Shown here piece by piece: positions 1-64,000 of a DNA stretch of 64,000 bases; positions within the stretch are counted from its first letter, which is position 1; each line of letters begins with the position of its first letter. A model generated the notes under the pieces. It saw nothing but the letters and a program-made list of their open reading frames with translations. It had not been told where the DNA came from and did no database searches. Source of the stretch: Sphingobacterium micropteri (GTDB lineage: Bacteria > Bacteroidota > Bacteroidia > Sphingobacteriales > Sphingobacteriaceae). The DNA is taken from positions 186,001-250,000 of the forward strand of contig NZ_JACOIK010000002.1 of NCBI RefSeq assembly GCF_014692515.1, written 5' to 3'. The position numbers and the translations under genes are program-made.

Positions 1-4
1 AATG

Positions 5-739
5 TCAAATATTTCGTTTACTTTCTATCGTATAGGTAAAGGAATCTGCCCGATAACACCCGACATTGAATTCGATAGGATTATTATGAATGTCGTAGAC
101 GTATCTTTTTCGGATAAGGATAGGTTCACCTTGCTTGATTTCCAGTTTGGAAGCAATAAATACATCCGCTGCTGCCGCACTTATCTCTTCTTTTGACGTC
201 AATGCTACGACACCGTAATCTGTTTCCAATATTTCGTACAGTGGACGGTTAAAGTTTTCTGATGCCGAAATGGGTATCTGTGGACTAAAGTCCGAAGTGA
301 AGTACACGAACGGTGCATCTTTTTTCCCCCGGAGGCGTTCCAGTCGCATCACTTTTGTGGCCACATCGATATCGAAAAAAGCAGCGACTTCAGCAGATAC
401 CTCGTGTCTATAGATTTGTAATTCAAAATTATGAATTTCTATTCCCAGGACGCGCATCTCTTCTGAAAAACTTAACCAGTTACTGACGCCGCTAAATATT
501 TTCTTTTTCTGAACACGTGTTCCAACACCTTTTTTACGAACGAGCAAGCCTTCGGTTACTAGGGTGCTAATCGCCTGGCGTAAGGTGTTCCGGGATATCT
601 TTAATTGTTCAGACAAATAAACTTCCTTAGGGAGATATTGTCCGTCCCTATATTCCGGCGTGTCTATAAGATTTCTTATGAGCTCTTCAGCCTGTTTATG
701 AAGAGGTTTTGTGCTGCTATGATCGATTTTTAAATTCAT
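5..739 (-). CDS. GntR-family (HutC/UTRA) transcriptional regulator
   Basis: This is a predicted one-component repressor of 244 residues, the usual length for HutC-type GntR proteins. Residues about 10-75 form the winged helix-turn-helix (LSEQLKISRNTLRQAIS is the recognition region, followed by the wing VRKKGVGTRV). Residues about 95-235 form a UTRA effector domain, which in this family binds small sugar phosphates or similar ligands. It is transcribed divergently from the mannose/mannan operon, with a 127-bp shared gap holding a palindrome that fits the HutC operator. It probably controls that operon; the likely inducer (mannose 6-phosphate or mannose) is inference. The stop codon is at 5-7, so the gene is complete. 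Confidence 0.9.
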   Translation of the reverse strand: MNLKIDHSSTKPLHKQAEELIRNLIDTPEYRDGQYLPKEVYLSEQLKISRNTLRQAISTLVTEGLLVRKKGVGTRVQKKKIFSGVSNWLSFSEEMRVLGIEIHNFELQIYRHEVSAEVAAFFDIDVATKVMRLERLRGKKDAPFVYFTSDFSPQIPISASENFNRPLYEILETDYGVVALTSKEEISAAAADVFIASKLEIKQGEPILIRKRYVYDIHNNPIEFNVGCYRADSFTYTIESKRNI

Positions 740-749
740 AATATGTTTA

Positions 750-757
750 CAAAAGTA
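750..757 (-). promoter_or_regulatory. Possible -7 element for the GntR gene
   Basis: On the minus strand this reads TACTTTTG, matching the Bacteroidota -7 consensus TAnnTTTG exactly. It ends 11 bp before the ATG, implying a very short 5' leader. No convincing -33 TTG is visible at the right spacing, so this is a weak call. Confidence 0.35.
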
Positions 758-777
758 AAAAAAATAATAAGATAATG

Positions 778-808
778 TTGCATTATAAAATTAAAGTATT
801 CATATTTG
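778..808 (+). promoter_or_regulatory. Candidate promoter of the mannan operon
   Basis: TTG at 778-780, a 20-bp spacer and CATATTTG at 801-808 match the Bacteroidota pattern TTTG-N19-21-TAnnTTTG with one mismatch in the -7 box. The expected transcription start is near 814, immediately before the palindrome at 817-830, which is a normal place for a repressor site. Confidence 0.45.
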
Positions 809-816
809 CTGTATCA

Positions 817-830
817 TATGTATATACATA
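817..830. promoter_or_regulatory. Candidate GntR operator palindrome
   Basis: TATGTATATACATA is a perfect 14-bp palindrome. Its core GTATATAC at 820-827 fits the HutC-subfamily operator consensus GT-N-TA-N-AC. It lies between the divergent GntR gene and the operon and just downstream of the candidate operon promoter, so bound repressor would block initiation or early elongation. Binding by the neighbouring regulator is inferred. Confidence 0.55.
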
Positions 831-866
831 CTATCCATATGACTGAACAATTATATAATTATAGAC

Positions 867-2591
867 ATGTTAAGTACTTACAAAAAGAAGCCTGCTATCA
901 ACTTAAATGGTTTTGCTGTGGAGGGATGGAATGCTATCATTTCTGTTTTGACAGAGCAGCAGAACAGCAATCGTGTTATGGTAATAGATTGTTACACTGG
1001 TATAGATCAGGAAGAGTTGGAAGCGCAGCTGATGCAGCTTAAATCGGATCTCTTTATCCGCACGAAGGATTTGTTTATTTCGGAATCGGAGGTGGCAGCG
1101 TTAACGAAAAGGTTTATGACAGACGATACGCTGTTCGGTTATGTTTCCAATATCTCCTTGGATGAGTATTTCGACGTGGAGAAGTTAGAAGCTGTGCAAA
1201 AGGCAATAGCGGAATCTAAAGGACGTATTTTAGTGTTTGGGCAGGGCGCTCAACTGGTGGTCAAAGCTGATGTCTTAGTGTATGCAGATATGCCGCGTTG
1301 GGAAATACAGCAGCGCATGCGTCGACAGGAAGTCAGCGCATTGGGTATTGACAACCGCAAAGAGCCCTTTTCTCAGCAATATAAGCGAGGATTATTCAAT
1401 GACTGGCGCTTGCTGGATAAACATAAACGAACGATTTACACCAATGTGGATTATTGGCTTGATACCGTTGTGGCAAACGCGCCTAAGATGATTGACAGAT
1501 CTACATTTTACGCGGGGATGGACAAAGCGGCGGCTTCGCCTTTCCGCGTTGTTCCATTCTTTGACCCTGCACCATGGGGAGGCCAGTGGATGAAAGAAGA
1601 ATTTGCACTTGATACGGCTAAGGTGAACTACGGCTGGGGCTTTGATTGTGTGCCAGAGGAGAATAGTTTGCTTCTCAATGTGGATAATGTTGTATTTGAG
1701 ATGCCGGCTGTGAACCTCATCAATACGAGGGGTGTCGAGGTGTTAGGCAAACCGGTGGAAGCTCGTTTTGGAAACGATTTTCCGATTCGTTTTGATTTTT
1801 TGGATACCGTTGAGGGCGGGAATCTCAGTCTTCAGGTACATCCAACCACCCAATATGCCCGCGATAATTTTGGTTTGCATTATACGCAAGATGAGAGTTA
1901 TTATATCATGGAGGCAAAGGAAGGTGCGCATGTGTATCTCGGATTGAAAACAGGTGTGGATAGTGATGTGATGATGGACGAGCTTGAGAAGGCAGAACGA
2001 GGGGAACTTATTTTCGATGCGGAAAAGTATGTAAACAAAATTCCGACAAAGAAACATGATCATTTTCTTATTCCGGCAGGAACCATACACTGCTCGGGTA
2101 TAAATGCTGTAGTGCTCGAAATCAGTTCGACTCCTAATCTATTTACCTTCAAGCTGTGGGACTGGGGACAAGTGGGCTTAGACGGGAAACCGCGACCTAT
2201 TAATGTACAGCGGGGAAAACAGGTGCTCGATTGGGATCGTGATACCGACTATACCCAGGCAGAATTAGTGAATAACGTGCAGGTGATTGCCCAGGGCGAT
2301 GGATGGATAGAAGAAAAAACAGGTCTGCACAAAACTGAATTTATCGAGACGCGCCGGCATACTTTTTCTGTTCCGGTTGAACATTATACGCAAGAAAGTG
2401 TCAATGTGCTGAATCTGGTAGAGGGGGAGGAAATTATTGTGGAAAGTCCTACGAATGCATTTGAACCAATGATTATCCACTATGCGGAAACGTTTATTAT
2501 TCCCGCAGCCGTTACGTCATATCGTATTCGACCACATGGCGCCTCCACCGGCAAAACCTGCGTTACTATTAAAGCATCCGTAAGATTTTGA
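867..2591 (+). CDS. manA: ManA-like class I mannose-6-phosphate isomerase with N-terminal extension
   Basis: The protein should interconvert mannose 6-phosphate and fructose 6-phosphate in the cytoplasm, feeding mannan-derived mannose into glycolysis. The C-terminal part (about 225-574) is a cupin-type phosphomannose isomerase. Likely metal ligands are Q323 and H325 (QVHP), E343 (DESYY) and H408 (AGTIHCSG). At 574 residues it is much longer than a classical 300-400 residue ManA. Residues 1-210 look like a P-loop-kinase-type fold without a recognisable P-loop (ILVFGQGAQLVVKADVLVYADMP); as far as I recall, Bacteroidota homologues share this layout. It is the first gene of the operon, 26 bp before the MFS gene. 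Confidence 0.85.
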   Translation: MLSTYKKKPAINLNGFAVEGWNAIISVLTEQQNSNRVMVIDCYTGIDQEELEAQLMQLKSDLFIRTKDLFISESEVAALTKRFMTDDTLFGYVSNISLDEYFDVEKLEAVQKAIAESKGRILVFGQGAQLVVKADVLVYADMPRWEIQQRMRRQEVSALGIDNRKEPFSQQYKRGLFNDWRLLDKHKRTIYTNVDYWLDTVVANAPKMIDRSTFYAGMDKAAASPFRVVPFFDPAPWGGQWMKEEFALDTAKVNYGWGFDCVPEENSLLLNVDNVVFEMPAVNLINTRGVEVLGKPVEARFGNDFPIRFDFLDTVEGGNLSLQVHPTTQYARDNFGLHYTQDESYYIMEAKEGAHVYLGLKTGVDSDVMMDELEKAERGELIFDAEKYVNKIPTKKHDHFLIPAGTIHCSGINAVVLEISSTPNLFTFKLWDWGQVGLDGKPRPINVQRGKQVLDWDRDTDYTQAELVNNVQVIAQGDGWIEEKTGLHKTEFIETRRHTFSVPVEHYTQESVNVLNLVEGEEIIVESPTNAFEPMIIHYAETFIIPAAVTSYRIRPHGASTGKTCVTIKASVRF

Positions 2592-2617
2592 TTACACAAT
2601 AGGAGGAGCAATACGCT

Positions 2618-3775
2618 ATGCAAAATAACCAAGAAAATAAACCAAACCTTGTATTGATACCTATATTTCTCAATTTCTTCATCATGGGATTTGTGGATAT
2701 AGTAGGGATTGCGACCAATTATGTAAAGAAAGATTTTGCGCTGTCGGACAGCACGGCCAGCTTGATCCCCATGATGGTATTTGTCTGGTTTGCTATATGT
2801 GCTGTGCCGACAGGCTTGTTGATGGATAAAATAGGACGTAAGCACACGGTATCCGTTTCCTTGATGATTACGGCCGTGGCAATGGGTATTCCTTTTGTGA
2901 GTTACACTTATGGGGGCATATTATGCGCTTTCGCTTTGCTTGGGATCGGAAACACGGTTTTGCAAGTTTCATTGAATCCGTTGGTCGCCTTTATGGTACG
3001 AAAAGAAAAACTGACTAGTACGCTTACCATGGGACAGTTTATCAAAGCAATTTCTTCGTTTTTAGGCCCTATAATCGTAGGTCTGACTGCAGTCCAATTA
3101 GGTGATTGGCGTCTGACATTTCTATTTTATGGCCTGGCAACGGTGCTAGCTATTATCGTACTTTACGCGTTGCATCCCAACGAATCGGTAGATACGAAAG
3201 TAGAGTCTTCTTCATTGCACATGATATTTGCTTTGTTGCGTGACAAATACCTTGTCCGCTGCGTCGTCGTTATTTTACTGATTGTAGGAATTGATGTAGG
3301 GTTGAACACCAGTATACCGCAGTTATTAATGGATCGACTAGCGGTACAATTGGAGGAAGCTGCGCTGGGGACAAGCCTTTACTTTGCGACGCGTACCGTC
3401 GGGACTTTTGTCGGCGCCCTCCTGTTGACAAAATTGTCTGCTGTAAAATTCCTGCGCGGAACGATGCTGTTGGCTGTATTAGCTTTTTTAGGCATGCTAT
3501 TTAGCACCTCGCTTTTGGGACTATTACTTTCTATCGCACTCGTGGGACTTGCCTGTGCAAATGTATTTTCGATTGTTTTTTCGCTGGCAATGCAACATGA
3601 TATGAGGCATGCGAATGAAATCTCCGCATTGATGATTATGGGAGTATCGGGCGGGGCTTTGGTTTTGCCATTGCAAGGTTTGATCACCGATATGACAAGT
3701 TTCACAGCTGGATTACTGGTTGTGTTGGTGAGCATGCTGATCATCGGTTTCATTTCTTATAAATTTAAATGTTAA
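2618..3775 (+). CDS. MFS sugar transporter
   Basis: This is a 385-residue inner-membrane permease with about 12 hydrophobic segments. The MFS loop 2-3 signature is present at residues 66-76 (GLLMDKIGRKH). The family imports small sugars by proton symport. Placement between a mannose-6-phosphate isomerase and a ROK sugar kinase suggests import of free mannose from the periplasm after mannan is broken down; the substrate is inferred from context only. The start is supported by an unusually good Shine-Dalgarno sequence for this phylum, AGGAGGA at 2601-2607, 10 bp ahead of the ATG. The ROK gene follows after 4 bp. Confidence 0.85.
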   Translation: MQNNQENKPNLVLIPIFLNFFIMGFVDIVGIATNYVKKDFALSDSTASLIPMMVFVWFAICAVPTGLLMDKIGRKHTVSVSLMITAVAMGIPFVSYTYGGILCAFALLGIGNTVLQVSLNPLVAFMVRKEKLTSTLTMGQFIKAISSFLGPIIVGLTAVQLGDWRLTFLFYGLATVLAIIVLYALHPNESVDTKVESSSLHMIFALLRDKYLVRCVVVILLIVGIDVGLNTSIPQLLMDRLAVQLEEAALGTSLYFATRTVGTFVGALLLTKLSAVKFLRGTMLLAVLAFLGMLFSTSLLGLLLSIALVGLACANVFSIVFSLAMQHDMRHANEISALMIMGVSGGALVLPLQGLITDMTSFTAGLLVVLVSMLIIGFISYKFKC

Positions 3776-3779
3776 TCCT

Positions 3780-4877
3780 ATGTATGAACATGATAACCGT
3801 ATTGTGTTGACGCTGGACGCCGGTGGTACAAATATGGTGTTCTCCGCTATCCAGAGTAATAAGGAGATTGTCGAAGCCTATTGCTTGCCGGCTTATCCGG
3901 ATGATCTACAGAAATGTCTGGATACCTTGATTGATGGATTTACACACGTATGGAATCAGCTTCCGAAAGCACCGGTTGCTATTAGTTTCGCTTTCCCTGG
4001 TCCGGCAGATTACAAGAACGGTATCATTCACGATTTACCGAATTTTCCGTCCTTTCGCGGTGGCATTCCACTTGGTCCGTTTCTGGAGGAGCATTTTCAT
4101 ATTCCTGTCTTTATTAATAACGACGGTAATCTTTTTGCTTACGGCGAGGCGTTGGCTGGTGCTTTGCCAGCGCTAAATGAACGGTTAAAAAAGCAGGGTT
4201 ATCATAAAGAATATCGTAACCTTATTGGTGTCACATTCGGGACTGGATTTGGATCGGGCATTGTTATAAATAACGACTTACTGACAGGTGACAACGATTG
4301 TGGTGGTGATGTATGGGTATTTCGCAATAAGCTTTTTCCCCATATGATCGCCGAAGAGAGCGTTAGCAGGCGTGCAATCACCCGGGTGTATAACGAACAG
4401 ACCGGTATTAAAGATGAAACACTAACGCCTATGGATATATTTCGTATTGCAGAAGGGGAGATACAAGGTGATCGGCAAGCAGCCGTGAGTAGTTTTGCCC
4501 GATTGGGCGAGGTGGCAGGTGACGTGATAGCACATCTGTTGACGTTTGCAGATGGGACCGTCGTAATCGGTGGTGGAATCATCGGTGCGGCAAAATATAT
4601 CATGCCTACACTAATAAGTGAATTGCGGTCGTCTTTATCAACTTTTTCAGAAGATAACCTGTCACGCTTGCAAATGGAAGTCATCGATGCCGATAATGAA
4701 GATAATTTCAATCAGGCTATGAAGGAAGCGCAGCGAGAAATCTGGATACCGAATACCAACAAAAAAATAAATTATAACCCCCATAAAAAAACATTTATCA
4801 TGACAACATCTCTGGGAACGAGCACGGCCATTTCGCTAGGTGCCTATGCCTATGCTTTACATCAATTGGCTAATTAG
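3780..4877 (+). CDS. ROK-family sugar kinase (probable mannokinase/fructokinase)
   Basis: This 365-residue ROK protein carries the ATP-phosphate motif DAGGTN (13-18), a likely catalytic aspartate in INNDGN (D115) and a second glycine-rich motif (GVTFGTGFGSG, about 150-160). There is no DNA-binding domain, so it is an enzyme rather than a NagC/XylR-type regulator. The classical ROK zinc motif CxCGxxGCxE is not present; only DCGGDVW occurs at that point. In context it would phosphorylate imported mannose to mannose 6-phosphate, the substrate of the isomerase two genes upstream. Specificity (mannose, fructose or glucose) cannot be read from sequence. Confidence 0.8.
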   Translation: MYEHDNRIVLTLDAGGTNMVFSAIQSNKEIVEAYCLPAYPDDLQKCLDTLIDGFTHVWNQLPKAPVAISFAFPGPADYKNGIIHDLPNFPSFRGGIPLGPFLEEHFHIPVFINNDGNLFAYGEALAGALPALNERLKKQGYHKEYRNLIGVTFGTGFGSGIVINNDLLTGDNDCGGDVWVFRNKLFPHMIAEESVSRRAITRVYNEQTGIKDETLTPMDIFRIAEGEIQGDRQAAVSSFARLGEVAGDVIAHLLTFADGTVVIGGGIIGAAKYIMPTLISELRSSLSTFSEDNLSRLQMEVIDADNEDNFNQAMKEAQREIWIPNTNKKINYNPHKKTFIMTTSLGTSTAISLGAYAYALHQLAN

Positions 4878-4910
4878 ATTATAAAACACTAAACATTAAA
4901 TTATGATAAT

Positions 4911-7900
4911 ATGAAAAGAACATTATCTATTAAAATCATTCCTCCATACTTGTTACTTATGTTGCTGGGCATCCAGGCACTTACAGTAACGGCCCAAGAG
5001 GAACAACATGCGGTAAAAGGTGTCATCGTTAATACATCCGATGCCGTTATTTCTGGAGCTTCTGTAAAGGAAGTGGGTGGAACGAATGCTACTCGGACTG
5101 ACGCTGAAGGAAGGTTTACATTGAACCTCTCTACAGCTGACGCGACTTTGCAGGTATCAAACATTGGTTATGTTACCCAAGAGGTTTTGGTAAATGGCCA
5201 ATCGACTTTGCAGGTCATACTCCTAGAAACGAATGAACAACTTGATGAAGTCGTTGTCGTCGGTTACGGTACCCAACGAAAGAGTAATGTGACTGGTGCA
5301 ATATCTTCTGTTGATATGAAACAACTGGAAAGTAGACCTGTCGTCAATGTGGTAGAGGCTCTCCAGGGGACTACGCCAGGATTAACCATTCAACAGAGCA
5401 ATTCGCAACCGGGGAGTCGCCCCGCAATCAATATCCGTGGTATAAATACCTTGAATAACAATGATCCCATGGTTATAATTGATGGTATACTGGGCGATAT
5501 CCAAAATGTGAATATGGCCGATATAGAAAATATCTCCGTATTGAAAGATGCTGCATCGGCCGCGATATATGGTTCCCGCGCTTCCAATGGTGTTATTCTC
5601 ATTACCACCAAGAAAGGACGCAAAGGTACCTCGAACGTGTCATACGATTACATTTTTGCGGAACAGACACCTACATTTATGCCGCAAATTGTCGATTCAT
5701 GGGTGTATGCTGAGCTGCGAAATGAAGCGCTCATCAATTCTGGGCGTCCAACGCAGTTTACCTCGGAACAGATAGCGGATTACCGGACAAATGGACCTAA
5801 TGCCAATTGGATGAAAGAAATATATCGAACAAATGCACCCCAACAGTCGCATAACTTATCGCTATCAGGGGGAGGGGAGAAAACGACTTATTTGATTTCT
5901 GGGGCATATCTGGATCAGGAGAGTATGTTTGAGGGGCCAGATTATGGGCTTGAACGATTTAATTTTCGTACCAACGTCGAAACGGAAGTTTCCGAGCGCT
6001 TTAAGGTGGGGGTAAAGGCTGCATATGCACGTAATACATTGAAAGATCATGCTTATTGGACAGAATGGCTTATTGAGCAAGCAACGCGTATGCCATCCAT
6101 CTATCCGATTCGAAATGCGGAAGGAGGATATAACTATCCTAGTGGAAGTAATTCCAATTCCTTGGCTCGTTTAGAGCAGGGTGGGTTGCGAAAAAGTGCG
6201 AATGACGATTTATCTGGAATATTGAATGCTGAATACAAAATATGGAATGGATTAACGTTGCGTGGGATGGTCGGTACACAATTGTATTACAACCGGCTGA
6301 AAGAAAACCGTAAGGCTATACCAGGTTCGGGTGATTTAGAGAACCGAATGACCAATGGTTCGCAGCGTATACAAAATATAACCAGCAACCTCATCCTTTC
6401 TTATGATAAGATTTGGGGAGACCATACCTTGAACGCCATGGCAGGCTATTCCTACGAAGGAGGAACGGATAATCGTTTTGAAACGTTTAGACTCGTCGAC
6501 GAATCTAATTATGATATCATGGGCGGTGCACAAACGGCAAATACAGGTAACCAAGAGTGGCAGCACGAATGGTCTATTTATTCGGCATTTCTACGTATGA
6601 ATTACAATTATGCCAACAGGTACCTTATAGAATTCAATCTACGGGATGATATTTCTTCCAAGTTTAGAGCAGGTAACCGCTCGGCATGGTTTCCGTCGGT
6701 TTCTGCAGGTTGGAATATTGCCGAGGAGAACTTCTATGGTGCAGATCTGAAGCGTATCATGCCTTCCGCTAAAATTAGGTCTTCATGGGGGCTGGTTGGT
6801 AACAACCGGATTGCAGATTACCAGTACCAGGCGACAGTGAATGTATCGCAAGGATATAATTTTGGTGATACGATGTTTCCAGTCGCTTCGTTTGACGCTG
6901 TTAACCCGGATTTAAGGTGGGAAACTACCCAGATGTTTAATATCGGAGCGGACCTGGGATTTCTCAATAACGCGTTGACGCTGTCAGGAGAATATTATGT
7001 GAATGATACGTATGATATTCTTATCGCTATCCCCGTTCCAGGATTATTTGGCGGTGGCACACCGATTCAGAACGCCGGTAAGGTACGGAATAAAGGCTGG
7101 GAACTTGCTGCTCGCTACCAATTCAGAACCGGTGGAGTGGACCATACCATATCAGGAAATCTATCAGATAGCAAAAATAAAGTGATCGATATTAAGGGGA
7201 CGGAATGGATCAATGGATTTGATGTAAATACCATCGTGCGGGAAGGATATCCTATAGATTCGTATTATGCATATCGGTGGGATGGATATTTCCAGACAGC
7301 GGACGAGGTAGCGCAGGGACCTCATCTGGATGGGATTACACCGAAACCGGGTGATCTTCGTTACTTGGATAAAAATGGTGATGGCATAGTCAAAGAGGAT
7401 GATGACCGTTTTATACTGGGGAATAGATTCCCTCGCTTTTTATACGGGTTTAACTATGCTGTAGGTTGGAAGGGTCTTGATTTCTCTATGTTTTGGCAAG
7501 GAGTCGGACAACGGAAGGTGTGGTTAAGAGGTGAGTCGGTAGAAGCGTTCCACAATAATAACGAAGGGCCTGTGTTTGATTTTCATATTGACCGTTGGAC
7601 ACCGACTAATCTGGACGCTATGTATCCGCGACTGACAGTGGGAGCAGAATCTGCAAACAATGCCGTAAAATCTAGTTTTTGGATAGAAAATGCAGCTTAC
7701 CTACGACTTAAAAACGTGCAATTAGGTTACACATTACCGGAACACTGGACGAAGAGAATGTCGTTAAATCGTCTCCGTATCTATACCAGTATACAGAATG
7801 CCTTGACGTTCTCCGATATGAAAGGCGGATGGGATCCAGAGACCGCCGATGGCGGTGGACGTATCTATCCGGTAAACCGTACTTTTTCTGTCGGGTTGAA

Positions 7901-7913
7901 TCTTAACTTTTAA
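4911..7913 (+). CDS. SusC/RagA-family TonB-dependent outer-membrane transporter
   Basis: At exactly 1000 residues this is a typical SusC-like glycan importer. A signal peptide ends near residue 29 (VTAQ). A carboxypeptidase-regulatory-like beta domain follows (about 35-109), then the plug (VVVGYGTQRKSNVTGAI onward; NIRGINTLNNNDPMVIIDG) and a C-terminal beta barrel ending in phenylalanine (VGLNLNF). It lacks an N-terminal STN domain, so it does not signal to an anti-sigma factor, consistent with control by GntR instead. With the SusD-like protein 11 bp downstream it should form the uptake complex for mannan oligosaccharides, energised by the ExbBD/TonB system encoded at 17.5-20.6 kb or by paralogues. 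Confidence 0.95.
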   Translation: MKRTLSIKIIPPYLLLMLLGIQALTVTAQEEQHAVKGVIVNTSDAVISGASVKEVGGTNATRTDAEGRFTLNLSTADATLQVSNIGYVTQEVLVNGQSTLQVILLETNEQLDEVVVVGYGTQRKSNVTGAISSVDMKQLESRPVVNVVEALQGTTPGLTIQQSNSQPGSRPAINIRGINTLNNNDPMVIIDGILGDIQNVNMADIENISVLKDAASAAIYGSRASNGVILITTKKGRKGTSNVSYDYIFAEQTPTFMPQIVDSWVYAELRNEALINSGRPTQFTSEQIADYRTNGPNANWMKEIYRTNAPQQSHNLSLSGGGEKTTYLISGAYLDQESMFEGPDYGLERFNFRTNVETEVSERFKVGVKAAYARNTLKDHAYWTEWLIEQATRMPSIYPIRNAEGGYNYPSGSNSNSLARLEQGGLRKSANDDLSGILNAEYKIWNGLTLRGMVGTQLYYNRLKENRKAIPGSGDLENRMTNGSQRIQNITSNLILSYDKIWGDHTLNAMAGYSYEGGTDNRFETFRLVDESNYDIMGGAQTANTGNQEWQHEWSIYSAFLRMNYNYANRYLIEFNLRDDISSKFRAGNRSAWFPSVSAGWNIAEENFYGADLKRIMPSAKIRSSWGLVGNNRIADYQYQATVNVSQGYNFGDTMFPVASFDAVNPDLRWETTQMFNIGADLGFLNNALTLSGEYYVNDTYDILIAIPVPGLFGGGTPIQNAGKVRNKGWELAARYQFRTGGVDHTISGNLSDSKNKVIDIKGTEWINGFDVNTIVREGYPIDSYYAYRWDGYFQTADEVAQGPHLDGITPKPGDLRYLDKNGDGIVKEDDDRFILGNRFPRFLYGFNYAVGWKGLDFSMFWQGVGQRKVWLRGESVEAFHNNNEGPVFDFHIDRWTPTNLDAMYPRLTVGAESANNAVKSSFWIENAAYLRLKNVQLGYTLPEHWTKRMSLNRLRIYTSIQNALTFSDMKGGWDPETADGGGRIYPVNRTFSVGLNLNF

Positions 7914-7924
7914 ACGTAAAAATT

Positions 7925-9529
7925 ATGAACAAGTACATACAACGATCTAGCATAGCAGTTGCAATCGCATGCCTATTTTTTGTGTCATGTCACGACCTTG
8001 ACCTTACGCCCCACGATAGAGAAACGGATGCCGATTATTGGAATAAGCCCGAATCGGCGATGTATATGATTAATAAATGCTACCAAGGCATGAACAATGC
8101 CGATGAAGTACTGTATGCCGACGCTATGACGGATAACGCTTATACGAAGGTGAGCAACAGTCACAACCAAGCGATCGGCAATGGGACGTATTCTACAGCG
8201 GATAATTACGTGCAGTCGGTGTGGAGTTATCGGTATGCAGGCATTCACCAATGTAATCAGTTACTCAATAATTTAGACCGTATTCCGGAATTAAGCGATG
8301 CGTTGCGCAACCGTTATCGAGGAGAAGCTATTTTTATCCGGGCGTACCATTACTTCGAACTTTATTCAAAGTTTGGTGATGTGCCGTTTTTTACTACTGT
8401 TATTTCCATCGATGAATCGAGAACCATCGGACGTACAGCTAAAGCTGAAATTGTCAATAGTCTATTAACGCAGCTATCGGAAGTAATTGACAACAATTAT
8501 CTCCCCCCTTCGTACGATGCGCAAAACATCGGACGGATAACGCGTTGGGCCGCCATGGGGCTTAAAGCGCGGATCCTACTGTTTGAAGGGGCAGGCCGAT
8601 ACAATGAGGTGACATTGCTCACGGACCGAATCATGACGGAGGGTGGATTTTCGCTTTATAGTAATTACGAAGATCTGTTTACAATTGCGCATGAAAATAA
8701 TGCAGAGATATTACTGGATGTGCAGTACAAGCCTGTCGATCGTGAACATCAGGTGCAGTACAATTTTCTTCCACCGTCATTGGGTGGTTATTCTCAACTT
8801 TCTCCGTTACAGGAACTGGTCGATAATTATATTACATTGGATGGATACTCGGTTGCAGATGCACCATCGTCCAGCTACGACCCCGAAGTACCTTTTTCTA
8901 ATCGGGATCCGAGATTAGCGGCTACCATTATGTATACGGGTAATTCGTATGGATTAGCCGATGGTTCCCAACATGTCGTTGATAGCCGAAAAGGCGTTGC
9001 ACCTGATGGATTTGATTTTTCCTCCGACGCATCGGCTACGGGCTATTATATCAAAAAGTATTGGGATAACACGTACCGTTCTAATCTGATGTCGGGTTTG
9101 AATATTATTTTAATGCGTTATGCGGATATCCTATTGATGCACGCCGAAGCTTTGGCCGAACAAGGGCAACTGACGGCGACAGAGTGGGATAGAACGATAA
9201 GGCCGCTTCGTGTTCGTGCTGGATTTACGGAGCCGAGAGCTTTGGAATTTCCCGTCGGAGGAGATTTGAAAGAGATTGTGCGCCGTGAGCGTCGGAGTGA
9301 ATTGGCACTCGAAGGATTACGTCATAAGGATATTATCCGTTGGCGGATTGCCGAACAGGTGCTCAACGGTTGGAGCCATGGATTGTATACCGGCGATGCG
9401 GTGGGGACAGATAACGGATATGTGCGTGTAGAAAATCGGAGATTTGATGCCGGCAGACACTATTTATGGCCGATTCCTCAAAATGAAAGGGATCTGAATA
9501 GCAGCTTGACACAAAATCCCCAATGGTAA
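7925..9529 (+). CDS. SusD/RagB-family glycan-binding lipoprotein
   Basis: This 534-residue surface lipoprotein forms the lid of the SusC transporter and binds oligosaccharide. The lipobox FFVSC places the lipidated cysteine at residue 22. The N-terminal SusD-like region contains the TPR helices typical of the family (YRGEAIFIRAYHYFELYSKFGDVPFF), and the C-terminal RagB/SusD part includes ILLMHAEALAE and RRERRSELALEGLRHKDIIRW, both very characteristic. It is tightly linked to susC and the next gene starts within about 18 bp of its stop. Confidence 0.95.
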   Translation: MNKYIQRSSIAVAIACLFFVSCHDLDLTPHDRETDADYWNKPESAMYMINKCYQGMNNADEVLYADAMTDNAYTKVSNSHNQAIGNGTYSTADNYVQSVWSYRYAGIHQCNQLLNNLDRIPELSDALRNRYRGEAIFIRAYHYFELYSKFGDVPFFTTVISIDESRTIGRTAKAEIVNSLLTQLSEVIDNNYLPPSYDAQNIGRITRWAAMGLKARILLFEGAGRYNEVTLLTDRIMTEGGFSLYSNYEDLFTIAHENNAEILLDVQYKPVDREHQVQYNFLPPSLGGYSQLSPLQELVDNYITLDGYSVADAPSSSYDPEVPFSNRDPRLAATIMYTGNSYGLADGSQHVVDSRKGVAPDGFDFSSDASATGYYIKKYWDNTYRSNLMSGLNIILMRYADILLMHAEALAEQGQLTATEWDRTIRPLRVRAGFTEPRALEFPVGGDLKEIVRRERRSELALEGLRHKDIIRWRIAEQVLNGWSHGLYTGDAVGTDNGYVRVENRRFDAGRHYLWPIPQNERDLNSSLTQNPQW

Positions 9530-9546
9530 CCTTTAAAATGAATATC

Positions 9547-10689
9547 ATGAAAAACCTAACTTTTTTAATTATAGCAGGCACCCTGTTTTTATTGGGTGCT
9601 TGCAAAAAAGAATATCTGCTTTCCACCGATTTTACGGTGCCTGCAGAACTCGTCTCGCCCGCAAAAATAGCACTCGATGTGACGTCAACCGATAATATTG
9701 TTCTTTCTTGGAATGGCGGTGGTGCGAATGATGGCGCATATGTGCTATACGAAGTTGTGTTCGTGAAAAAAGGAGGAGATCTGTCCGATCCCGTAGAACG
9801 GATAAAGAGCGATTTTGGTGCCCATCCTAGATTGACACTGACGCATGCTGTACTAAATACTATTGCTCGTAAAGCAGGTATAGCACCTGGAGAAACAGGA
9901 GAAATATCTTGGTCGGTGCTGACTTCGAAGGGTGGCGATGTGAGATCGACCGAACAGAAGAATGACATCGAAGTAACACGCGGAGAAGGGATAGATAATA
10001 TGCCGGACAACCTTTATTTATATGGAGAAGGTAATGAGAGTAATGGTGCTCAGGGCTCCTTATTCCGCAAAGCAGCAGATGGTATCTATATTATCTATTC
10101 CAAAGTTGCGGGAAATGGGGAGTTAGCAATAAAAGGGACAGTGGGGGAAGAGGAATTTGGCTATTACTTAGATGGGACAAAGCTTAAGGAAGGGGAAGGT
10201 GTCTTGACCCTCACGCCAAATGCTAACCCGTACCGTATCACAGTAAATTTCAATACCTTATCTATAAAAACAGAAGTCGTCTCGAATGTGCGCTGTATCT
10301 GGGGAGCATCGTTTGATGTTATTGGCCAGTTATCTTATGTCGGCGACGGTAAATTTGTCGCTGCGAATAGTGTGATACGTTTTCTTGATCCGAGTAAACC
10401 GGAAACGAATCCACCTGCATGGCTTGGTTGGATTGAGGAAAGATATTATTTTATTGCGGTAGTAGATGGCGTGGAGAAATGTTGGGGAAGAATGGATGGT
10501 GTAAGTAGCGAGCGTCCCACCGGAGGTGAGCCACTGTCGTTCTACGAAATCGGCGAATTTACGTGGAGTCAATGGGAGCATCTCTGGAAAATGAAGGGAG
10601 ATTTGGATTCCAAAAGAGCAACTATTACGATCAATACCAATAAGGAAAACCTGATGGTACATGAATTTTCTAATATTACAAATTTATAG
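9547..10689 (+). CDS. SusE-like outer-membrane glycan-binding lipoprotein
   Basis: This 380-residue lipoprotein sits in the SusE/F position directly after SusD. The ATG at 9547 gives a clean lipoprotein signal (MKNLTF...LLGAC, lipidated C19). In-frame starts at 9523 and 9538 only add residues before the signal and the first would overlap susD. Residues about 25-120 resemble the SusE N-terminal Ig-like domain (VTSTDNIVLSWNGGG), and later segments look like beta-sandwich binding modules (LYLYGEGNESNGAQG; RCIWGASFDVIGQLSYVGDG). It probably helps hold mannan at the cell surface. The assignment rests on position and the SusE-like domain; ligand specificity is unknown. Confidence 0.75.
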   Translation: MKNLTFLIIAGTLFLLGACKKEYLLSTDFTVPAELVSPAKIALDVTSTDNIVLSWNGGGANDGAYVLYEVVFVKKGGDLSDPVERIKSDFGAHPRLTLTHAVLNTIARKAGIAPGETGEISWSVLTSKGGDVRSTEQKNDIEVTRGEGIDNMPDNLYLYGEGNESNGAQGSLFRKAADGIYIIYSKVAGNGELAIKGTVGEEEFGYYLDGTKLKEGEGVLTLTPNANPYRITVNFNTLSIKTEVVSNVRCIWGASFDVIGQLSYVGDGKFVAANSVIRFLDPSKPETNPPAWLGWIEERYYFIAVVDGVEKCWGRMDGVSSERPTGGEPLSFYEIGEFTWSQWEHLWKMKGDLDSKRATITINTNKENLMVHEFSNITNL

Positions 10690-10693
10690 ACGA

Positions 10694-11896
10694 ATGAAGA
10701 AGATATTATGTTATATATGGTTAATGGGGCTTGCCATCACGAGTTGTGACGACGGTTCGGAACCTTATGTAAAACCAGACAATAAAGATCCATTGCCTGA
10801 CGAAACGGTTAATTCCCCCGCGAGGGCGAAAGAAGTATTCGATCTTATCAATCAATACTATAAAGCGGGCGACTTGTTTAAGGAGAATTACCCCGTACAA
10901 TCGGGCGATGCGACATACTCGTATCTTTGGCCGTATGATGCGGTCGTTAGCGGTGCTTCCCAGCTTCATCAGTTAGGCTATGATGTGCGTTACACCGAAA
11001 TTGTGGATGGATTCGAAAAATATTATAGACAAACGGCCCATGGCAACAATATCGGAGGATATGGTTCATCTACAAATGGGAGTACGGGTGGGGGAACACG
11101 ATTTTACGATGATAACTCTATTATCGGAGTGAATTTAATAGAGGCGTACCACATTACACAGGACATAACCTATGTGGAGCGTGCATCCCGGATTGTACCT
11201 TTCCTCGAAAGCGGTGTGGATGATCAGTTGGGCGGGGCATTGTGGTGGAATGAAGATTTCCGGTACAATCCATCATCTGCAGACGCGAATAAGCCCACCT
11301 GTTCTAACGGGTACGCGACACTTTTTCTGCTGATGTATTATGAAGTGTGTCCAGAAGCGGAAAAGGCTCATGTACTACAGTTGGCCACAGCGCTGTATAG
11401 TTGGCTAAGGGATAATCTTTATGATCCGGCAACAAAATGTTACTGGAACGATAAGAATGCGAATGGCACGATTAATACACGATTGTGGACATACAATGCA
11501 GGGGTGATGGTACAAAATGGTATCCGGCTAGCACAAATTACGGGTAATAACCAATATATGGAGGAGGCTAAAACGACAGCACAGGGGGCATACGACTATT
11601 TCGTTAAAACCCGTAACGGTGTTTTGTCCTACACGGATACTGACCCTTGGTTTAATACAAAATTGTTGCGTGCTTATATAGATTTAGCTGCACATGACGA
11701 TCGAGCCAAAACATACGTCAATACGTATTACAATTTTATAAATAATGGCTATAAGAATGCCCGTACGGAGGTTGGATTCTTCTATGAAGACTGGACGGGA
11801 GCAAATCCAGGTAGATATTATTCTTTGCTTATGCAGGGTGCTGTAGTGGAGTCGTATGGTGCTTTAGCGCTCTATCGCGGAGAAACTAAAGATTGA
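10694..11896 (+). CDS. GH76 endo-alpha-1,6-mannanase lipoprotein
   Basis: This predicted glycoside hydrolase family 76 enzyme cuts the alpha-1,6-mannose backbone of fungal mannan. The ATG at 10694 opens a lipoprotein signal (LAITSC, C18). The residues after the cysteine are acidic (DDGSE), which resembles the Bacteroidota surface-export signal, so surface exposure is likely. The GH76 catalytic aspartate pair is D139-D140 (RFYDDNS), and other family motifs include TCSNGYATL and LWTYNAGVMVQNG. The mature length of about 380 residues matches a single catalytic domain. An in-frame upstream start at 10661 overlaps the SusE-like gene and is disfavoured. Its stop overlaps the next start as TGATG. 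Confidence 0.88.
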   Translation: MKKILCYIWLMGLAITSCDDGSEPYVKPDNKDPLPDETVNSPARAKEVFDLINQYYKAGDLFKENYPVQSGDATYSYLWPYDAVVSGASQLHQLGYDVRYTEIVDGFEKYYRQTAHGNNIGGYGSSTNGSTGGGTRFYDDNSIIGVNLIEAYHITQDITYVERASRIVPFLESGVDDQLGGALWWNEDFRYNPSSADANKPTCSNGYATLFLLMYYEVCPEAEKAHVLQLATALYSWLRDNLYDPATKCYWNDKNANGTINTRLWTYNAGVMVQNGIRLAQITGNNQYMEEAKTTAQGAYDYFVKTRNGVLSYTDTDPWFNTKLLRAYIDLAAHDDRAKTYVNTYYNFINNGYKNARTEVGFFYEDWTGANPGRYYSLLMQGAVVESYGALALYRGETKD

Positions 11897-13110
11897 TGAG
11901 TATGAAAAAAGGACTTTTATTACTTTTAATAGTTTTTATGTTGAAACCTATTGTGCAGGCGCAGCCAAAGGATACTTATCTTCAACAGGCCAACGAAGTA
12001 TTCCAATTGGTATGGGAAAAATACCGGGTACCTGAGCATGGATTATTTGCTGAATATTATCCTAACAGTCATAAGCCGGACATCACGTATTTTCAGGAGG
12101 AGGGGCACAAAGCGCAGGAGGTCTCCTATCTCTGGCCCATGAGTGGTATTTTTTCTTCTGTCAATGTACTTATGGAGTTAGATCCGAAAACCTATAAACC
12201 TTATTTGGATGCGATGGTTTTCGCGGTAGAGCAATATCTGGATAAAACCCGTGAGCCCCATGGATATCAGGCTTATCCGTCAAAGTTCGAGACGGTAGAC
12301 CGATATTACGACGACAATGGGTTGGTGGGAATTGATTATATTGATGCCTATATGATTACGGCAGATACATCTTATTTAAGGAAAGCGAAAGAGGTGATGA
12401 CCTTTATCGAGAGTGGGTGGACCGAGGATTTTGGTGGTGGTGTTTCTTGGCTAGAAGGAATTCGCGATCAGAAACCAGCCTGTAGCAATGGTAAGGCGAC
12501 GGTACTGGCTCTAAAGATTTATCAAGCAACTGGGGAGAAGGAATATCTACAGTACGCGGTAAAATCCTATGATTGGATGCTGGAAACACTGCGTGATGAA
12601 ACATTGAATATTATTTGGAATTCGTTGCTCATCCCCGATGGTACCACAACAGGACGTAAAGAAGCGGAAGTACAGCAGCATGCATATACCTACAATACGG
12701 GCACTATGATTCAATCAGCCGTCCGACTTTATAAGGTTACGGGCGATAGGCATTATCTTGAAGATGCACGGGCTTTAGCAGAGGGCTCTTATAAATACTA
12801 TTTTGACTATACGGAAGATCGTATTCCATATGTCAAAGATATGCCTTGGTTTACGTTGGTATTGTTCAGGGGTTACCAAGAACTGTACGAAATTGATCAA
12901 AACCCGAAATATATAGATGCTGTAATCGAACGGGCTGATTGGGCATGGGTACATGCTCGAGACGAAGAAGGATTGCCTTATGCTGATTGGACGGGTCAAA
13001 AAGAAGAGAATAAGAAGCCTAAATGGTTACTTGATACATCCTGTATGGCTGAATTGTATGCACGTATCGCCCTAATAAAATTTACATCCAATAACAATTT
13101 ACGCAAATGA
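11896..13110 (+). CDS. GH76 endo-alpha-1,6-mannanase, secreted non-lipoprotein paralogue
   Basis: This is a second GH76 enzyme of about 404 residues, coupled to the first by a TGATG overlap. ATG 11896 is chosen; ATG 11902 and TTG 11893 are alternatives. It has an ordinary signal peptide (KPIVQAQP) without a lipobox cysteine, which points to the periplasm. The catalytic pair is D139-D140 (RYYDDNG), with ACSNGKATVLALK and YTYNTGTMIQSAVRL as further family motifs. Compared with its neighbour it has an insertion around IWNSLLIPDGTTTGRKEAE. The pair suggests division of labour, with one enzyme on the surface and one trimming imported chains. Exact linkage specificity is not visible. Confidence 0.87.
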   Translation: MSMKKGLLLLLIVFMLKPIVQAQPKDTYLQQANEVFQLVWEKYRVPEHGLFAEYYPNSHKPDITYFQEEGHKAQEVSYLWPMSGIFSSVNVLMELDPKTYKPYLDAMVFAVEQYLDKTREPHGYQAYPSKFETVDRYYDDNGLVGIDYIDAYMITADTSYLRKAKEVMTFIESGWTEDFGGGVSWLEGIRDQKPACSNGKATVLALKIYQATGEKEYLQYAVKSYDWMLETLRDETLNIIWNSLLIPDGTTTGRKEAEVQQHAYTYNTGTMIQSAVRLYKVTGDRHYLEDARALAEGSYKYYFDYTEDRIPYVKDMPWFTLVLFRGYQELYEIDQNPKYIDAVIERADWAWVHARDEEGLPYADWTGQKEENKKPKWLLDTSCMAELYARIALIKFTSNNNLRK

Positions 13111-15473
13111 AAAATAAGAATATATACCTGTTGCTAGTAACGCTCTGTGTTTTGGTGTTATCCTGCGCGGGTAAGCGAAATACAGTAGAAAAATTAACCG
13201 ATTATGTGAATCCTAACATCGGTTCTGTACACAGCCGATGGTTCTTCTATACACCGGCTGCTGTGCCTTTTGGAATGGCTAAACTTGGGCCTTCCACAAA
13301 TGGTTCCTATGGGAATGCTAATGGTTGGGAAGCTGTTGGTTATGAGGATAATCATGGTTCTATCGAAGGGTTTGCCTGTTTCCATGAATTTCAGATCGGT
13401 GGTGTCATGTTAATGCCCATTGTCGGGGAGCTACAAACTGCGCCAGGTACGCTTGAAAACTCCAGCGAAGGCTATCGTTCTTCTTTCCAGAAAGAGAACG
13501 AATATGCTACTTCTGGATTCTACCGTGTATTATTAGATAAATATAATACCACCGTGGAACTTACAGCGACCGAGAGGGTCGGCTATCAGCGTTATACTTT
13601 TCCGCAGTCGGAAGAGTCTTATATTTTATTTGATATCGGAAATAAACTGGGCGAAAGTGGGAAGGTAGATGATGCATATATTAAAGTCGTTGATGAAACG
13701 ACCATCGAGGGATATGTCGTCACCAAGCCTGAATATGTCAAAAAATACCAACCAGAGGCGACCGTAAATATGTATTTCTATGCGAAATTAAGCCGACCTT
13801 TCCGTAGCGTCAAGACTTTCCTACGTGCAGATTCTGTTCGTGCAGCAAGTGAAATAAAGGGAGTAGGAGCTTGCTTGGCGGTTCAATATGAGACAGCCGC
13901 TGACGAACAAATTACAGTAAAGATCGGACAGTCTTATACATCCATCGAAAATGCAAAGCGAAATTATGAAACGGAAGGCTCCGATCATAACTTCGACACG
14001 ATAAAAGAAAAAGCTGCTGTACGATGGAATGATATGCTTGGACGTATCCAGGTAACGGGTGGCCGTCAGGAGGATAAAGTCAAATTTTATACCGGTCTAT
14101 ATCACGCTCTTTTAGGGCGAGGGCTTGCCAATGATGTTAATGGAGCTTATCCTAAAAATGATGGCACCGTCGGTTATCTTGCATTGGATAAAGATAAACG
14201 ACCGACATTCAGTTATTACAATACAGATGCGATTTGGGGCGGTTATTGGAACCTTACTCAGCTGTGGGCATTAGCCTACCCAGAGTACTATTCAGATTGG
14301 GTACAGAGCCAGTTATTGGTTTATCAAGAAACCGGTTGGCTGGGCGATGGTATTGCAAACAGCAAATATGTTTCTGGCGTAGGGACGAATTTTACCAGTC
14401 TTGCTATTGCAGCAGCTTACAATTGCGGTATTCGTGATTTTGATTATCATCTGGGTTATGAAGCCGCATTAAAGAATGAGATAGATGGCCAAAATCGACC
14501 CGCTGGCGCAGGTAAGTTAGATGTTGGAGCATTTGTGCAACGAGGTTATTGTCCTTATATTCCAAGTGATGATTATTTTATTACCAAGCAAGATGAGGGA
14601 TCGGTATTTGGGGCTTCTCATACCATGGAGTATTCGTTTAGTAGCTACGCCGTTGCACAATTTGCAAAAAATTTGAATAAGGAGACGGATTATCAACGTC
14701 TTTCTAAAATGGCTTCGAACTGGGAAAATCTTTTTGATCCGGAGACGGAGCTTATTCGCCCGCGCACACTGGATGGAAATTTCTTATCACCGTTCGATCC
14801 CATGGCAGCTTGGGCTGGTTTTCAGGAAGGGAATGCCATTCAATACACGTTCTATGTGCCGCATGAACCCGAAAAATTGATTGACAAGGTGGGGCAGGAT
14901 GTGTTTAATAATCGTCTAGATAGTATCTTTGTGCATTCGCAAAAGAATACATTTGGCGGTGGTAAGACTGTAGATGCTTTCGCGGGTGTCCATGCGCTTT
15001 ATAATCACGGTAATCAGCCAAACCTGCACGTATCTTGGTTGTTTAATTTCTCGGGGAAGCCGTATTTGACGCAGAAGTGGGTGCGGACGATATGTAATGA
15101 ATTTTATGGTTTGGATGGACTTCATGGTTATGGATATGGTCAAGACGAAGACCAAGGACAATTGGGCGCGTGGTATGTGATGGCTGGTATGGGTTTGTTT
15201 GACGTAAAAGGCTTAACGCAGATCGATCCCGAATTTCAGATTGGCAGCCCGATATTTGATCGTATCGAGGTCAGGTTGAACAAAAAATATTATCAGGGTG
15301 ACAAGTTTGTGATAGAGGCGGAAAACAATTCGTCGGAAAATATATATGTACAATCTCTAAATAAAAACGGCAAAGCACAGCAATCAATAACCATCCCGTT
15401 TGCGGATGTCGTAAACGGTGGGACGCTGAAATTACAGATGGGAAGCGAGCCAAATATGGATTTACAGCAATAG
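13107..15473 (+). CDS. GH92 calcium-dependent alpha-mannosidase lipoprotein
   Basis: This 788-residue family 92 exo-alpha-mannosidase should remove alpha-1,2 or alpha-1,3 mannose side chains. A lipobox (VLVLSC, C20) lacks acidic residues after the cysteine, so a periplasm-facing lipoprotein is likely. The N-terminal beta domain (about 30-290) is followed by the helical catalytic domain. The likely general acid is E574 (GFQEGNA), and the acidic DED cluster at 680-682 (GQDEDQGQLGAWYV) supplies the catalytic base and metal environment by analogy with characterised GH92 enzymes. HGNQPNLHVSWLFN at about 634-647 is the family HGNEP motif. The start overlaps the previous stop as ATGA. It is the last gene before the operon terminator. 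Confidence 0.92.
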   Translation: MKNKNIYLLLVTLCVLVLSCAGKRNTVEKLTDYVNPNIGSVHSRWFFYTPAAVPFGMAKLGPSTNGSYGNANGWEAVGYEDNHGSIEGFACFHEFQIGGVMLMPIVGELQTAPGTLENSSEGYRSSFQKENEYATSGFYRVLLDKYNTTVELTATERVGYQRYTFPQSEESYILFDIGNKLGESGKVDDAYIKVVDETTIEGYVVTKPEYVKKYQPEATVNMYFYAKLSRPFRSVKTFLRADSVRAASEIKGVGACLAVQYETAADEQITVKIGQSYTSIENAKRNYETEGSDHNFDTIKEKAAVRWNDMLGRIQVTGGRQEDKVKFYTGLYHALLGRGLANDVNGAYPKNDGTVGYLALDKDKRPTFSYYNTDAIWGGYWNLTQLWALAYPEYYSDWVQSQLLVYQETGWLGDGIANSKYVSGVGTNFTSLAIAAAYNCGIRDFDYHLGYEAALKNEIDGQNRPAGAGKLDVGAFVQRGYCPYIPSDDYFITKQDEGSVFGASHTMEYSFSSYAVAQFAKNLNKETDYQRLSKMASNWENLFDPETELIRPRTLDGNFLSPFDPMAAWAGFQEGNAIQYTFYVPHEPEKLIDKVGQDVFNNRLDSIFVHSQKNTFGGGKTVDAFAGVHALYNHGNQPNLHVSWLFNFSGKPYLTQKWVRTICNEFYGLDGLHGYGYGQDEDQGQLGAWYVMAGMGLFDVKGLTQIDPEFQIGSPIFDRIEVRLNKKYYQGDKFVIEAENNSSENIYVQSLNKNGKAQQSITIPFADVVNGGTLKLQMGSEPNMDLQQ

Positions 15474-15521
15474 ATCTCAGTCCCCACTGTTGGCCGTTAA
15501 CGGCGTATCTCGATATTACGT

Positions 15522-15555
15522 GTAGAGACACCAATATGGTGTCTCTACTTTTTTA
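15522..15555 (+). terminator. Rho-independent terminator of the mannan operon
   Basis: A perfect 11-bp stem, GTAGAGACACC (15522-15532) with GGTGTCTCTAC (15538-15548), a 5-nt loop AATAT and a run of seven T residues form a textbook intrinsic terminator 49 bp after the GH92 stop. Confidence 0.9.
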
Positions 15556-15869
15556 TATAGAAAGTATACACGGTATTGCACAGACCCCGATTAACCTTGA
15601 AAGCCGCAGCTGGATATTTATATGATGACGTTTCAGGCAGGCAATTGCACCATCCACCGTTAACTACGGATGTCGCATCAAAAATTTTGAAATATGTAGA
15701 AACATTATACTTGCACTATCCACCCCATCAAAACTATTCTCGATGCGGGAAATGTGCGGGGTGATGGGACGCATCAAATTTTTCAGCGACGAATTTTTTT
15801 GCTTCTTTTTTTGAGGAAAAAAAAGAAGAGAAATAACGTTATCTTTACTAAACTATTTCGGATGAAGAT
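15556..15869. other. Non-coding gap between the mannan operon and the lipid kinase
   Basis: I see no convincing gene in these 314 bases; the two short open frames here lack family resemblance and good starts. There are loosely repeated segments (TTGCACCATCCACC near 15643 and TTGCACTATCCACC near 15711; CGCATCAAAAATTTT and CGCATCAAATTTTTC about 100 bp apart) and a pyrimidine/purine inverted repeat, CTTCTTTTTTT at 15802-15812 with AAAAAAAGAAG at 15818-15828. It may be the remnant of a small mobile or duplicated element. Confidence 0.4.
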
Positions 15870-16748
15870 ATGCGTCAACGTAAGCGAATATTGTTTGTTA
15901 TCAACCCAATCTCGGGAGGGAAAAAGAAGACCGCGTTTAATAAGCAGGTGTTAGAGGTGCTGGATCTGGAGAAATTTGACCCGACATTTAAGATCACCGA
16001 TCACGCCAATCATGCTTTTGAGCTAGGAAAATCGGCGATTGAGGAAGGGTATGATGCAGTCGTAGCTGTGGGGGGGGATGGCACCATTAACGAGTTGGGG
16101 TCAGCGATTTTAGGTACGGACATGCCTTTGGGAATTATCCCGGAAGGTTCCGGTAATGGTTTGGCGCTTTACTTGGGAATTCCACTCAACGAATCCGCTG
16201 CTATCCGCCGGATAAACCGTTTCGAGACGACGGCGGTCGACACGGGTGTGGTTAACGGACGGCATTTCTTTAATATTGCTGGACTAGGTTTTGATGCGTC
16301 GGTGAGTGACCGCTTTGCAGCAGATAATATAAGAGGTCCGATTGGCTATCTACGTTCGGCGATTAATGTGCTCAGTGATTTCCAGCCTAGCACCTATACG
16401 TTGACGATAGATGGAAAAGAATATCGAAAAGAAGCGTTTATGGTTAGTGTGGCTAACTCACCCCAGTATGGCAACAATGCATATATAGCACCGCAAGCAT
16501 CGATCAACGACGGCCTACTGGATGTATGTATCGTAAAGAAGTTTCCGCTTTATCTCTTTCCAAAAATGGTGTTCCATTTGTTTACAAAGAGTGCGGACCA
16601 ATCGGAATATGTAGAAATTATTCCCGGAAAGGAAATTATCATTTTACGAGATGAAAATGGTCCAGTGCACGTGGATGGGGAGCCTGTGGAAATGGGAGGA
16701 AAACTTGAAATTACCATTAAACCCAAGTCACTGAAGATAATTTGTTAA
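15870..16748 (+). CDS. Diacylglycerol/lipid kinase, YegS/BmrU type
   Basis: This cytosolic 292-residue enzyme has the DAGK catalytic domain and probably phosphorylates diacylglycerol or a related lipid using ATP. Motifs visible are INPISGGKKK (11-20), the nucleotide-binding GGDGT (68-72) and PEGSGNGLAL (91-100). The C-terminal beta-sandwich half ends with HVDGEPVEMGGKLEITIKP, typical of the family. The length matches YegS-like proteins (about 290-300). The gene appears to be transcribed on its own or with the SUI1-like gene 34 bp downstream. The lipid substrate is not resolvable from sequence. Confidence 0.88.
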   Translation: MRQRKRILFVINPISGGKKKTAFNKQVLEVLDLEKFDPTFKITDHANHAFELGKSAIEEGYDAVVAVGGDGTINELGSAILGTDMPLGIIPEGSGNGLALYLGIPLNESAAIRRINRFETTAVDTGVVNGRHFFNIAGLGFDASVSDRFAADNIRGPIGYLRSAINVLSDFQPSTYTLTIDGKEYRKEAFMVSVANSPQYGNNAYIAPQASINDGLLDVCIVKKFPLYLFPKMVFHLFTKSADQSEYVEIIPGKEIIILRDENGPVHVDGEPVEMGGKLEITIKPKSLKIIC

Positions 16749-16753
16749 AAAGA

Positions 16754-16768
16754 GTTAAATTATTTAAC
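16754..16768. repeat. 15-bp perfect inverted repeat between the lipid kinase and SUI1 genes
   Basis: GTTAAAT-T-ATTTAAC is a perfect palindrome around one base, 14 bp before the SUI1-like ATG. It has no T-run, so it is more like a protein-binding site or chance AT-rich symmetry than a terminator. Confidence 0.3.
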
Positions 16769-16782
16769 ACTAAAAAATACAT

Positions 16783-17133
16783 ATGGCTAAACAGAAAAAA
16801 CAACGATTTGAAGGGATTGTCTATTCCACAGCGAATGATTTTGAATATGTGGACGCCGAGGAAACGGAAGCAGAAGAGACGTTACCTATTGCGCAGCAAA
16901 AACTAAAGGTCTTATTGGACCGTAAGGCTCGGAAAGGAAAAGTTGTTACAATTGTACAAGGTTTCGTCGGAACAGACGATGATTTGAACGAACTGGCGAA
17001 AAAGTTAAAACAAAAATGTGGCGTGGGAGGAGCGGCAAAAGACGGAGAGATTTTGATCCAGGGCGATTTTAAACAAAAGATTTTTGATTTGCTAACAGCT
17101 GAAGGATATAATACGAAATTGGTTGGAGGTTAG
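16783..17133 (+). CDS. SUI1/eIF1-like translation factor (YciH family)
   Basis: This 116-residue protein has a C-terminal SUI1 domain (about 45-116), including GKVVTIVQGFVG, LAKKLKQKCGVGGAAKDGEILIQGD and a final GYNTKLVGG. These match bacterial YciH/eIF1-like proteins, which associate with the small ribosomal subunit and influence start-codon selection. The N-terminal 40 residues are acidic and low in complexity. It lies 34 bp after the lipid kinase gene and may share its transcript. Function in Bacteroidota is not well established. Confidence 0.88.
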   Translation: MAKQKKQRFEGIVYSTANDFEYVDAEETEAEETLPIAQQKLKVLLDRKARKGKVVTIVQGFVGTDDDLNELAKKLKQKCGVGGAAKDGEILIQGDFKQKIFDLLTAEGYNTKLVGG

Positions 17134-17568
17134 TGTTTTATAACGAATATTAAGCGCCGATCGGCAGGAAAACGCGATTATTAGCTTTGAAATTATGACA
17201 ATTGCTTGATCGTGTCTTTGTTTGAAAATGAACTGTCTTTTCGTGAGTAAATACTTACTTATTTTTTTCTGTTAATGATTTTTTAATTTGCATAAACCAA
17301 AAAAAATGGTTTTCATTGTAAAATATTAGCGCGGTATTAACGTTAATCCGTATAGCTAATAAGCATATTAGGAAGGACACGGAACCGCTGATGGTTTACT
17401 AAGTATGCGACGCATTGAAAGATGTATAAATTAATGTCAAGAAAATTTTATTTTTAACACAAAATAGTATATTTGTTTTGCTTTATAGCAGAATAAGTGC
17501 TTTTGAATTGCACAAATTGAATTAAACATTAAATATTAAACAACAGTAAAAATTTAAAAATTAGTAAA
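17134..17568. other. 435-bp non-coding region upstream of exbB
   Basis: No open frame here is credible. The segment is AT-rich, contains a short inverted repeat (AAACCA at 17294-17299 with TGGTTT at 17307-17312) and, near its 3' end, a -7-like element at 17468 that can drive exbB with a leader of about 90 nt. The length of the gap leaves room for further regulation that I cannot identify. Confidence 0.5.
17468..17475 (+). promoter_or_regulatory. Candidate -7 element of the exbB-tonB operon
   Basis: TATATTTG matches TAnnTTTG perfectly. No TTG is present 19-21 bp upstream, so the -33 half is weak or divergent. Confidence 0.4.
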
Positions 17569-18402
17569 ATGGCAAACGCACCAAAAACTACTGCTCCTGC
17601 TAAAAAACAAGAAAGCGGAAATTCAGGTAATTTATTTGCGAGTTTAGCAATCATCATTTGTTTTGTGATTGGTTTCGTCGTTTATAGATTTGTAATGGGA
17701 GATCCTTCAAACTTTATCGACGGTAATCCGGAAAATCAACCCCTTCCTGGTAACTATTTAGGAATGGTTTACCACGCCGGTGCCGTAGTACCTGTGCTTT
17801 TGGGTCTATTCTTAATGGTATGGGTATTCGCTGTGGAGCGTTTTATTGTTATCGGTAGAGCTTCTGGTACAGGTAATGTAGGCAACTTTGTAAGAAAAAT
17901 CCAACAGTTGATCAACGGTGGTAACATCGATTCAGCAATTACGGAGTGTGACAAACAAAAGGGTTCTGTGGCAAACGTTGTAAAAGCGGGCTTGTTGAAA
18001 TACAAAGACGTTTCGGCTAATGTTGGTTTGGATTCCGAAAAATCTGTCGTGGCTATCCAGAAAGAAATCGAAGAAACAACTGCATTGGAAATGCCAATGT
18101 TGGAGAAAAACATGAACGTTTTAGCGACGTTAGTATCTATCGGTACACTGACAGGTCTATTGGGAACAGTAACAGGTATGATTAGAGCGTTCTCGGCTTT
18201 GGCAACGGGTGGAGCTCCGGATTCAGCGAAATTAGCAAACGGTATATCTGAGGCCTTGATTAATACGGCAACAGGTATTGCAACTTCCACTATCGCTATT
18301 GTATTCTACAATATCTTAACAGCGAAAATAGACAAATTAACGTATTCTATCGATGAGGCTGGTTTTTCTATTGTACAAACGTACGCAGCAAACCATAAAT
18401 AA
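17569..18402 (+). CDS. exbB: ExbB/TolQ/MotA-family proton channel
   Basis: This 277-residue inner-membrane protein converts the proton gradient into work for TonB. Hydrophobic segments lie at about 23-44, 73-93, 180-203 and 225-247; the ExbB core (EMPMLEKNMNVLATLVSIGTLTGLLGTVTGMIRAF) is in the C-terminal half. The N-terminal 20 residues are rich in Ala, Lys and Gln. The extra first membrane segment is common in Bacteroidota ExbB. It heads a cluster with two ExbD genes and tonB, together able to energise SusC-type transporters such as the one at 4.9 kb. Confidence 0.93.
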   Translation: MANAPKTTAPAKKQESGNSGNLFASLAIIICFVIGFVVYRFVMGDPSNFIDGNPENQPLPGNYLGMVYHAGAVVPVLLGLFLMVWVFAVERFIVIGRASGTGNVGNFVRKIQQLINGGNIDSAITECDKQKGSVANVVKAGLLKYKDVSANVGLDSEKSVVAIQKEIEETTALEMPMLEKNMNVLATLVSIGTLTGLLGTVTGMIRAFSALATGGAPDSAKLANGISEALINTATGIATSTIAIVFYNILTAKIDKLTYSIDEAGFSIVQTYAANHK

Positions 18403-18415
18403 GAAAAAGATGTTT

Positions 18416-18444
18416 TTTTCAAATTCTTTTATGGAATTTGAGAA
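18416..18444 (+). repeat. Hairpin in the exbB-exbD gap
   Basis: TCAAATTC (18419-18426) and GAATTTGA (18434-18441) pair perfectly, and the stem extends to about 11 bp with one G-T wobble. It lies in the 100-bp gap after exbB with no downstream T-run. It could protect the exbB 3' end or set the ExbB:ExbD ratio; this is inference. Confidence 0.35.
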
Positions 18445-18502
18445 GAACATGCATCATAGCTATAAAAGGAATAAGAATTGTTAATTAAAGGAAGTAAAGA
18501 TA

Positions 18503-19153
18503 ATGGGTAAAGCAAAAGTAAAAAGAGCCAGTACCTCCATCGATATGACGGCGATGTGTGATGTATCGTTCTTGCTTCTTACATTCTTCGTATTAACAGC
18601 AACGGCACGTCAGCCCGAGGTTTTAGTGGTTGATACACCCGCTTCGACGAGTCCGGAAAAATTACCAGATGATGGTTTGGGGATTATTTCGGTGGCTGAC
18701 GGCAAGATTTTCTTTGGTGTGAAAAACCCGAATGTACGGGAGATAACATTGAAGAATATGTCGCAGAAATATAATGTCAATTTTTCTGCTGAGGAATATG
18801 AGAAATTTAAGCAGTTGGACGAATTTGGGGTCCCGATTAAAAATCTACGTCAGTTGCTTTCGCTGCCAAACGACCAACGTACAGAGAGTATTCAGCCAGG
18901 TATCCCTGTAGATAGTACAGAGACAAACTCCAATGAATTGTATTCTTGGGTACAGGAAGCGCGTCGGGCAACGATTGAATTCAACCGTTCGCGGGAAGGA
19001 GAGAAGAACTTTGTGGATCCGGGACCTATGAAAGTAGCAATCAAAGCCGATGCCGAAGAAAAATATCCGGTAATCAATTTGATTATTGAAACGCTGCGGA
19101 ATCAGAAGCAGAATAAATTTAGTTTCGTAACGGGTTTGAGAAACGAAGGCTAA
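18503..19153 (+). CDS. exbD: ExbD/TolR-family protein (first copy)
   Basis: This 216-residue protein has one N-terminal membrane helix (about 20-38) and a periplasmic domain. The membrane aspartate needed for proton coupling is D20 in MTAMCDVSFLLLTFF. It is longer than the 140-residue E. coli ExbD because the periplasmic region contains an additional segment (about 80-150, including KFKQLDEFGVPIKNLRQLLSLP). It differs clearly from the next gene, so ExbB may partner with a mixed ExbD pair. The two genes are 20 bp apart. Confidence 0.9.
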   Translation: MGKAKVKRASTSIDMTAMCDVSFLLLTFFVLTATARQPEVLVVDTPASTSPEKLPDDGLGIISVADGKIFFGVKNPNVREITLKNMSQKYNVNFSAEEYEKFKQLDEFGVPIKNLRQLLSLPNDQRTESIQPGIPVDSTETNSNELYSWVQEARRATIEFNRSREGEKNFVDPGPMKVAIKADAEEKYPVINLIIETLRNQKQNKFSFVTGLRNEG

Positions 19154-19173
19154 ATTCATAAACAAGAAGAAAA

Positions 19174-19722
19174 ATGGCAGAATTAAATCAAGATAGTAAA
19201 TCAGACAAAGGCGGTAAAGTAAGAGCCAAGAAAGCCGGCGGTAAGGTCGATCTGACCGCCATGGTAGACTTAGCCTTCTTATTGATTACCTTCTTTATGC
19301 TGACCACGTCACTAAATACTCCGCAAGCCATGGATGTGGCCATGCCTGATAAGAATAAGATGGATGCTAACGATAATCTGGAAATTGCAGACAATCGTTC
19401 CATCACACTTCTGTTGGGGTCGGACAATAAAATCTCTTGGTATTATGGCCAATTGGCGAAACCGATCTACCCACCTACAACGATAGATTATGGGAAAGAA
19501 GGCGTTCGTCAGGTATTGCTCAGAATGCAAAAAGAGGTTCCTCAGCGTGCCGGAGGTAAAGATTTGATTGTGGTAATCAGGCCTAGCGAAAAATCTGTAC
19601 AACGTAATCTGGTGGATATTTTAGACGAGATGCGTATTGTGGATGTGAAGCGCTACATGATTTCAAAAATCAACAGTGACGAAATAGAAGTGTTGAAAAG
19701 CGAAGGTCTTTTTAACGATTAA
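19174..19722 (+). CDS. exbD: ExbD/TolR-family protein (second copy)
   Basis: This second ExbD paralogue has 182 residues. A lysine-rich cytoplasmic N-terminus (KVRAKKAGGK) precedes the membrane helix with the conserved aspartate D32 (LTAMVDLAFLLITFFML). The periplasmic domain ends with VDILDEMRIVDVKRYMISKI, the usual ExbD C-terminal motif region. Two adjacent non-identical ExbD genes between exbB and tonB are a familiar Bacteroidota arrangement. It is separated from tonB by 19 bp. Confidence 0.92.
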   Translation: MAELNQDSKSDKGGKVRAKKAGGKVDLTAMVDLAFLLITFFMLTTSLNTPQAMDVAMPDKNKMDANDNLEIADNRSITLLLGSDNKISWYYGQLAKPIYPPTTIDYGKEGVRQVLLRMQKEVPQRAGGKDLIVVIRPSEKSVQRNLVDILDEMRIVDVKRYMISKINSDEIEVLKSEGLFND

Positions 19723-19741
19723 TCGCATAATTAAGTAAAAT

Positions 19742-20617
19742 ATGTTTGGTTCTAAATTAGATATATTCAAAAAAGAATGGCTTGACGTCGTTTTTGCGAA
19801 TAGAAATAAAGAGTACGGTGCCTATGACTTACGTAAGTTTGCTCCGAAGGCAACCAATGTTGCGCTATTCTCGATTGTCTCGGTTGTTCTTGTTTTGAGT
19901 GCTCCAAAAATGTTTAACATTAAGATATTTCCGGATAAGCCAGTGGAAGAAGCCCCTGTGATAACAGAGGTGACGCTGGAGGATTTGGATATACCGGAGC
20001 CTGAAGAAGAGGAAGAAGAACCACTTCCACAGGAGGAAGAACCACCTCAACGTATTGCACAGGAACCACCAGCAGAAGACTTGGTGCGCTTCCCGGAGCC
20101 GAAGGTGGTGCCTGAAAGTCAGGTAAAAGAGGAAGTGGTATCGCAAGAGGAAATTAAGAAAGAAAATAAAACACCGGCACGTATTACCTTAAAGGGTACA
20201 AAAGGAGCATCAGGTGTGCCTACCGGAGAATTTGGTCCGAAAAAAGTCGAAGGGCAGATTACAGGTAGTGCTACTGGCGATCCGGATGGTGGTGCTGACA
20301 AAATCTTTACCGCGGTAGAGGTGAACCCAGAGCCGCACGGTGGCTTGAACGCTTTCCGGGAATGGGTTGGACGTAACTATAGCTATCCGCAAGGAGCTAT
20401 TGATGCGGGTGTGAAAGGACAGGTTGTTGTTTCTTTCGTAGTAGAGCGTGACGGTAGCTTGACGGACATCAAAGTGGTAAAAGACTTATCATACGGTACC
20501 GGTACAGCAGCTGTGAATGTGTTGAAAAAAGCAAAACCTTGGAAACCGGGTATTCAGAACGGTCGTCCAGTACGTGTAGCTTACACATTGCCTATTACAT
20601 TGAACCTTCAACAATAA
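19742..20617 (+). CDS. tonB: TonB energy-transducing protein
   Basis: This 291-residue protein links the ExbB/ExbD motor to outer-membrane receptors. It has a cytoplasmic N-terminus with the Bacteroidota-typical RNKEYGAYDLRK, one membrane helix (about 38-57), a Pro/Glu-rich periplasmic spacer (about 68-150) and a C-terminal TonB domain (about 205-291) with YPQGAIDAGVKGQVVVSFVV and a final PWKPGIQNGRPVRVAYTLPI. All parts are intact. The small membrane-protein gene starts 2 bp after its stop. Confidence 0.95.
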   Translation: MFGSKLDIFKKEWLDVVFANRNKEYGAYDLRKFAPKATNVALFSIVSVVLVLSAPKMFNIKIFPDKPVEEAPVITEVTLEDLDIPEPEEEEEEPLPQEEEPPQRIAQEPPAEDLVRFPEPKVVPESQVKEEVVSQEEIKKENKTPARITLKGTKGASGVPTGEFGPKKVEGQITGSATGDPDGGADKIFTAVEVNPEPHGGLNAFREWVGRNYSYPQGAIDAGVKGQVVVSFVVERDGSLTDIKVVKDLSYGTGTAAVNVLKKAKPWKPGIQNGRPVRVAYTLPITLNLQQ

Positions 20618-20619
20618 CT

Positions 20620-20853
20620 ATGAGTGGTTTGCGTAACAACACAAGAAAATTTAGTCAGAAATCGCCAACAAAGCGATTTCTGTCTATTTTGGGCCTGGCG
20701 ATGTTTGCCTTTTATTTTATTTTAGGTGTCCTGGTTATCTTTTGGGATAAATTTCCCTTGGATATAGACCCTACATATAAGAATATGTTCGGCATTCTGC
20801 TCATTGTTTATTCGTTCTTGCGCTTTGCCCGGTTATGGCAGAATAATTTTTGA
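20620..20853 (+). CDS. Small two-helix membrane protein of unknown function
   Basis: This 77-residue protein begins at ATG 20620, two bases after the tonB stop; a longer in-frame version would overlap tonB and is disfavoured. The N-terminal 20 residues are basic and polar (MSGLRNNTRKFSQKSPTKR), followed by hydrophobic segments at about 21-42 and 54-70 and a short basic/aromatic tail. I do not recognise a named family. Its place inside the tonB cluster suggests an accessory or stabilising role in energy transduction, which is inference. Confidence 0.7.
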   Translation: MSGLRNNTRKFSQKSPTKRFLSILGLAMFAFYFILGVLVIFWDKFPLDIDPTYKNMFGILLIVYSFLRFARLWQNNF

Positions 20854-20914
20854 TAGAAGCTAAAGAAAATTAAAAAAGTCTAACTCCTTAACTCTCTAAC
20901 TTAAAACTACACAA

Positions 20915-21874
20915 ATGAAATTATTCAACATAGGCGTTTTAATCGTACTGCTGTTTAGCATGGCAGGCTGTTCAGGTTGTTCCCGGACAGAGAGGAGGGG
21001 GGCTTCTACTCGGGATAGCTCGGTAAAAAACACAGGATCAAAAGAGGATATCTTGGTAGGCGTGCTTAACGTCGTAGTAGATGAGACGATCCTGCCACTT
21101 GTGAAAGAGCAGGAAGAGGTCTTTTTATCGGCGTACCCGGATGCTAAACTGAACATTATTGTTCAACCGGAGTTATTGGCTGTGCGCGAGTTATTGTCAA
21201 AAGAGGCTGGTGTGGCGGTATTAGCGCGCGAATTGAATGAAACAGAGAATGATTATTTCAAGAAGCGAGCGATTAAACCTCGGATATTTCCCGTATGGAA
21301 CGATGCAATTGTCGTCATCAATAATACTAAACTTGTCGATACGACCGTTACTATTGAATATTTGGTGAATGCGATGAAAGGAGAAAGTGTTGACCGGAAA
21401 AAGATTGTTTTCGACAACCTTAATTCCAGTACGTTTAGATACTTGAGAGAATTGGGTAAACTAGAAAAGGTAGCATCCAATTTTGTGGAGGCACAAGGAG
21501 ATAGCGAGAAGGTACTGGAAGCGGTAGCAAATGATCCGGATAAAATTGGAATTTTGGGATATAATGTCTATTTAGATTTGATTACTTCATTTTCAAATAA
21601 AAATAATATTCGTATCTTGAGCGTCCAGAATACGATAGGCGAGGCGGCCGATAATAAATATTATAAGCCCAGCCAGTCTACGATTGCTGCAGAGGAGTAT
21701 CCACTACGCCGTACATTTTACGTGCAGAACTATCAACCTAATTTGGGGCTGGGGATAGGTTTTTCTGCGTTTTTGACAGGTGATCGGGGGCAACGTATCG
21801 TGCTGAAATCGGGCTTAGTGCCTGCTACGATGCCAGGGCGTGACATTATTATACGGGATGATATTTCGTTGTAG
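20915..21874 (+). CDS. PstS-like phosphate-binding lipoprotein (orphan)
   Basis: This 319-residue protein resembles periplasmic phosphate-binding proteins of the PstS/PBP-like-2 class. A lipobox (SMAGC, C19) anchors it. Matching parts include DILVGVLNVVVDETILPLV, VAVLARELNETE and a C-terminal GFSAFLTGDRGQRIVLKSGL, which is a PstS hallmark. No permease or ATPase genes (pstCAB) follow. Homologous orphan binding proteins occur in Bacteroidota exbBD-tonB clusters, so a role tied to TonB rather than ABC uptake is possible. Ligand identity is unproven. Confidence 0.75.
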   Translation: MKLFNIGVLIVLLFSMAGCSGCSRTERRGASTRDSSVKNTGSKEDILVGVLNVVVDETILPLVKEQEEVFLSAYPDAKLNIIVQPELLAVRELLSKEAGVAVLARELNETENDYFKKRAIKPRIFPVWNDAIVVINNTKLVDTTVTIEYLVNAMKGESVDRKKIVFDNLNSSTFRYLRELGKLEKVASNFVEAQGDSEKVLEAVANDPDKIGILGYNVYLDLITSFSNKNNIRILSVQNTIGEAADNKYYKPSQSTIAAEEYPLRRTFYVQNYQPNLGLGIGFSAFLTGDRGQRIVLKSGLVPATMPGRDIIIRDDISL

Positions 21875-22052
21875 GCGTGCGTGGTAAGTCAAGTATGGGT
21901 ATGAAATTAAACATTTATACGGAGAGATAGTCAAAGTATAAGAAACGAACGCAGGATATAAAATCATATAATTCGTTTAGATTTATGATAATTCCTGTTT
22001 AAATTGGTGTGTAATTAGTTAGTAAAAAAGAAAAATAGAACACAAATAGATT

Positions 22053-23792
22053 ATGACAAGAAGCAAATTATTTTTAAGTCTATTATTGGCGGGAACGATA
22101 GGTTCTGTAAGTGCACAGAGCTTAAAGGATGCGAAGGCTGCAATAGCCGAAGAGAAATATGATGAAGCAAAAGGGATGCTTCAGAACTTGGTAGAAAAGA
22201 AGGCAAAAGACGGAGAGAACTGGTTTTATCTTGGTCAAATTCATTTGATCAACGATAAAATTGATTCGGCTTCTTATGCGTTTAACCAAGGCGTGACGAA
22301 TGCGCCCAAAGAGAAATTAAATAACGTAGGATTGGGTATTGTCGACTTAATGAAAGGCGACAAGGCGGCAGCTGAAACGAAGTTTGCGACAGCTGTTTCT
22401 GGTTTAGGCAGAAAGGACTATTTACCGTTGTTGTATGTTGGACAGGCCTATATCAAAGCGCCAGAACCTGATTATACAAAAGCCATTGAATATCTGACAC
22501 AGGCGAAAGAAAAAAACCAGAAAGATGCCGATATATTAATCGCTTTAGGTGATGCGTATGCAGGTATGGGTGAAAGTAGCCAGGCGTTTGTAAACTACCG
22601 CGATGCGGAGTATCTTGATCCAAACTTGTTGGCGCCAAAAATTGGGCAAGCGTTGATTTCTAGAAGAGCACAAGCATATGACGTGGTTATTGAGTCATTG
22701 ACGAAATTGTCAGGTGAGAATCCCAATTATGCGCCACTTTACCGCGAGCTTGCGGAGACCTATTATTTGTCTTCGCTGAAAGCGCCGGAAGATGACTATC
22801 GGGAAATCAACCAGAAGGCATTGGAGTTTTACCAAAAATACTTAAGCTTGACAGGTGATGCTACAGTAGAGGCAAAAACACGTTATGCGGACTTCTTGGT
22901 GTATTCGGGTAACTATGCAGAGTTGAAAACGGTTGCGGAGCAGTTGGCAAATATGCCGGGTGTAGACGCTAAAGTTTACCGTTATTTGGGGTATATCGCC
23001 TATAACCAAGATAAAGATTATGCAAAAGCGGCGGAGAACATGAATATCTTGTTCGAAAAAGTGCAGCCGGAACGTTTGATTCCCCGTGACTACTTATATG
23101 CTGGTTTGGCGAACTTAAGTGCTGGCGATTCCACAAAAGGTGAGCAGTTATTGAAGCAAGCTGTCGAGAAACAAACGGCGGAGGATAATTTGGAAACAGA
23201 AATTGCAGAAACTGCTTTCGCTAAATACCAGGATGGTGAAGTAGAAGAAGCGGTTAAGATTTTCCGTATCCCGGCTGCGCAGGATTCATCTGATTACTAT
23301 TATGATGCCAATTACTTTGTTGGACTTGGGCAGTATACCAAAGGTTCTAGATTGGTGTCTCCGGCAGAAGGTGAAGAGGTAACACCGGAACTCGGTGCGC
23401 AGAAGATCGCAGCAGCAAAGCCTACGCTTGATGAAGCTATTAAATCGTTCGGTGTCGTTATTGCAACGGATAAAGAAGACGTAAAGAAGAAATATTTGGT
23501 GAATTCTTTATATTATAAAGGTTTGTCTGAATTAGCGCTGGATGGTGTGATGTATGATCCCGAAAATGCGAAGGGACTTTTTGTAGACTCTTTCACCAGA
23601 TTGTTACAAGAGGTACAGAACACAGAATTGCCTGAAACTACAGTGAATTCTTACATTGTAGATGCGAATAATTACTTAGGTTATTTCTTTTATTTGAAAG
23701 GAGAAACCGAAAAAGCGAAAGCACATTTCCAGGAAACCATCAAGGTTAGCCCGGAAGATGAATTTGCGGGACAATTCGTTGATCAACTGTAA
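22053..23792 (+). CDS. Secreted TPR-repeat protein
   Basis: This 579-residue protein begins with a signal peptide (about 1-21, ending VSAQS) and is otherwise built of tetratricopeptide-like helical pairs through its length, for example WFYLGQIHLINDKIDSASYA, PLLYVGQAYIKAP and a C-terminal YLGYFFYLKGETEKAKAHF. TPR proteins act as scaffolds. It lies 178 bp after the PstS-like gene and is closed by a strong terminator, so it appears to end the TonB-linked cluster. A link to TonB function is contextual only. Confidence 0.85.
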   Translation: MTRSKLFLSLLLAGTIGSVSAQSLKDAKAAIAEEKYDEAKGMLQNLVEKKAKDGENWFYLGQIHLINDKIDSASYAFNQGVTNAPKEKLNNVGLGIVDLMKGDKAAAETKFATAVSGLGRKDYLPLLYVGQAYIKAPEPDYTKAIEYLTQAKEKNQKDADILIALGDAYAGMGESSQAFVNYRDAEYLDPNLLAPKIGQALISRRAQAYDVVIESLTKLSGENPNYAPLYRELAETYYLSSLKAPEDDYREINQKALEFYQKYLSLTGDATVEAKTRYADFLVYSGNYAELKTVAEQLANMPGVDAKVYRYLGYIAYNQDKDYAKAAENMNILFEKVQPERLIPRDYLYAGLANLSAGDSTKGEQLLKQAVEKQTAEDNLETEIAETAFAKYQDGEVEEAVKIFRIPAAQDSSDYYYDANYFVGLGQYTKGSRLVSPAEGEEVTPELGAQKIAAAKPTLDEAIKSFGVVIATDKEDVKKKYLVNSLYYKGLSELALDGVMYDPENAKGLFVDSFTRLLQEVQNTELPETTVNSYIVDANNYLGYFFYLKGETEKAKAHFQETIKVSPEDEFAGQFVDQL

Positions 23793-23813
23793 TTTAGAAT
23801 CATAACAAATAAG

Positions 23814-23841
23814 AAAGGGGCTGCATGCAGCCCCTTTTTTT
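23814..23841 (+). terminator. Rho-independent terminator after the TPR gene
   Basis: GGGGCTGCATGCAGCCCC (23817-23834) is a perfect palindrome, extended by AAA/TTT pairing and followed by seven T residues. It separates the TonB-linked cluster from the nuo operon. Confidence 0.92.
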
Positions 23842-23856
23842 GTGCTGAAAAAGTGA

Positions 23857-23864
23857 TATATTTG
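23857..23864 (+). promoter_or_regulatory. Candidate -7 element of the nuo operon
   Basis: TATATTTG fits TAnnTTTG exactly and lies 33 bp before the nuoA ATG, just after the preceding terminator. The nearest upstream TTTG (23839-23842) is only 14 bp away, closer than the usual 19-21 bp, so the -33 box is uncertain. Confidence 0.5.
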
Positions 23865-23896
23865 TTAGAGAGGGAATAAAATAGTCAATTGTTATT

Positions 23897-24277
23897 ATGG
23901 AAAGTGTAAACTTAGAAAGCGCCCCAATAGATTATATACCGATTCTAATACAATTAGGCGTAGCGGTAGCGTTTGGTGTTCTAACGATCATCGGTACGCA
24001 TTTAATTGGGCCGAAAGTCCGTACAGAGAATAAACTGGGGGCTTTCGAGTCAGGAGTTGAGGTGATTGGTAACGCGAGACAACCTTTTTCCGTTAAGTAT
24101 TTTATGGCTGCCATCTTGTTCGTCGTTTTCGACGTGGAAGTGATATTTATGTACCCTTGGGCGGTTAATTTTAGAGAGATGGGGATGGACGGTTTATGGA
24201 AAATGGGTATTTTCTTAGGTATTGTCGTTCTGGGTCTGGTTTATGAGGTGAAACGCGGAGCCCTGGATTGGGATTAA
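23897..24277 (+). CDS. nuoA: NADH-quinone oxidoreductase subunit A
   Basis: This 126-residue membrane subunit of respiratory complex I has three hydrophobic helices. The family motifs FESGVEVIG and FVVFDVEVIFMYPWA are present. It is the first of fourteen consecutive nuo genes. It follows a terminator and a -7-like element, which makes it the likely first gene of the transcript. Confidence 0.97.
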   Translation: MESVNLESAPIDYIPILIQLGVAVAFGVLTIIGTHLIGPKVRTENKLGAFESGVEVIGNARQPFSVKYFMAAILFVVFDVEVIFMYPWAVNFREMGMDGLWKMGIFLGIVVLGLVYEVKRGALDWD

Positions 24278-24298
24278 TGCAACAATAACAAAAAAATC

Positions 24299-24853
24299 AT
24301 GAGTAAAGTGACATTGGCGGAAGCGCCTCCGGGTGTAGAAGGAGCAGGATTTTTTGCGACGTCTTTAGATAAAGTGATCGGTTTGGCTAGGGCGAACTCG
24401 TTATGGCCGCTGCCGTTTGCCACGTCGTGCTGTGGGATTGAGTTTATGGCCACTATGGGCTCGACGTACGATTTAGCCCGTTTTGGCGCGGAGCGTCCAA
24501 GTTTCTCGCCACGACAGGCGGATATGCTATTGGTCATGGGAACAATAGCTAAAAAAATGGCGCCGGTCTTAAAGCAGGTTTATATACAAATGGCGGAACC
24601 CCGTTGGGTAATAGCTGTCGGTGCATGTGCTTCCAGTGGGGGGATTTTTGACACCTATTCGGTATTGCAAGGTATAGACGAGATTATTCCCGTGGATGTG
24701 TATGTTCCGGGATGCCCTCCACGCCCCGAAGCGATATTGGACGGCGTGTTGAAATTGCAGGAAATCGTGAAGAATGAATCGTTGAACCGCCGGAATACGC
24801 CGGAGTATAAGGCATTGTTGGAAAAATACGGAATAGTGACAGATAATGGATAA
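24299..24853 (+). CDS. nuoB: NADH-quinone oxidoreductase subunit B
   Basis: This 184-residue subunit carries iron-sulfur cluster N2, the last carrier before quinone. The ligands are the adjacent C44-C45 (SCCGIEFM), C110 (VGACASSGG) and C139 (VPGCPPRPE). The length and motifs are normal for NuoB. Its last 8 bases overlap the start of nuoC. Confidence 0.97.
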
Positions 24854-25349
24854 GCTGAATAATCAAATCGTTATAGATCGTCTGCAGGAGCAGTTTGGGG
24901 AACAAGTGCGTGTCGTAGCCGAACCGCATGGTTTACTGACCGTCGCAACGGAAGCAGCGTCTATACTGGATGTGCTCGCTTTTGTAAAGGACGATGCGGC
25001 TTTACGTTTTAATTACTTGACAGATATTACGGCAGTACACTATCCGAATGAAGAGCGCGATTTCTGTGTCGTATACCATGTACATAATCTATTGCAGAAT
25101 TTACGTCTGCGGATAAAAGTATTTATCAGTGGGCCTACACCGGCAATTCCTTCAGCTACCCCCTTATGGAATGGAGCCAACTGGATGGAGCGGGAAACGT
25201 ATGATTTTTTTGGTGTAGTGTTCGAAGGACATCCTGATTTGCGACGTATCCTGAATATGGATGAATTGGAGGTATTCCCGATGCGCAAGGAATATCCGCT
25301 CGAGGATCCAAATCGAGTGGATAAAAAAGATTTTTATTTTGGACGTTAA
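24846..25349 (+). CDS. nuoC: NADH-quinone oxidoreductase subunit C
   Basis: This 167-residue peripheral-arm subunit (30-kDa type) is recognised by the signature [20 protein letters not shown] and a C-terminal [12 protein letters not shown]. It is a stand-alone NuoC rather than the NuoCD fusion of enterobacteria. It overlaps nuoB by 8 bp, suggesting coupled translation, and precedes nuoD by 19 bp. Confidence 0.96.
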
Positions 25350-25368
25350 ATCCTAGAGGAGAGTAAAA

Positions 25369-26604
25369 ATGAGTAAACCGATAACCAAGATAACACCGAA
25401 TGCCGCTGTCTTTTTTGACAATGACCCACAAGATGAGTTGATTACGCTCAATATCGGGCCCACGCACCCGGCCACGCATGGTGTTTTCCAGAACGTGGTA
25501 CAGATTGACGGGGAACGTATTGTGAGTGGTGTCTCTACCATAGGTTATATACACCGTGCTTTTGAAAAAATTGCGGAACACCGTCCTTTCTACCAAATAA
25601 CACCATTGACGGACAGGCTGAACTATTGTTCATCTCCGATAAATAATATGGGTTGGCACATGACGGTGGAAAAATTGCTGGACATTGAGCTGCCGAAACG
25701 CGTGCAGTATATGCGGGTTATTGTGATGGAACTGGCACGTATTGCTGACCATATCATTTGTAACGGCATCTTAGGTGTGGATACGGGAGCTTTCTCGGGC
25801 TTCCTCTACGTGATGCAGGAACGGGAATTTATATACGAAATTTATGAAGAAATTTGTGGGGCGCGCCTCACGACCAATATTGGGCGTATCGGTGGTTTCG
25901 AGCGTGATTTTAATGAGATTGCTTTTCGTAAAATCGAAGAATTTCTCAAACGTTTCCCACCGGTATTGAAAGAATTTGAAAACTTATTTGTCCGTAACCG
26001 GATATTTATCGAGCGTACATCGGGTGTAGCGGCTGTTACACCGGAAACGGCTTTAAGCTATAGCTGGTCGGGACCTATTCTGCGTGCCACAGGTGTGGAT
26101 TACGACGTGCGGGCGACGGCGCCCTATTCGTCGTATGAAGAATTTGAGTTTGATGTTCCGGTAGGAACCAACGGCGATGTATACGATCGTTTTATGGTGC
26201 GCAACGATGAGATGTGGCAGTCGCTGCGTATCATTGAACAAGCGTTGGAAAAGATTAAAAAAGAACCTGCAGGGGTATTCCATGCCGATGTGCCGGATTT
26301 TTATTTGCCGCCTAAGGAGCAGGTATATACCAATATGGAAGCGTTGATTTACCATTTTAAGATTGTGATGGGCGAGTGGGAGACGCCGAAATCGGAGGTT
26401 TATCATGCTGTAGAGGGCGCAAATGGTGAGTTGGGTTTTTATCTTATCCACGATGGGGGGCGAACGCCTTACCGCTTGCATTTTAGAAGACCTTCTTTCG
26501 TCAATTACCAGATGTTTGCACCTATGAGTAGTGGGATGCTTATCTCTGACGCGATTATCAATATGAGTAGTTTAAACGTTATTGCAGGAGAATTAGATGC
26601 TTAG
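25369..26604 (+). CDS. nuoD: NADH-quinone oxidoreductase subunit D
   Basis: This 411-residue subunit (49-kDa type) forms the quinone site together with NuoB. Typical motifs are GPTHPATHGVF near residue 30, GYIHRAFEKIAEHR and NYCSSPINNMGW, and the protein ends with SDAIINMSSLNVIAGELDA. It is complete and is followed by nuoE with an 8-bp overlap. Confidence 0.97.
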   Translation: MSKPITKITPNAAVFFDNDPQDELITLNIGPTHPATHGVFQNVVQIDGERIVSGVSTIGYIHRAFEKIAEHRPFYQITPLTDRLNYCSSPINNMGWHMTVEKLLDIELPKRVQYMRVIVMELARIADHIICNGILGVDTGAFSGFLYVMQEREFIYEIYEEICGARLTTNIGRIGGFERDFNEIAFRKIEEFLKRFPPVLKEFENLFVRNRIFIERTSGVAAVTPETALSYSWSGPILRATGVDYDVRATAPYSSYEEFEFDVPVGTNGDVYDRFMVRNDEMWQSLRIIEQALEKIKKEPAGVFHADVPDFYLPPKEQVYTNMEALIYHFKIVMGEWETPKSEVYHAVEGANGELGFYLIHDGGRTPYRLHFRRPSFVNYQMFAPMSSGMLISDAIINMSSLNVIAGELDA

Positions 26605-27121
26605 TGTTAAAGAAAATAAGATCGTGGAATTTAGCACGCCTTTGTTGGAAAAGTTTGCAGAAGTGGTCGCGCGCTATCCGGAAGGTAGACAGAAATCAGC
26701 ACTTCTGCCTATCTTACACTTGGTGCAGGCTGAATATGGTTGGTTGAGTGTAGACGCAATGGACAAGGTTGCGGCTTATCTGGATATACGGTCGATAGAG
26801 GTGTATGAGGTTGCTACGTTTTATACGATGTTCTTTCTGCAGCCCAAAGGTAAATATGTGTTGGAGGTTTGCCGTACAGGTCCTTGTTGTTTAGTTGGTG
26901 CTGAACGTATTATGCAGCATATGGAAGATAAACTGGGTGTTAAAGAGGGAGAGGTAACTGCGGATGGTTTATTCTCATGGAGGGGTGTGGAGTGTCTTGC
27001 TGCCTGTGGTTATGCCCCCGTATTACAGATCGGTCCGGAGTATACGTTTTATGAAAACCTGACGGAAGAAAAGGTAGATCAGTTGATTGATGAATTGAAG
27101 CAAAAAGCACAAACGAAATAA
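26597..27121 (+). CDS. nuoE: NADH-quinone oxidoreductase subunit E
   Basis: This 174-residue thioredoxin-like subunit carries the [2Fe-2S] cluster N1a. The four ligands are visible as C92 and C97 (VCRTGPC) and C133 and C137 (CLAAC). The N-terminal helical part includes SALLPILHLVQAEYGWL. With NuoF and NuoG it forms the NADH-oxidising module. Confidence 0.97.
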   Translation: MLSVKENKIVEFSTPLLEKFAEVVARYPEGRQKSALLPILHLVQAEYGWLSVDAMDKVAAYLDIRSIEVYEVATFYTMFFLQPKGKYVLEVCRTGPCCLVGAERIMQHMEDKLGVKEGEVTADGLFSWRGVECLAACGYAPVLQIGPEYTFYENLTEEKVDQLIDELKQKAQTK

Positions 27122-27123
27122 GT

Positions 27124-28464
27124 ATGGCACGTAAGTTATTGTTGGCACATATCGATGTTCCTGGGATCAATACTTTTGAGGTTTATCGTCAAAAGGGAGG
27201 CTATCGTGCGGTAGAAAAGGCACTCAAGACCATGTCGCCGGACGATGTGGTAGAGGAAGTAAAGAAGTCTGGGCTACGCGGACGTGGTGGTGCGGGATTC
27301 CCGACAGGGATGAAGTGGGGTTTTTTGGCGAAACCGGAGGGTGTTCCACGTTATTTGGTCTGCAATGGGGATGAATCGGAACCCGGTACATTTAAGGATA
27401 GATATCTGATGACCCATATTCCACATGCTTTAGTAGAAGGCATGATTGTTTCCAGTTATGCATTGGGCGCGCATACCTCGTATATCTATATTAGGGGTGA
27501 AATGATGCCCCAGATTCGTATCGTAGAAAAAGCGATTGCGGAGGCGAAAGCAGCGGGTTTTCTGGGCAAAAATATACTAGGAACAGGCTACGATTTAGAA
27601 ATACATGTTCAACCGGGTGGAGGCGCTTATATTTGTGGAGAAGAGACGGCGTTGCTGGAATCGCTTGAAGGTGAACGAGGCAATCCGCGCATTAAACCTC
27701 CTTTTCCGGCAGTAGCTGGTTTATATGGTTGTCCTACCGTGGTTAACAACGTAGAATCGATTGCTGCTACCGTACCCATTGTGAATGACGGTGGAGAAGA
27801 ATATGCAAAGATCGGGATTGAGCGCAGTACAGGTACGAAATTAATATCGGCTTCGGGTAACCTGGTGCGTCCGGGAGTATATGAAATTGAAATGGGCTTG
27901 CCCATGGAAGAGTTTATCTATTCCGAGGAATATTGTGGTGGTATAGCGAATGGTAAACGCCTGAAAGCGGTGGTTGCCGGTGGTTCATCGGTGCCGATTC
28001 TGCCGACCCACCTGGCCCTGAAAACAGCAAAAGGAGAACCTCGGTTAATGACATATGAATCGTTGGCAGACGGCGGTTTTGTAACGGGCACTGCGATGGG
28101 CTCGGGTGGTTTCATTGCGTTTGACGAGGATCAATGTATCGTGCGCAATACGTTGAACTATACACGGTTTTACCATCACGAAAGCTGTGGGCAATGTTCG
28201 CCTTGTAGAGAAGGAACCGGCTGGATGGAAAAAGTTTTGCACAAAATCGAGTACGGACATGGCGATATGTCGGATATTGACCTGTTGTGGGATATCCAGC
28301 AGAAAATCGATGGGAATACCATCTGCCCGTTAGGAGATGCTTCGGCCTGGCCGGTAGCAAGTGCCATACGGCATTTCCGGGATGAATTTGAATGGCATAT
28401 TTTACACCCGGAAGAAGCACAGACAAGGAATTATGGGTTGGTGAGTGAAGCAGTGGAGAGTTAA
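27124..28464 (+). CDS. nuoF: NADH-quinone oxidoreductase subunit F
   Basis: This 446-residue subunit binds NADH, FMN and cluster N3. The glycine-rich nucleotide site is RGRGGAGFPTG at about 52-62. The [4Fe-4S] ligands are C355, C358 and C361 (ESCGQCSPCREG) and C401 (TICPLGD). It starts 2 bp after nuoE. All key residues of the NADH dehydrogenase module are intact, so NADH is the expected donor. Confidence 0.97.
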   Translation: MARKLLLAHIDVPGINTFEVYRQKGGYRAVEKALKTMSPDDVVEEVKKSGLRGRGGAGFPTGMKWGFLAKPEGVPRYLVCNGDESEPGTFKDRYLMTHIPHALVEGMIVSSYALGAHTSYIYIRGEMMPQIRIVEKAIAEAKAAGFLGKNILGTGYDLEIHVQPGGGAYICGEETALLESLEGERGNPRIKPPFPAVAGLYGCPTVVNNVESIAATVPIVNDGGEEYAKIGIERSTGTKLISASGNLVRPGVYEIEMGLPMEEFIYSEEYCGGIANGKRLKAVVAGGSSVPILPTHLALKTAKGEPRLMTYESLADGGFVTGTAMGSGGFIAFDEDQCIVRNTLNYTRFYHHESCGQCSPCREGTGWMEKVLHKIEYGHGDMSDIDLLWDIQQKIDGNTICPLGDASAWPVASAIRHFRDEFEWHILHPEEAQTRNYGLVSEAVES

Positions 28465-28476
28465 AGAAATAGACAA

Positions 28477-29487
28477 ATGGCAGACGAAAAATTTAAGGTA
28501 ACGATAGATGGGATTCCGGTGGAAGTGGCACCGGGAACGACGATATTGAACGCGGCGCGTCAGATCGGCGGGGACATTGTGCCTCCTGCTATGTGCTATT
28601 ACTCGAAATTGGAGGATAGCGGTGGAAAATGCCGTACATGCTTGGTTAAGGTATCCAAAGGATCAGAGAAAGACCCGCGTCCGATGCCGAAATTGGTAGC
28701 ATCCTGTAGGACGACCGTTATGGACGGGATGGAAGTGCAGAATATCACGTCGCCGGATGTACTAGAGGCGCGTAAAGGCGTGGTGGAGATGTTATTGATT
28801 AACCACCCATTGGATTGTCCGGTTTGTGACCAAGCAGGGGAATGTAAATTGCAGGATCTCAGTTATGAGCACGGTGTGGCACAGACACGGTATGAATTTA
28901 AACGACGCACGTTTGAGCCTATCGATATTGGCGATAAGATAAAACTACACATGAACCGCTGTATTTTATGCTATCGTTGTGTATTCGTGGCGGATCAGCT
29001 GACGGGGAAACGTGAACATGGGGTCATCAATCGTGGTGACCACGCAGAAATATCTACTTTTATCGAGAATGCACTGGACAATGATTTTATCGGAAACGTC
29101 ATAGACGTATGCCCGGTAGGTGCATTGACCGATAAAACATTCCGCTTTAAAAACCGTGTTTGGTTTACTAAGCCGGTAGATGCACATCGTGATTGCCCTA
29201 CCTGCTCTGGTAAGGTTACGCTGTGGTATAAAGGAGAGGAAGTTTTGCGTGTAACGGCGCGCAAAGACGAATATAACGAGGTGGAAGAGTTTATCTGTGA
29301 CACCTGTCGTTTTGAGAAAAAGAAAACGGCTGACTGGGTATTGGAAGAACCTGCGCCAATTAGCAAGCAATCGGTCATCGATGCTAATCACTATGATGTA
29401 TTCAATCCACCACCGGTGATCAAAAAGAACCTGCAGTTGCAGGAAGCAAATGAGGAGCAGCTGGCAAGGACAGAACGTTTAAAATAA
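28477..29487 (+). CDS. nuoG: NADH-quinone oxidoreductase subunit G, short form
   Basis: At 336 residues this is far shorter than the roughly 700-900 residues of classical NuoG. The electron-wire part is intact: [2Fe-2S] ligands C40, C52, C55 and C77; the His-ligated cluster H110, C114, C117 and C123; and a further [4Fe-4S] site C162, C165, C168 and C212. The large molybdopterin-oxidoreductase-like domain is absent. What remains after residue 235 is a stub with C240, C243, C274 and C277 (CPTC and CDTC), reminiscent of the N7 site but with altered spacing. Short NuoG proteins are, to my knowledge, common in this phylum. The next gene is nuoH, 13 bp downstream. Confidence 0.93.
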   Translation: MADEKFKVTIDGIPVEVAPGTTILNAARQIGGDIVPPAMCYYSKLEDSGGKCRTCLVKVSKGSEKDPRPMPKLVASCRTTVMDGMEVQNITSPDVLEARKGVVEMLLINHPLDCPVCDQAGECKLQDLSYEHGVAQTRYEFKRRTFEPIDIGDKIKLHMNRCILCYRCVFVADQLTGKREHGVINRGDHAEISTFIENALDNDFIGNVIDVCPVGALTDKTFRFKNRVWFTKPVDAHRDCPTCSGKVTLWYKGEEVLRVTARKDEYNEVEEFICDTCRFEKKKTADWVLEEPAPISKQSVIDANHYDVFNPPPVIKKNLQLQEANEEQLARTERLK

Positions 29488-29500
29488 GCAAAGGAAACAC

Positions 29501-30538
29501 ATGGAAGGAGTTTTTATTTTAGAAAAATTGATTTTGGTGGTGATTGTTTTCACGATCTCCTTGGTTATAGCAATGTACTCAACCTTGGCGGAGCGTAAAA
29601 TTGCTGGCTTTATGCAGGATCGTCACGGGCCCAACCGGGCGGGATTTGGCGGGATTTTGCAACCGCTTTGTGATGGTGGTAAGTTCTTTTTTAAAGAAGA
29701 GATTATCCCGGCAGGAGCACATAAACCGTTGTTTATACTGGGCCCCACCTTGGCCATTATCACGGCCTGTATCAGTTCGGCTGTCATTCCTTGGGGGCAG
29801 ACACTAACCATCGGCGGACGTGACGTGGTCTTGCAGGTGGCCGACATCAATGTGGGCGTACTTTATATCTTTGGTGTTGTTGCCTTGGGGGTTTATGGTA
29901 TTATGTTGGGTGGATGGGCGTCAAACAATAAATTTTCGTTAATGGGCGCTATCCGTGCGGCGTCGCAGAGTATTAGCTATGAAATTCCGATGGGGCTTTC
30001 CATTATCGCCTTGTTGATGGTAAGCGGGACGTTATCTATGGGAGAAATCGTCGCGCAGCAGTCGGGTTTTGTAAATTGGAATATTTGGGTACAGCCGTTG
30101 GGCTTCTTAATTTTCATGGTGTGTGCATTTGCAGAATGTAATCGTGTACCGTTTGACTTGCCAGAGTGTGAAACGGAGCTGATCGGAGGGTACCATACCG
30201 AATATTCATCGATGAAACTCGGTCTTTATATGTTTTCCGAGTACATCAATATGTTTGTTTCTTCGGCATTAATGGCCGCCTTGTATTTTGGGGGATATAA
30301 CTTCCCGTTCATGTACGAATTAGGGCTAGCACAGAATTGGATCACCATTATTGGTGTATTGGTATTCTTCCTTAAAATATTTGGATTTATCTTTTTCTTC
30401 ATGTGGGTACGTTGGACACTGCCCCGCTTCCGCTATGATCAGCTGATGGGGCTGGGGTGGAAGATATTGATTCCGCTGGCGATAGCAAATATTGTCTTGA
30501 CAGCAGTGGTGATCGTGGTGAAGGATACTTATTTTTAA
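29501..30538 (+). CDS. nuoH: NADH-quinone oxidoreductase subunit H
   Basis: This 345-residue membrane subunit has about eight helices and joins the quinone site to the proton pumps. The signatures AERKIAGFMQDRHGPNRAG near the N-terminus and FAECNRVPFDLPECETELIGG in the central loop are diagnostic. The full normal length is present. Confidence 0.97.
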   Translation: MEGVFILEKLILVVIVFTISLVIAMYSTLAERKIAGFMQDRHGPNRAGFGGILQPLCDGGKFFFKEEIIPAGAHKPLFILGPTLAIITACISSAVIPWGQTLTIGGRDVVLQVADINVGVLYIFGVVALGVYGIMLGGWASNNKFSLMGAIRAASQSISYEIPMGLSIIALLMVSGTLSMGEIVAQQSGFVNWNIWVQPLGFLIFMVCAFAECNRVPFDLPECETELIGGYHTEYSSMKLGLYMFSEYINMFVSSALMAALYFGGYNFPFMYELGLAQNWITIIGVLVFFLKIFGFIFFFMWVRWTLPRFRYDQLMGLGWKILIPLAIANIVLTAVVIVVKDTYF

Positions 30539-30542
30539 GACT

Positions 30543-31067
30543 ATGCAATCTTTATCAAATAGAAAGAAAGTTATCGAGCAGAAACCCATGAATTTTTGGG
30601 AGCGGATGTATCTGCCCGCTATCGTGAAGGGGTTAGGCATTACGATACGACATTTTTTCAAGAAGATTCCGACGGTGAAATATCCAGAGGAGCAACGACC
30701 TTATTCGAAGAATTTCCGGGGACTGCATTCGCTGAAGCGCGACGAGGAAGGACGTGAGCGTTGCACGGCCTGTGGGCTTTGTGCGCTTTCTTGTCCGGCG
30801 GAGGCTATTACGATGATTGCCGCAGAACGGACAAAAGAGGAGGAGAATCTGTATCGCGAGGAGAAATACGCGGCGGTATATGAAATCAATATGCTGCGTT
30901 GTATTTTTTGTGGCCTGTGTGAAGAGGCTTGTCCGAAAGAAGCGATCTATCTGGATGGTCCACATGTGACGGCGGATTATGTAAGAAAGGACTTTATTTA
31001 CGGGAAAGACAAATTAGTCGAGCCTGTATTTGATATTACGAAACTAAACCCGGAAAAAACGAACTAG
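30543..31067 (+). CDS. nuoI: NADH-quinone oxidoreductase subunit I
   Basis: This 174-residue ferredoxin-like subunit carries clusters N6a and N6b. The two motifs are C74, C77, C80 and C84 (CTACGLCALSC) and C120, C123, C126 and C130 (CIFCGLCEEAC). The N-terminal helix lies along the membrane (ILP-type amphipathic region, residues 17-42). It starts 4 bp after nuoH. Confidence 0.97.
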   Translation: MQSLSNRKKVIEQKPMNFWERMYLPAIVKGLGITIRHFFKKIPTVKYPEEQRPYSKNFRGLHSLKRDEEGRERCTACGLCALSCPAEAITMIAAERTKEEENLYREEKYAAVYEINMLRCIFCGLCEEACPKEAIYLDGPHVTADYVRKDFIYGKDKLVEPVFDITKLNPEKTN

Positions 31068-31068
31068 C

Positions 31069-31575
31069 ATGTCCCTATTTTATTTTGTTGCCTTTGTTGC
31101 TATTTTTTTCGCGCTGATGACGATCTTCACCAAAAATCCGGTGCACAGCGTGCTGTATTTGGTGGTGACGTTTTTTACGCTGACGGTTCATTATATTCTA
31201 TTGAACGCGCAATTTCTGGCGGTCGTCAATTTTATCGTATATATGGGCGCAATTATGGTGCTCTTTTTATTTGTGCTCATGTTGCTGAATCTTAATGGGG
31301 ATACGGAACCCATGAAGTCTAATTTGGTCAAGATTATGGGGGTTATAGCAGGAATGTGTTTGTTTGCGACACTCTTAGGGGCGCTGCGTGTTATCGAACC
31401 ATCCCATGAGATCGTAACGGGCAATACGGATATAGGGCTCGTGAAACATTTGGGTAATGTGTTGTTTAACGAGTTTTTGCTACCTTTTGAGATTTCGGCA
31501 ATTTTATTGTTGATAGCGATGATCGGAGCGGTATTGTTGGCAAAAAAGGAAGTTAAAGAGATTAAAAAAGCATAA
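31069..31575 (+). CDS. nuoJ: NADH-quinone oxidoreductase subunit J
   Basis: This 168-residue membrane subunit has five predicted helices. The core YIVYMGAIMVLFLFVLML-type segment (FIVYMGAIMVLFLFVLML) is present near residue 55. It begins one base after the nuoI stop, and its own stop overlaps the nuoK start by one base (TAATG). Confidence 0.95.
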   Translation: MSLFYFVAFVAIFFALMTIFTKNPVHSVLYLVVTFFTLTVHYILLNAQFLAVVNFIVYMGAIMVLFLFVLMLLNLNGDTEPMKSNLVKIMGVIAGMCLFATLLGALRVIEPSHEIVTGNTDIGLVKHLGNVLFNEFLLPFEISAILLLIAMIGAVLLAKKEVKEIKKA

Positions 31576-31904
31576 TGGAGAATATTGTAACGCAGATTCA
31601 GGGTGTTCCACTCAACCACTACATCATTTTTTGTAGTATCATTTTCGCTATCGGTGTTACGGGCGTACTTATCCGTCGGAACGTGATCATTATCATGATG
31701 TCCATCGAATTGATGCTGAATGCAGTCAATTTATTGTTGGCGGCTTTTTCGGCCTATCGGGGCGATCCAACAGGTCAGGTGTTCGTGTTTTTCATCATGG
31801 CATTGGCGGCAGCAGAGGTGGCTGTGGGGCTTGCGATTATCATCATGGTGTACCGTAACACGAAATCGGTGGATATTGAATCGTTGAGTAAATTGCGTTG
31901 GTAA
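31575..31904 (+). CDS. nuoK: NADH-quinone oxidoreductase subunit K
   Basis: This 109-residue three-helix membrane subunit contains the conserved membrane glutamates within MMSIELMLNAVNL and MALAAAEVAVGLAI. It is translationally coupled to nuoJ through the TAATG overlap. Confidence 0.97.
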   Translation: MENIVTQIQGVPLNHYIIFCSIIFAIGVTGVLIRRNVIIIMMSIELMLNAVNLLLAAFSAYRGDPTGQVFVFFIMALAAAEVAVGLAIIIMVYRNTKSVDIESLSKLRW

Positions 31905-31935
31905 TTGAATAAAAGAATTTTTACTAAGAAACTAT

Positions 31936-33855
31936 ATGTCTGAATTAATTTGGCTGATCCCATTGATACCTTTTATAGGTTTTGTAATAAACGGCTTAAT
32001 GGGTAATCGTGTGCCGAAAGCGGTTACGGCTATTGTGGGCTGTGGCGTGGTGCTCGCTTCTTTTGTGTTAAGCTTGTTGGTTTACTTTGAAGTCGCGGCG
32101 GCGCGTGAAACCGGTGCTTCCGGAGAAATATATGTGCATCTCTTCGACTGGTTTACAGTAGGCAAACTGCAGGTCGCGCTTTCTTTTCTGGCGGATCCGC
32201 TGAGTGCTATTATGCTCTTGATTATTACAGGTGTAGGGTTTTTGATTCACCTGTATTCCTGCAGCTATATGGCCGGCGATGCTGGATTTGGAAAATTCTT
32301 TGCCTATCTCAATCTGTTCATCTTCTTCATGACCATCCTCGTGCTGGGTTCTAATTACCTGGTTATGTTCATCGGATGGGAAGGTGTGGGACTTTGTTCT
32401 TACTTGTTGATCGGTTTCTGGTTCAAAAATGCCTCTTACGCTTCGGCTGCGAAGAAAGCTTTCGTCATGAACCGTATCGGAGATTTGGGCTTTCTTATCG
32501 CGATGTTCTTTATTCTGGAAACCTTTGGTAGTTTAGAATACGGAACGGTATTCGCCGCTGCGGCAAGCATGCCCGTCGGAAGTTCCATACTACTCGTCAT
32601 TACGCTCTTGTTATTTGTAGCGGCAACGGGTAAATCTGCACAGATTCCGTTGTTTACCTGGTTACCGGATGCGATGGCGGGGCCTACACCGGTGTCGGCA
32701 TTGATCCACGCGGCAACCATGGTGACGGCAGGTATCTATATGGTCGTTCGTTCGAACATCTTGTTTACGCTTTCTCCGGTGACGATGGAGATCATGGCCG
32801 TTGTCGGTTTGGCAACAGCATTGTTGGCCGCGTTTATAGCGATTACGCAAACCGATATTAAAAAGGTATTGGCATATTCTACGGTATCTCAACTGGGATA
32901 CATGTTTCTGGGCCTCGGGGTAGGTGCGTTCACCGGGGCTTTTTTTCATGTTCTGACGCACGCGTTTTTTAAAGCATTGCTGTTTCTTGGAGCAGGATCG
33001 GTCATCCACGCCATGCACGATGAGCAGGATATGCGCCAGATGGGTGGTTTAAGAAAAGCGCTGCCTGTCACGTTTATCACGATGTTTATCGGAACAATTG
33101 CGATTAGTGGAATTCCACCGTTTGCCGGATTCTTCTCTAAAGATGAGATATTGGCACATGCGTTTCAGCATCAGCCTGTTTTGTGGGCCATCGGCTTCCT
33201 CACCGCTCTATGCACGGCGTTCTATATCTTCCGTTTGTTATATTTGACATTCTTCGGAAAGTTTCGGGGAACGGAAGAACAGAAACAACATCTACATGAA
33301 TCACCTTGGCAAATGACATTGCCGCTGATTGTTTTGGCGGTGTTATCTGTAATTGGTGGTTTTATCAATATTCCGGAGGCATTGGGTGGGCATCATAGTT
33401 TAGCGGCATTTCTGGCGCCGATTTTTGAAGCGGGAAGTGTACATGCGGAAGCGTTGACTTTAAGCCATAGTACGGAGTATCTGTTGATGGGAATATCCGC
33501 CGGTGGTGCGTTGATTATGGCGTTTGTGGCTTACAATCGGTATGTGAAAAAAGACACTCTTCCGGCTGCTGATACGCAAGCATCAAAAGGATTGCATAAG
33601 CTTTCCTATCGCAAGTTATATGTGGATGAATTTTATGATGCGCTTATCGTACAACCTTTACATAAATTATCGGTTGGCTTTTATAAATATGTAGATCGGT
33701 TGGGGATTGATGGATTTGTGAATGGGGTGGGCGACTTTTTTATCGGAGCCGGAAAAGGCGTAAGGCAATGGCAAAGTGGTCATGTCGGGTTTTATATTAT
33801 GATGATGGTGATCAGTGTGATAGCGATTATGCTTTACGCGGTATTTAATATTTAG
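31936..33855 (+). CDS. nuoL: NADH-quinone oxidoreductase subunit L
   Basis: This 639-residue antiporter-like pump has about 16 membrane helices and the long C-terminal lateral arm. The diagnostic parts are IGWEGVGLCSYLLIGFW, TGKSAQIPLFTWLPDAMAGPTPVSALIHAATMV and KVLAYSTVSQLGYMF. It is full length and is separated from nuoK by 31 bp, the largest gap inside the operon. Confidence 0.97.
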   Translation: MSELIWLIPLIPFIGFVINGLMGNRVPKAVTAIVGCGVVLASFVLSLLVYFEVAAARETGASGEIYVHLFDWFTVGKLQVALSFLADPLSAIMLLIITGVGFLIHLYSCSYMAGDAGFGKFFAYLNLFIFFMTILVLGSNYLVMFIGWEGVGLCSYLLIGFWFKNASYASAAKKAFVMNRIGDLGFLIAMFFILETFGSLEYGTVFAAAASMPVGSSILLVITLLLFVAATGKSAQIPLFTWLPDAMAGPTPVSALIHAATMVTAGIYMVVRSNILFTLSPVTMEIMAVVGLATALLAAFIAITQTDIKKVLAYSTVSQLGYMFLGLGVGAFTGAFFHVLTHAFFKALLFLGAGSVIHAMHDEQDMRQMGGLRKALPVTFITMFIGTIAISGIPPFAGFFSKDEILAHAFQHQPVLWAIGFLTALCTAFYIFRLLYLTFFGKFRGTEEQKQHLHESPWQMTLPLIVLAVLSVIGGFINIPEALGGHHSLAAFLAPIFEAGSVHAEALTLSHSTEYLLMGISAGGALIMAFVAYNRYVKKDTLPAADTQASKGLHKLSYRKLYVDEFYDALIVQPLHKLSVGFYKYVDRLGIDGFVNGVGDFFIGAGKGVRQWQSGHVGFYIMMMVISVIAIMLYAVFNI

Positions 33856-33870
33856 ACAGACAATTAAACA

Positions 33871-35316
33871 ATGAGTAACCTATTTATATTACTATTAGTA
33901 CCTGTTATTTCGGCAATAGTATTATGTTTTGTGAGGGATGCGGTACGGGCAAAGTGGATGGCACTATTGGCTGCGCTGCTTGAATTGGGGCTTTCCATCC
34001 CTTTTCTGTGTGGGTTTATACCGGACGCGAGTATACAATTCGAACAACGTTGGATGTGGGTGGAGTCGTTGGGAATTCAGTTTCATATAGGTTTAGATGG
34101 TATCAGTCTACCTATGCTATTGTTGACCAATGGGTTGATTCCGCTTATTGTGCTGTCTTCGTTTAGAAAAGCACATAAAGGGAATTTTTTCGCATTGATT
34201 TCGTTTATGCAGGCGGGGCTATTGCTTGTATTCCTGGCATTGGATGCTTTCACGTTCTATGTCGGATGGGAAGTAGCCTTAATCCCTATTTATTTTATCT
34301 GTGCCCTGTGGGGGGATGGTGATCGTATTCGCATTAACCTTAAATTCTTTATCTATACGTTTTTTGGAAGCTTGTTGATGTTGGTGGCGCTGATTTATCT
34401 ATACAACCAAAGTGCAACACCGAGCTTTGAATGGACATCGTTTGTGGCCTTGGACTTGTCTGAATCGACACAACGCTGGATATTCTGGGCATTCTTCCTG
34501 GCGTTTGCTATCAAGATCCCGATTTTTCCCTTCCATACCTGGCAACCCGATACGTATACACATGCGCCTGCAGCTGGAACGATGCTATTGGCGGGTATCA
34601 TGCTTAAAATGGGAGTATACGGATTGATTCGTTGGTTATTGCCTGTCGCTCCGCTCGGCGCATTGGCTTACAGCCAGGTGGTCATGGTACTCTGTGTTAT
34701 TGGCATCGTATACGCTTCTATCATCGCTTTTAAACAGCAGGATGCTAAACGTTTGATTGCGTATTCTTCGATTGCGCACGTCGGACTTATCTCTGCGGGT
34801 GTCTTCTCTTGGAATACGGAAGGATTACAGGGGGCTATTATCCAGATGGTGAACCATGGATTGAGCGTGGTGGGATTATTTTTTATTATGGATATCTTAC
34901 AGGAACGGACAGGAACGCGTACACTTGCAGAGTGGGGAGGGATAGCCAGTAAGGCACCTCGTTTGGCAACGGTATTTCTTATTATTCTGATGGGTGCAGT
35001 AGGCTTGCCGTTAACGAACGGCTTTATCGGGGAATTTCTGCTGTTGAAAGGCGTATTTAATTATGGTGTATGGTATGCCGTATTTGGGGGACTGACCTTG
35101 ATTTTGGGCGCGGTATATATGTTGCGCTTGTATCAGAAATCAATGTTGGGTGCTTTGCCAGACCGTTATACAAGTGTGTTGGACATCAAAGGATATGAAG
35201 TATTGGTGTTGGTGGTTATCGTATTTTTCACCCTATTTTTAGGGGTATGGCCGAAAGCGATTTTACAGCTTTCAGAGGCGTCGGTAATGAACTTATTGGA
35301 TCAAATTAAATTTTAA
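33871..35316 (+). CDS. nuoM: NADH-quinone oxidoreductase subunit M
   Basis: This 481-residue antiporter-like pump has the Mrp-type core. Motifs include YVGWEVALIPIYFICALWG, FAIKIPIFPFHTWQPDTYTHAP and RLIAYSSIAHVGLI. It is complete and lies between nuoL and nuoN as in most nuo operons. Confidence 0.97.
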   Translation: MSNLFILLLVPVISAIVLCFVRDAVRAKWMALLAALLELGLSIPFLCGFIPDASIQFEQRWMWVESLGIQFHIGLDGISLPMLLLTNGLIPLIVLSSFRKAHKGNFFALISFMQAGLLLVFLALDAFTFYVGWEVALIPIYFICALWGDGDRIRINLKFFIYTFFGSLLMLVALIYLYNQSATPSFEWTSFVALDLSESTQRWIFWAFFLAFAIKIPIFPFHTWQPDTYTHAPAAGTMLLAGIMLKMGVYGLIRWLLPVAPLGALAYSQVVMVLCVIGIVYASIIAFKQQDAKRLIAYSSIAHVGLISAGVFSWNTEGLQGAIIQMVNHGLSVVGLFFIMDILQERTGTRTLAEWGGIASKAPRLATVFLIILMGAVGLPLTNGFIGEFLLLKGVFNYGVWYAVFGGLTLILGAVYMLRLYQKSMLGALPDRYTSVLDIKGYEVLVLVVIVFFTLFLGVWPKAILQLSEASVMNLLDQIKF

Positions 35317-35335
35317 TTAGCGATTGTAGAATATT

Positions 35336-36718
35336 ATGGGGGCAATTATTACATTGTGTGTTTTAGGGATAGTGGTGCTGTATCTTGGCTTATTTAAAGC
35401 GAAGAATGCGTTGCTACCTGTAACCTTGCTGGGATTAGTCGTGACACTGGGGTTTCTGGTATCAGGATGGAACAACGAAGCGTTGCCACAATTTCACGGA
35501 ATGGTGATTTTTGATCGCTTAGCGTTGTCTTTTTCGATCCTGTGTGTGGTAATTACGGGGTTGGTTATGCTGCTTTCTAAAGAATATTTTAAGAATATCA
35601 GTACCTATCTTTCGGAATATTTTTGTTTGATTATCTTTTCGTTGCTGGGGGCATTGTTGGTCAACTCCTACCATAATTTTGCCATGTTGTTCATCGGTAT
35701 CGAGGTGATGTCTGTGGCCTTGTATATCCTTGTGGGAATCCGGAAAACGGACCTTGCTTCGAATGAAGCTGCCCTTAAATATTTCTTGATGGGTGCATTT
35801 TCGACTGGTTTTCTCCTTTTCGGGATCACGCTCCTGTACGGTGCTTCCGGCACATTTGATTTAACGGCGTTACAAGCCTATGTACAAACATCGTCCGAGA
35901 TTTCTCCTTTATTTTACGGTGGCGTATTGCTATTGCTTTGTGGCTTGTGCTTTAAAGTTGGTGCGGCTCCTTTCCACTTCTGGACGCCGGACGTATATGA
36001 TGGAGCACCGATATTGATCACCAGCTTTATGAGTACGGTCGTAAAGGTTGCTTCTTTTGTCGGATTCTTACGGTTGTTCAGCACGGTGTTGATTCCGTTG
36101 CATGATTTTTGGACACCGGTATTGCTTACGATTATCATTGTTACGCTATTCGTGGGAAATATCACGGCATTGCTCCAGTCTAGCTTTAAGCGGATGATGG
36201 CCTATTCGAGTATTTCACATGCAGGTTATATGCTGTTCGCTATCGTATCCATTGGTGCGATGTCGGCATCGGGTATGCTCGTGTACGCCGCGGCATATTC
36301 GTTGGCTTCGGTAATTGCTTTCGGTGTGCTTATTTTGGTGAAACGTAGCACCGGCTCGGAGAACTTTGAATCATTTAACGGCTTGGCAAAAAGAGAGCCC
36401 ATGTTGGCCCTCGTGTTGACTATTGCGATGCTTTCTCTTGCCGGTATCCCTTTGACGGCAGGTTTTATGGGAAAATTTATGCTATTCAATAATGTAATGG
36501 GATCCTATAACATTACACTGCTTATCCTTGCTGTTATTAATGCGGCTGTCGGGGTATATTATTACTTGCATGTAGTGGTGAATATGTATTTCCGCAAAGC
36601 AGAAGAGGACGTAATGGAGCAACATGTACCCGCCAGCTATAAGATTGTATTGGTTGGTGCGGCTGTATTGACACTGATCATTGGTATCTATCCCGATAGT
36701 ATTTTGGGATTTCTATAG
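35336..36718 (+). CDS. nuoN: NADH-quinone oxidoreductase subunit N
   Basis: This 460-residue antiporter-like pump is the last gene of the complex I operon. Motifs are FIGIEVMSVALYILVG, FKVGAAPFHFWTPDVYDGAP and RMMAYSSISHAGYMLF. No strong intrinsic terminator is visible in the 237 bp that follow; a new promoter lies there at 36776. Confidence 0.96.
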   Translation: MGAIITLCVLGIVVLYLGLFKAKNALLPVTLLGLVVTLGFLVSGWNNEALPQFHGMVIFDRLALSFSILCVVITGLVMLLSKEYFKNISTYLSEYFCLIIFSLLGALLVNSYHNFAMLFIGIEVMSVALYILVGIRKTDLASNEAALKYFLMGAFSTGFLLFGITLLYGASGTFDLTALQAYVQTSSEISPLFYGGVLLLLCGLCFKVGAAPFHFWTPDVYDGAPILITSFMSTVVKVASFVGFLRLFSTVLIPLHDFWTPVLLTIIIVTLFVGNITALLQSSFKRMMAYSSISHAGYMLFAIVSIGAMSASGMLVYAAAYSLASVIAFGVLILVKRSTGSENFESFNGLAKREPMLALVLTIAMLSLAGIPLTAGFMGKFMLFNNVMGSYNITLLILAVINAAVGVYYYLHVVVNMYFRKAEEDVMEQHVPASYKIVLVGAAVLTLIIGIYPDSILGFL

Positions 36719-36775
36719 TCACGAATAGTTACTTATAATTTCTGTATATGATGGATGGGGACAATTTTTTTATTT

Positions 36776-36808
36776 TTTGTGTAAAATAAAAAAAGTCTAC
36801 TATATTTG
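36776..36808 (+). promoter_or_regulatory. Strong Bacteroidota-type promoter
   Basis: TTTG at 36776-36779, a 21-bp spacer and TATATTTG at 36801-36808 match the published-type consensus TTTG-N19-21-TAnnTTTG without mismatch. The transcript would start near 36814 and reach the 88-residue gene after a leader of about 140 nt. Confidence 0.65.
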
Positions 36809-36955
36809 TAGAGTATTCAGAATTGCAAGTCATGCAATGCCAACCGAGTGTAGTCACCACGGTGGAAAGATAATACGGGCATCGTCCAAAATAAAACGTC
36901 GTCTTCCCGATTTTCTGAATACAATTTATGGTTAAACACTTTAATTCTAAATTGT

Positions 36956-37222
36956 ATGGACACAAGAAACGAACTTTACCATCATCTCATTAAACAATTT
37001 CAGGACTATAGTGCTGAAGAATTGGTTCAACTTAATAATGAGCTTGTATCCGGCCGGTGGGGAACAAGCCGAAGTACTTTTCGTACAGCAGTCTTAAATA
37101 CGCTATCCAAAAAGGGAGTAGATTTATCGGCTATTATTCATCGTAACGATGGCTTTACGACGATACAGATTGTGCCTGTGGCACTAACCGAGAACAATGT
37201 ATTAATTCCGCTACCGGAATAA
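36956..37222 (+). CDS. Small conserved-looking protein of unknown function
   Basis: This 88-residue soluble protein has no signal peptide or membrane segment. The N-terminal half is predicted helical (NELYHHLIKQFQDYSAEELVQLNNEL) and includes a motif rich in Gly, Arg and Ser (SGRWGTSRSTFRTAV) suggestive of nucleic-acid or phosphate contact. The C-terminal half is likely beta strand. I do not recognise the family. A consensus-quality promoter upstream and normal codon usage support it as a real gene. Confidence 0.6.
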   Translation: MDTRNELYHHLIKQFQDYSAEELVQLNNELVSGRWGTSRSTFRTAVLNTLSKKGVDLSAIIHRNDGFTTIQIVPVALTENNVLIPLPE

Positions 37223-37333
37223 GACAAACTATGTAGTATAAAAAACGCCAACGAAGTCTCCTCATTATAAAAAAATCAATTTCATTTTAATCTTATTGTA
37301 CAAATTGTATCTTTATGCGGAGCCATTTTGAAT

Positions 37334-39868
37334 ATGAGGAGAATAAGCTTGTTGAAATTGTTGATATTGATATTTACTCTTGGCGTGGCTGTACAGCATG
37401 TCGTGGCTCAACAAAAAATAAGTGGAACAGTTGTCGATGATGTAACAGGGAAAGGCGTTCCGCAGGCGAGTATACAAGTGCGGGAGACGGCGGATGGAAC
37501 ATCCTGTGATGCTTCAGGGCAATTTTTCTTAACAACAACGAGTCCGTTTCCGCTACAACTTGTAGTGTCTGCTGTTGGCTATAAAGAGCTGATCATACGT
37601 GTTGATTCCCTTCAGCAGCATTTACATATTGCGATGGAAGGTGATAAGCAGCTTATTGACGCGGTGGAGATCTCCCGTCGGCAAAAATATCGAAATCGAA
37701 ATCCTGCCGTCGATCTTATTCACCAAGTCATTAAACACAAACGCTCTAATCGCTTGGAAAATCAACCCAAGTTATCTTTTCAGCAATATGACAAACTGCA
37801 ATTTGGACTTGTAAATCCGTCGGAACAGTATAACAGGCGGATGGGAAGCTTAAGCTTTTTTTTCGACAATGTGGATACACTGACATCGCCAGGGAATAAA
37901 CTGCTTACGATTTTTATGCAGGAGCAGCTTAGTGATGTCTATTCCAAAAATGACCCTAAGGCGTTTAAAAAGCGGGTAAAATCAATCAAACAAACGGATT
38001 TTGACGATCGATATGTGAACAACCACAATATCCAATCGTATTTATCCTATCTCTTTCAGGATGTAGAGATTTATGATGAAAATATATTCCTGATCAATAA
38101 ATTATTTCTCAGTCCGATAGCGAACAATGCGCCAGTTTTTTATAAATATTATATTGCGGACACGATTGATACCGATGATGGCCGTTTGATTGAATTAAAC
38201 TTTGAACCGAGAAATAAAACGGACCTGTTACTTAGTGGTAAATTACGGATAACAACAGATGGACGGTTTGCGGTGCAGGGGGCTACCTTACGGGCAAACA
38301 AGGAAGCGAATCTGAATTGGGTAAATGATATAACGATTGACTTGCAATTTCGTCCGAATGCAGAAGGGTATATGTTCTTGGTTCGCAGTGATGTGGATAT
38401 TATGTTCGGTACAAACCGAAGCGATGCAGTATATGGTCGGAAGACGACGCATAATTTTGCCTATGACTTTGCTCCCTCTTTCTCGGACGATGTTTTTAAA
38501 GGAGCTCCTACAGAGGTGTTGAAAACAGCAAAAGACGATGAAGTTCTGGTTCAACAGCAGCGGCCGGTGCCGTTATCGACGGTGGAAAATAAGGTATATG
38601 CAAATGTAGATTCTTTGAACGATAACCGTACGTTTCGGACGATGCTTGCTGCCGGCTATCTGCTGGCACAAGGGTTCTATCCGGCGGGACCAGTAGAATT
38701 TGGACCATTAGAATATCTGTATTCGCGGAATAATATCGAGGGTAACCGGATACGGCTGAGTGGGCGAACGACATTAGGATTTTCGGATAAGGTCTTTATC
38801 GAGGGGTATTTAGCCTATGGGACACAAGATGGCGAGGTGAAATATTTCGTACGACCGACATTTTCCCTCAATGGCAAATCAGTCGCTACGTTTCCGGCGC
38901 ACTACTTACAAGTGGCGGTGCAGCATGATATTTTCGATCCCGGTAGGATGCTCGGTTTTAAAAAAGGAGACAGTTTTTTTCAGTCTATACGAAGCAACCG
39001 CCCCACGAAATGGATGGACACGTATGCGTATCAACTTAAACACTTGATAGAATTTGGCAACCATGTGAGCCTGCAAAGCTCGTTTATCCATCATCGTAGG
39101 CGTGCAATAGGGGATTTACAATTTATTTCGTCGGGCGACGAACCCTACAATATACCCAATATAAACACCAATGAGTTGGAATTTATACTGCGATGGGCAC
39201 CAAAAGAGAAATTCTACTATCGTAACTTGACACGCAATACAATTATCGAAAAGTATCCCGTTTTTACGTTACAATATAATCGCGGGTTAAAGGGATTTTG
39301 GAGTGGGGATTATACTTTTAATGCGGTGCGTGGTTCGGTGTCAAAACGTTTTTTCTTAAATCAACTCGGTTTTGCAGATATGACATGGAGTGGTGGGAAA
39401 ATCTGGGGTACCCTTCCCTATCCGTTGCTGGAAATGCCAAATGTGTTCCGTGACGAGGATACCCGCCATGAAATTGATTTTTCGATGATGCGTAGTATGG
39501 AGTTTGTCGCCGACGCGTATATCCGCTTGGCATTTGAACATCAATTGGAAGGGTTTATTTTGAATAAAATTCCCCTGATCAAGAAACTTAAGCTCCGGGA
39601 GATTTGGGGTGGGAAGATGTTTTATGGAAGGTTGAGCGATGCGAATAATCCGTATATTAGTAAGGACGTAGTCCATTTTGATACCGATGCGGATGGCCAT
39701 ATCATGACGCACGTATTTGATAACAAGGTGCCCTATTGGGAGGGAAAAGTGGGCATTGATAATATTTTTCGTCTGCTGCGCGTTGAGTATATACGTCGGT
39801 TAAACTATACAGGATTACCAAACGTCGATAAAGACAGGTATCGGGTAAGCCTTCATTTAAATTTCTAA
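37334..39868 (+). CDS. DUF5686 outer-membrane protein with carboxypeptidase-like domain
   Basis: This large protein has 844 residues counted from the ATG at 37334; an in-frame TTG at 37328 adds two residues. A signal peptide ends near residue 26 (VVAQ). A carboxypeptidase-D regulatory-like beta domain (about 28-110, KISGTVVDDVTGKGVPQAS) is followed by a region with NPAVDLIHQVIKHKRSNR and a long beta-rich C-terminal part ending RVSLHLNF. This is the layout of Bacteroidota DUF5686 proteins, thought to be outer-membrane beta barrels. Substrate or function is not known. The enoyl-CoA hydratase gene begins 4 bp after it. Confidence 0.8.
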   Translation: MRRISLLKLLILIFTLGVAVQHVVAQQKISGTVVDDVTGKGVPQASIQVRETADGTSCDASGQFFLTTTSPFPLQLVVSAVGYKELIIRVDSLQQHLHIAMEGDKQLIDAVEISRRQKYRNRNPAVDLIHQVIKHKRSNRLENQPKLSFQQYDKLQFGLVNPSEQYNRRMGSLSFFFDNVDTLTSPGNKLLTIFMQEQLSDVYSKNDPKAFKKRVKSIKQTDFDDRYVNNHNIQSYLSYLFQDVEIYDENIFLINKLFLSPIANNAPVFYKYYIADTIDTDDGRLIELNFEPRNKTDLLLSGKLRITTDGRFAVQGATLRANKEANLNWVNDITIDLQFRPNAEGYMFLVRSDVDIMFGTNRSDAVYGRKTTHNFAYDFAPSFSDDVFKGAPTEVLKTAKDDEVLVQQQRPVPLSTVENKVYANVDSLNDNRTFRTMLAAGYLLAQGFYPAGPVEFGPLEYLYSRNNIEGNRIRLSGRTTLGFSDKVFIEGYLAYGTQDGEVKYFVRPTFSLNGKSVATFPAHYLQVAVQHDIFDPGRMLGFKKGDSFFQSIRSNRPTKWMDTYAYQLKHLIEFGNHVSLQSSFIHHRRRAIGDLQFISSGDEPYNIPNINTNELEFILRWAPKEKFYYRNLTRNTIIEKYPVFTLQYNRGLKGFWSGDYTFNAVRGSVSKRFFLNQLGFADMTWSGGKIWGTLPYPLLEMPNVFRDEDTRHEIDFSMMRSMEFVADAYIRLAFEHQLEGFILNKIPLIKKLKLREIWGGKMFYGRLSDANNPYISKDVVHFDTDADGHIMTHVFDNKVPYWEGKVGIDNIFRLLRVEYIRRLNYTGLPNVDKDRYRVSLHLNF

Positions 39869-39872
39869 TGTG

Positions 39873-40652
39873 ATGCAAGAAACACCTACTTATTTTCTGT
39901 TGGAGATCAAACATAAAACGGCTTATATCACGGTGAATAGACCGGATAAGTTGAACGCATTGAATACACTTGTGTTAGCAGAACTTGCGAAAATATTGGC
40001 AACATTAAAAGAGGATGAGGATGTGCATGGGATAATTCTAACTGGGGCAGGTGATAAAGCTTTTGTGGCGGGTGCTGATATTAAAGAGTTTCAAGAATTT
40101 TCGGCTGATGAAGCGTGGCAGTTGTCGAAATCCGGACAGGAAGAGGTGATGGATGAACTGTATACTTTTCCAAAACCGGTGATTGCGGCCATCAATGGAT
40201 TTGCATTGGGCGGAGGCTTGGAGTTGGCTATGGCCTGCCATATCCGTGTGGCGAGTGAGCTGGCAAAGATGGGGCTCCCGGAGGTTTCCTTAGGGATTAT
40301 TCCAGGATACGGTGGCACCCAACGGTTGCCGCAATTGGTCGGCCGTGGAAAAGCATTGGAAATGATTATGACGGGTGAGATGATTGATGCAGCGGATGCA
40401 AGACAATGGGGGCTGGTTAATTACGTGGTATCGCCAGGGGAATTGATTTCTACTTGCGAAAAGCTTTTGGAAAAAATGTACCAACGTTCGCAAACCGCGA
40501 TTGCGGAGGCTATCCGGGTGGTGAATATAGGGCTTATGGAGCCGGAGAAAGGCTATGAAGAAGAGATGGATGCATTTGCTGCTGCTTTTGATACCCCGGA
40601 TTTTAAAGAAGGGGTGACGGCTTTCTTGGAAAAACGAAAACCAAACTTTTAA
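39873..40652 (+). CDS. Enoyl-CoA hydratase/isomerase family protein (crotonase)
   Basis: This 259-residue crotonase-fold enzyme likely hydrates trans-2-enoyl-CoA in beta-oxidation or a related pathway. The oxyanion-hole segments are AFVAGADIKEF (64-73) and GFALGGGLELA (109-119). Both catalytic glutamates of true hydratases appear present, E117 (GGLELA) and E137 (LPEVSLG), followed by GYGGTQRLPQLVG. ATG 39873 is chosen; an in-frame GTG at 39870 adds one residue. Substrate chain length is not predictable. Confidence 0.88.
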   Translation: MQETPTYFLLEIKHKTAYITVNRPDKLNALNTLVLAELAKILATLKEDEDVHGIILTGAGDKAFVAGADIKEFQEFSADEAWQLSKSGQEEVMDELYTFPKPVIAAINGFALGGGLELAMACHIRVASELAKMGLPEVSLGIIPGYGGTQRLPQLVGRGKALEMIMTGEMIDAADARQWGLVNYVVSPGELISTCEKLLEKMYQRSQTAIAEAIRVVNIGLMEPEKGYEEEMDAFAAAFDTPDFKEGVTAFLEKRKPNF

Positions 40653-40660
40653 TATCTTTG
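40653..40660 (+). promoter_or_regulatory. Candidate -7 element of the AI-2E permease gene
   Basis: TATCTTTG matches TAnnTTTG and starts immediately after the crotonase stop, giving a leader of about 23 nt before the ATG at 40689. No proper -33 TTG is seen. Confidence 0.35.
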
Positions 40661-40688
40661 TTCATACGTTATAGATGTTATTAACTGT

Positions 40689-41735
40689 ATGAACAATCCT
40701 GTTTTTTCCCAAAAAGAGAGAAACATTATTATTCTCTTAATCGTCCTGACTTTGGGCGGTATTCTCTTGTACGCTACGCGCGGAATTTTTGGTGCTTTTC
40801 TCGGTACGTTGGTTATGTATACACTCTTTCGTACACTAAACATTTTCTTTATCGAGAAATGGCGATGGCCGAAACCTTTGTCTGCCGTGGTTATTATTAT
40901 CCTTTCTATTTTTATTATTGTATTACCTTTCGTGGGCATTGGTAGCATGCTTGTGCGGAAAGCGATAGAGCTACAGGAAAACCCCGTCTGGATAAAGCAG
41001 GTTATCGATGCGATCAACAAATTTGCGGGCGATACCTTGGGAAAGCCGGATTTGCTGAAAGAACAGCTCCAGTCGAGTGCTGCTTATTTCGGAACGTTGC
41101 TGACGGCGGTGCTGGGTGGAGCAGCTAATGTATTTATCGAGGTAACCGTGATGTATTTCATCTTGTATTTTCTGTTTGTCAACTACCAAGGGTTTGAAAA
41201 CGGTATATTATACTATCTGCCGTTTGATGAGGAGCAGGCGGTGGTTTTTGGGACGGAATTGAAAAACATCACCTATTCCAACATTGTGGGGCAAACGATT
41301 ATTGCGATTGTTCAAGGCGGATGTCTGGCGATCGGTTTTTGGATATTTGGCGTTAATGACGCACTGTTCTGGGGTGTTATCTGTGCCATTCTGTCGTTTA
41401 TTCCCCTTTTGGGACCGCCGTTAATTTTTGTGCCGGCTACGTTGATACTGCTTTCTCAAGGACAAACTTGGCAAGGAATAGGATTGCTTATCTGGGGTTT
41501 CGGCTTGGTGATTAATATTGATAATGTGCTCCGTTTTATCATTAATAAAAAGATCGGGAATATCCATCCGCTGATTACCGTAATCGGGGTGATTATCGGA
41601 CTTCCACTTTTCGGTCTTATAGGTCTAGTGTATGGCCCGTTATTGCTGGCTTATTTTTTAATCGCGGTGAAGATATATAAAGCGAATAAGCGTCTGTCGC
41701 TAAAACGAGAGGAGCTAGAAAAGAGAAAAGAATAA
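40689..41735 (+). CDS. AI-2E family (PerM/TqsA-like) transporter
   Basis: This 348-residue inner-membrane protein has about eight hydrophobic segments and the family core (NVFIEVTVMYFILYFLFV; FWGVICAILSFIPLLGPPLIFVPATL; GNIHPLITVIGVIIGLPLFGLIGLVYGPLL). Members export or exchange small solutes; some move autoinducer-2 and others act as sodium/proton antiporters. Nothing in the sequence or neighbourhood fixes the substrate. The C-terminal tail is highly charged. A bidirectional terminator separates it from the convergent lactate dehydrogenase gene. Confidence 0.85.
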   Translation: MNNPVFSQKERNIIILLIVLTLGGILLYATRGIFGAFLGTLVMYTLFRTLNIFFIEKWRWPKPLSAVVIIILSIFIIVLPFVGIGSMLVRKAIELQENPVWIKQVIDAINKFAGDTLGKPDLLKEQLQSSAAYFGTLLTAVLGGAANVFIEVTVMYFILYFLFVNYQGFENGILYYLPFDEEQAVVFGTELKNITYSNIVGQTIIAIVQGGCLAIGFWIFGVNDALFWGVICAILSFIPLLGPPLIFVPATLILLSQGQTWQGIGLLIWGFGLVINIDNVLRFIINKKIGNIHPLITVIGVIIGLPLFGLIGLVYGPLLLAYFLIAVKIYKANKRLSLKREELEKRKE

Positions 41736-41777
41736 AAAACAGGCTGTATCAAAAGTAAGGATACAGCCTGTTTTTTT
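41734..41777. terminator. Bidirectional terminator between convergent genes
   Basis: The arms AAAAAACAGGCTGTATC (41734-41750) and GATACAGCCTGTTTTTTT (41760-41777) pair perfectly around a 9-nt loop. A-run on one side and T-run on the other make it functional for both the AI-2E gene and the minus-strand flavoenzyme gene. Confidence 0.9.
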
Positions 41778-41780
41778 ATG

Positions 41781-42950
41781 CTATCTTTTCAATAACCTTT
41801 CTGGGAATTGACTCACATTTTCTAATGTAAGTTGCTGCATCACCTGATAAAGCTGTGCTTTGAACAAATTGATGGTGTGCTCGCCACCCTCATCGCCTAA
41901 AGCACCGACACCGTACATGAACGGACGGCCCATAAAGTTAAAATCGGAACCCACGGCATGAGCCCGGGCGAGATCGACTCCGGAGCGTATACCGCCATCT
42001 AACATGATTTTTATTTTTTCTTTGTAAGTTGGATTGCTGGCGAGGTGTATTAACGAATTGATAGACGATTCTCCAGCATCTATTTGGCGTCCTCCGTGAT
42101 TGGATACAATCACGCCGTCCGCACCGATGCTGATAACCGCTTCCATATCTTCATCGCTTGTAATACCTTTTACCACGAGTGCACCTTTCCAGATATCGCG
42201 GATGGCTTTTACTTTTTCTATATTGACCTTACCCGTAAAGGTACGATCCATAAACTTCCCAAGCTGTGCTAAATCGAGTCCTTTCTCCATATACGGTTTT
42301 AAAGTCGCGAAAGAAGGTATGCCATGTTGCAAGGTTTTGATACCCCACAACGGGCGTGACGCAGCTTGGACTATATTCGATATGTTCATCTTAGGCGGCA
42401 TGGATAGACCCGCTTTTATCTCGCGGTAGCGGAGCCCGAAAGAGGGCACATCCACCAAAACCACTAATACGGGGCATTCAATGGCCTCTAAACGGCGCAA
42501 GATATCATTGCGAAGCCGGTTCTCCGTTGGGTGGTACAGTTGAAACCACGCCTTACCTTCCGAGACCTCGGCAATACGCTCGATACTGCTGGTGGATACC
42601 GTGCTCAAGGTATATGGAATATCATGTTTGGCCGCGGCTTTCGCTAAGATTTCGGGTGCATTGGGCCACATCAATCCTTGGAGACCAATGGGGGAGATGC
42701 CGAAAGGCGCGTTGTAGCGCCTTCCGAAAAGCTCAACGGACATGTCAATATCGCCCGATACACGGAGGTATTGTGGTTTCAGTACAATATCGTCGAAGTC
42801 GCTTTCATTTTTTGCCAAATTCCATTCTTCGTTGCAGCCTCCCTCAAGGTAATCAAATGCGAATTTTGGAATCCTGGATTTTGCTTTTTTCCTTAAATCT
42901 GCGATAGAAGGATATTTTGAATTATATCGATATACGATTTTCCCACTCAT
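41781..42950 (-). CDS. lldD: FMN-dependent alpha-hydroxy-acid dehydrogenase (L-lactate dehydrogenase-like)
   Basis: This 389-residue TIM-barrel flavoenzyme oxidises L-lactate or a similar 2-hydroxy acid to the keto acid. The active-site block VSNHGGRQID supplies the catalytic base H285 and substrate-binding R288; K261 (VVKGI) contacts the FMN and Y139 (QLYH) lines the pocket. FMN phosphate binding is seen in DGGIRSGVD and FNFMGRPFMYG. The length is typical. Substrate specificity (lactate versus glycolate or mandelate) is not certain. It is monocistronic, with a dyad repeat in its upstream region. Confidence 0.88.
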   Translation of the reverse strand: MSGKIVYRYNSKYPSIADLRKKAKSRIPKFAFDYLEGGCNEEWNLAKNESDFDDIVLKPQYLRVSGDIDMSVELFGRRYNAPFGISPIGLQGLMWPNAPEILAKAAAKHDIPYTLSTVSTSSIERIAEVSEGKAWFQLYHPTENRLRNDILRRLEAIECPVLVVLVDVPSFGLRYREIKAGLSMPPKMNISNIVQAASRPLWGIKTLQHGIPSFATLKPYMEKGLDLAQLGKFMDRTFTGKVNIEKVKAIRDIWKGALVVKGITSDEDMEAVISIGADGVIVSNHGGRQIDAGESSINSLIHLASNPTYKEKIKIMLDGGIRSGVDLARAHAVGSDFNFMGRPFMYGVGALGDEGGEHTINLFKAQLYQVMQQLTLENVSQFPERLLKR

Positions 42951-42986
42951 TTCTGAAAAAGTAATTTAAAAAAGTCTAGCGAATAT

Positions 42987-43022
42987 ACACACAATTTCCA
43001 TATGTACTGTCCTGTTGTGTGT
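42987..43022. repeat. Dyad repeat upstream of lldD
   Basis: ACACACAA (42987-42994) and TTGTGTGT (43015-43022) are perfect inverted copies with a 20-bp spacer, starting 37 bp upstream of the lldD start codon. The spacing of two arms by about two helical turns fits a regulator site, but no regulator is nearby. Confidence 0.35.
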
Positions 43023-43068
43023 CGTTCTATTCAGGTTTTTATGGCATAAGGTGGATTTTGTAGGAGGA

Positions 43069-43273
43069 TACGTTTGTATTCGTGTAATACGGTTCTTTTT
43101 GTAGGGAAGTACGTTTGTATTCATGTAATACGGATCGTTTTGTGGGGAAGTACGTTTGTATTCGTGTAATACGGATCATTTTGTGGGGAAGTACGTTTGT
43201 ATTTGTGTAATACGGATCATTTTGTAGGGGAATACGTTTGTATTTGTGGAATAAGATCCGTTTTGTGGGCAAA
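43069..43273. repeat. Five tandem copies of a 41-bp repeat
   Basis: Copies begin at 43069, 43110, 43151, 43192 and 43233, exactly 41 bp apart, each opening with TACGTTTGTATT. A partial copy (GGATTTTGTAGGAGGA) precedes the first. Each of the first four contains GTATT-N5-AATAC, a small inverted repeat whose loop varies (cgtgt, catgt, cgtgt, tgtgt) while the arms stay fixed; the fifth is decayed. Because 41 is not a multiple of three, the open frame across it on the minus strand is not a plausible gene. It lies in the gap between divergent lldD and metE. Confidence 0.93.
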
Positions 43274-43320
43274 AAAGTCTTTTTGCCAAACTTTATAAAA
43301 GGTGTTTTTACGTTAAAAAC
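43268..43320. repeat. Two short hairpins after the 41-bp repeats
   Basis: GGCAAAAA (43268-43275) pairs with TTTTTGCC (43280-43287) around a 4-nt loop, and GTTTTTA (43304-43310) pairs with TAAAAAC (43314-43320) around CGT. Both lie in non-coding DNA upstream of the metE promoter. They could end transcripts arising in the repeats, but neither has a clear T-run. Confidence 0.4.
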
Positions 43321-43464
43321 GGCATTTTTGGCGGTTTAAACGTAGAAAACGGCCCGTTTGCTTAGAAAACGAGGGGGTATAATATCGCCAAAATTTTTAT
43401 CCCTATACTCATGAACTCACTTCGTTCGGTTTTGCTTTTTTTACGGGAAAAAGAAGATAAAGAT

Positions 43465-43495
43465 TTTGTAAAATACCATTTTATTCTTATCTTAG
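43465..43495 (+). promoter_or_regulatory. Promoter of the SAM riboswitch-metE transcript
   Basis: TTTG at 43465-43468, a 19-bp spacer and TATCTTAG at 43488-43495 match the Bacteroidota consensus with one mismatch. The predicted start, about 6 bp downstream, coincides with the first base of the riboswitch P1 helix at 43500, which supports the call. Confidence 0.6.
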
Positions 43496-43499
43496 CCCC

Positions 43500-43599
43500 G
43501 CTTATAGAGAAAGGCCGAGGGAGTAGACCCGGTGAAGCCTTAGCAACCTGTCTCTTGACAAGGTGCTACATTCTACTCCTGATTGGGAGAAAGATAAGC
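43500..43599 (+). promoter_or_regulatory. SAM-I (S-box) riboswitch
   Basis: This 100-nt aptamer senses S-adenosylmethionine and should repress metE when SAM is plentiful. The S-box landmarks are visible in order: P1 5' strand GCTTAT (43500-43505), AGAGAAAGGCCGAGGGA, the GACCCGGTGAAGCCTTAGCA core, CAACCTG, AAGGTGCTACATTCTACTCC and the closing GAAAGATAAGC whose ATAAGC (43594-43599) pairs with the P1 5' strand. It lies 76 bp upstream of the metE start in the sense orientation. Confidence 0.93.
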
Positions 43600-43601
43600 T
43601 G

Positions 43602-43626
43602 AGCACACTCGTTCTGGTGTCCTTTT
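43602..43626 (+). terminator. Possible expression-platform hairpin of the SAM riboswitch
   Basis: AGCACACT (43602-43609) can pair with GGTGTCCT (43616-43623) with one C-C mismatch and one wobble, followed by TTT. It directly follows P1, so it may be the terminator of the riboswitch. It is short and I could not identify a clear antiterminator. Confidence 0.4.
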
Positions 43627-43674
43627 CTCCAAAGCAAATAGTAAAAAGAATTTAAACACAACACGTACATATTT

Positions 43675-45987
43675 ATGTTATTAACAAACAATTTAGGGTA
43701 CCCGAGAGTGGGTGCGTTCCGCGAATTGAAAAAGGCCAACGAAGCGTATTGGGCTAAGAAAATCAGCGCGGAAGAGTTATTGCAAGCTGGACTTAAAATC
43801 CGTGAAGGCAACTGGAAGACACAACAGGAAGCGGGTATCGACTTGATTCCATCCAATGACTTTTCGTTTTATGATCAAGTATTGGATTTATCGTTGACAG
43901 TAGGAGCTATTCCAGCTCGTTACAACTCTTTGTTAAACAAAATTGACCGCCAATATAACTTAGATTTATATTTTGCGATGGCGCGCGGTTTCCAAGAGGA
44001 AGGTGTAGATGTCACGGCGATGGAAATGACGAAGTGGTTTGACACAAACTATCACTATCTTGTTCCGGAATTTACGAAAGATCAAGCGTTTAAATTGACG
44101 TCTGAGAAATTCCTGAACGAATACAACGAGGCGAAATCATTGGGTGTGGAGACAAAACCCGTATTGATTGGCCCCATTACTTATCTATTAGTAGGTAAAG
44201 AAAAAGAAGAAGGCTTTAATCGGATTGATTTGATCGACAGATTATTGCCTGTTTATGAAGAAATTTTGGGCAAACTGGCTGATGCAGGTGCACAATATGT
44301 GCAGATTGATGAGCCTTTCTTGGCCTTGGATATTGATGATGCTACGCGCACTTTATATAGTAAAGTGTTTGAAAAATTAGCGACAGCTGCTAAAGGCATC
44401 AAATTAATTGTGGCGACTTATTTCGAAGCACTCCGCGACAATGAGGAAACAGCGGTAAACTTACCCGTTCACGCGCTTCACCTTGACCTTGTTCGTGGAG
44501 AAAATCAACTAGATACTGTTTTATCAAAAGTTCCTGCATCCTTAACGCTCTCTTTGGGTGTTGTGGAAGGTAGAAACATTTGGAAAAACGACTATGAAAA
44601 ATCGTTGGCAAAAATTAAACAAGCTGTAGACGCGCTGGGTGCTGACCGCGTATGGGTAGCTCCTTCCTCGTCTTTGTTGCATGTTCCTTTTGATTTGGAC
44701 AACGAAGATAATGAAGAGTCTTTGCCTGCAGAGGTGAAGAATTGGTTAGCTTTTGCAAAGCAAAAATTAGCGGAAGTGAAAGATTTAGCCGTATTGGCTG
44801 ATGGTGAGGTGGATGCAAAAACGACGGAGCGTTTTGAAGCGAACAAAGCAGCTGCGGAAAGCCGTCGTACATCGCCTTTAATTCACAGACCGGAAGTAAA
44901 AGAACGTACGGCAAATATTACAGATGATGATGCAACACGTACTTCTCCATTCTCTGCCCGTAAAGCGGCGCAACAGACGAAATTTAATTTGCCGGCTTTT
45001 GCGACAACAACCATCGGATCTTTCCCGCAGACGAAAGATGTCCGTAAGTGGAGAGCAGACTTGAAAAAAGGTACGATTACACAGGAGCAATACGATAAAG
45101 AGATCGCGGAAGAAACCGAAAGAACTATACGTTTGCAAGAAGATCTTGATATCGATGTGTTGGTGCACGGCGAGTTTGAGCGTAACGACATGGTGGAATA
45201 CTTCGGCGAGCAATTGGCAGGTTATGCGTTCACTAAAAACGGATGGGTACAGTCTTATGGATCCCGTTGTGTAAAACCTCCGATTATTTATGGTGATGTT
45301 TATCGCCCAGAGGATATGACCGTTCGTTGGTCTGCTTACGCACAATCTTTAACTAACCGTCCGGTAAAAGGGATGTTGACGGGTCCGGTTACGATTCTAC
45401 AGTGGTCATTTGTTCGTAATGATCAACCACGCTCAACCACGACTTACCAGATTGCTTTAGCTATCTTGGACGAAGTACAGGCATTGGAAAAAGCGGGTAT
45501 CAAAATTATTCAGATTGACGAGCCGGCTATTCGAGAAGGACTTCCTTTGCGTAAGGCTGATCAGCAAGATTATTTGAACTGGGCTGTTCGCGCGTTCCGT
45601 GTTTCTTCCTCGAATGTAGAAGATGATACGCAGATCCATACGCACATGTGTTACTCCGAATTTAATGATATCATTGAAGACATCGCGGCAATGGATGCGG
45701 ATGTCATTACGATAGAAACTTCGCGCTCACAAATGGAATTGCTTGATGCATTTGCGGGAGATTTCAAATATCCGAATGATATTGGCCCTGGTGTGTACGA
45801 TATTCATTCACCACGTGTGCCTAGCACCGAGGAGATGGTGCACTTGCTACGCAAAGCGAAGGCAGTTGTTCCTGCGGAACAATTGTGGGTAAACCCTGAC
45901 TGTGGTTTGAAAACCCGTGCATGGCCAGAAACCAAAGCAGCACTCGAATCTATGGTAGAAGCCGCAAAAATATTGCGTGCGGAATAA
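43675..45987 (+). CDS. metE: Cobalamin-independent methionine synthase
   Basis: This 770-residue enzyme transfers the methyl group of 5-methyltetrahydropteroyl-triglutamate to homocysteine, the last step of methionine synthesis. The N-terminal barrel starts with LGYPRVGAFRELKKANEAYW; the C-terminal catalytic barrel starts near residue 440 (ATTTIGSFPQTKDVR). The zinc ligands are H657, C659 (HMCYSEF), E681 (TIETSRS) and C743 (NPDCGLKTR), in the same spacing as E. coli MetE within one residue. Control by the SAM-I riboswitch upstream fits the product pathway. A terminator follows the gene. Confidence 0.97.
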   Translation: MLLTNNLGYPRVGAFRELKKANEAYWAKKISAEELLQAGLKIREGNWKTQQEAGIDLIPSNDFSFYDQVLDLSLTVGAIPARYNSLLNKIDRQYNLDLYFAMARGFQEEGVDVTAMEMTKWFDTNYHYLVPEFTKDQAFKLTSEKFLNEYNEAKSLGVETKPVLIGPITYLLVGKEKEEGFNRIDLIDRLLPVYEEILGKLADAGAQYVQIDEPFLALDIDDATRTLYSKVFEKLATAAKGIKLIVATYFEALRDNEETAVNLPVHALHLDLVRGENQLDTVLSKVPASLTLSLGVVEGRNIWKNDYEKSLAKIKQAVDALGADRVWVAPSSSLLHVPFDLDNEDNEESLPAEVKNWLAFAKQKLAEVKDLAVLADGEVDAKTTERFEANKAAAESRRTSPLIHRPEVKERTANITDDDATRTSPFSARKAAQQTKFNLPAFATTTIGSFPQTKDVRKWRADLKKGTITQEQYDKEIAEETERTIRLQEDLDIDVLVHGEFERNDMVEYFGEQLAGYAFTKNGWVQSYGSRCVKPPIIYGDVYRPEDMTVRWSAYAQSLTNRPVKGMLTGPVTILQWSFVRNDQPRSTTTYQIALAILDEVQALEKAGIKIIQIDEPAIREGLPLRKADQQDYLNWAVRAFRVSSSNVEDDTQIHTHMCYSEFNDIIEDIAAMDADVITIETSRSQMELLDAFAGDFKYPNDIGPGVYDIHSPRVPSTEEMVHLLRKAKAVVPAEQLWVNPDCGLKTRAWPETKAALESMVEAAKILRAE

Positions 45988-46020
45988 TGTAAGCGATAAT
46001 TAGTATTATAAAAGTAGACG

Positions 46021-46056
46021 CAGCTCGAAGATTTTTCTTCGGGCTGTTGTTTTTTC
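46021..46056 (+). terminator. Rho-independent terminator of metE
   Basis: CAGCTCGAAGA (46021-46031) pairs with TCTTCGGGCTG (46036-46046) with one wobble pair, followed by a T-rich run (TTGTTTTTT). Confidence 0.9.
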
Positions 46057-46116
46057 ATAAACGTAGAATTAACATTTTTTTTACAATAGCGGGTAGATTA
46101 CTTCAAATAAGCTTAG

Positions 46117-46124
46117 TAATTTTG
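46117..46124 (+). promoter_or_regulatory. -7 element placed for leaderless transcription
   Basis: TAATTTTG fits TAnnTTTG exactly and ends 7 bp before the ATG at 46131. The transcript would begin at or within a base or two of the start codon. No clear -33 element is visible. Confidence 0.45.
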
Positions 46125-46130
46125 CGGGGC

Positions 46131-46502
46131 ATGTTATTTAAGATCATTCATTCCATCGTGTTGCTGTGCTACCTGAATATTCTGGTTTATCAACCGGAGA
46201 CAGGTTTTGCTATGCGCTATGACGATTCGCTGTTGAATGGTGAATCGCTCTTGGAGATTGTTCTGGATGATGTGTTGGCGCTGCCGATCGATAAAGACGC
46301 GGCAGATGTGGAGATACTATACGACGAATATAGGTCGTATGAATACCAAATCTTTTCCTTACCATTTTTCGTATTGGTGTTGGCTGTCCTGTTTTCCTTT
46401 AAACAGTTGGCGTCCTATGTAAAACATCCGGTATACGACGGAAAGAAACGACGTATTATACCGGGCTATTACACACACTTGTATAGGCTACAACCTTTTT
46501 AG
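46131..46502 (+). CDS. Small membrane protein of unknown function
   Basis: This 123-residue protein starts at ATG 46131; an in-frame longer version beginning at 46047 would start inside the metE terminator and is rejected. It has hydrophobic segments at about 4-20 and 73-91, an acidic middle (ESLLEIVLDDVLALPIDKDAADVEILYDE) that probably faces the periplasm, and a basic C-terminal tail (YDGKKRRIIPGYY). I do not recognise the family. It lies 244 bp upstream of the efflux operon and seems to be transcribed independently. Confidence 0.6.
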   Translation: MLFKIIHSIVLLCYLNILVYQPETGFAMRYDDSLLNGESLLEIVLDDVLALPIDKDAADVEILYDEYRSYEYQIFSLPFFVLVLAVLFSFKQLASYVKHPVYDGKKRRIIPGYYTHLYRLQPF

Positions 46503-46746
46503 CTTTTTCATTCCCAATAGTTTCCCAAATCTTCGAATATTTTCGTAGATGTTAGCGTTTGGTTTTCACCCAAACGTAGTAATAGGCAGAAATGCGTATA
46601 CTTTTTTATTGATTTTAGAATATTTTTTTCTTGTCAATATGAATAAAAAAGGACGCTAAAAATAATGTTTAAACACATTGCCTATTTCAAAAGCTTTCAA
46701 GTTTTATATAGGTTGATCATTTTTTTAATAATAAATAATATAGTAC

Positions 46747-47850
46747 ATGAAGACACGTTCATTGGTATTCCCGGCAGTAGGATTGGCATTATTTGCGGGT
46801 AGTTGCACCGTTAAGAGTACGGAAAATAGTGCAGAGATGGTGAAGCAGGTACCTGTGGTAAGTCTTACCGTAATGGATACCACCGTTTATAAAGAATACA
46901 TTGCAGATATTCAGGCCACAAAAAATGTGGAGTTACGCTCGCGTTTAACCGGATTTTTGGAAAAGATATATGTAGATGAGGGTGCGCTGGTTAAGGCAGG
47001 CCAAGTTCTTTTCCAACTGAACAATGAAGAATATAAAGCAGATTATGCAAAGGCAGAGGCAGCGCTTAATATTGCCATTTCGGAAGCTAAAAAGGTAGAG
47101 TTAGAGAAGGAACGGACCAAGAAGTTAGTGGAGAAAAATATTGTATCTACAACAGAGGCCGATCTTATAGCTGTGCAATATAAGGCTGCGCTTTCCAAAA
47201 TAGAAGAAGCTAAAGCGGTGAAGAACCAGATGCAAACCAAACTCTCCCAAACGCTTATACGGGCGCCTTTCAATGGGCGTATTGACAGAATTCAACTTAA
47301 GGAGGGTTCTCTGCTGGAGGAGGGATCTTTAATAACGACCATATCCGACTTAGGGAAAGTTAACGTTTATTTTGATATTTCTGAATCAGAATATCTCGAT
47401 CTGGCTAGTGATTCCAATTTCCGTAGCAATACATTTAAGCGGGCCGTAAAGCTTGTTTTGGCAAATGGCGAGGAGTATCCGCATGGTGGAGAAGCAAAAA
47501 TTGTAGAAAGTGAGTTCAATCCTGGAACGGGCTCGATCTCGTTGCGTGCAAAATTTCCGAACGCAGACGGTTTATTAAAACATGGCGCATCCGGTAAGAT
47601 TGCTGTGCCTGTATCGACAGGTGACACGAAGTTTGTACACCAAAAATCGGTCGTGGAGATTCAAGACAAAGCCTATGTGTATGTTGTGGATGACAACTCT
47701 ACCGTGAAAATGCAACCTTTTCAGGCGGGAGCGCGTGTAGGACATTATTACATCGTCGAAGGTGGTCTCGATGACAACCAAAAGATTGTATTTGAAGGCG
47801 TTCGAGGGCTCCGCGATGGTATGAAAATAAAGTCGGTGACACAGCAATAA
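46747..47850 (+). CDS. RND efflux periplasmic adaptor (AcrA/MexA-type) lipoprotein
   Basis: This 367-residue membrane-fusion protein bridges the inner-membrane pump and outer-membrane channel of a tripartite efflux system. The lipobox FAGSC gives the lipidated C20. In order: a lipoyl-like first half (RSRLTGFLEKIYVDEGALVKAGQVLFQL, about 60-90), a coiled-coil hairpin (about 95-165), the second lipoyl half (LIRAPFNGRIDRIQLKEGSLLEEGSLI), a beta barrel and a membrane-proximal C-terminal part. It is complete and 38 bp upstream of the fused pump gene. Confidence 0.93.
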   Translation: MKTRSLVFPAVGLALFAGSCTVKSTENSAEMVKQVPVVSLTVMDTTVYKEYIADIQATKNVELRSRLTGFLEKIYVDEGALVKAGQVLFQLNNEEYKADYAKAEAALNIAISEAKKVELEKERTKKLVEKNIVSTTEADLIAVQYKAALSKIEEAKAVKNQMQTKLSQTLIRAPFNGRIDRIQLKEGSLLEEGSLITTISDLGKVNVYFDISESEYLDLASDSNFRSNTFKRAVKLVLANGEEYPHGGEAKIVESEFNPGTGSISLRAKFPNADGLLKHGASGKIAVPVSTGDTKFVHQKSVVEIQDKAYVYVVDDNSTVKMQPFQAGARVGHYYIVEGGLDDNQKIVFEGVRGLRDGMKIKSVTQQ

Positions 47851-47888
47851 TACGATTGGATATACACTAATTTTTAGCAAATAATTTC

Positions 47889-50800
47889 ATGTTTGAAACT
47901 TATATAAAACGACCGGTTCTTTCGTTGGTGATCTCTATTTTTATCACCCTGTTGGGACTTTTGGCATTATTTACATTACCGATTACACAGTTTCCCGATA
48001 TTGTACCGCCATCTGTTGTGGTAACCGCAAATTATACCGGTGCGAATGCAGAAGTGAGTACCGATGCGGTAGCCATTCCGTTGGAAAGGGCAATTAATGG
48101 GGTCGCTGGTATGACTTCCATGAACACTGTTAGTACGAACAACGGGAGTACACTGATACAGATCACTTTTAATGTGGGGGTGGATCCGGATATTGCCTCG
48201 GTGAACGTCCAGAATAGAGTGGCGACGGTGCTCGATGAGCTTCCGGAGGAGGTTATCCGTGCAGGGGTTATTACCGAGAAAGAGGTAAACAGTATGCTGA
48301 TGTACCTCAATATTTATACAACTGATGAAACAGCCGACGAACGGTTTATTTATAACTTTACGGATATTAATATTCTGAAAGAGTTAAAACGGATCGAGGG
48401 GGTGGGCTTCGCGGAAATCATGGGTTTCAAAGACTATGCTATGCGGGTGTGGCTAAAGCCTGATCGGCTGGCGGCATACCAAATTTCTACCGAGGAGGTC
48501 ATTGAAGCACTACGCAGGCAGAATATTGAGGCAGCTCCGGGACAAACAGGAATTGGCTCGGATAAAACCGTGAACATGCAACAATACGTGTTACGTTATC
48601 CGGGACGGTTTACAGAGCCTGAAGAGTATGAAAATGTGCCTATCCGGGCGAATTCGGATGGTTCGATTCTGCGGATTCGGGATATAGCCGAGGTGGAGTT
48701 TGGTTCGCTGGAGTATGAAATGGCATCAAAAGCCGACGGTCGACCATCGGCCTCCATTATGATGAAGCAGCTCCCGGGATCGAATGCACAGGATGTAATC
48801 CAGCGTGTTAAAGATCGTATGGAAGAGTTGAAAGTGATGACTTTCCCTCCGGGAATGGAATATAGTATGGGATATGATGTCTCCCGGTTTTTGGATGCAT
48901 CCATGTCTAGTGTGATAAAAACGTTGATCGAAGCGTTTATCCTGGTCTTCTTGGTCGTGTTTATCTTCTTGCAGGATTTTAGAGCAACGATCATTCCCAT
49001 CCTTGCGGTTCCGGTTAGTTTAGTAGGAGCTCTGTTTTTTATGTTGATGATGGGTTTCTCTATTAACTTGTTAACGTTATTTGCGCTTGTCCTGGCCATT
49101 GGTATCGTCGTGGATAACGGTATTGTCGTGGTAGAAGCCGTCTTTGCCAAAATGGAGGAAGAGCATTTACCACCTATGGAGGCAACGCTTGCCGCTATGA
49201 AGGAGGTAGGCTCGGCAGTTATCGCCATCACGTTGGTGATGTCCGCGGTGTTTATCCCGGTAGCGTTCCTTTCCGGGCCAGTGGGTGTGTTTTATCGTCA
49301 GTTTTCGCTGACGCTGGCGGCAGCTATAGTGATTTCGGGAATTAACGCGTTAACCCTGACACCGGCTCTGTGTGCACTTATTCTTCGCTCGCCGCACGAC
49401 AAAAAAGAATCCAATAGCTGGTTAAGCAGATTCTTTAAAAAATTTAATGCGTCGTATGATAAAACCGCGGGCGGTTACAAAAAGCTGTTGACCCGTATTG
49501 CTGGACGCAGAATGGTAACGGTGGGCATGCTTATTTTCTTCTTTGTTGCCACCTGGGGTGCCAGTAGTATATTGCCATCGGGCTTTATTCCTACCGAAGA
49601 CCAGGGAATGGTGTATGTCAACGTCACAACGCCACCCGGTGCAACGGTGGACCGTACGGAACGGGCATTAAATGAAGTGGGCGAGATCGCCCGAAGCTTG
49701 GAATCGGTCGAGACCATATCTACACTTGCTGGATACAGCCTTTTAACGGAGGTGTCAGGTGCTTCTTATGGGATGGGAATGATCAACCTTAAACCTTGGG
49801 ATGAACGTGATGTGACGGTGGACGACGTGATGCGGGAATTACAGGAGAAGACGGCGCATATAGCGGACGCCGAGATTGAGTTTTTTCCACCACCGACCGT
49901 TCCAGGATTCGGTAATGCTTCAGGTTTTGAGTTACGGTTACTGGACCGTAGCGGAAATGAAGATTTAAATCAAACGGCGGAAGTTGTCGAAGATTTTATA
50001 ACGGCTCTTAACAACTCGGAGGCTATTGAAGGGGTTTCTTCCAGTTTTGATGTGAGTTTCCCGCAATATATGCTAGAGGTGGATTATGATATGGCTGCTA
50101 AGCGGGGAATTTCAGTAGAAAATGCCATGACAACCTTGCAGACATTAATGGGGAGTTTTTATGCGACCAACTTTATTCGCTTCGGCCAGATGTATAAGGT
50201 TATGGTGCAGGCCGATCCACATTACCGGCAGCGGCCGGAGGACGTCTTAAATTTATTTGTAAAGACGGCAGATGGCGAAATGGTGCCGTATTCTTCGTTC
50301 ATCCAGATGAAGCGTATTTACGGACCGGAGCAGATAACGCGGTATAATATGTTTACATCAGCGATGTTAAATGGCCAACCAGCACCCGGATTCAGTACGG
50401 GGCAGGCTATTGAAACGATCCAACAGCTGGCAGAGCAATTGCCGCAAGGGTATGTAATCGAATGGGCGGGCATGACACGCGAGCAGGTTATTTCAGGAAA
50501 CCAAGCCGTTTATATTTTTGCGCTGTGTCTGATTTTTGTGTATTTATTGCTTTCGGCACAATACGAAAGTTTCTTGTTACCACTCCCCGTTATCCTTGGG
50601 TTGCCGGCAGGTATTTTTGGCTCTTTCTTGTTTCTAAAATTGCTGGGATTGGAGAATGATATTTATGCACAGGTGGCCTTGGTGATGTTGATCGGTCTAC
50701 TCGGAAAGAATGCGATTTTAATTGTGGAATATGCAGTGCTAAAACAAAAACAAGGTATGAGTATATTACAGGCAGCGATCGAAGGTGCTTATGTCAGGCT

Positions 50801-52469
50801 ACGCCCGATATTGATGACATCGTTCGCGATTATCGCTGGATTGATACCTTTAATGCTGGCTTCCGGTGCAGGTGCTATTGGAAACCGAACGATCGGTACG
50901 GCATCTGTTGGTGGGATGTTAATTGGGACGTTATTTGGCGTAATTATTATTCCCGGATTATATGTGCTATGTTCGCGTAAGAAAAAGGAAAAGAAAGTAA
51001 ACAAGGAGAGGGTGATAACCAACGTCGTCACATTATTGGCCATTACGGGGTTAATTGTATCGTGTAGTGTGCCCAAGCAGCTGGAAAAAGGAACACATGC
51101 TGAATTGCCGACGCAGTTTAATGGGGATAGTCTGACGCTAGTAGACGCAGATACGACAAATATCGCCTACCAACCTTGGAAGGATGTCTTTACGGATCCG
51201 TACTTAAAAGAATTGATCGATTCGGCATTAGTCTATAATTATGATTTGCAGCAAGCTGTACAGCGGATCGAAATTGCACAGGCGAGCTTTAAGCAACGAA
51301 AAGCGGCTTTATTGCCTAGCTTAGATCTGGCGGCCGAAGCGGGATTACGGAAGTATGGGTTCTATACCGAAGAGGGTATAGGGAATTATGATTCGAATTT
51401 TTCGGAAAATTTGAAGGACGATGAAAAAATACCCGAACCGGCTATTCCTGATTATTTTGTAGGTGTTCGGGCTTCTTGGGAGTTGGACTTATGGGGCAAG
51501 CTACGTGCACATAAAAATGCGGCGTTTAACAGTTTATTGGCAGAGAACGAAGCGAGAAGGCTGGTGGAAACGGAGCTGGTGACCAATATTGCGTCTGCGT
51601 ATTATGAGTTGCTGAGCTTGGATGCGAAGATTAATGTTTTTAATAACAATATCGTATTGAATGAGCAGGCTTTGGAGATCACCGAATTACAGAAAGATGC
51701 GGGGCGTGCTACGCAGCTTGGCGTACAACAGTTTAAAGCTTTTTTGGCAAATTCGCGAGGCGAGCGCGAACGGATTAGACAAGAGATTGTACTACTGGAA
51801 CACCATATCAACTATTTGACAGGAAGCTTTAATACAGCGGTGCAACGCACAGAAAGTGGTTTTGGCGCGCTGCCTTTATTCGATAAGCTGGATGTAGGCG
51901 CACCTTTTCAAATGCTTGCCCTGCGACCGGATATTAGGGAAGCCTCGTTTCAGCTTATCGGAGCGGAGCAGGATGTGAAGTTTGCCAAGGCTGCGTTTCT
52001 GCCTAGTGTGGTGCTGTCGCCGTTTGTTGGTTTACAATCGTTTACGTTTAACAAGCTGGTCGATCTGGATAAGTCATTAACCTATGGTTTAGCGGGCGGA
52101 CTGACAGCGCCGATTTTCAATCAGCGCCAGCTTAAAAGTCAGTATGAAACCTACAAAGCGATGTATGGACTAAGCTTTTTGGAATATGAAAAGCGGGTGC
52201 TTAATGCCTATAACGAAGTTTCGAATGCCATAAAAACCCAAGACCATATCGAGCAACGGCAGCAGTATATCCAAGAGGAAGTGGAGGCACTCAAAGGTGC
52301 CGTGGCTGCGGCGAATGAATTATTTATTGCCGGACGTGTATCTTACCTGGAAATTATTACGGCACAAAAAGATGCGGTAGCCGCTGAATTAGATGAGGTG
52401 GAAGTACAGAAAGAAGAATTGTTGAATGAGATTGTCATTTACAAGGCACTTGGAGGAGGCTGGCAATAG
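47889..52469 (+). CDS. RND pump fused to a TolC-type outer-membrane factor
   Basis: A single uninterrupted frame of 1526 residues contains two complete proteins. Residues 1-1030 are an AcrB-type HAE1 RND pump with 12 membrane helices, the proton-relay aspartate D409 (VVDNGIVVVEAV; the second Asp of AcrB is N410 here), K940 (LGKNAILIVEYA) and the docking domains. Residues 1059-1526 are an OprM/TolC-like outer-membrane factor with both OEP repeats (PWKDVFTDPYLKELID; LRPDIREASFQLIGAEQDVKFAKAAFLPSV; a last repeat ending KALGGGW). The junction 1030-1058 is a very basic stretch (KKKEKKVNKER) and a hydrophobic segment ending in a lipobox, IVSC with C1059. If signal peptidase II cleaves there, the product matures into two proteins. 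An in-frame GTG at 51012 could also start the second part separately. Adaptor and pump genes are adjacent, so the whole tripartite machine is encoded in two genes. Confidence 0.9.
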   Translation: MFETYIKRPVLSLVISIFITLLGLLALFTLPITQFPDIVPPSVVVTANYTGANAEVSTDAVAIPLERAINGVAGMTSMNTVSTNNGSTLIQITFNVGVDPDIASVNVQNRVATVLDELPEEVIRAGVITEKEVNSMLMYLNIYTTDETADERFIYNFTDINILKELKRIEGVGFAEIMGFKDYAMRVWLKPDRLAAYQISTEEVIEALRRQNIEAAPGQTGIGSDKTVNMQQYVLRYPGRFTEPEEYENVPIRANSDGSILRIRDIAEVEFGSLEYEMASKADGRPSASIMMKQLPGSNAQDVIQRVKDRMEELKVMTFPPGMEYSMGYDVSRFLDASMSSVIKTLIEAFILVFLVVFIFLQDFRATIIPILAVPVSLVGALFFMLMMGFSINLLTLFALVLAIGIVVDNGIVVVEAVFAKMEEEHLPPMEATLAAMKEVGSAVIAITLVMSAVFIPVAFLSGPVGVFYRQFSLTLAAAIVISGINALTLTPALCALILRSPHDKKESNSWLSRFFKKFNASYDKTAGGYKKLLTRIAGRRMVTVGMLIFFFVATWGASSILPSGFIPTEDQGMVYVNVTTPPGATVDRTERALNEVGEIARSLESVETISTLAGYSLLTEVSGASYGMGMINLKPWDERDVTVDDVMRELQEKTAHIADAEIEFFPPPTVPGFGNASGFELRLLDRSGNEDLNQTAEVVEDFITALNNSEAIEGVSSSFDVSFPQYMLEVDYDMAAKRGISVENAMTTLQTLMGSFYATNFIRFGQMYKVMVQADPHYRQRPEDVLNLFVKTADGEMVPYSSFIQMKRIYGPEQITRYNMFTSAMLNGQPAPGFSTGQAIETIQQLAEQLPQGYVIEWAGMTREQVISGNQAVYIFALCLIFVYLLLSAQYESFLLPLPVILGLPAGIFGSFLFLKLLGLENDIYAQVALVMLIGLLGKNAILIVEYAVLKQKQGMSILQAAIEGAYVRLRPILMTSFAIIAGLIPLMLASGAGAIGNRTIGTASVGGMLIGTLFGVIIIPGLYVLCSRKKKEKKVNKERVITNVVTLLAITGLIVSCSVPKQLEKGTHAELPTQFNGDSLTLVDADTTNIAYQPWKDVFTDPYLKELIDSALVYNYDLQQAVQRIEIAQASFKQRKAALLPSLDLAAEAGLRKYGFYTEEGIGNYDSNFSENLKDDEKIPEPAIPDYFVGVRASWELDLWGKLRAHKNAAFNSLLAENEARRLVETELVTNIASAYYELLSLDAKINVFNNNIVLNEQALEITELQKDAGRATQLGVQQFKAFLANSRGERERIRQEIVLLEHHINYLTGSFNTAVQRTESGFGALPLFDKLDVGAPFQMLALRPDIREASFQLIGAEQDVKFAKAAFLPSVVLSPFVGLQSFTFNKLVDLDKSLTYGLAGGLTAPIFNQRQLKSQYETYKAMYGLSFLEYEKRVLNAYNEVSNAIKTQDHIEQRQQYIQEEVEALKGAVAAANELFIAGRVSYLEIITAQKDAVAAELDEVEVQKEELLNEIVIYKALGGGWQ

Positions 52470-52475
52470 GAATTG

Positions 52476-53270
52476 CTAAAGCTCCTCCTTCAGGATTTTT
52501 TCCAGTTCCTCTGGACTAAGGTTCATATTGACGTTTCCATCTTTGGTAAACGATATTTCACCTGTTTCTTCCGATACGATAACGGCAATGGCTTCTGACA
52601 CCTCGGTAACCCCAATAGCTGCCCGGTGACGCAATCCAAATTGTGGTGGTAAATCTTCACTATCAGACAAGGGCAATACACAGCTCGCCGTCATGATGCG
52701 AAAGTCGACAATAACGACAGCACCATCATGTAGCGGGCTGTTTTTGAAAAAAATACTTTCCAATAAACGTTTGGACACCGGGGCATCGATATATTCACCG
52801 CTGGATTGATAGTATTCTTCATCAAAATAACGGGAGAATACAAGTAAAGCTCCAGTACGGGAGCGGGACATGCTACGACAGGCATCGATAATAGGTTTTA
52901 TTTGTTCACCATTATCTATCTGTGCTGTTTTTTTAGTATTCAGAAAAGACCAGAAGAACTTCTTCCGCCGTAGGGAAATATTTTTTCCGATGTGGATTAA
53001 AAAACGCCGTATCTCCTGCTGAAAGACAACGATCAATGCAATGGAACCAACGGATATGAACCCTCCAAAAATTTCGGTGAGTAGACGCATTTCCATTTGT
53101 TTCACGACCAAATAGATACCATAGAAAAGACCAACGCCTATCAAGATATTAACGGCAATAGTACCCTTTATCAAGCTATATATATAATAGATGATAATAG
53201 CCACCAGCAAAATGTCAATGATGTCTAGTAACCGGAAACCGCTGAGAATATTTGGATCAAAATTGTTCAT
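52476..53270 (-). CDS. cdaA: Diadenylate cyclase CdaA (c-di-AMP synthase)
   Basis: This 264-residue membrane enzyme makes the second messenger c-di-AMP from two ATP. Three hydrophobic segments lie in the first 85 residues, followed by a DAC domain. The catalytic motifs are intact: D182-G183-A184 (LHDGAVV) and R214-H215-R216 (GLRHRAAIG). The C-terminal tail is acidic. It converges on the efflux gene with a 6-bp gap and is divergent from pdxJ. No c-di-AMP phosphodiesterase or receptor gene was recognised in the window. Confidence 0.95.
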   Translation of the reverse strand: MNNFDPNILSGFRLLDIIDILLVAIIIYYIYSLIKGTIAVNILIGVGLFYGIYLVVKQMEMRLLTEIFGGFISVGSIALIVVFQQEIRRFLIHIGKNISLRRKKFFWSFLNTKKTAQIDNGEQIKPIIDACRSMSRSRTGALLVFSRYFDEEYYQSSGEYIDAPVSKRLLESIFFKNSPLHDGAVVIVDFRIMTASCVLPLSDSEDLPPQFGLRHRAAIGVTEVSEAIAVIVSEETGEISFTKDGNVNMNLSPEELEKILKEEL

Positions 53271-53324
53271 TATCTGTTTGCAATTTAAGGTTTTTTTTGG
53301 ATTTTCGTAGGGACATAATATGCT

Positions 53325-54044
53325 ATGACAAAACTATCTGTAAATATTAATAAGATTGCCACCTTGCGAAATTCCCGAGGAGGGAATGTACCGAATGTAT
53401 TGGCCGCCGCTTTAGCCTGTGAGCGCTTTGGTGCACAGGGCATAACCGTGCATCCGCGTCCGGATGAGCGACATATACGTTATCAAGATGTTTATGATCT
53501 CAAAGCCGAGATTACCACGGAATTCAATATAGAGGGAAATTGCCAGGAGCCTAAATTTGTAGATCTGGTATTGGCCAACAAACCAACGCAGGTAACCTTG
53601 GTTCCCGATGTACTTGATCAGATTACCTCCAATCATGGCTGGGATACGATCAAGAACAGAGACTATTTGAAAGATATGGTGAAACGTTTTCAAGATAGTG
53701 GAATTCGCGTATCTATTTTTGTTGACCCCGATGAGGAGATGGTGGAAGGCGCAGCAGAAACGGGGACCGATAGAATTGAACTTTATACGGAAGCCTATGC
53801 AGCGGAATTTGGTTATGATGATCAAAAAGCGATAACACCTTATATAAGAGCCGCTAGAAAAGCAGGAGAAGTGGGACTCGGACTAAACGCCGGCCATGAC
53901 CTAGACCTTCATAATCTTAAATATTTTAATGAACACATTCCAGGACTTCTTGAAGTAAGTATCGGCCATGCATTGATTGCAGATGCATTATATCTGGGGT
54001 TGGAAGAAACTATAAAACGCTATTTGGCGGCGTTAAAAGCTTAG
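53325..54044 (+). CDS. pdxJ: Pyridoxine 5'-phosphate synthase
   Basis: This 239-residue TIM-barrel enzyme condenses 3-amino-2-oxopropyl phosphate with deoxyxylulose 5-phosphate in the DXP-dependent vitamin B6 pathway. The phosphate- and substrate-binding motifs [17 protein letters not shown] (4-20) and [11 protein letters not shown] (about 40-50) are present, as is the C-terminal [12 protein letters not shown]. Length and motifs are normal. It converges with lepB across a long inverted repeat. Confidence 0.96.
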
Positions 54045-54045
54045 G

Positions 54046-54103
54046 AGAGTAAAGCGTAATGAGTGACGGCTACTTTTGCTTGTCACTCATTACGCTTTAC
54101 TCT
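54046..54103. repeat. 22-bp perfect inverted repeat between convergent pdxJ and lepB
   Basis: The arms 54046-54067 and 54082-54103 are perfect reverse complements (left arm begins AGAGTAAAGCG and ends GAGTGAC) around a 14-nt loop. The hairpin begins 2 bp after the pdxJ stop and ends 4 bp before the lepB stop, so it can serve both strands as a 3'-end or terminator structure. A clear T-run is missing, and the stem is far longer than the other terminators here. Confidence 0.85.
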
Positions 54104-54106
54104 TCA

Positions 54107-55597
54107 CTAATTAATCCCTTTAAATATTCTATTCCATCGTATTTTAGAAAGGAATGTTCCTTTTTCATCCCAGCTCATCCAAGTAAATAATGCTTTGCCG
54201 ACGATATGATCTTCGGGTACAAAACCCCATGAACGGGAGTCTAATGAGTTATGTCTGTTATCGCCCATCATCCAATAATAGTTTTGTTTAAAGGTATAGC
54301 TTGTTACCTTTTCACCGTTAATATAATAGTCCCCGGCTTTTTTCTCTAGCGTATTGCCTTCGTAATCACGTATGGCGCGACCGTATAGTGGAACGGTAAG
54401 GGAATCTAGGTTTACCGTCCATCCTTTAGCAGGAATGGTGAGTGGCCCGAAATTATCAATGGTCCAATTATAGTGTTTGTCATGCGGATAGGCAATTGAG
54501 CTCTCGTCAATGATCATTTCTACATCCTGTACATTTCCCCAATTCTTAATCATTTCGGCTTGCGGTACCGTCATGTGCATCATGAAGACGCTGGGATCAG
54601 ACATTTGTTGAAAATCTATACGTAAATCGTGCATCCTCTCACGGTTGAGCCCTGATCCATCTGTATAAACAAAATAGGCATGTTGCATCTCTGGAGGGGT
54701 AAAGGCTGGTTCACCATTTATCAGCAGTTTTGCCCGTTCTAGCGATACGACGTCACCGGGCATTCCAACGCAACGTTTGATATAGTTTTCACGCTTATCG
54801 ATTGGACGGGTGACAATGGTAAATTGATTGTGCACTGTTTCTTTTCCCATATTGCGTACGAGATCCGCATAGGTAGTTTCTTGATATTCCAAAGCTACGG
54901 TGTCTCCAGCCGGAAAATTGAAAACGACTACATCATTCCGCTTTATTTCTTGAAAACCAGGTAGACGCTTGTAAGGCAACTGTATCACTTCGGAATAGGC
55001 TTTACCTCCTGTCATGGGCATGGTGTGGTGCGCGAATGGAAAAGCAATAGGGGTGATGGGAACACGTGGTCCATAATTCAGCTTGCTCACAAACAAGAAG
55101 TCACCAATCAATAAGCTGCGTTCCATGGATCCGGTAGGAATCATATAGGCCTCGATCAGAAAGCCTCGAATCAAAGAAGCCGCTATCGTAGCAAAAATAA
55201 TCGCATCTGCCCATTCCCGTGCTACGGATTTCTTGTAAGGGTATTTTTTATGAAATCCTTCCGTATTAGACTGCCCTAGATATTTTATGTTGGGATCTCT
55301 TCCCCAAAGCGGCAAAAATATAAATGGTAATAATACGGCAACAACGGTTTCCCAAAAGCGACGCTTGCCGAAACTTTTTAGAAAATCGAGATATAGCGCA
55401 TAAAAAATAAATATATTGACGATGGGCACCAAAAGGAGGATGACCCACCATGTGGGGCGAGCTGTCAATTGGGCCATGATATATTCCCGGTAAAAGGGAA
55501 TAACAGCTTCCCAACCTTGCTTTCCAGCCTTTCTGAATAGCAACCACAGTCCGTATAGCGTGGCAATAATTAATATGAAGAAAATAATATAGTACAT
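54107..55597 (-). CDS. lepB: Signal peptidase I, extended form
   Basis: This 496-residue enzyme removes signal peptides from exported proteins; it is about twice the size of short bacterial forms. Residues 1-100 form an extra membrane-spanning region (three hydrophobic segments at about 3-20, 50-70 and 83-97). The peptidase starts near 130, with the catalytic serine S157 (MIPTGSMERS), the general-base lysine K274 (NYIKRCVGMPGD) and the last family box GDNRHNSLDSRSWGFVP. About 150 residues are inserted between the lysine box and this last box. Bacteroidota LepB proteins are generally long. It follows dapB in an apparent minus-strand operon. Confidence 0.93.
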   Translation of the reverse strand: MYYIIFFILIIATLYGLWLLFRKAGKQGWEAVIPFYREYIMAQLTARPTWWVILLLVPIVNIFIFYALYLDFLKSFGKRRFWETVVAVLLPFIFLPLWGRDPNIKYLGQSNTEGFHKKYPYKKSVAREWADAIIFATIAASLIRGFLIEAYMIPTGSMERSLLIGDFLFVSKLNYGPRVPITPIAFPFAHHTMPMTGGKAYSEVIQLPYKRLPGFQEIKRNDVVVFNFPAGDTVALEYQETTYADLVRNMGKETVHNQFTIVTRPIDKRENYIKRCVGMPGDVVSLERAKLLINGEPAFTPPEMQHAYFVYTDGSGLNRERMHDLRIDFQQMSDPSVFMMHMTVPQAEMIKNWGNVQDVEMIIDESSIAYPHDKHYNWTIDNFGPLTIPAKGWTVNLDSLTVPLYGRAIRDYEGNTLEKKAGDYYINGEKVTSYTFKQNYYWMMGDNRHNSLDSRSWGFVPEDHIVGKALFTWMSWDEKGTFLSKIRWNRIFKGIN

Positions 55598-55610
55598 AAA
55601 TTACACAACA

Positions 55611-56351
55611 TTAAATAAAATCAAACATCTCTGTTACTTGATAAAACCCTTTTTTATCTTGCACCCATTCGGCGGCAACCACCGCTCCCAAAGCGAAGCC
55701 TGCGCGGCTATGTGCAGTGTGTTTAAATTCGATCTGATCAACTTCAGAGCTGTACAAAACGGTGTGTGTACCTGGAACTTCTTCTATACGATGGCTCTCA
55801 ATTAGCAATTCATCGGGTTTTGCAATTACTTCTTCGCCCGTGTCAATGACATTGTTAACCCAATTTGTTTTACCGGGAGTGTTCTCTAAAATGCCTTCTG
55901 CAATGGTGATAGCCGTTCCGCTTGGCGCGTCGAGTTTGTGGATATGGTGTATTTCTTCTACCTGCACATCATACTGCTGATAGGGACTCATCGCTTTTGC
56001 CAGCAATTTATTGACATGAAAAAAGACGTTTACGCCAATGCTAAAATTGGAACCATAAAGCATCGTCTGATTTTCGTCTTCGCATATTGATTTTACTTCA
56101 TCCAAATGGGTGTACCAGCCGGTGGTGCCCACAACGATGGGTAGATTTGCTTCAAAGCACAAATGGATATTGTCCAGCGCAGCTGCCGGCTCACTGAAAT
56201 CTATGGCGACATCTGCTTCAGCAATGTCACTGGCTGAAATAAATTCACGGTTGTCTTTATCCACGATGAGAAAGATTTCGTGGCCACGCTTCATCGCGAA
56301 TTTTTCGATAAGCTGACCCATTTTGCCGTAACCTAAAATAACTACCTTCAT
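55611..56351 (-). CDS. dapB: 4-hydroxy-tetrahydrodipicolinate reductase
   Basis: This 246-residue NAD(P)H-dependent enzyme acts in lysine and diaminopimelate synthesis. The Rossmann nucleotide motif is GYGKMG (7-12), and the catalytic segment EIHHIHKLDAPSGTA places H135/H136 and K139. The C-terminal HTAHSRAGFALGAVVAAEW closes the tetramerisation domain. The gene lies between a DUF5683 gene and lepB, each separated by fewer than 20 bp, so co-transcription is likely. Confidence 0.96.
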   Translation of the reverse strand: MKVVILGYGKMGQLIEKFAMKRGHEIFLIVDKDNREFISASDIAEADVAIDFSEPAAALDNIHLCFEANLPIVVGTTGWYTHLDEVKSICEDENQTMLYGSNFSIGVNVFFHVNKLLAKAMSPYQQYDVQVEEIHHIHKLDAPSGTAITIAEGILENTPGKTNWVNNVIDTGEEVIAKPDELLIESHRIEEVPGTHTVLYSSEVDQIEFKHTAHSRAGFALGAVVAAEWVQDKKGFYQVTEMFDFI

Positions 56352-56369
56352 ATCTGATAACTGGTTAAT

Positions 56370-57152
56370 TTAATTTAAATTCATTGTAAGTTTGATGCCT
56401 GGCGCTACTCCGAAACCTCCTAAAGCGTGAGACCCTGCTAATGCCGTATTCACATTGGGCATAAGTGTGGGGCGAACCCGCATGGTCATGTCGGAGCCAA
56501 TATTCCATCTATATTTTAACATAGAGTCTACATAAGCTTCTACAACGTTCAAGCCCCAAAAACCAGCTGTCACGAGTATCGTTAAATCGCGATTTCTGCG
56601 TCCATAATCTTTTTGCTGAACAAGACCCTGAGTTTCCCAGTTTATAAGATCGGGATCCATCTTATCGCCATTAGTTGAAATTCGATAATCCAATTCATCC
56701 AGGAACTTTTTATAATACCACTGCCAGTAATCAAACACGACGTATCCCGTGACCAAACCTCCGTATATAATAGGTACCTTGACCCACCATAATCCCTTAT
56801 TGGTATATTGTCCCCATCCAGGTAAAATCAAAGAACGTTTCCAAGCTGTGCGGGAAATCTGCTCGATTTCCAAGCGAGCGGAATCCTTTTTAATGTCCTT
56901 ATAATAATATTTTTCGCGTTCTTTCTCTGCTTTCTCCCTTGCTCTACGCTCTTTCCGTGTTTCTTTTCTCACGCTGTCCTGTACAGCTCCGAGGGTGTCT
57001 TGGGGCATATCTATCGAATCCTGCAGTACAATTTTCGTTTTAACGGTATCGGACACTGTCGTACCTGCAGTTTTAGTGATCGAATCCCGCTCCTGTGCAT
57101 GTGTGCTTAAAGTCGCGGAAATAATTAAGAACAGTATAATTATATAACGCAT
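56370..57152 (-). CDS. DUF5683 secreted/outer-membrane-associated protein
   Basis: This 260-residue protein has a signal peptide (about 1-20, ending THAQ), then a Ser/Thr/Asp-rich and lysine-rich charged region (residues 60-95, KERRAREKAEKEREK), then a hydrophobic C-terminal part with RSLILPGWGQYTNKGLWWVKVPI, the DUF5683 signature. Function is unknown. ATG 57152 is chosen because it overlaps the parB stop as TAATG; a TTG start at 57158 would add two residues. It occurs next to parB and dapB, as I recall from related genomes. Confidence 0.82.
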   Translation of the reverse strand: MRYIIILFLIISATLSTHAQERDSITKTAGTTVSDTVKTKIVLQDSIDMPQDTLGAVQDSVRKETRKERRAREKAEKEREKYYYKDIKKDSARLEIEQISRTAWKRSLILPGWGQYTNKGLWWVKVPIIYGGLVTGYVVFDYWQWYYKKFLDELDYRISTNGDKMDPDLINWETQGLVQQKDYGRRNRDLTILVTAGFWGLNVVEAYVDSMLKYRWNIGSDMTMRVRPTLMPNVNTALAGSHALGGFGVAPGIKLTMNLN

Positions 57153-58069
57153 TACCAATCCAATAATTCCAGGATGCGGCTTAGGTCGTCTTCACTCTCA
57201 AAAGGAATCTCGATAGCCCCTTTGCCTCTACTGTTTTTCATGTTTAGTTTTACACGTGTGGAAAACCTGGAAGCCAAATCGTCTTCGATTTTTTGGTATT
57301 GGAAATCTAGTTGCTTACCTACCGGATTTTTCTTCGGTTTATTCTGTTGCTGTATGTTACGTACCAAAATCTCAGCCATCCGTACAGAAAGCCCCTTGTC
57401 GATAATTTCCTGATAAACATACAGCTGTTTTTCGACTTCACCTACATTGATTAGGGCGCGTGCATGCCCCATAGAAATCTGCCCGTCACGGATACCTGCC
57501 TGAATAACGGGGGGTAATTTCAGTAAACGAAGGTAGTTGGTTACGGTTGATCGATTTTTACTTACCCGTTCACCAAGCTCTTCTTGTTTAAGATTACATT
57601 CTTCAATCATGCGCTGGAAACTCAAGGCAACTTCAATTGCGTTGAGGTTTTCGCGTTGGATATTCTCGATAAGCGCCATTTCCAACATCTGTTGGTCATT
57701 TGCTGTACGGACGTACGCCGGAATATCATTAATGCCAGCTAACTTTGCAGCTCGTAGACGACGCTCTCCACTAATTAACTGGTATTCATTTTTACCCACC
57801 TGGCGTACCGTAATGGGTTGGATCAATCCTTGCACTTTAATCGATTCGGAAAGTTCCTGCAAGGCTTGCTCATCAAAATCGGTACGCGGCTGAAAGGGGT
57901 TTACGGCAACCTGGTCAACTTTGATGAAATTAATACTGCCAGCGGCCGTATTGGTGTTTTCTTTCGCTACAGCATCTGCTTTCCCTGTGTTCTTTGTTAT
58001 TTGAACGTCATCACCTTGCAATAGTGCACCTAAGCCCTTTCCTAATCCTGTTTTTCTTTGTAATGCCAT
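57152..58069 (-). CDS. parB: Chromosome-partitioning protein ParB
   Basis: This 305-residue DNA-binding CTPase spreads from parS sites and works with ParA in chromosome segregation. The N-terminal domain (about 45-140) includes NPFQPRTDFDE, the GERRLRAAK box for nucleotide binding and ENIQRENLNAIE; a KorB-like helix-turn-helix follows (LGERVSKNRSTVTNYLRLLKLP). The C-terminal part is a dimerisation region. Its start lies one base after the parA stop. No full parS (TGTTTCACGTGAAACA-like) site was seen in this window. Confidence 0.96.
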   Translation of the reverse strand: MALQRKTGLGKGLGALLQGDDVQITKNTGKADAVAKENTNTAAGSINFIKVDQVAVNPFQPRTDFDEQALQELSESIKVQGLIQPITVRQVGKNEYQLISGERRLRAAKLAGINDIPAYVRTANDQQMLEMALIENIQRENLNAIEVALSFQRMIEECNLKQEELGERVSKNRSTVTNYLRLLKLPPVIQAGIRDGQISMGHARALINVGEVEKQLYVYQEIIDKGLSVRMAEILVRNIQQQNKPKKNPVGKQLDFQYQKIEDDLASRFSTRVKLNMKNSRGKGAIEIPFESEDDLSRILELLDW

Positions 58070-58070
58070 A

Positions 58071-58868
58071 CTATACTGTTGCTGTTTGCGAATTCTCTGT
58101 AACTAAACCGTTTTTCTGTAATATTTCACGCGCGAGATTTAAATAGTTGATAGCACCTTTACATGACGCATCGTGCATAATGACAGAAATACCAAAGCTA
58201 GGCGCTTCGCTTAAACGTGTGTTTCGTTGAATAATGGTGTCGAAGACGAGGTCGCTAAAATGTGTCCGGACCTCTTCTACCACTTGGTTGGACAGACGTA
58301 ATCGTACATCATACATGGTTAATAGAATACCTTCGACCTCCAAGCTTGTGTTCAACCGTGTTTGAACAATTTTAATGGTGTTCAACAATTTCCCTAAGCC
58401 CTCCAACGCAAAATATTCACACTGTACCGGAATGATAACCGAGTCCGACGCCGTCAATGCATTAATGGTAATTAATCCTAAAGAAGGCGAACAGTCTATG
58501 ATAATGAAATCGTAGTCGTCTTTCACTTCATCCAGCATTTTCTTCATTTTGAACTCTCGTTCGTGCATATTGATCATTTCAATCTCTGCACCAACGAGGT
58601 CAATATGTGCTGGTAGCAAATCGAGATTCGGTGTGTCTGTCTGCTGAATAGCCTCGTGGGGAGGCAAGTCGTTCACTAGACATTCATATACACTTGCTTT
58701 AATTACCCGCGGGTCAAAACCAATTCCTGAAGTAGAATTTGCTTGAGGATCGGCATCTACCAACAACGTCTTATGCTCTAAAACAGCCAAACTTGCCGCC
58801 AAATTGATGGAAGTTGTTGTTTTTCCTACACCGCCTTTCTGATTGGCTATTGCTATTATTTTTCCCAT
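58071..58868 (-). CDS. parA: Chromosome-partitioning ATPase ParA/Soj
   Basis: This 265-residue deviant-Walker ATPase partners ParB in chromosome segregation. The Walker A motif KGGVGKTT occupies 11-18 with the signature lysine K11, and LLVDADPQAN supplies the Walker A' motif (D38, D40). The Walker B segment is DFIIIDCSPSLGL. The short N-terminus without a DNA-binding domain fits chromosomal Soj rather than plasmid ParA. It heads the minus-strand cluster parA-parB-DUF5683-dapB-lepB. Confidence 0.96.
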   Translation of the reverse strand: MGKIIAIANQKGGVGKTTTSINLAASLAVLEHKTLLVDADPQANSTSGIGFDPRVIKASVYECLVNDLPPHEAIQQTDTPNLDLLPAHIDLVGAEIEMINMHEREFKMKKMLDEVKDDYDFIIIDCSPSLGLITINALTASDSVIIPVQCEYFALEGLGKLLNTIKIVQTRLNTSLEVEGILLTMYDVRLRLSNQVVEEVRTHFSDLVFDTIIQRNTRLSEAPSFGISVIMHDASCKGAINYLNLAREILQKNGLVTENSQTATV

Positions 58869-58915
58869 GAGATTGAACCCTTTTTTGTCTAAATGCCGTT
58901 CGAATAAAACTTTCC

Positions 58916-58923
58916 CAAAGTTA
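58916..58923 (-). promoter_or_regulatory. Candidate -7 element of the parA cluster
   Basis: On the minus strand this reads TAACTTTG, an exact TAnnTTTG match, placing the transcript start about 43 nt before the parA ATG. The -33 region is not convincing. Confidence 0.4.
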
Positions 58924-59085
58924 CTGCCAAATTTACATTCCTTAGATAAAGCAAATGCTTAAATGATGTTAAAAATCGTATTTTTGGCAAAAGTTCTCGC
59001 CTAACGGCTAAGGTTGCTAAGATACGAAAAAATAGCATTACCCTTTTATATAGAATGAGGGCTTTTTGTAAAGAAAGATAATTAG

Positions 59086-59607
59086 ATGAACTTAATTATA
59101 TCGGGAACAAATCGCGAACGGAGTAATTCGTTAAAAATTGCCAAATATTATCAACGGGAGCTACAGCGGAACGGGGAATCATGGGAATTGCTATCGCTGT
59201 CTGATTTACCCCATGATATTACGGTTACGGATTTGTACGGGAAACGTAGTGAAGCTTTTAAGCCTATACAGTCGTTGGTATCTGCAGCGCAGAAATTTGT
59301 TTTTATCATCCCCGAATACAATGGTAGTTTCCCCGGTATACTAAAAGTATTTATAGACGCATGCTCTTTTCCCGCCTCGTTTTTCCACAAAAAAGCAGCT
59401 TTGGTAGGGGTGTCTACTGGGAAATATGGAAACATACGGGGAGTTGACCATTTCACTGGCGTATGTAACTACATGCGTATGCACGTATTGCCCTTGAAGA
59501 TCCATTTATCAAAAGTACACGATGAGTTAGACAATGATGATCAACTTATCGATGAGTTGACGACGAAATTTGTGCAGGAACAGATTGACGAAATTGCACG
59601 TTTTTAG
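59086..59607 (+). CDS. NADPH-dependent FMN reductase (flavodoxin-like fold)
   Basis: This 173-residue enzyme of the SsuE/azoreductase-like group likely reduces FMN or quinone-type substrates. The FMN-phosphate loop is SGTNRERSNS (6-15) and the second flavin loop is PEYNGSFPGILKVFIDACS. Its natural acceptor is unknown. It is divergent from parA and overlaps the end of the convergent lpxH gene by 4 bp. Confidence 0.87.
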   Translation: MNLIISGTNRERSNSLKIAKYYQRELQRNGESWELLSLSDLPHDITVTDLYGKRSEAFKPIQSLVSAAQKFVFIIPEYNGSFPGILKVFIDACSFPASFFHKKAALVGVSTGKYGNIRGVDHFTGVCNYMRMHVLPLKIHLSKVHDELDNDDQLIDELTTKFVQEQIDEIARF

Positions 59608-60434
59608 ATAGGTCCATTGACGATGCTTTTTAATAACTCTTCGACGTTGTGTTGTAAATTAGTGTCTTCTTCAGGGCGTTGTTCCAATTGGATTTTATGA
59701 CTTTCATAACTGAATAAGCTCCAGCTCCCCTGATGGTATTCCAAGGCGGTCAGATTTTCAATCCAATCACCAGAATTCATGTAAGTGCAAGTGCCTTTCT
59801 TTGTTTCTATTTGTCGGATTTGTGGTTGGTGAATATGACCACAAATTACATAATCATAGCCGTTTTCAATAGCAAGGTGCGATGCGGTCTCTTCAAAATC
59901 TGAAATGAATTTTATCGCTTTTTTTACCGAGTTTTTGATACGCTTCGACAAGGAATATTTTTCATAACCTAATTTAACCAGTCCCCAATTGATGATATTA
60001 TTCAGTTGGATTAGCCGGTCGTATCCCCAGCCGCCAAGTTTGGCGAGCCACTTGGTGTGTTGGATAGAAGCGTCAAATACATCGCCATGAAAACACCAAA
60101 CTTTCTTGTTGTCGATATCCATCAGTTTTCGGTTGGTCAATTCGATACGTCCAAACTGCATCTTTCCGAATTTTCGCAACATCTCATCATGATTGCCGGT
60201 GATGTATACCACTTCACAGTCGGTATAGGCCAAATCTAATATATACTTTAATACCTGCAAATGGGACTCGGGGAAATAACTTTTTCGGAATTGCCAAATG
60301 TCGATAATATCGCCATTGAGAATAAGCTTTTTAGGTGCTATAGAAGAGAGGTATCGAAGAAGTTCCTTTGCACGGCAACCGTACGTTCCAAGGTGAACAT
60401 CGGAAATAACGACCAATTCAACATTTCGTTTCAT
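59604..60434 (-). CDS. lpxH: UDP-2,3-diacylglucosamine diphosphatase-like metallophosphoesterase
   Basis: This 276-residue calcineurin-like enzyme is expected to hydrolyse UDP-2,3-diacylglucosamine to lipid X in lipid A synthesis. Metal ligands are D12 and H14 (SDVHLG), D42 (NGDIID), N81 and H82 (TGNHDE) and the later GHIHQP. The length is somewhat above E. coli LpxH (240), as is usual for Bacteroidota members. A hairpin lies 3 bp upstream of its start codon. Assignment to LpxH rather than another metallophosphoesterase is likely but not certain. Confidence 0.85.
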   Translation of the reverse strand: MKRNVELVVISDVHLGTYGCRAKELLRYLSSIAPKKLILNGDIIDIWQFRKSYFPESHLQVLKYILDLAYTDCEVVYITGNHDEMLRKFGKMQFGRIELTNRKLMDIDNKKVWCFHGDVFDASIQHTKWLAKLGGWGYDRLIQLNNIINWGLVKLGYEKYSLSKRIKNSVKKAIKFISDFEETASHLAIENGYDYVICGHIHQPQIRQIETKKGTCTYMNSGDWIENLTALEYHQGSWSLFSYESHKIQLEQRPEEDTNLQHNVEELLKSIVNGPI

Positions 60435-60436
60435 CC

Positions 60437-60463
60437 GTTTACTTTTTGTTTTCCAAAGTAAAC
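60437..60463 (-). repeat. Hairpin abutting the lpxH start codon
   Basis: GTTTACTTT (60437-60445) and AAAGTAAAC (60455-60463) are perfect inverted copies with a 9-nt loop, ending 3 bp upstream of the lpxH ATG. On the plus strand the right arm is followed by eight T residues, so it could also act as a plus-strand terminator. Confidence 0.5.
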
Positions 60464-60535
60464 TTTTTTTTGTTAACCTAAAATGTGCAGGGAGTTAACA
60501 AATTATCAAATTTATTGCCCGAAATAAGGTTGCCG

Positions 60536-61177
60536 TTAATGTTCATCTACGACGTAACCGAGCATGTAGTCTTGAAATTTTTCGTAGTAGACGGGAAACG
60601 ATTTGACGGTACTTCCTTTGCGTAACATAACGGTCATAACGCCCTGTGGTTTATATTGAAAAGGTAAGATAGTCATGTTTTCTAAGAAAGAAATACCTTT
60701 ATTGCCTTGTAGTTTATAGACAGCTTCTTTGGCGCACCAACAGGCATACAATTGTTCGATATTATCGTTTTGTATAAAAGCCAGTTCATTCGGTTTCATA
60801 AACTTTTCTTTGATGCGCACGACTTTATCTTTGACAATTTCGAGATCAATGCCGCAAGGGCCTTTCTGGCTCATCATCAGTCCGGCATAATCATAGGAGT
60901 GTGTAAAGGATATTTGATAAGGGTAATCAGGTAAATACGGTTTTCCATTCGCATCGGATGGACAGGCGATAAATGCATCTGTTTTGAGGAGGTAACGAAG
61001 CAATACACGTGACGCCAACCAGTGTAGAGTACGCTTTCCTTTACTGAAACGTTCTAAGAGGGATTTCTCCCGTTCATCAAGTTGTAGCCGGTCTAACAAT
61101 TCTGTAGCCGTTTCCTCTATTTTCCATATTGCGAATTTCGTTTCGGCGTCTAATTCTCTGAGATATACCAATGCCAT
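60536..61177 (-). CDS. 4'-phosphopantetheinyl transferase (Sfp type)
   Basis: This 213-residue enzyme transfers phosphopantetheine from CoA to carrier proteins. The magnesium ligands appear as D111 and E113 (GIDLEIV) and E151 (WCAKEAVYKL). ATG 61177 is preferred; an in-frame TTG at 61183 adds two residues. No polyketide or peptide synthetase genes are nearby, so it may serve fatty-acid ACP or a distant pathway. Confidence 0.88.
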   Translation of the reverse strand: MALVYLRELDAETKFAIWKIEETATELLDRLQLDEREKSLLERFSKGKRTLHWLASRVLLRYLLKTDAFIACPSDANGKPYLPDYPYQISFTHSYDYAGLMMSQKGPCGIDLEIVKDKVVRIKEKFMKPNELAFIQNDNIEQLYACWCAKEAVYKLQGNKGISFLENMTILPFQYKPQGVMTVMLRKGSTVKSFPVYYEKFQDYMLGYVVDEH

Positions 61178-61219
61178 AGTCAAATTTAAATAAAAAAACG
61201 ATCCTTTGAGATCAGTCTT

Positions 61220-61615
61220 TTATTTATTTTTTGATGATGTCTTAATCAGGATTTTAGGGTAAGGAGTGGATTCTGCCATGGCATTCCGTTTGTCCAGGCT
61301 GTCCAGTTTTTCTGTTCCGGGCATTGGAGCAAGTTCGTGGCCGTATAAGGTTTTTACCGGTGTCGGGTGGGTTTTCGATGTATCCATTTTCAGGGTCGGA
61401 ATATCGACTGTAGATGCTTCGGGAGCTCTTTTAATGATTGTTTTTTGTTTGATAATTTTTGCTGTATCGTCAGGATCTATCGGTGTCGTGATAACTGTAT
61501 CGACCTCGGTCATGATGGTAGCTCTAGAACCAGATGTGTTCTTGTCATTGTCGGTTTGTTGAGCTGATACTGCCGTCAGCAATATACAACTCCATATAGT
61601 TAGCAACAACTTCAT
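61220..61615 (-). CDS. Small secreted protein of unknown function
   Basis: This 131-residue protein starts with a signal peptide (about 1-19, AVSAQ) and continues as a polar, Thr/Asp/Lys-rich and probably disordered chain with no further hydrophobic segment. No domain is recognised. It is followed 42 bp downstream by the phosphopantetheinyl transferase gene on the same strand and is divergent from the histidine kinase. Confidence 0.6.
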   Translation of the reverse strand: MKLLLTIWSCILLTAVSAQQTDNDKNTSGSRATIMTEVDTVITTPIDPDDTAKIIKQKTIIKRAPEASTVDIPTLKMDTSKTHPTPVKTLYGHELAPMPGTEKLDSLDKRNAMAESTPYPKILIKTSSKNK

Positions 61616-61719
61616 GTTTGTACAAATTATTAAATCATGAAGTTACGTAAAAAACTTGATTTCTACGGTGTTTGCTGTTAAATAGTGTTAAAGGCTGATT
61701 TTTAACGCGAAGCCATACC

Positions 61720-61727
61720 TATTTTTG
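61720..61727 (+). promoter_or_regulatory. Candidate -7 element of the two-component operon
   Basis: TATTTTTG fits TAnnTTTG and ends 10 bp before the histidine-kinase ATG, giving a very short leader. No -33 TTG lies at the usual spacing. Confidence 0.4.
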
Positions 61728-61736
61728 TAGTTCAAG

Positions 61737-63596
61737 ATGAAAAAGCGTAGTATCACACTGATTATTTGGTTAATGTCTATAGCCCTTATGGGGGTGATGG
61801 CTATGCAATACTATTTCATAAGAGAATCTTTTAAGCAGAAATCCCAACTTTTTGATGAGGCTGTTACGGCGGCACTTGCCTCGGTTGCCAGCAAGATTGA
61901 AAAGCAAGAGATTTTTGAATTTGCTCGAGAACAGGACCGTATTAATCAAGAGAAGTTTAAAGCTGACCAAGCCATGCGTGAGCGAAATGAACAGCTTTTA
62001 GCAAGCCAAATACAAATTCAAGAGCAGATAAAAAAGTTACAACGCCAGCAATTTGATTATCAGCAGCGTTATCGGGCAGAGGAAGAGAATTTAAAAGCTG
62101 TTTTTCCGAATGCGATCTATGTTAACAATGCGTTTTTCGAAACATATATAAGAAGGAAGCGCTACCAAAGTTTTATAAATTTTAACGTAGACAACAAATA
62201 CTTAGGCGAGGGGTATTTTGATACCGATATAAAATTAACGGCGACACGCGAAGTGCCTTTAGTTCCCGCGAAAGATGATAGCACGCGGTTTATTATTCCT
62301 TATTTTAGGAATAACCAAGTGGAGGCCATGCAGACGGCCACCTTGATACCCCGTGTAAATGGGGAAATAGCCGATCAATTGCAGGCATTGGAGAACCAAT
62401 TGGTCGTATTAAATGCTAAAAAATTGCAACAGGCCACTACGCTTTTTGATACCTTAGCTATTATTGGTGGTAAAAGTGAAGATATCTTGAAAGATGTGCA
62501 ATCAAGTATGCTGCTCGCCAAAAAGCCGTTTCGTGAGCGTTTGAATGTCAAATATTTAAAAAAGGAATTGGACGCCGAACTTAACAAACGTGATATCTAT
62601 GTGCTGTTTAATATCGAAGTGAGAGACGACCAAAGTTATATTATCTACGAGACGTTACAGAGCAACAATCCAAAATCAAGAAAGCAACTTGCGAAATACA
62701 GCACCAAGTTGTTTGAGAATGATATAAACAGCTCGCCGGGCCTCTTGTCTATTTACTTTCCCAATAAATCCTCTGTTATCAGGGATACTATGGGTTATAT
62801 GATGTTGCCCATGATAGCGCTTTTGGCTTTACTGATTGGTGCTTTTGCATACACCTTAAGCATCATCTTTAGGCAAAAGAAAATTTCGGAGATGAAGACA
62901 GATTTCATGAATAATATGACCCACGAGTTTAAAACACCTGTGGCAACTATTATGATCGCCAGTGAATCCCTCCGCGATCCCGAGATAGCTGCCGATGGTA
63001 AACGTGTAAACAGATTGGCGAATATTATTTATGACGAAAACGTCCGACTTGGGAACCATATTGAGCGGGTATTGAATATTGCTCGGTTAGAAAAAGAGAA
63101 TTTAAAAATAGAGAAAGTGGATGTCCATATCAACGCGGTTGTTTTTGGCGTTTTGGACAGTATGAATCTGCAACTTCAACGAGCAAATGGCGTACTTCAT
63201 ACGGATATATCCGCACCGAAAGATTTAGTGATTGGGGATGAGCTCCATTTGTCTAATGTATTTTTTAATTTAGTAGACAACGCGATTAAATATAGTAAAG
63301 ATGCTCCTGAGATTACGGTAAAAACATATAATGCTAAGGATCATATCGTTATTACTATAGCTGATAAGGGGATGGGGATGACTAAAGACCAAAAAGAAAA
63401 GATTTTTGACCAGTTCTACCGGATTCCGACAGGAAATGTACATAATGTCAAAGGATTTGGATTAGGGCTAAGTTATGTTAATGATATTGTAAAACGGCTT
63501 AACGGTAGAATTCAAGTGAAAAGTGAAAAAGACAAAGGCACAGTCTTTGAGTTAACTTTTCCATTAAAAGGGACTGCACTTGATCGTGAAGCATAA
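61737..63596 (+). CDS. Membrane sensor histidine kinase
   Basis: This 619-residue sensor has a membrane helix at about 8-28, a large extracytoplasmic region with a Gln/Glu-rich coiled coil (about 60-110) and a second helix at about 353-377. The kinase core follows: the phospho-acceptor H396 (NNMTHEFKTP), N box (VFFNLVDNAIKYS), G1 (ADKGMGM), F box and G2 (GFGLGLSYV). It is complete. The response regulator begins 15 bp downstream. The signal is unknown. Confidence 0.95.
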   Translation: MKKRSITLIIWLMSIALMGVMAMQYYFIRESFKQKSQLFDEAVTAALASVASKIEKQEIFEFAREQDRINQEKFKADQAMRERNEQLLASQIQIQEQIKKLQRQQFDYQQRYRAEEENLKAVFPNAIYVNNAFFETYIRRKRYQSFINFNVDNKYLGEGYFDTDIKLTATREVPLVPAKDDSTRFIIPYFRNNQVEAMQTATLIPRVNGEIADQLQALENQLVVLNAKKLQQATTLFDTLAIIGGKSEDILKDVQSSMLLAKKPFRERLNVKYLKKELDAELNKRDIYVLFNIEVRDDQSYIIYETLQSNNPKSRKQLAKYSTKLFENDINSSPGLLSIYFPNKSSVIRDTMGYMMLPMIALLALLIGAFAYTLSIIFRQKKISEMKTDFMNNMTHEFKTPVATIMIASESLRDPEIAADGKRVNRLANIIYDENVRLGNHIERVLNIARLEKENLKIEKVDVHINAVVFGVLDSMNLQLQRANGVLHTDISAPKDLVIGDELHLSNVFFNLVDNAIKYSKDAPEITVKTYNAKDHIVITIADKGMGMTKDQKEKIFDQFYRIPTGNVHNVKGFGLGLSYVNDIVKRLNGRIQVKSEKDKGTVFELTFPLKGTALDREA

Positions 63597-63611
63597 AAAC
63601 TGAATACGCGT

Positions 63612-64000
63612 ATGCAAAAAATATTACTAGCTGAAGATGATCCTAACTTAGGCGAACTTCTAAAAGATTACTTGGAATTAAAAGGGAAATTTGATGTCAC
63701 ATTGACCCAAGATGGCGATGAAGCGCTGACCGCTTTTCGCAAAGACAAATATGATCTGTGTATTTTTGATGTGATGATGCCGAAAAAAGATGGGTTTTCG
63801 TTGGGTAAGGATATCCGTAAAATGGACAAAACCATACCGATTATCTATGCTACGGCAAAAGGTATGATGGAAGACAAAACGCAGGCATTCGAATTGGGAG
63901 GGGATGATTATATTACGAAGCCATTCCGTGTGGAAGAGTTATTACTACGTATCCATGCCCTGTTAAAACGTGTGTCTAAAGAGAAAGAGGAAGAATTAGC
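63612..64000 (+). CDS. Response regulator, receiver domain (cut by the window end)
   Basis: The first 129 residues of an OmpR/PhoB-type regulator are present. The receiver domain has acidic residues D9 and D10, the phospho-acceptor D53 (CIFDVMMPKKDG), T81 and K103 (DDYITKPFR). The sequence runs off the right edge before any DNA-binding domain; the linker RVSKEKEEEL suggests one follows. It pairs with the kinase immediately upstream. Confidence 0.93.
   Translation, partial: MQKILLAEDDPNLGELLKDYLELKGKFDVTLTQDGDEALTAFRKDKYDLCIFDVMMPKKDGFSLGKDIRKMDKTIPIIYATAKGMMEDKTQAFELGGDDYITKPFRVEELLLRIHALLKRVSKEKEEEL

Follow-up and report, generated by a model that had tools for sequence, protein, structure and literature searches.

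One open reading frame for a multidrug-type RND pump and its outer-membrane channel in Sphingobacterium: a probable signal peptidase polyprotein

How can the product of a single gene serve two membranes? The question is raised by a locus of Sphingobacterium micropteri, situated in a stretch of 64,000 nucleotides (contig NZ_JACOIK010000002.1, positions 186,001 to 250,000 of the forward strand) that is here called the window. An ORF scan reveals a single stop-free frame of 1526 codons with an ATG start at positions 47889–52469 of the plus strand. By Pfam and NCBIfam matches and its sequence, it comprises an RND pump, a segment resembling a signal anchor with a lipobox, and an outer-membrane factor (OMF). 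The parts are ordinary, and fusions of this kind are already in the databases, where they figure as long 'permeases'.

An earlier note, made from the letters of the window, had claimed that a full AcrB-like pump and a full OprM/TolC-like factor share this frame. The profile searches bear this out. Residues 1–1028 (47889–50972, plus strand) are a pump of the HAE-1 type: ACR_tran of Pfam covers just this part with 989 bits, and the NCBIfam model of efflux RND permeases, TIGR00915, matches in full length at residues 2–1043 with 1042.6 bits, the cut-off being 940.35. Residues 1059–1526 (51063–52466, plus strand) are an OMF of the NodT/OprM/CusC type. Pfam's OEP is found there as two stretches, the better one at 1106–1312, and outer_NodT (TIGR01845) matches in full length at residues 1057–1524 with 264.9 bits against a cut-off of 210.05. 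The periplasmic adaptor (RND_mfp; TIGR01730, 237.4 bits, cut-off 94.9) has its own gene at 46747–47850 on the plus strand, with a lipoprotein-like start (FAGSC), and ends 38 bases before the fusion begins. Two genes thus provide the three parts of the pump. Between a methionine-synthase-like gene and the adaptor there is a further plus-strand ORF of 151 residues with a TTG start (46047–46502), which lacks a Pfam match and may be no gene.

The proton-relay residues of AcrB are D407, D408, K940 and R971. In the pump of the window the first aspartate (residue 409) and the lysine and arginine motifs are present, and residues 409–410 (49113–49118) read Asp-Asn. The same pair is seen in a total of 115 of 120 fused pumps, the best 120 of 235 matches (see below), the window included; four have Asp-Asp and one is unmatched. 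Asp-Asn also occurs in the unfused loci L073 and L003, and Asp-Asp in the fused loci L086–L088. The exchange is therefore not tied to fusion.

The named loci nearest to the OMF of the window belong to Sphingobacterium, with 94% identity over this part. Among its solved relatives by sequence are OprM, SilC and CusC, and the predicted model matches the fold of CusC and OprM. The quality of the model is modest (mean pLDDT 65.9, below 50 for residues 1–76), and its weak N-terminus means that the model does not place the first residue, Cys1059. Alignments are more telling here. The distance from Cys1059 to a tryptophan is 38 residues, the matching tryptophan of OprM being at chain position 40, and residue 13 of the CusC chain aligns 13 residues behind Cys1059. 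The solved chains of OprM and CusC presumably begin at the lipidated cysteine. The offset to CusC thus implies a near-normal length before the barrel, with no spare tether.

The junction of the window protein reads CSRKKKEKKVNKERVITNVVTLLAITGLIVSC. A lysine-rich tail (residues 1029–1041; 50973–51011), predicted to be cytoplasmic, stands where the n-region of a signal peptide is expected. It is followed by a hydrophobic segment (residues 1042–1058; 51012–51062), predicted to be a 13th helix or the h-region of a signal peptide, and this by the lipobox I-V-S-C (residues 1056–1059; 51054–51065), with a predicted cut by signal peptidase II (SPII) before Cys1059. The first codon of the hydrophobic segment is an in-frame GTG (51012–51014), 17 codons before the cysteine, which, judged from the sequence and from comparison within the clade, might be an extra internal start. 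All these elements are on the plus strand. The hydrophobic segment, the lipobox and the basic pump end had been named in the earlier note, and its coordinates prove exact: residues 1028–1042 have a net charge of +6, and the hydrophobic peak starts at 1042. The site was called from motif, hydropathy, charge and conservation rather than by a trained signal-peptide predictor.

The spread of this architecture was addressed with residues 1020–1526, i.e., junction plus OMF, as query against proteins of 839–2670 residues (E ≤ 1e-3). There were 235 matches among 7990 scored candidates, and the best 120, the window's own included, were examined. Of these 120, 113 exceed 1400 residues, the window's own among them, and the frame is real. 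Those of the best 120 matches that carry an organism name belong to Sphingobacterium and Pedobacter; our genome collection adds loci of Parapedobacter and Olivibacter. In the own genus, 17 of 18 genomes possess the fusion by a frame length of 1516–1532, G003 having none among the matches listed. Of 151 genomes sampled from the family, 30 have a fused frame of more than 1500 residues, including 16 of the 19 own-genus genomes with a match listed; 25 of the 151 gave no match. The 29 best-matching rows of this family search, reaching down to 48% identity, are all fused. The commonness of such fusions, which the earlier note could not judge, is thereby known in part, namely for the genus and, for the metal class discussed below, for 80 genomes of the phylum.

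Cys1059 is present in each of the 120 proteins, i.e., the window's own and 119 relatives. In 70 representatives of these, sharing less than 90% identity, it is the sole invariant column between residues 1028 and 1075; at the other positions the commonest symbol accounts for 19–97% of the rows. Of course, the conservation of a cysteine as such is not unique, since Cys495 and Cys880 of the pump core are nearly invariant, too (70 and 69 of the 70). A fair comparison is offered by Cys1028, where TM12 ends, 31 residues upstream of Cys1059; only five of the 70 have a cysteine there. A lipobox in the broad sense precedes Cys1059 in all 120 (best 120 of 235); the strict form, [LVI][ASTVI][GAS]C, is found in 91 and departed from in 29.

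At the DNA level, 40 distinct fused loci were compared, including that of the window. Seven duplicates and repeats (L024, L025, L027, L045, L051, L072, L073) had been removed from the set of loci before any counts were made. Measured between the last residue of TM12 and the cysteine, the linkers range from 24 to 61 residues. All tails but that of L037, which has an acidic insert, carry a positive net charge (+2 to +9; 39 of 40). A script detected the hydrophobic stretch before the cysteine in 39, while L044 had to be judged by eye for both linker and hydrophobic stretch. A basic n-region, a hydrophobic h-region and a lipobox ending in cysteine are all kept in the relatives, which by motif and composition is what defines an SPII-type lipoprotein signal. 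Long acidic or glycine-rich inserts before the hydrophobic stretch are seen in L037 (genome G136) and in proteins P0100, P0107, P0111 and P0117; the linker tolerates large insertions.

The fusion product is most probably a polyprotein. Its junction would enter the inner membrane as a 13th helix and be cut by SPII in front of Cys1059, whereupon the lipidated channel would leave for the outer membrane and the pump would stay. The C-terminus of AcrB-type pumps lies in the cytoplasm. The lysine-rich tail would keep the following hydrophobic segment in an N-in/C-out orientation, which is the topology of a signal peptide. Lipidation and cleavage at IVSC, to which the invariant lipobox points, would free a normal NodT-type OMF, and residues 1042–1058 would remain on the pump as a stub. 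Assembly would then bring together the trimers of OMF and pump and the adaptor made from its own gene. In this scheme the single frame, its conservation, the invariant cysteine, the kinship, the two genes of the nearest unfused relatives and the repeated fusions that keep a site are observed; the 13th helix, the SPII cut, the lipid, the passage of the OMF to the outer membrane and a 1:1 supply as the benefit are what we infer. An LspA-like gene for the enzyme, signal peptidase II, is present in the own genome (111.5 bits). The third gene behind the fusion (54107–55597, minus strand) is signal peptidase I-like (Peptidase_S26 plus DUF5684), probably by coincidence.

Why pump and channel, and not the adaptor? 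OprM, MexA and MexB occur in a ratio of 1:2:1 (PMC6447562). Precisely the two subunits required in equal amounts are united in the fusion; the adaptor, needed twice, is excluded. The topology of the neighbouring pair, with a cytoplasmic pump end and behind it a signal peptide that begins on the same side of the membrane, also lets the two be joined simply by losing the stop codon. Among the TIGR01730 frames listed for 80 phylum genomes none reaches 1000 residues, the longest having 956. This lack of long adaptor fusions fits the ratio idea and plain topology alike and does not discriminate between them.

The nearest unfused relatives, 14 loci (L053–L066), have pump and OMF as two adjoining genes. 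In 13 of them the open frame of the OMF starts between 70 bases before and 4 bases after the pump stop; in L056 the first methionine of the OMF is just behind this stop. The unfused OMFs start with a short signal-peptide-like stretch ending in cysteine, the endings of L064 (FSNC) and L066 (LNGC) being outside the lipobox pattern. Trees were built for the OMF and for the last 240 pump residues from 40 fused and 14 separate rows; L056, L064 and L066 were left out, the latter two being considered in a class-wide tree and L056 by eye. In both trees the 40 fused genes are on one side of a single branch (support 99/99 and 94/82), a grouping that makes a single origin within the family the simplest reading. 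The OMF identity of the more distant fused members goes down to 42–57%.

The 40 loci had been picked as open frames, and the absence of stops in them is thus partly a matter of selection. A fairer test is the presence of separate genes inside the fused group, and there are none in the tree with 14 separate rows; nor did this sample of 40 fused and 14 separate genes contain a return to two genes. Close relatives with two genes, which the earlier note had named as counter-evidence, do exist, but only outside the fused clade. Most simply, then, the fusion of the Sphingobacterium-type family would have arisen once, in effect via loss of a stop, and was kept thereafter. Pairs separated by no more than a stop can still be found: in L004 of the own genome (C6:9909-14528) and in L067 (G175:C12) pump and OMF are in frame and parted by one TAA. 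The 1547-residue frame at G175:C12 was accordingly rejected as a fusion. Two NodT frames of 806 residues (G048, G064) were discarded because they run into the shadow sequence of another frame, as was a 980-residue NodT frame at G064:C31, which has 482 residues between its two TGA stops.

The family is not alone. Among 247 genomes of the class (E ≤ 1e-68), four further NodT fusions were detected outside the family, L086, L087, L088 and L089. After a hydrophobic stretch their junctions end in FSSC, LASC, LSAC and FYGC, respectively, the last being a loose lipobox. A class-wide OMF tree of 21 fused and 31 separate genes requires five label changes between the two states, which are forced by well-supported branches (5–95% bootstrap range 5 to 5). 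L086 is on a long branch, and its exact placement is unsure. The simplest reading of the tree would be five gains of fusion; by count alone, losses are indistinguishable from gains.

A second class of fusions concerns CusA/CzcA pumps. The own genome harbours one of them, L006 (G000:C9:13955), with a frame of 1482 residues and a junction of the signal peptidase I (SPI) type. With its OMF alone as query (residues 1100–1482), 672 of 4539 candidates, all of pump-plus length, matched. A previous count of 7456 matches among 7999 is withdrawn, since the query contained about 47 residues of the pump end and may have collected unfused pumps. Of 80 phylum genomes, 32 have CusA/CzcA frames of 1437–1523 residues (36 rows), and they come from many families. 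Their junctions are devoid of a lipobox. Instead, xxAQ is found within 75 residues of the pump end in 63 of 65 representatives (among the matches listed). Of the 36 phylum-wide loci, L102 could not be parsed, and in L100 and L103 the script set the cut wrongly; xx[AGS]Q is present in 34 of the 35 parsed junctions, L111 lacking it, and L100, L102, L103 and L111 look signal-peptide-like by eye.

That an OMF of the lipoprotein kind goes with an SPII junction, and the metal class with an SPI junction, is predicted by cleavage and not by a fusion that stays intact. Comparison thus speaks for the SPII-cut polyprotein that the earlier note had proposed: the lipobox cysteine is invariant amid a varying linker, fusions that stand apart in the tree keep a site of the same kind, the other class shows an SPI-type site in its place, and a gene for signal peptidase II is at hand.

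There is, however, another way to a free channel. The OMF might be made separately by internal initiation at the GTG at 51012 or nearby, the read-through frame being incidental. The GTG would yield a well-formed lipoprotein signal peptide of 17 residues, and AAGGAGAGG lies directly upstream. An ATG or GTG lies at −17 to −20 in each of the nine loci of the clade of the window (L005, L009–L016), and among the 40 fused loci 12 show an ATG within −35 to −14. Similarly, in the CusA/CzcA class a methionine lies upstream of the site in 35 of 65 representatives (among the matches listed), and by script a possible start (ATG, GTG or TTG) is in range in 30 of 35 parsed loci. Yet 20 of the 40 fused loci have none of these three codons between −35 and −14, three have none from TM12 to the cysteine, and L088, a fusion of another family, equally lacks a start codon in that range. 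Nor do GTG (13 seen, 10.5 expected) and TTG (2 seen, 2.8 expected) stand clearly above what the codon use of these genes predicts. With half of the loci devoid of a start, internal initiation fails as a general mechanism of the HAE-1 class. In the clade of the window it could supply extra OMF and would then loosen the 1:1 ratio. Even there every ribosome that has translated the pump goes on into the OMF, and the full chain remains to be handled, which means that it would still need cutting. We consider separate synthesis of the OMF an unlikely explanation of the locus.

Alternatively, pump and channel might stay covalently linked and work as one uncut chain, in which the junction is a 13th transmembrane helix. 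The single frame complies with this idea, and the cutting is itself deduced rather than seen. The geometry is unfavourable, though: the pump resides in the inner membrane, and the N-terminus of OprM is lipid-anchored at the outer membrane, (PMC8277102), and MexB has no contact with OprM in the assembled MexAB-OprM, which is about 320 Å long (PMC6447562). An uncut design also explains neither the invariant lipobox cysteine nor the SPI-type site of the other fusion class, which makes it very improbable. That a stop codon at the junction was simply missed in sequencing or assembly might be suspected from the abutting genes of the nearest unfused relatives and the two pairs split by a single TAA, but an artefact is hardly conceivable when 40 loci, none identical to another, taken from many assemblies and varying in their linkers, all have the frame open, when 113 of the best 120 matches exceed 1400 residues and when all 120 keep Cys1059.

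The polyprotein reading can be extended to the phylum. Bacteroidota have probably converted pump and channel genes into signal-peptidase polyproteins several times, with SPII for the multidrug and SPI for the metal systems, and have joined only the subunits that are used 1:1; many hundreds and probably thousands of 'RND permeases' would then be a pump plus a channel that part in the inner membrane. If this is true, housekeeping signal peptidases serve as polyprotein proteases across a phylum, and one translation product supplies two membranes. Pump and exit duct would be delivered in a fixed 1:1 ratio. Further, the C-terminal third of at least hundreds of entries called 'efflux RND transporter permease' or 'CusA/CzcA' would be an outer-membrane channel, and these entries would have to be re-annotated. 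The coexistence of fused and unfused sister systems in one bacterial family, finally, amounts to a natural experiment on what the ratio of OMF to pump is worth.

How does this compare with known systems? In the open-access literature, surveyed mostly by titles and abstracts, we found no paper that describes a naturally fused RND pump and OMF or how such a protein is processed. MexAB-OprM and AcrAB-TolC, the classical HAE-1 systems, share all three parts with the window, i.e., permease, RND_mfp adaptor and NodT/OprM-type OMF. The gene order of MexAB-OprM, adaptor, pump, OMF, is also that of the window. The difference is that their pump and OMF are separate proteins, whereas the window has one ORF for both. 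In Pseudoalteromonas the QsdH-RND fusion is a described case of an RND permease whose ORF also encodes an additional exported domain (PMC3466314). There the extra part is an N-terminal hydrolase and not an OMF, and the authors propose a signal peptide that remains uncut.

The CusA/CzcA (HME) pumps of Bacteroidota, whose annotation gives one protein of about 1450 residues, likewise consist of pump and OMF in frame with a signal peptide of the cleavable type in between. They differ from the fusion of the window in the pump subfamily and in the OMF, in an SPI-type site with a small residue before Q, and in being more widespread.

A precedent for the processing is fbcH of Bradyrhizobium japonicum, which encodes cytochromes b and c1 as a polyprotein that is cut by signal peptidase. 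A polytopic membrane protein is there followed in frame by a protein with a signal peptide of its own. The sequence of the window suggests the same architecture, in which a signal peptide of the cleavable type stands between two mature-protein regions of a single ORF. The two products of fbcH, however, remain in one membrane and one complex and are parted by SPI, whereas the second product of the window would be cut by SPII, lipidated and sent to the outer membrane.
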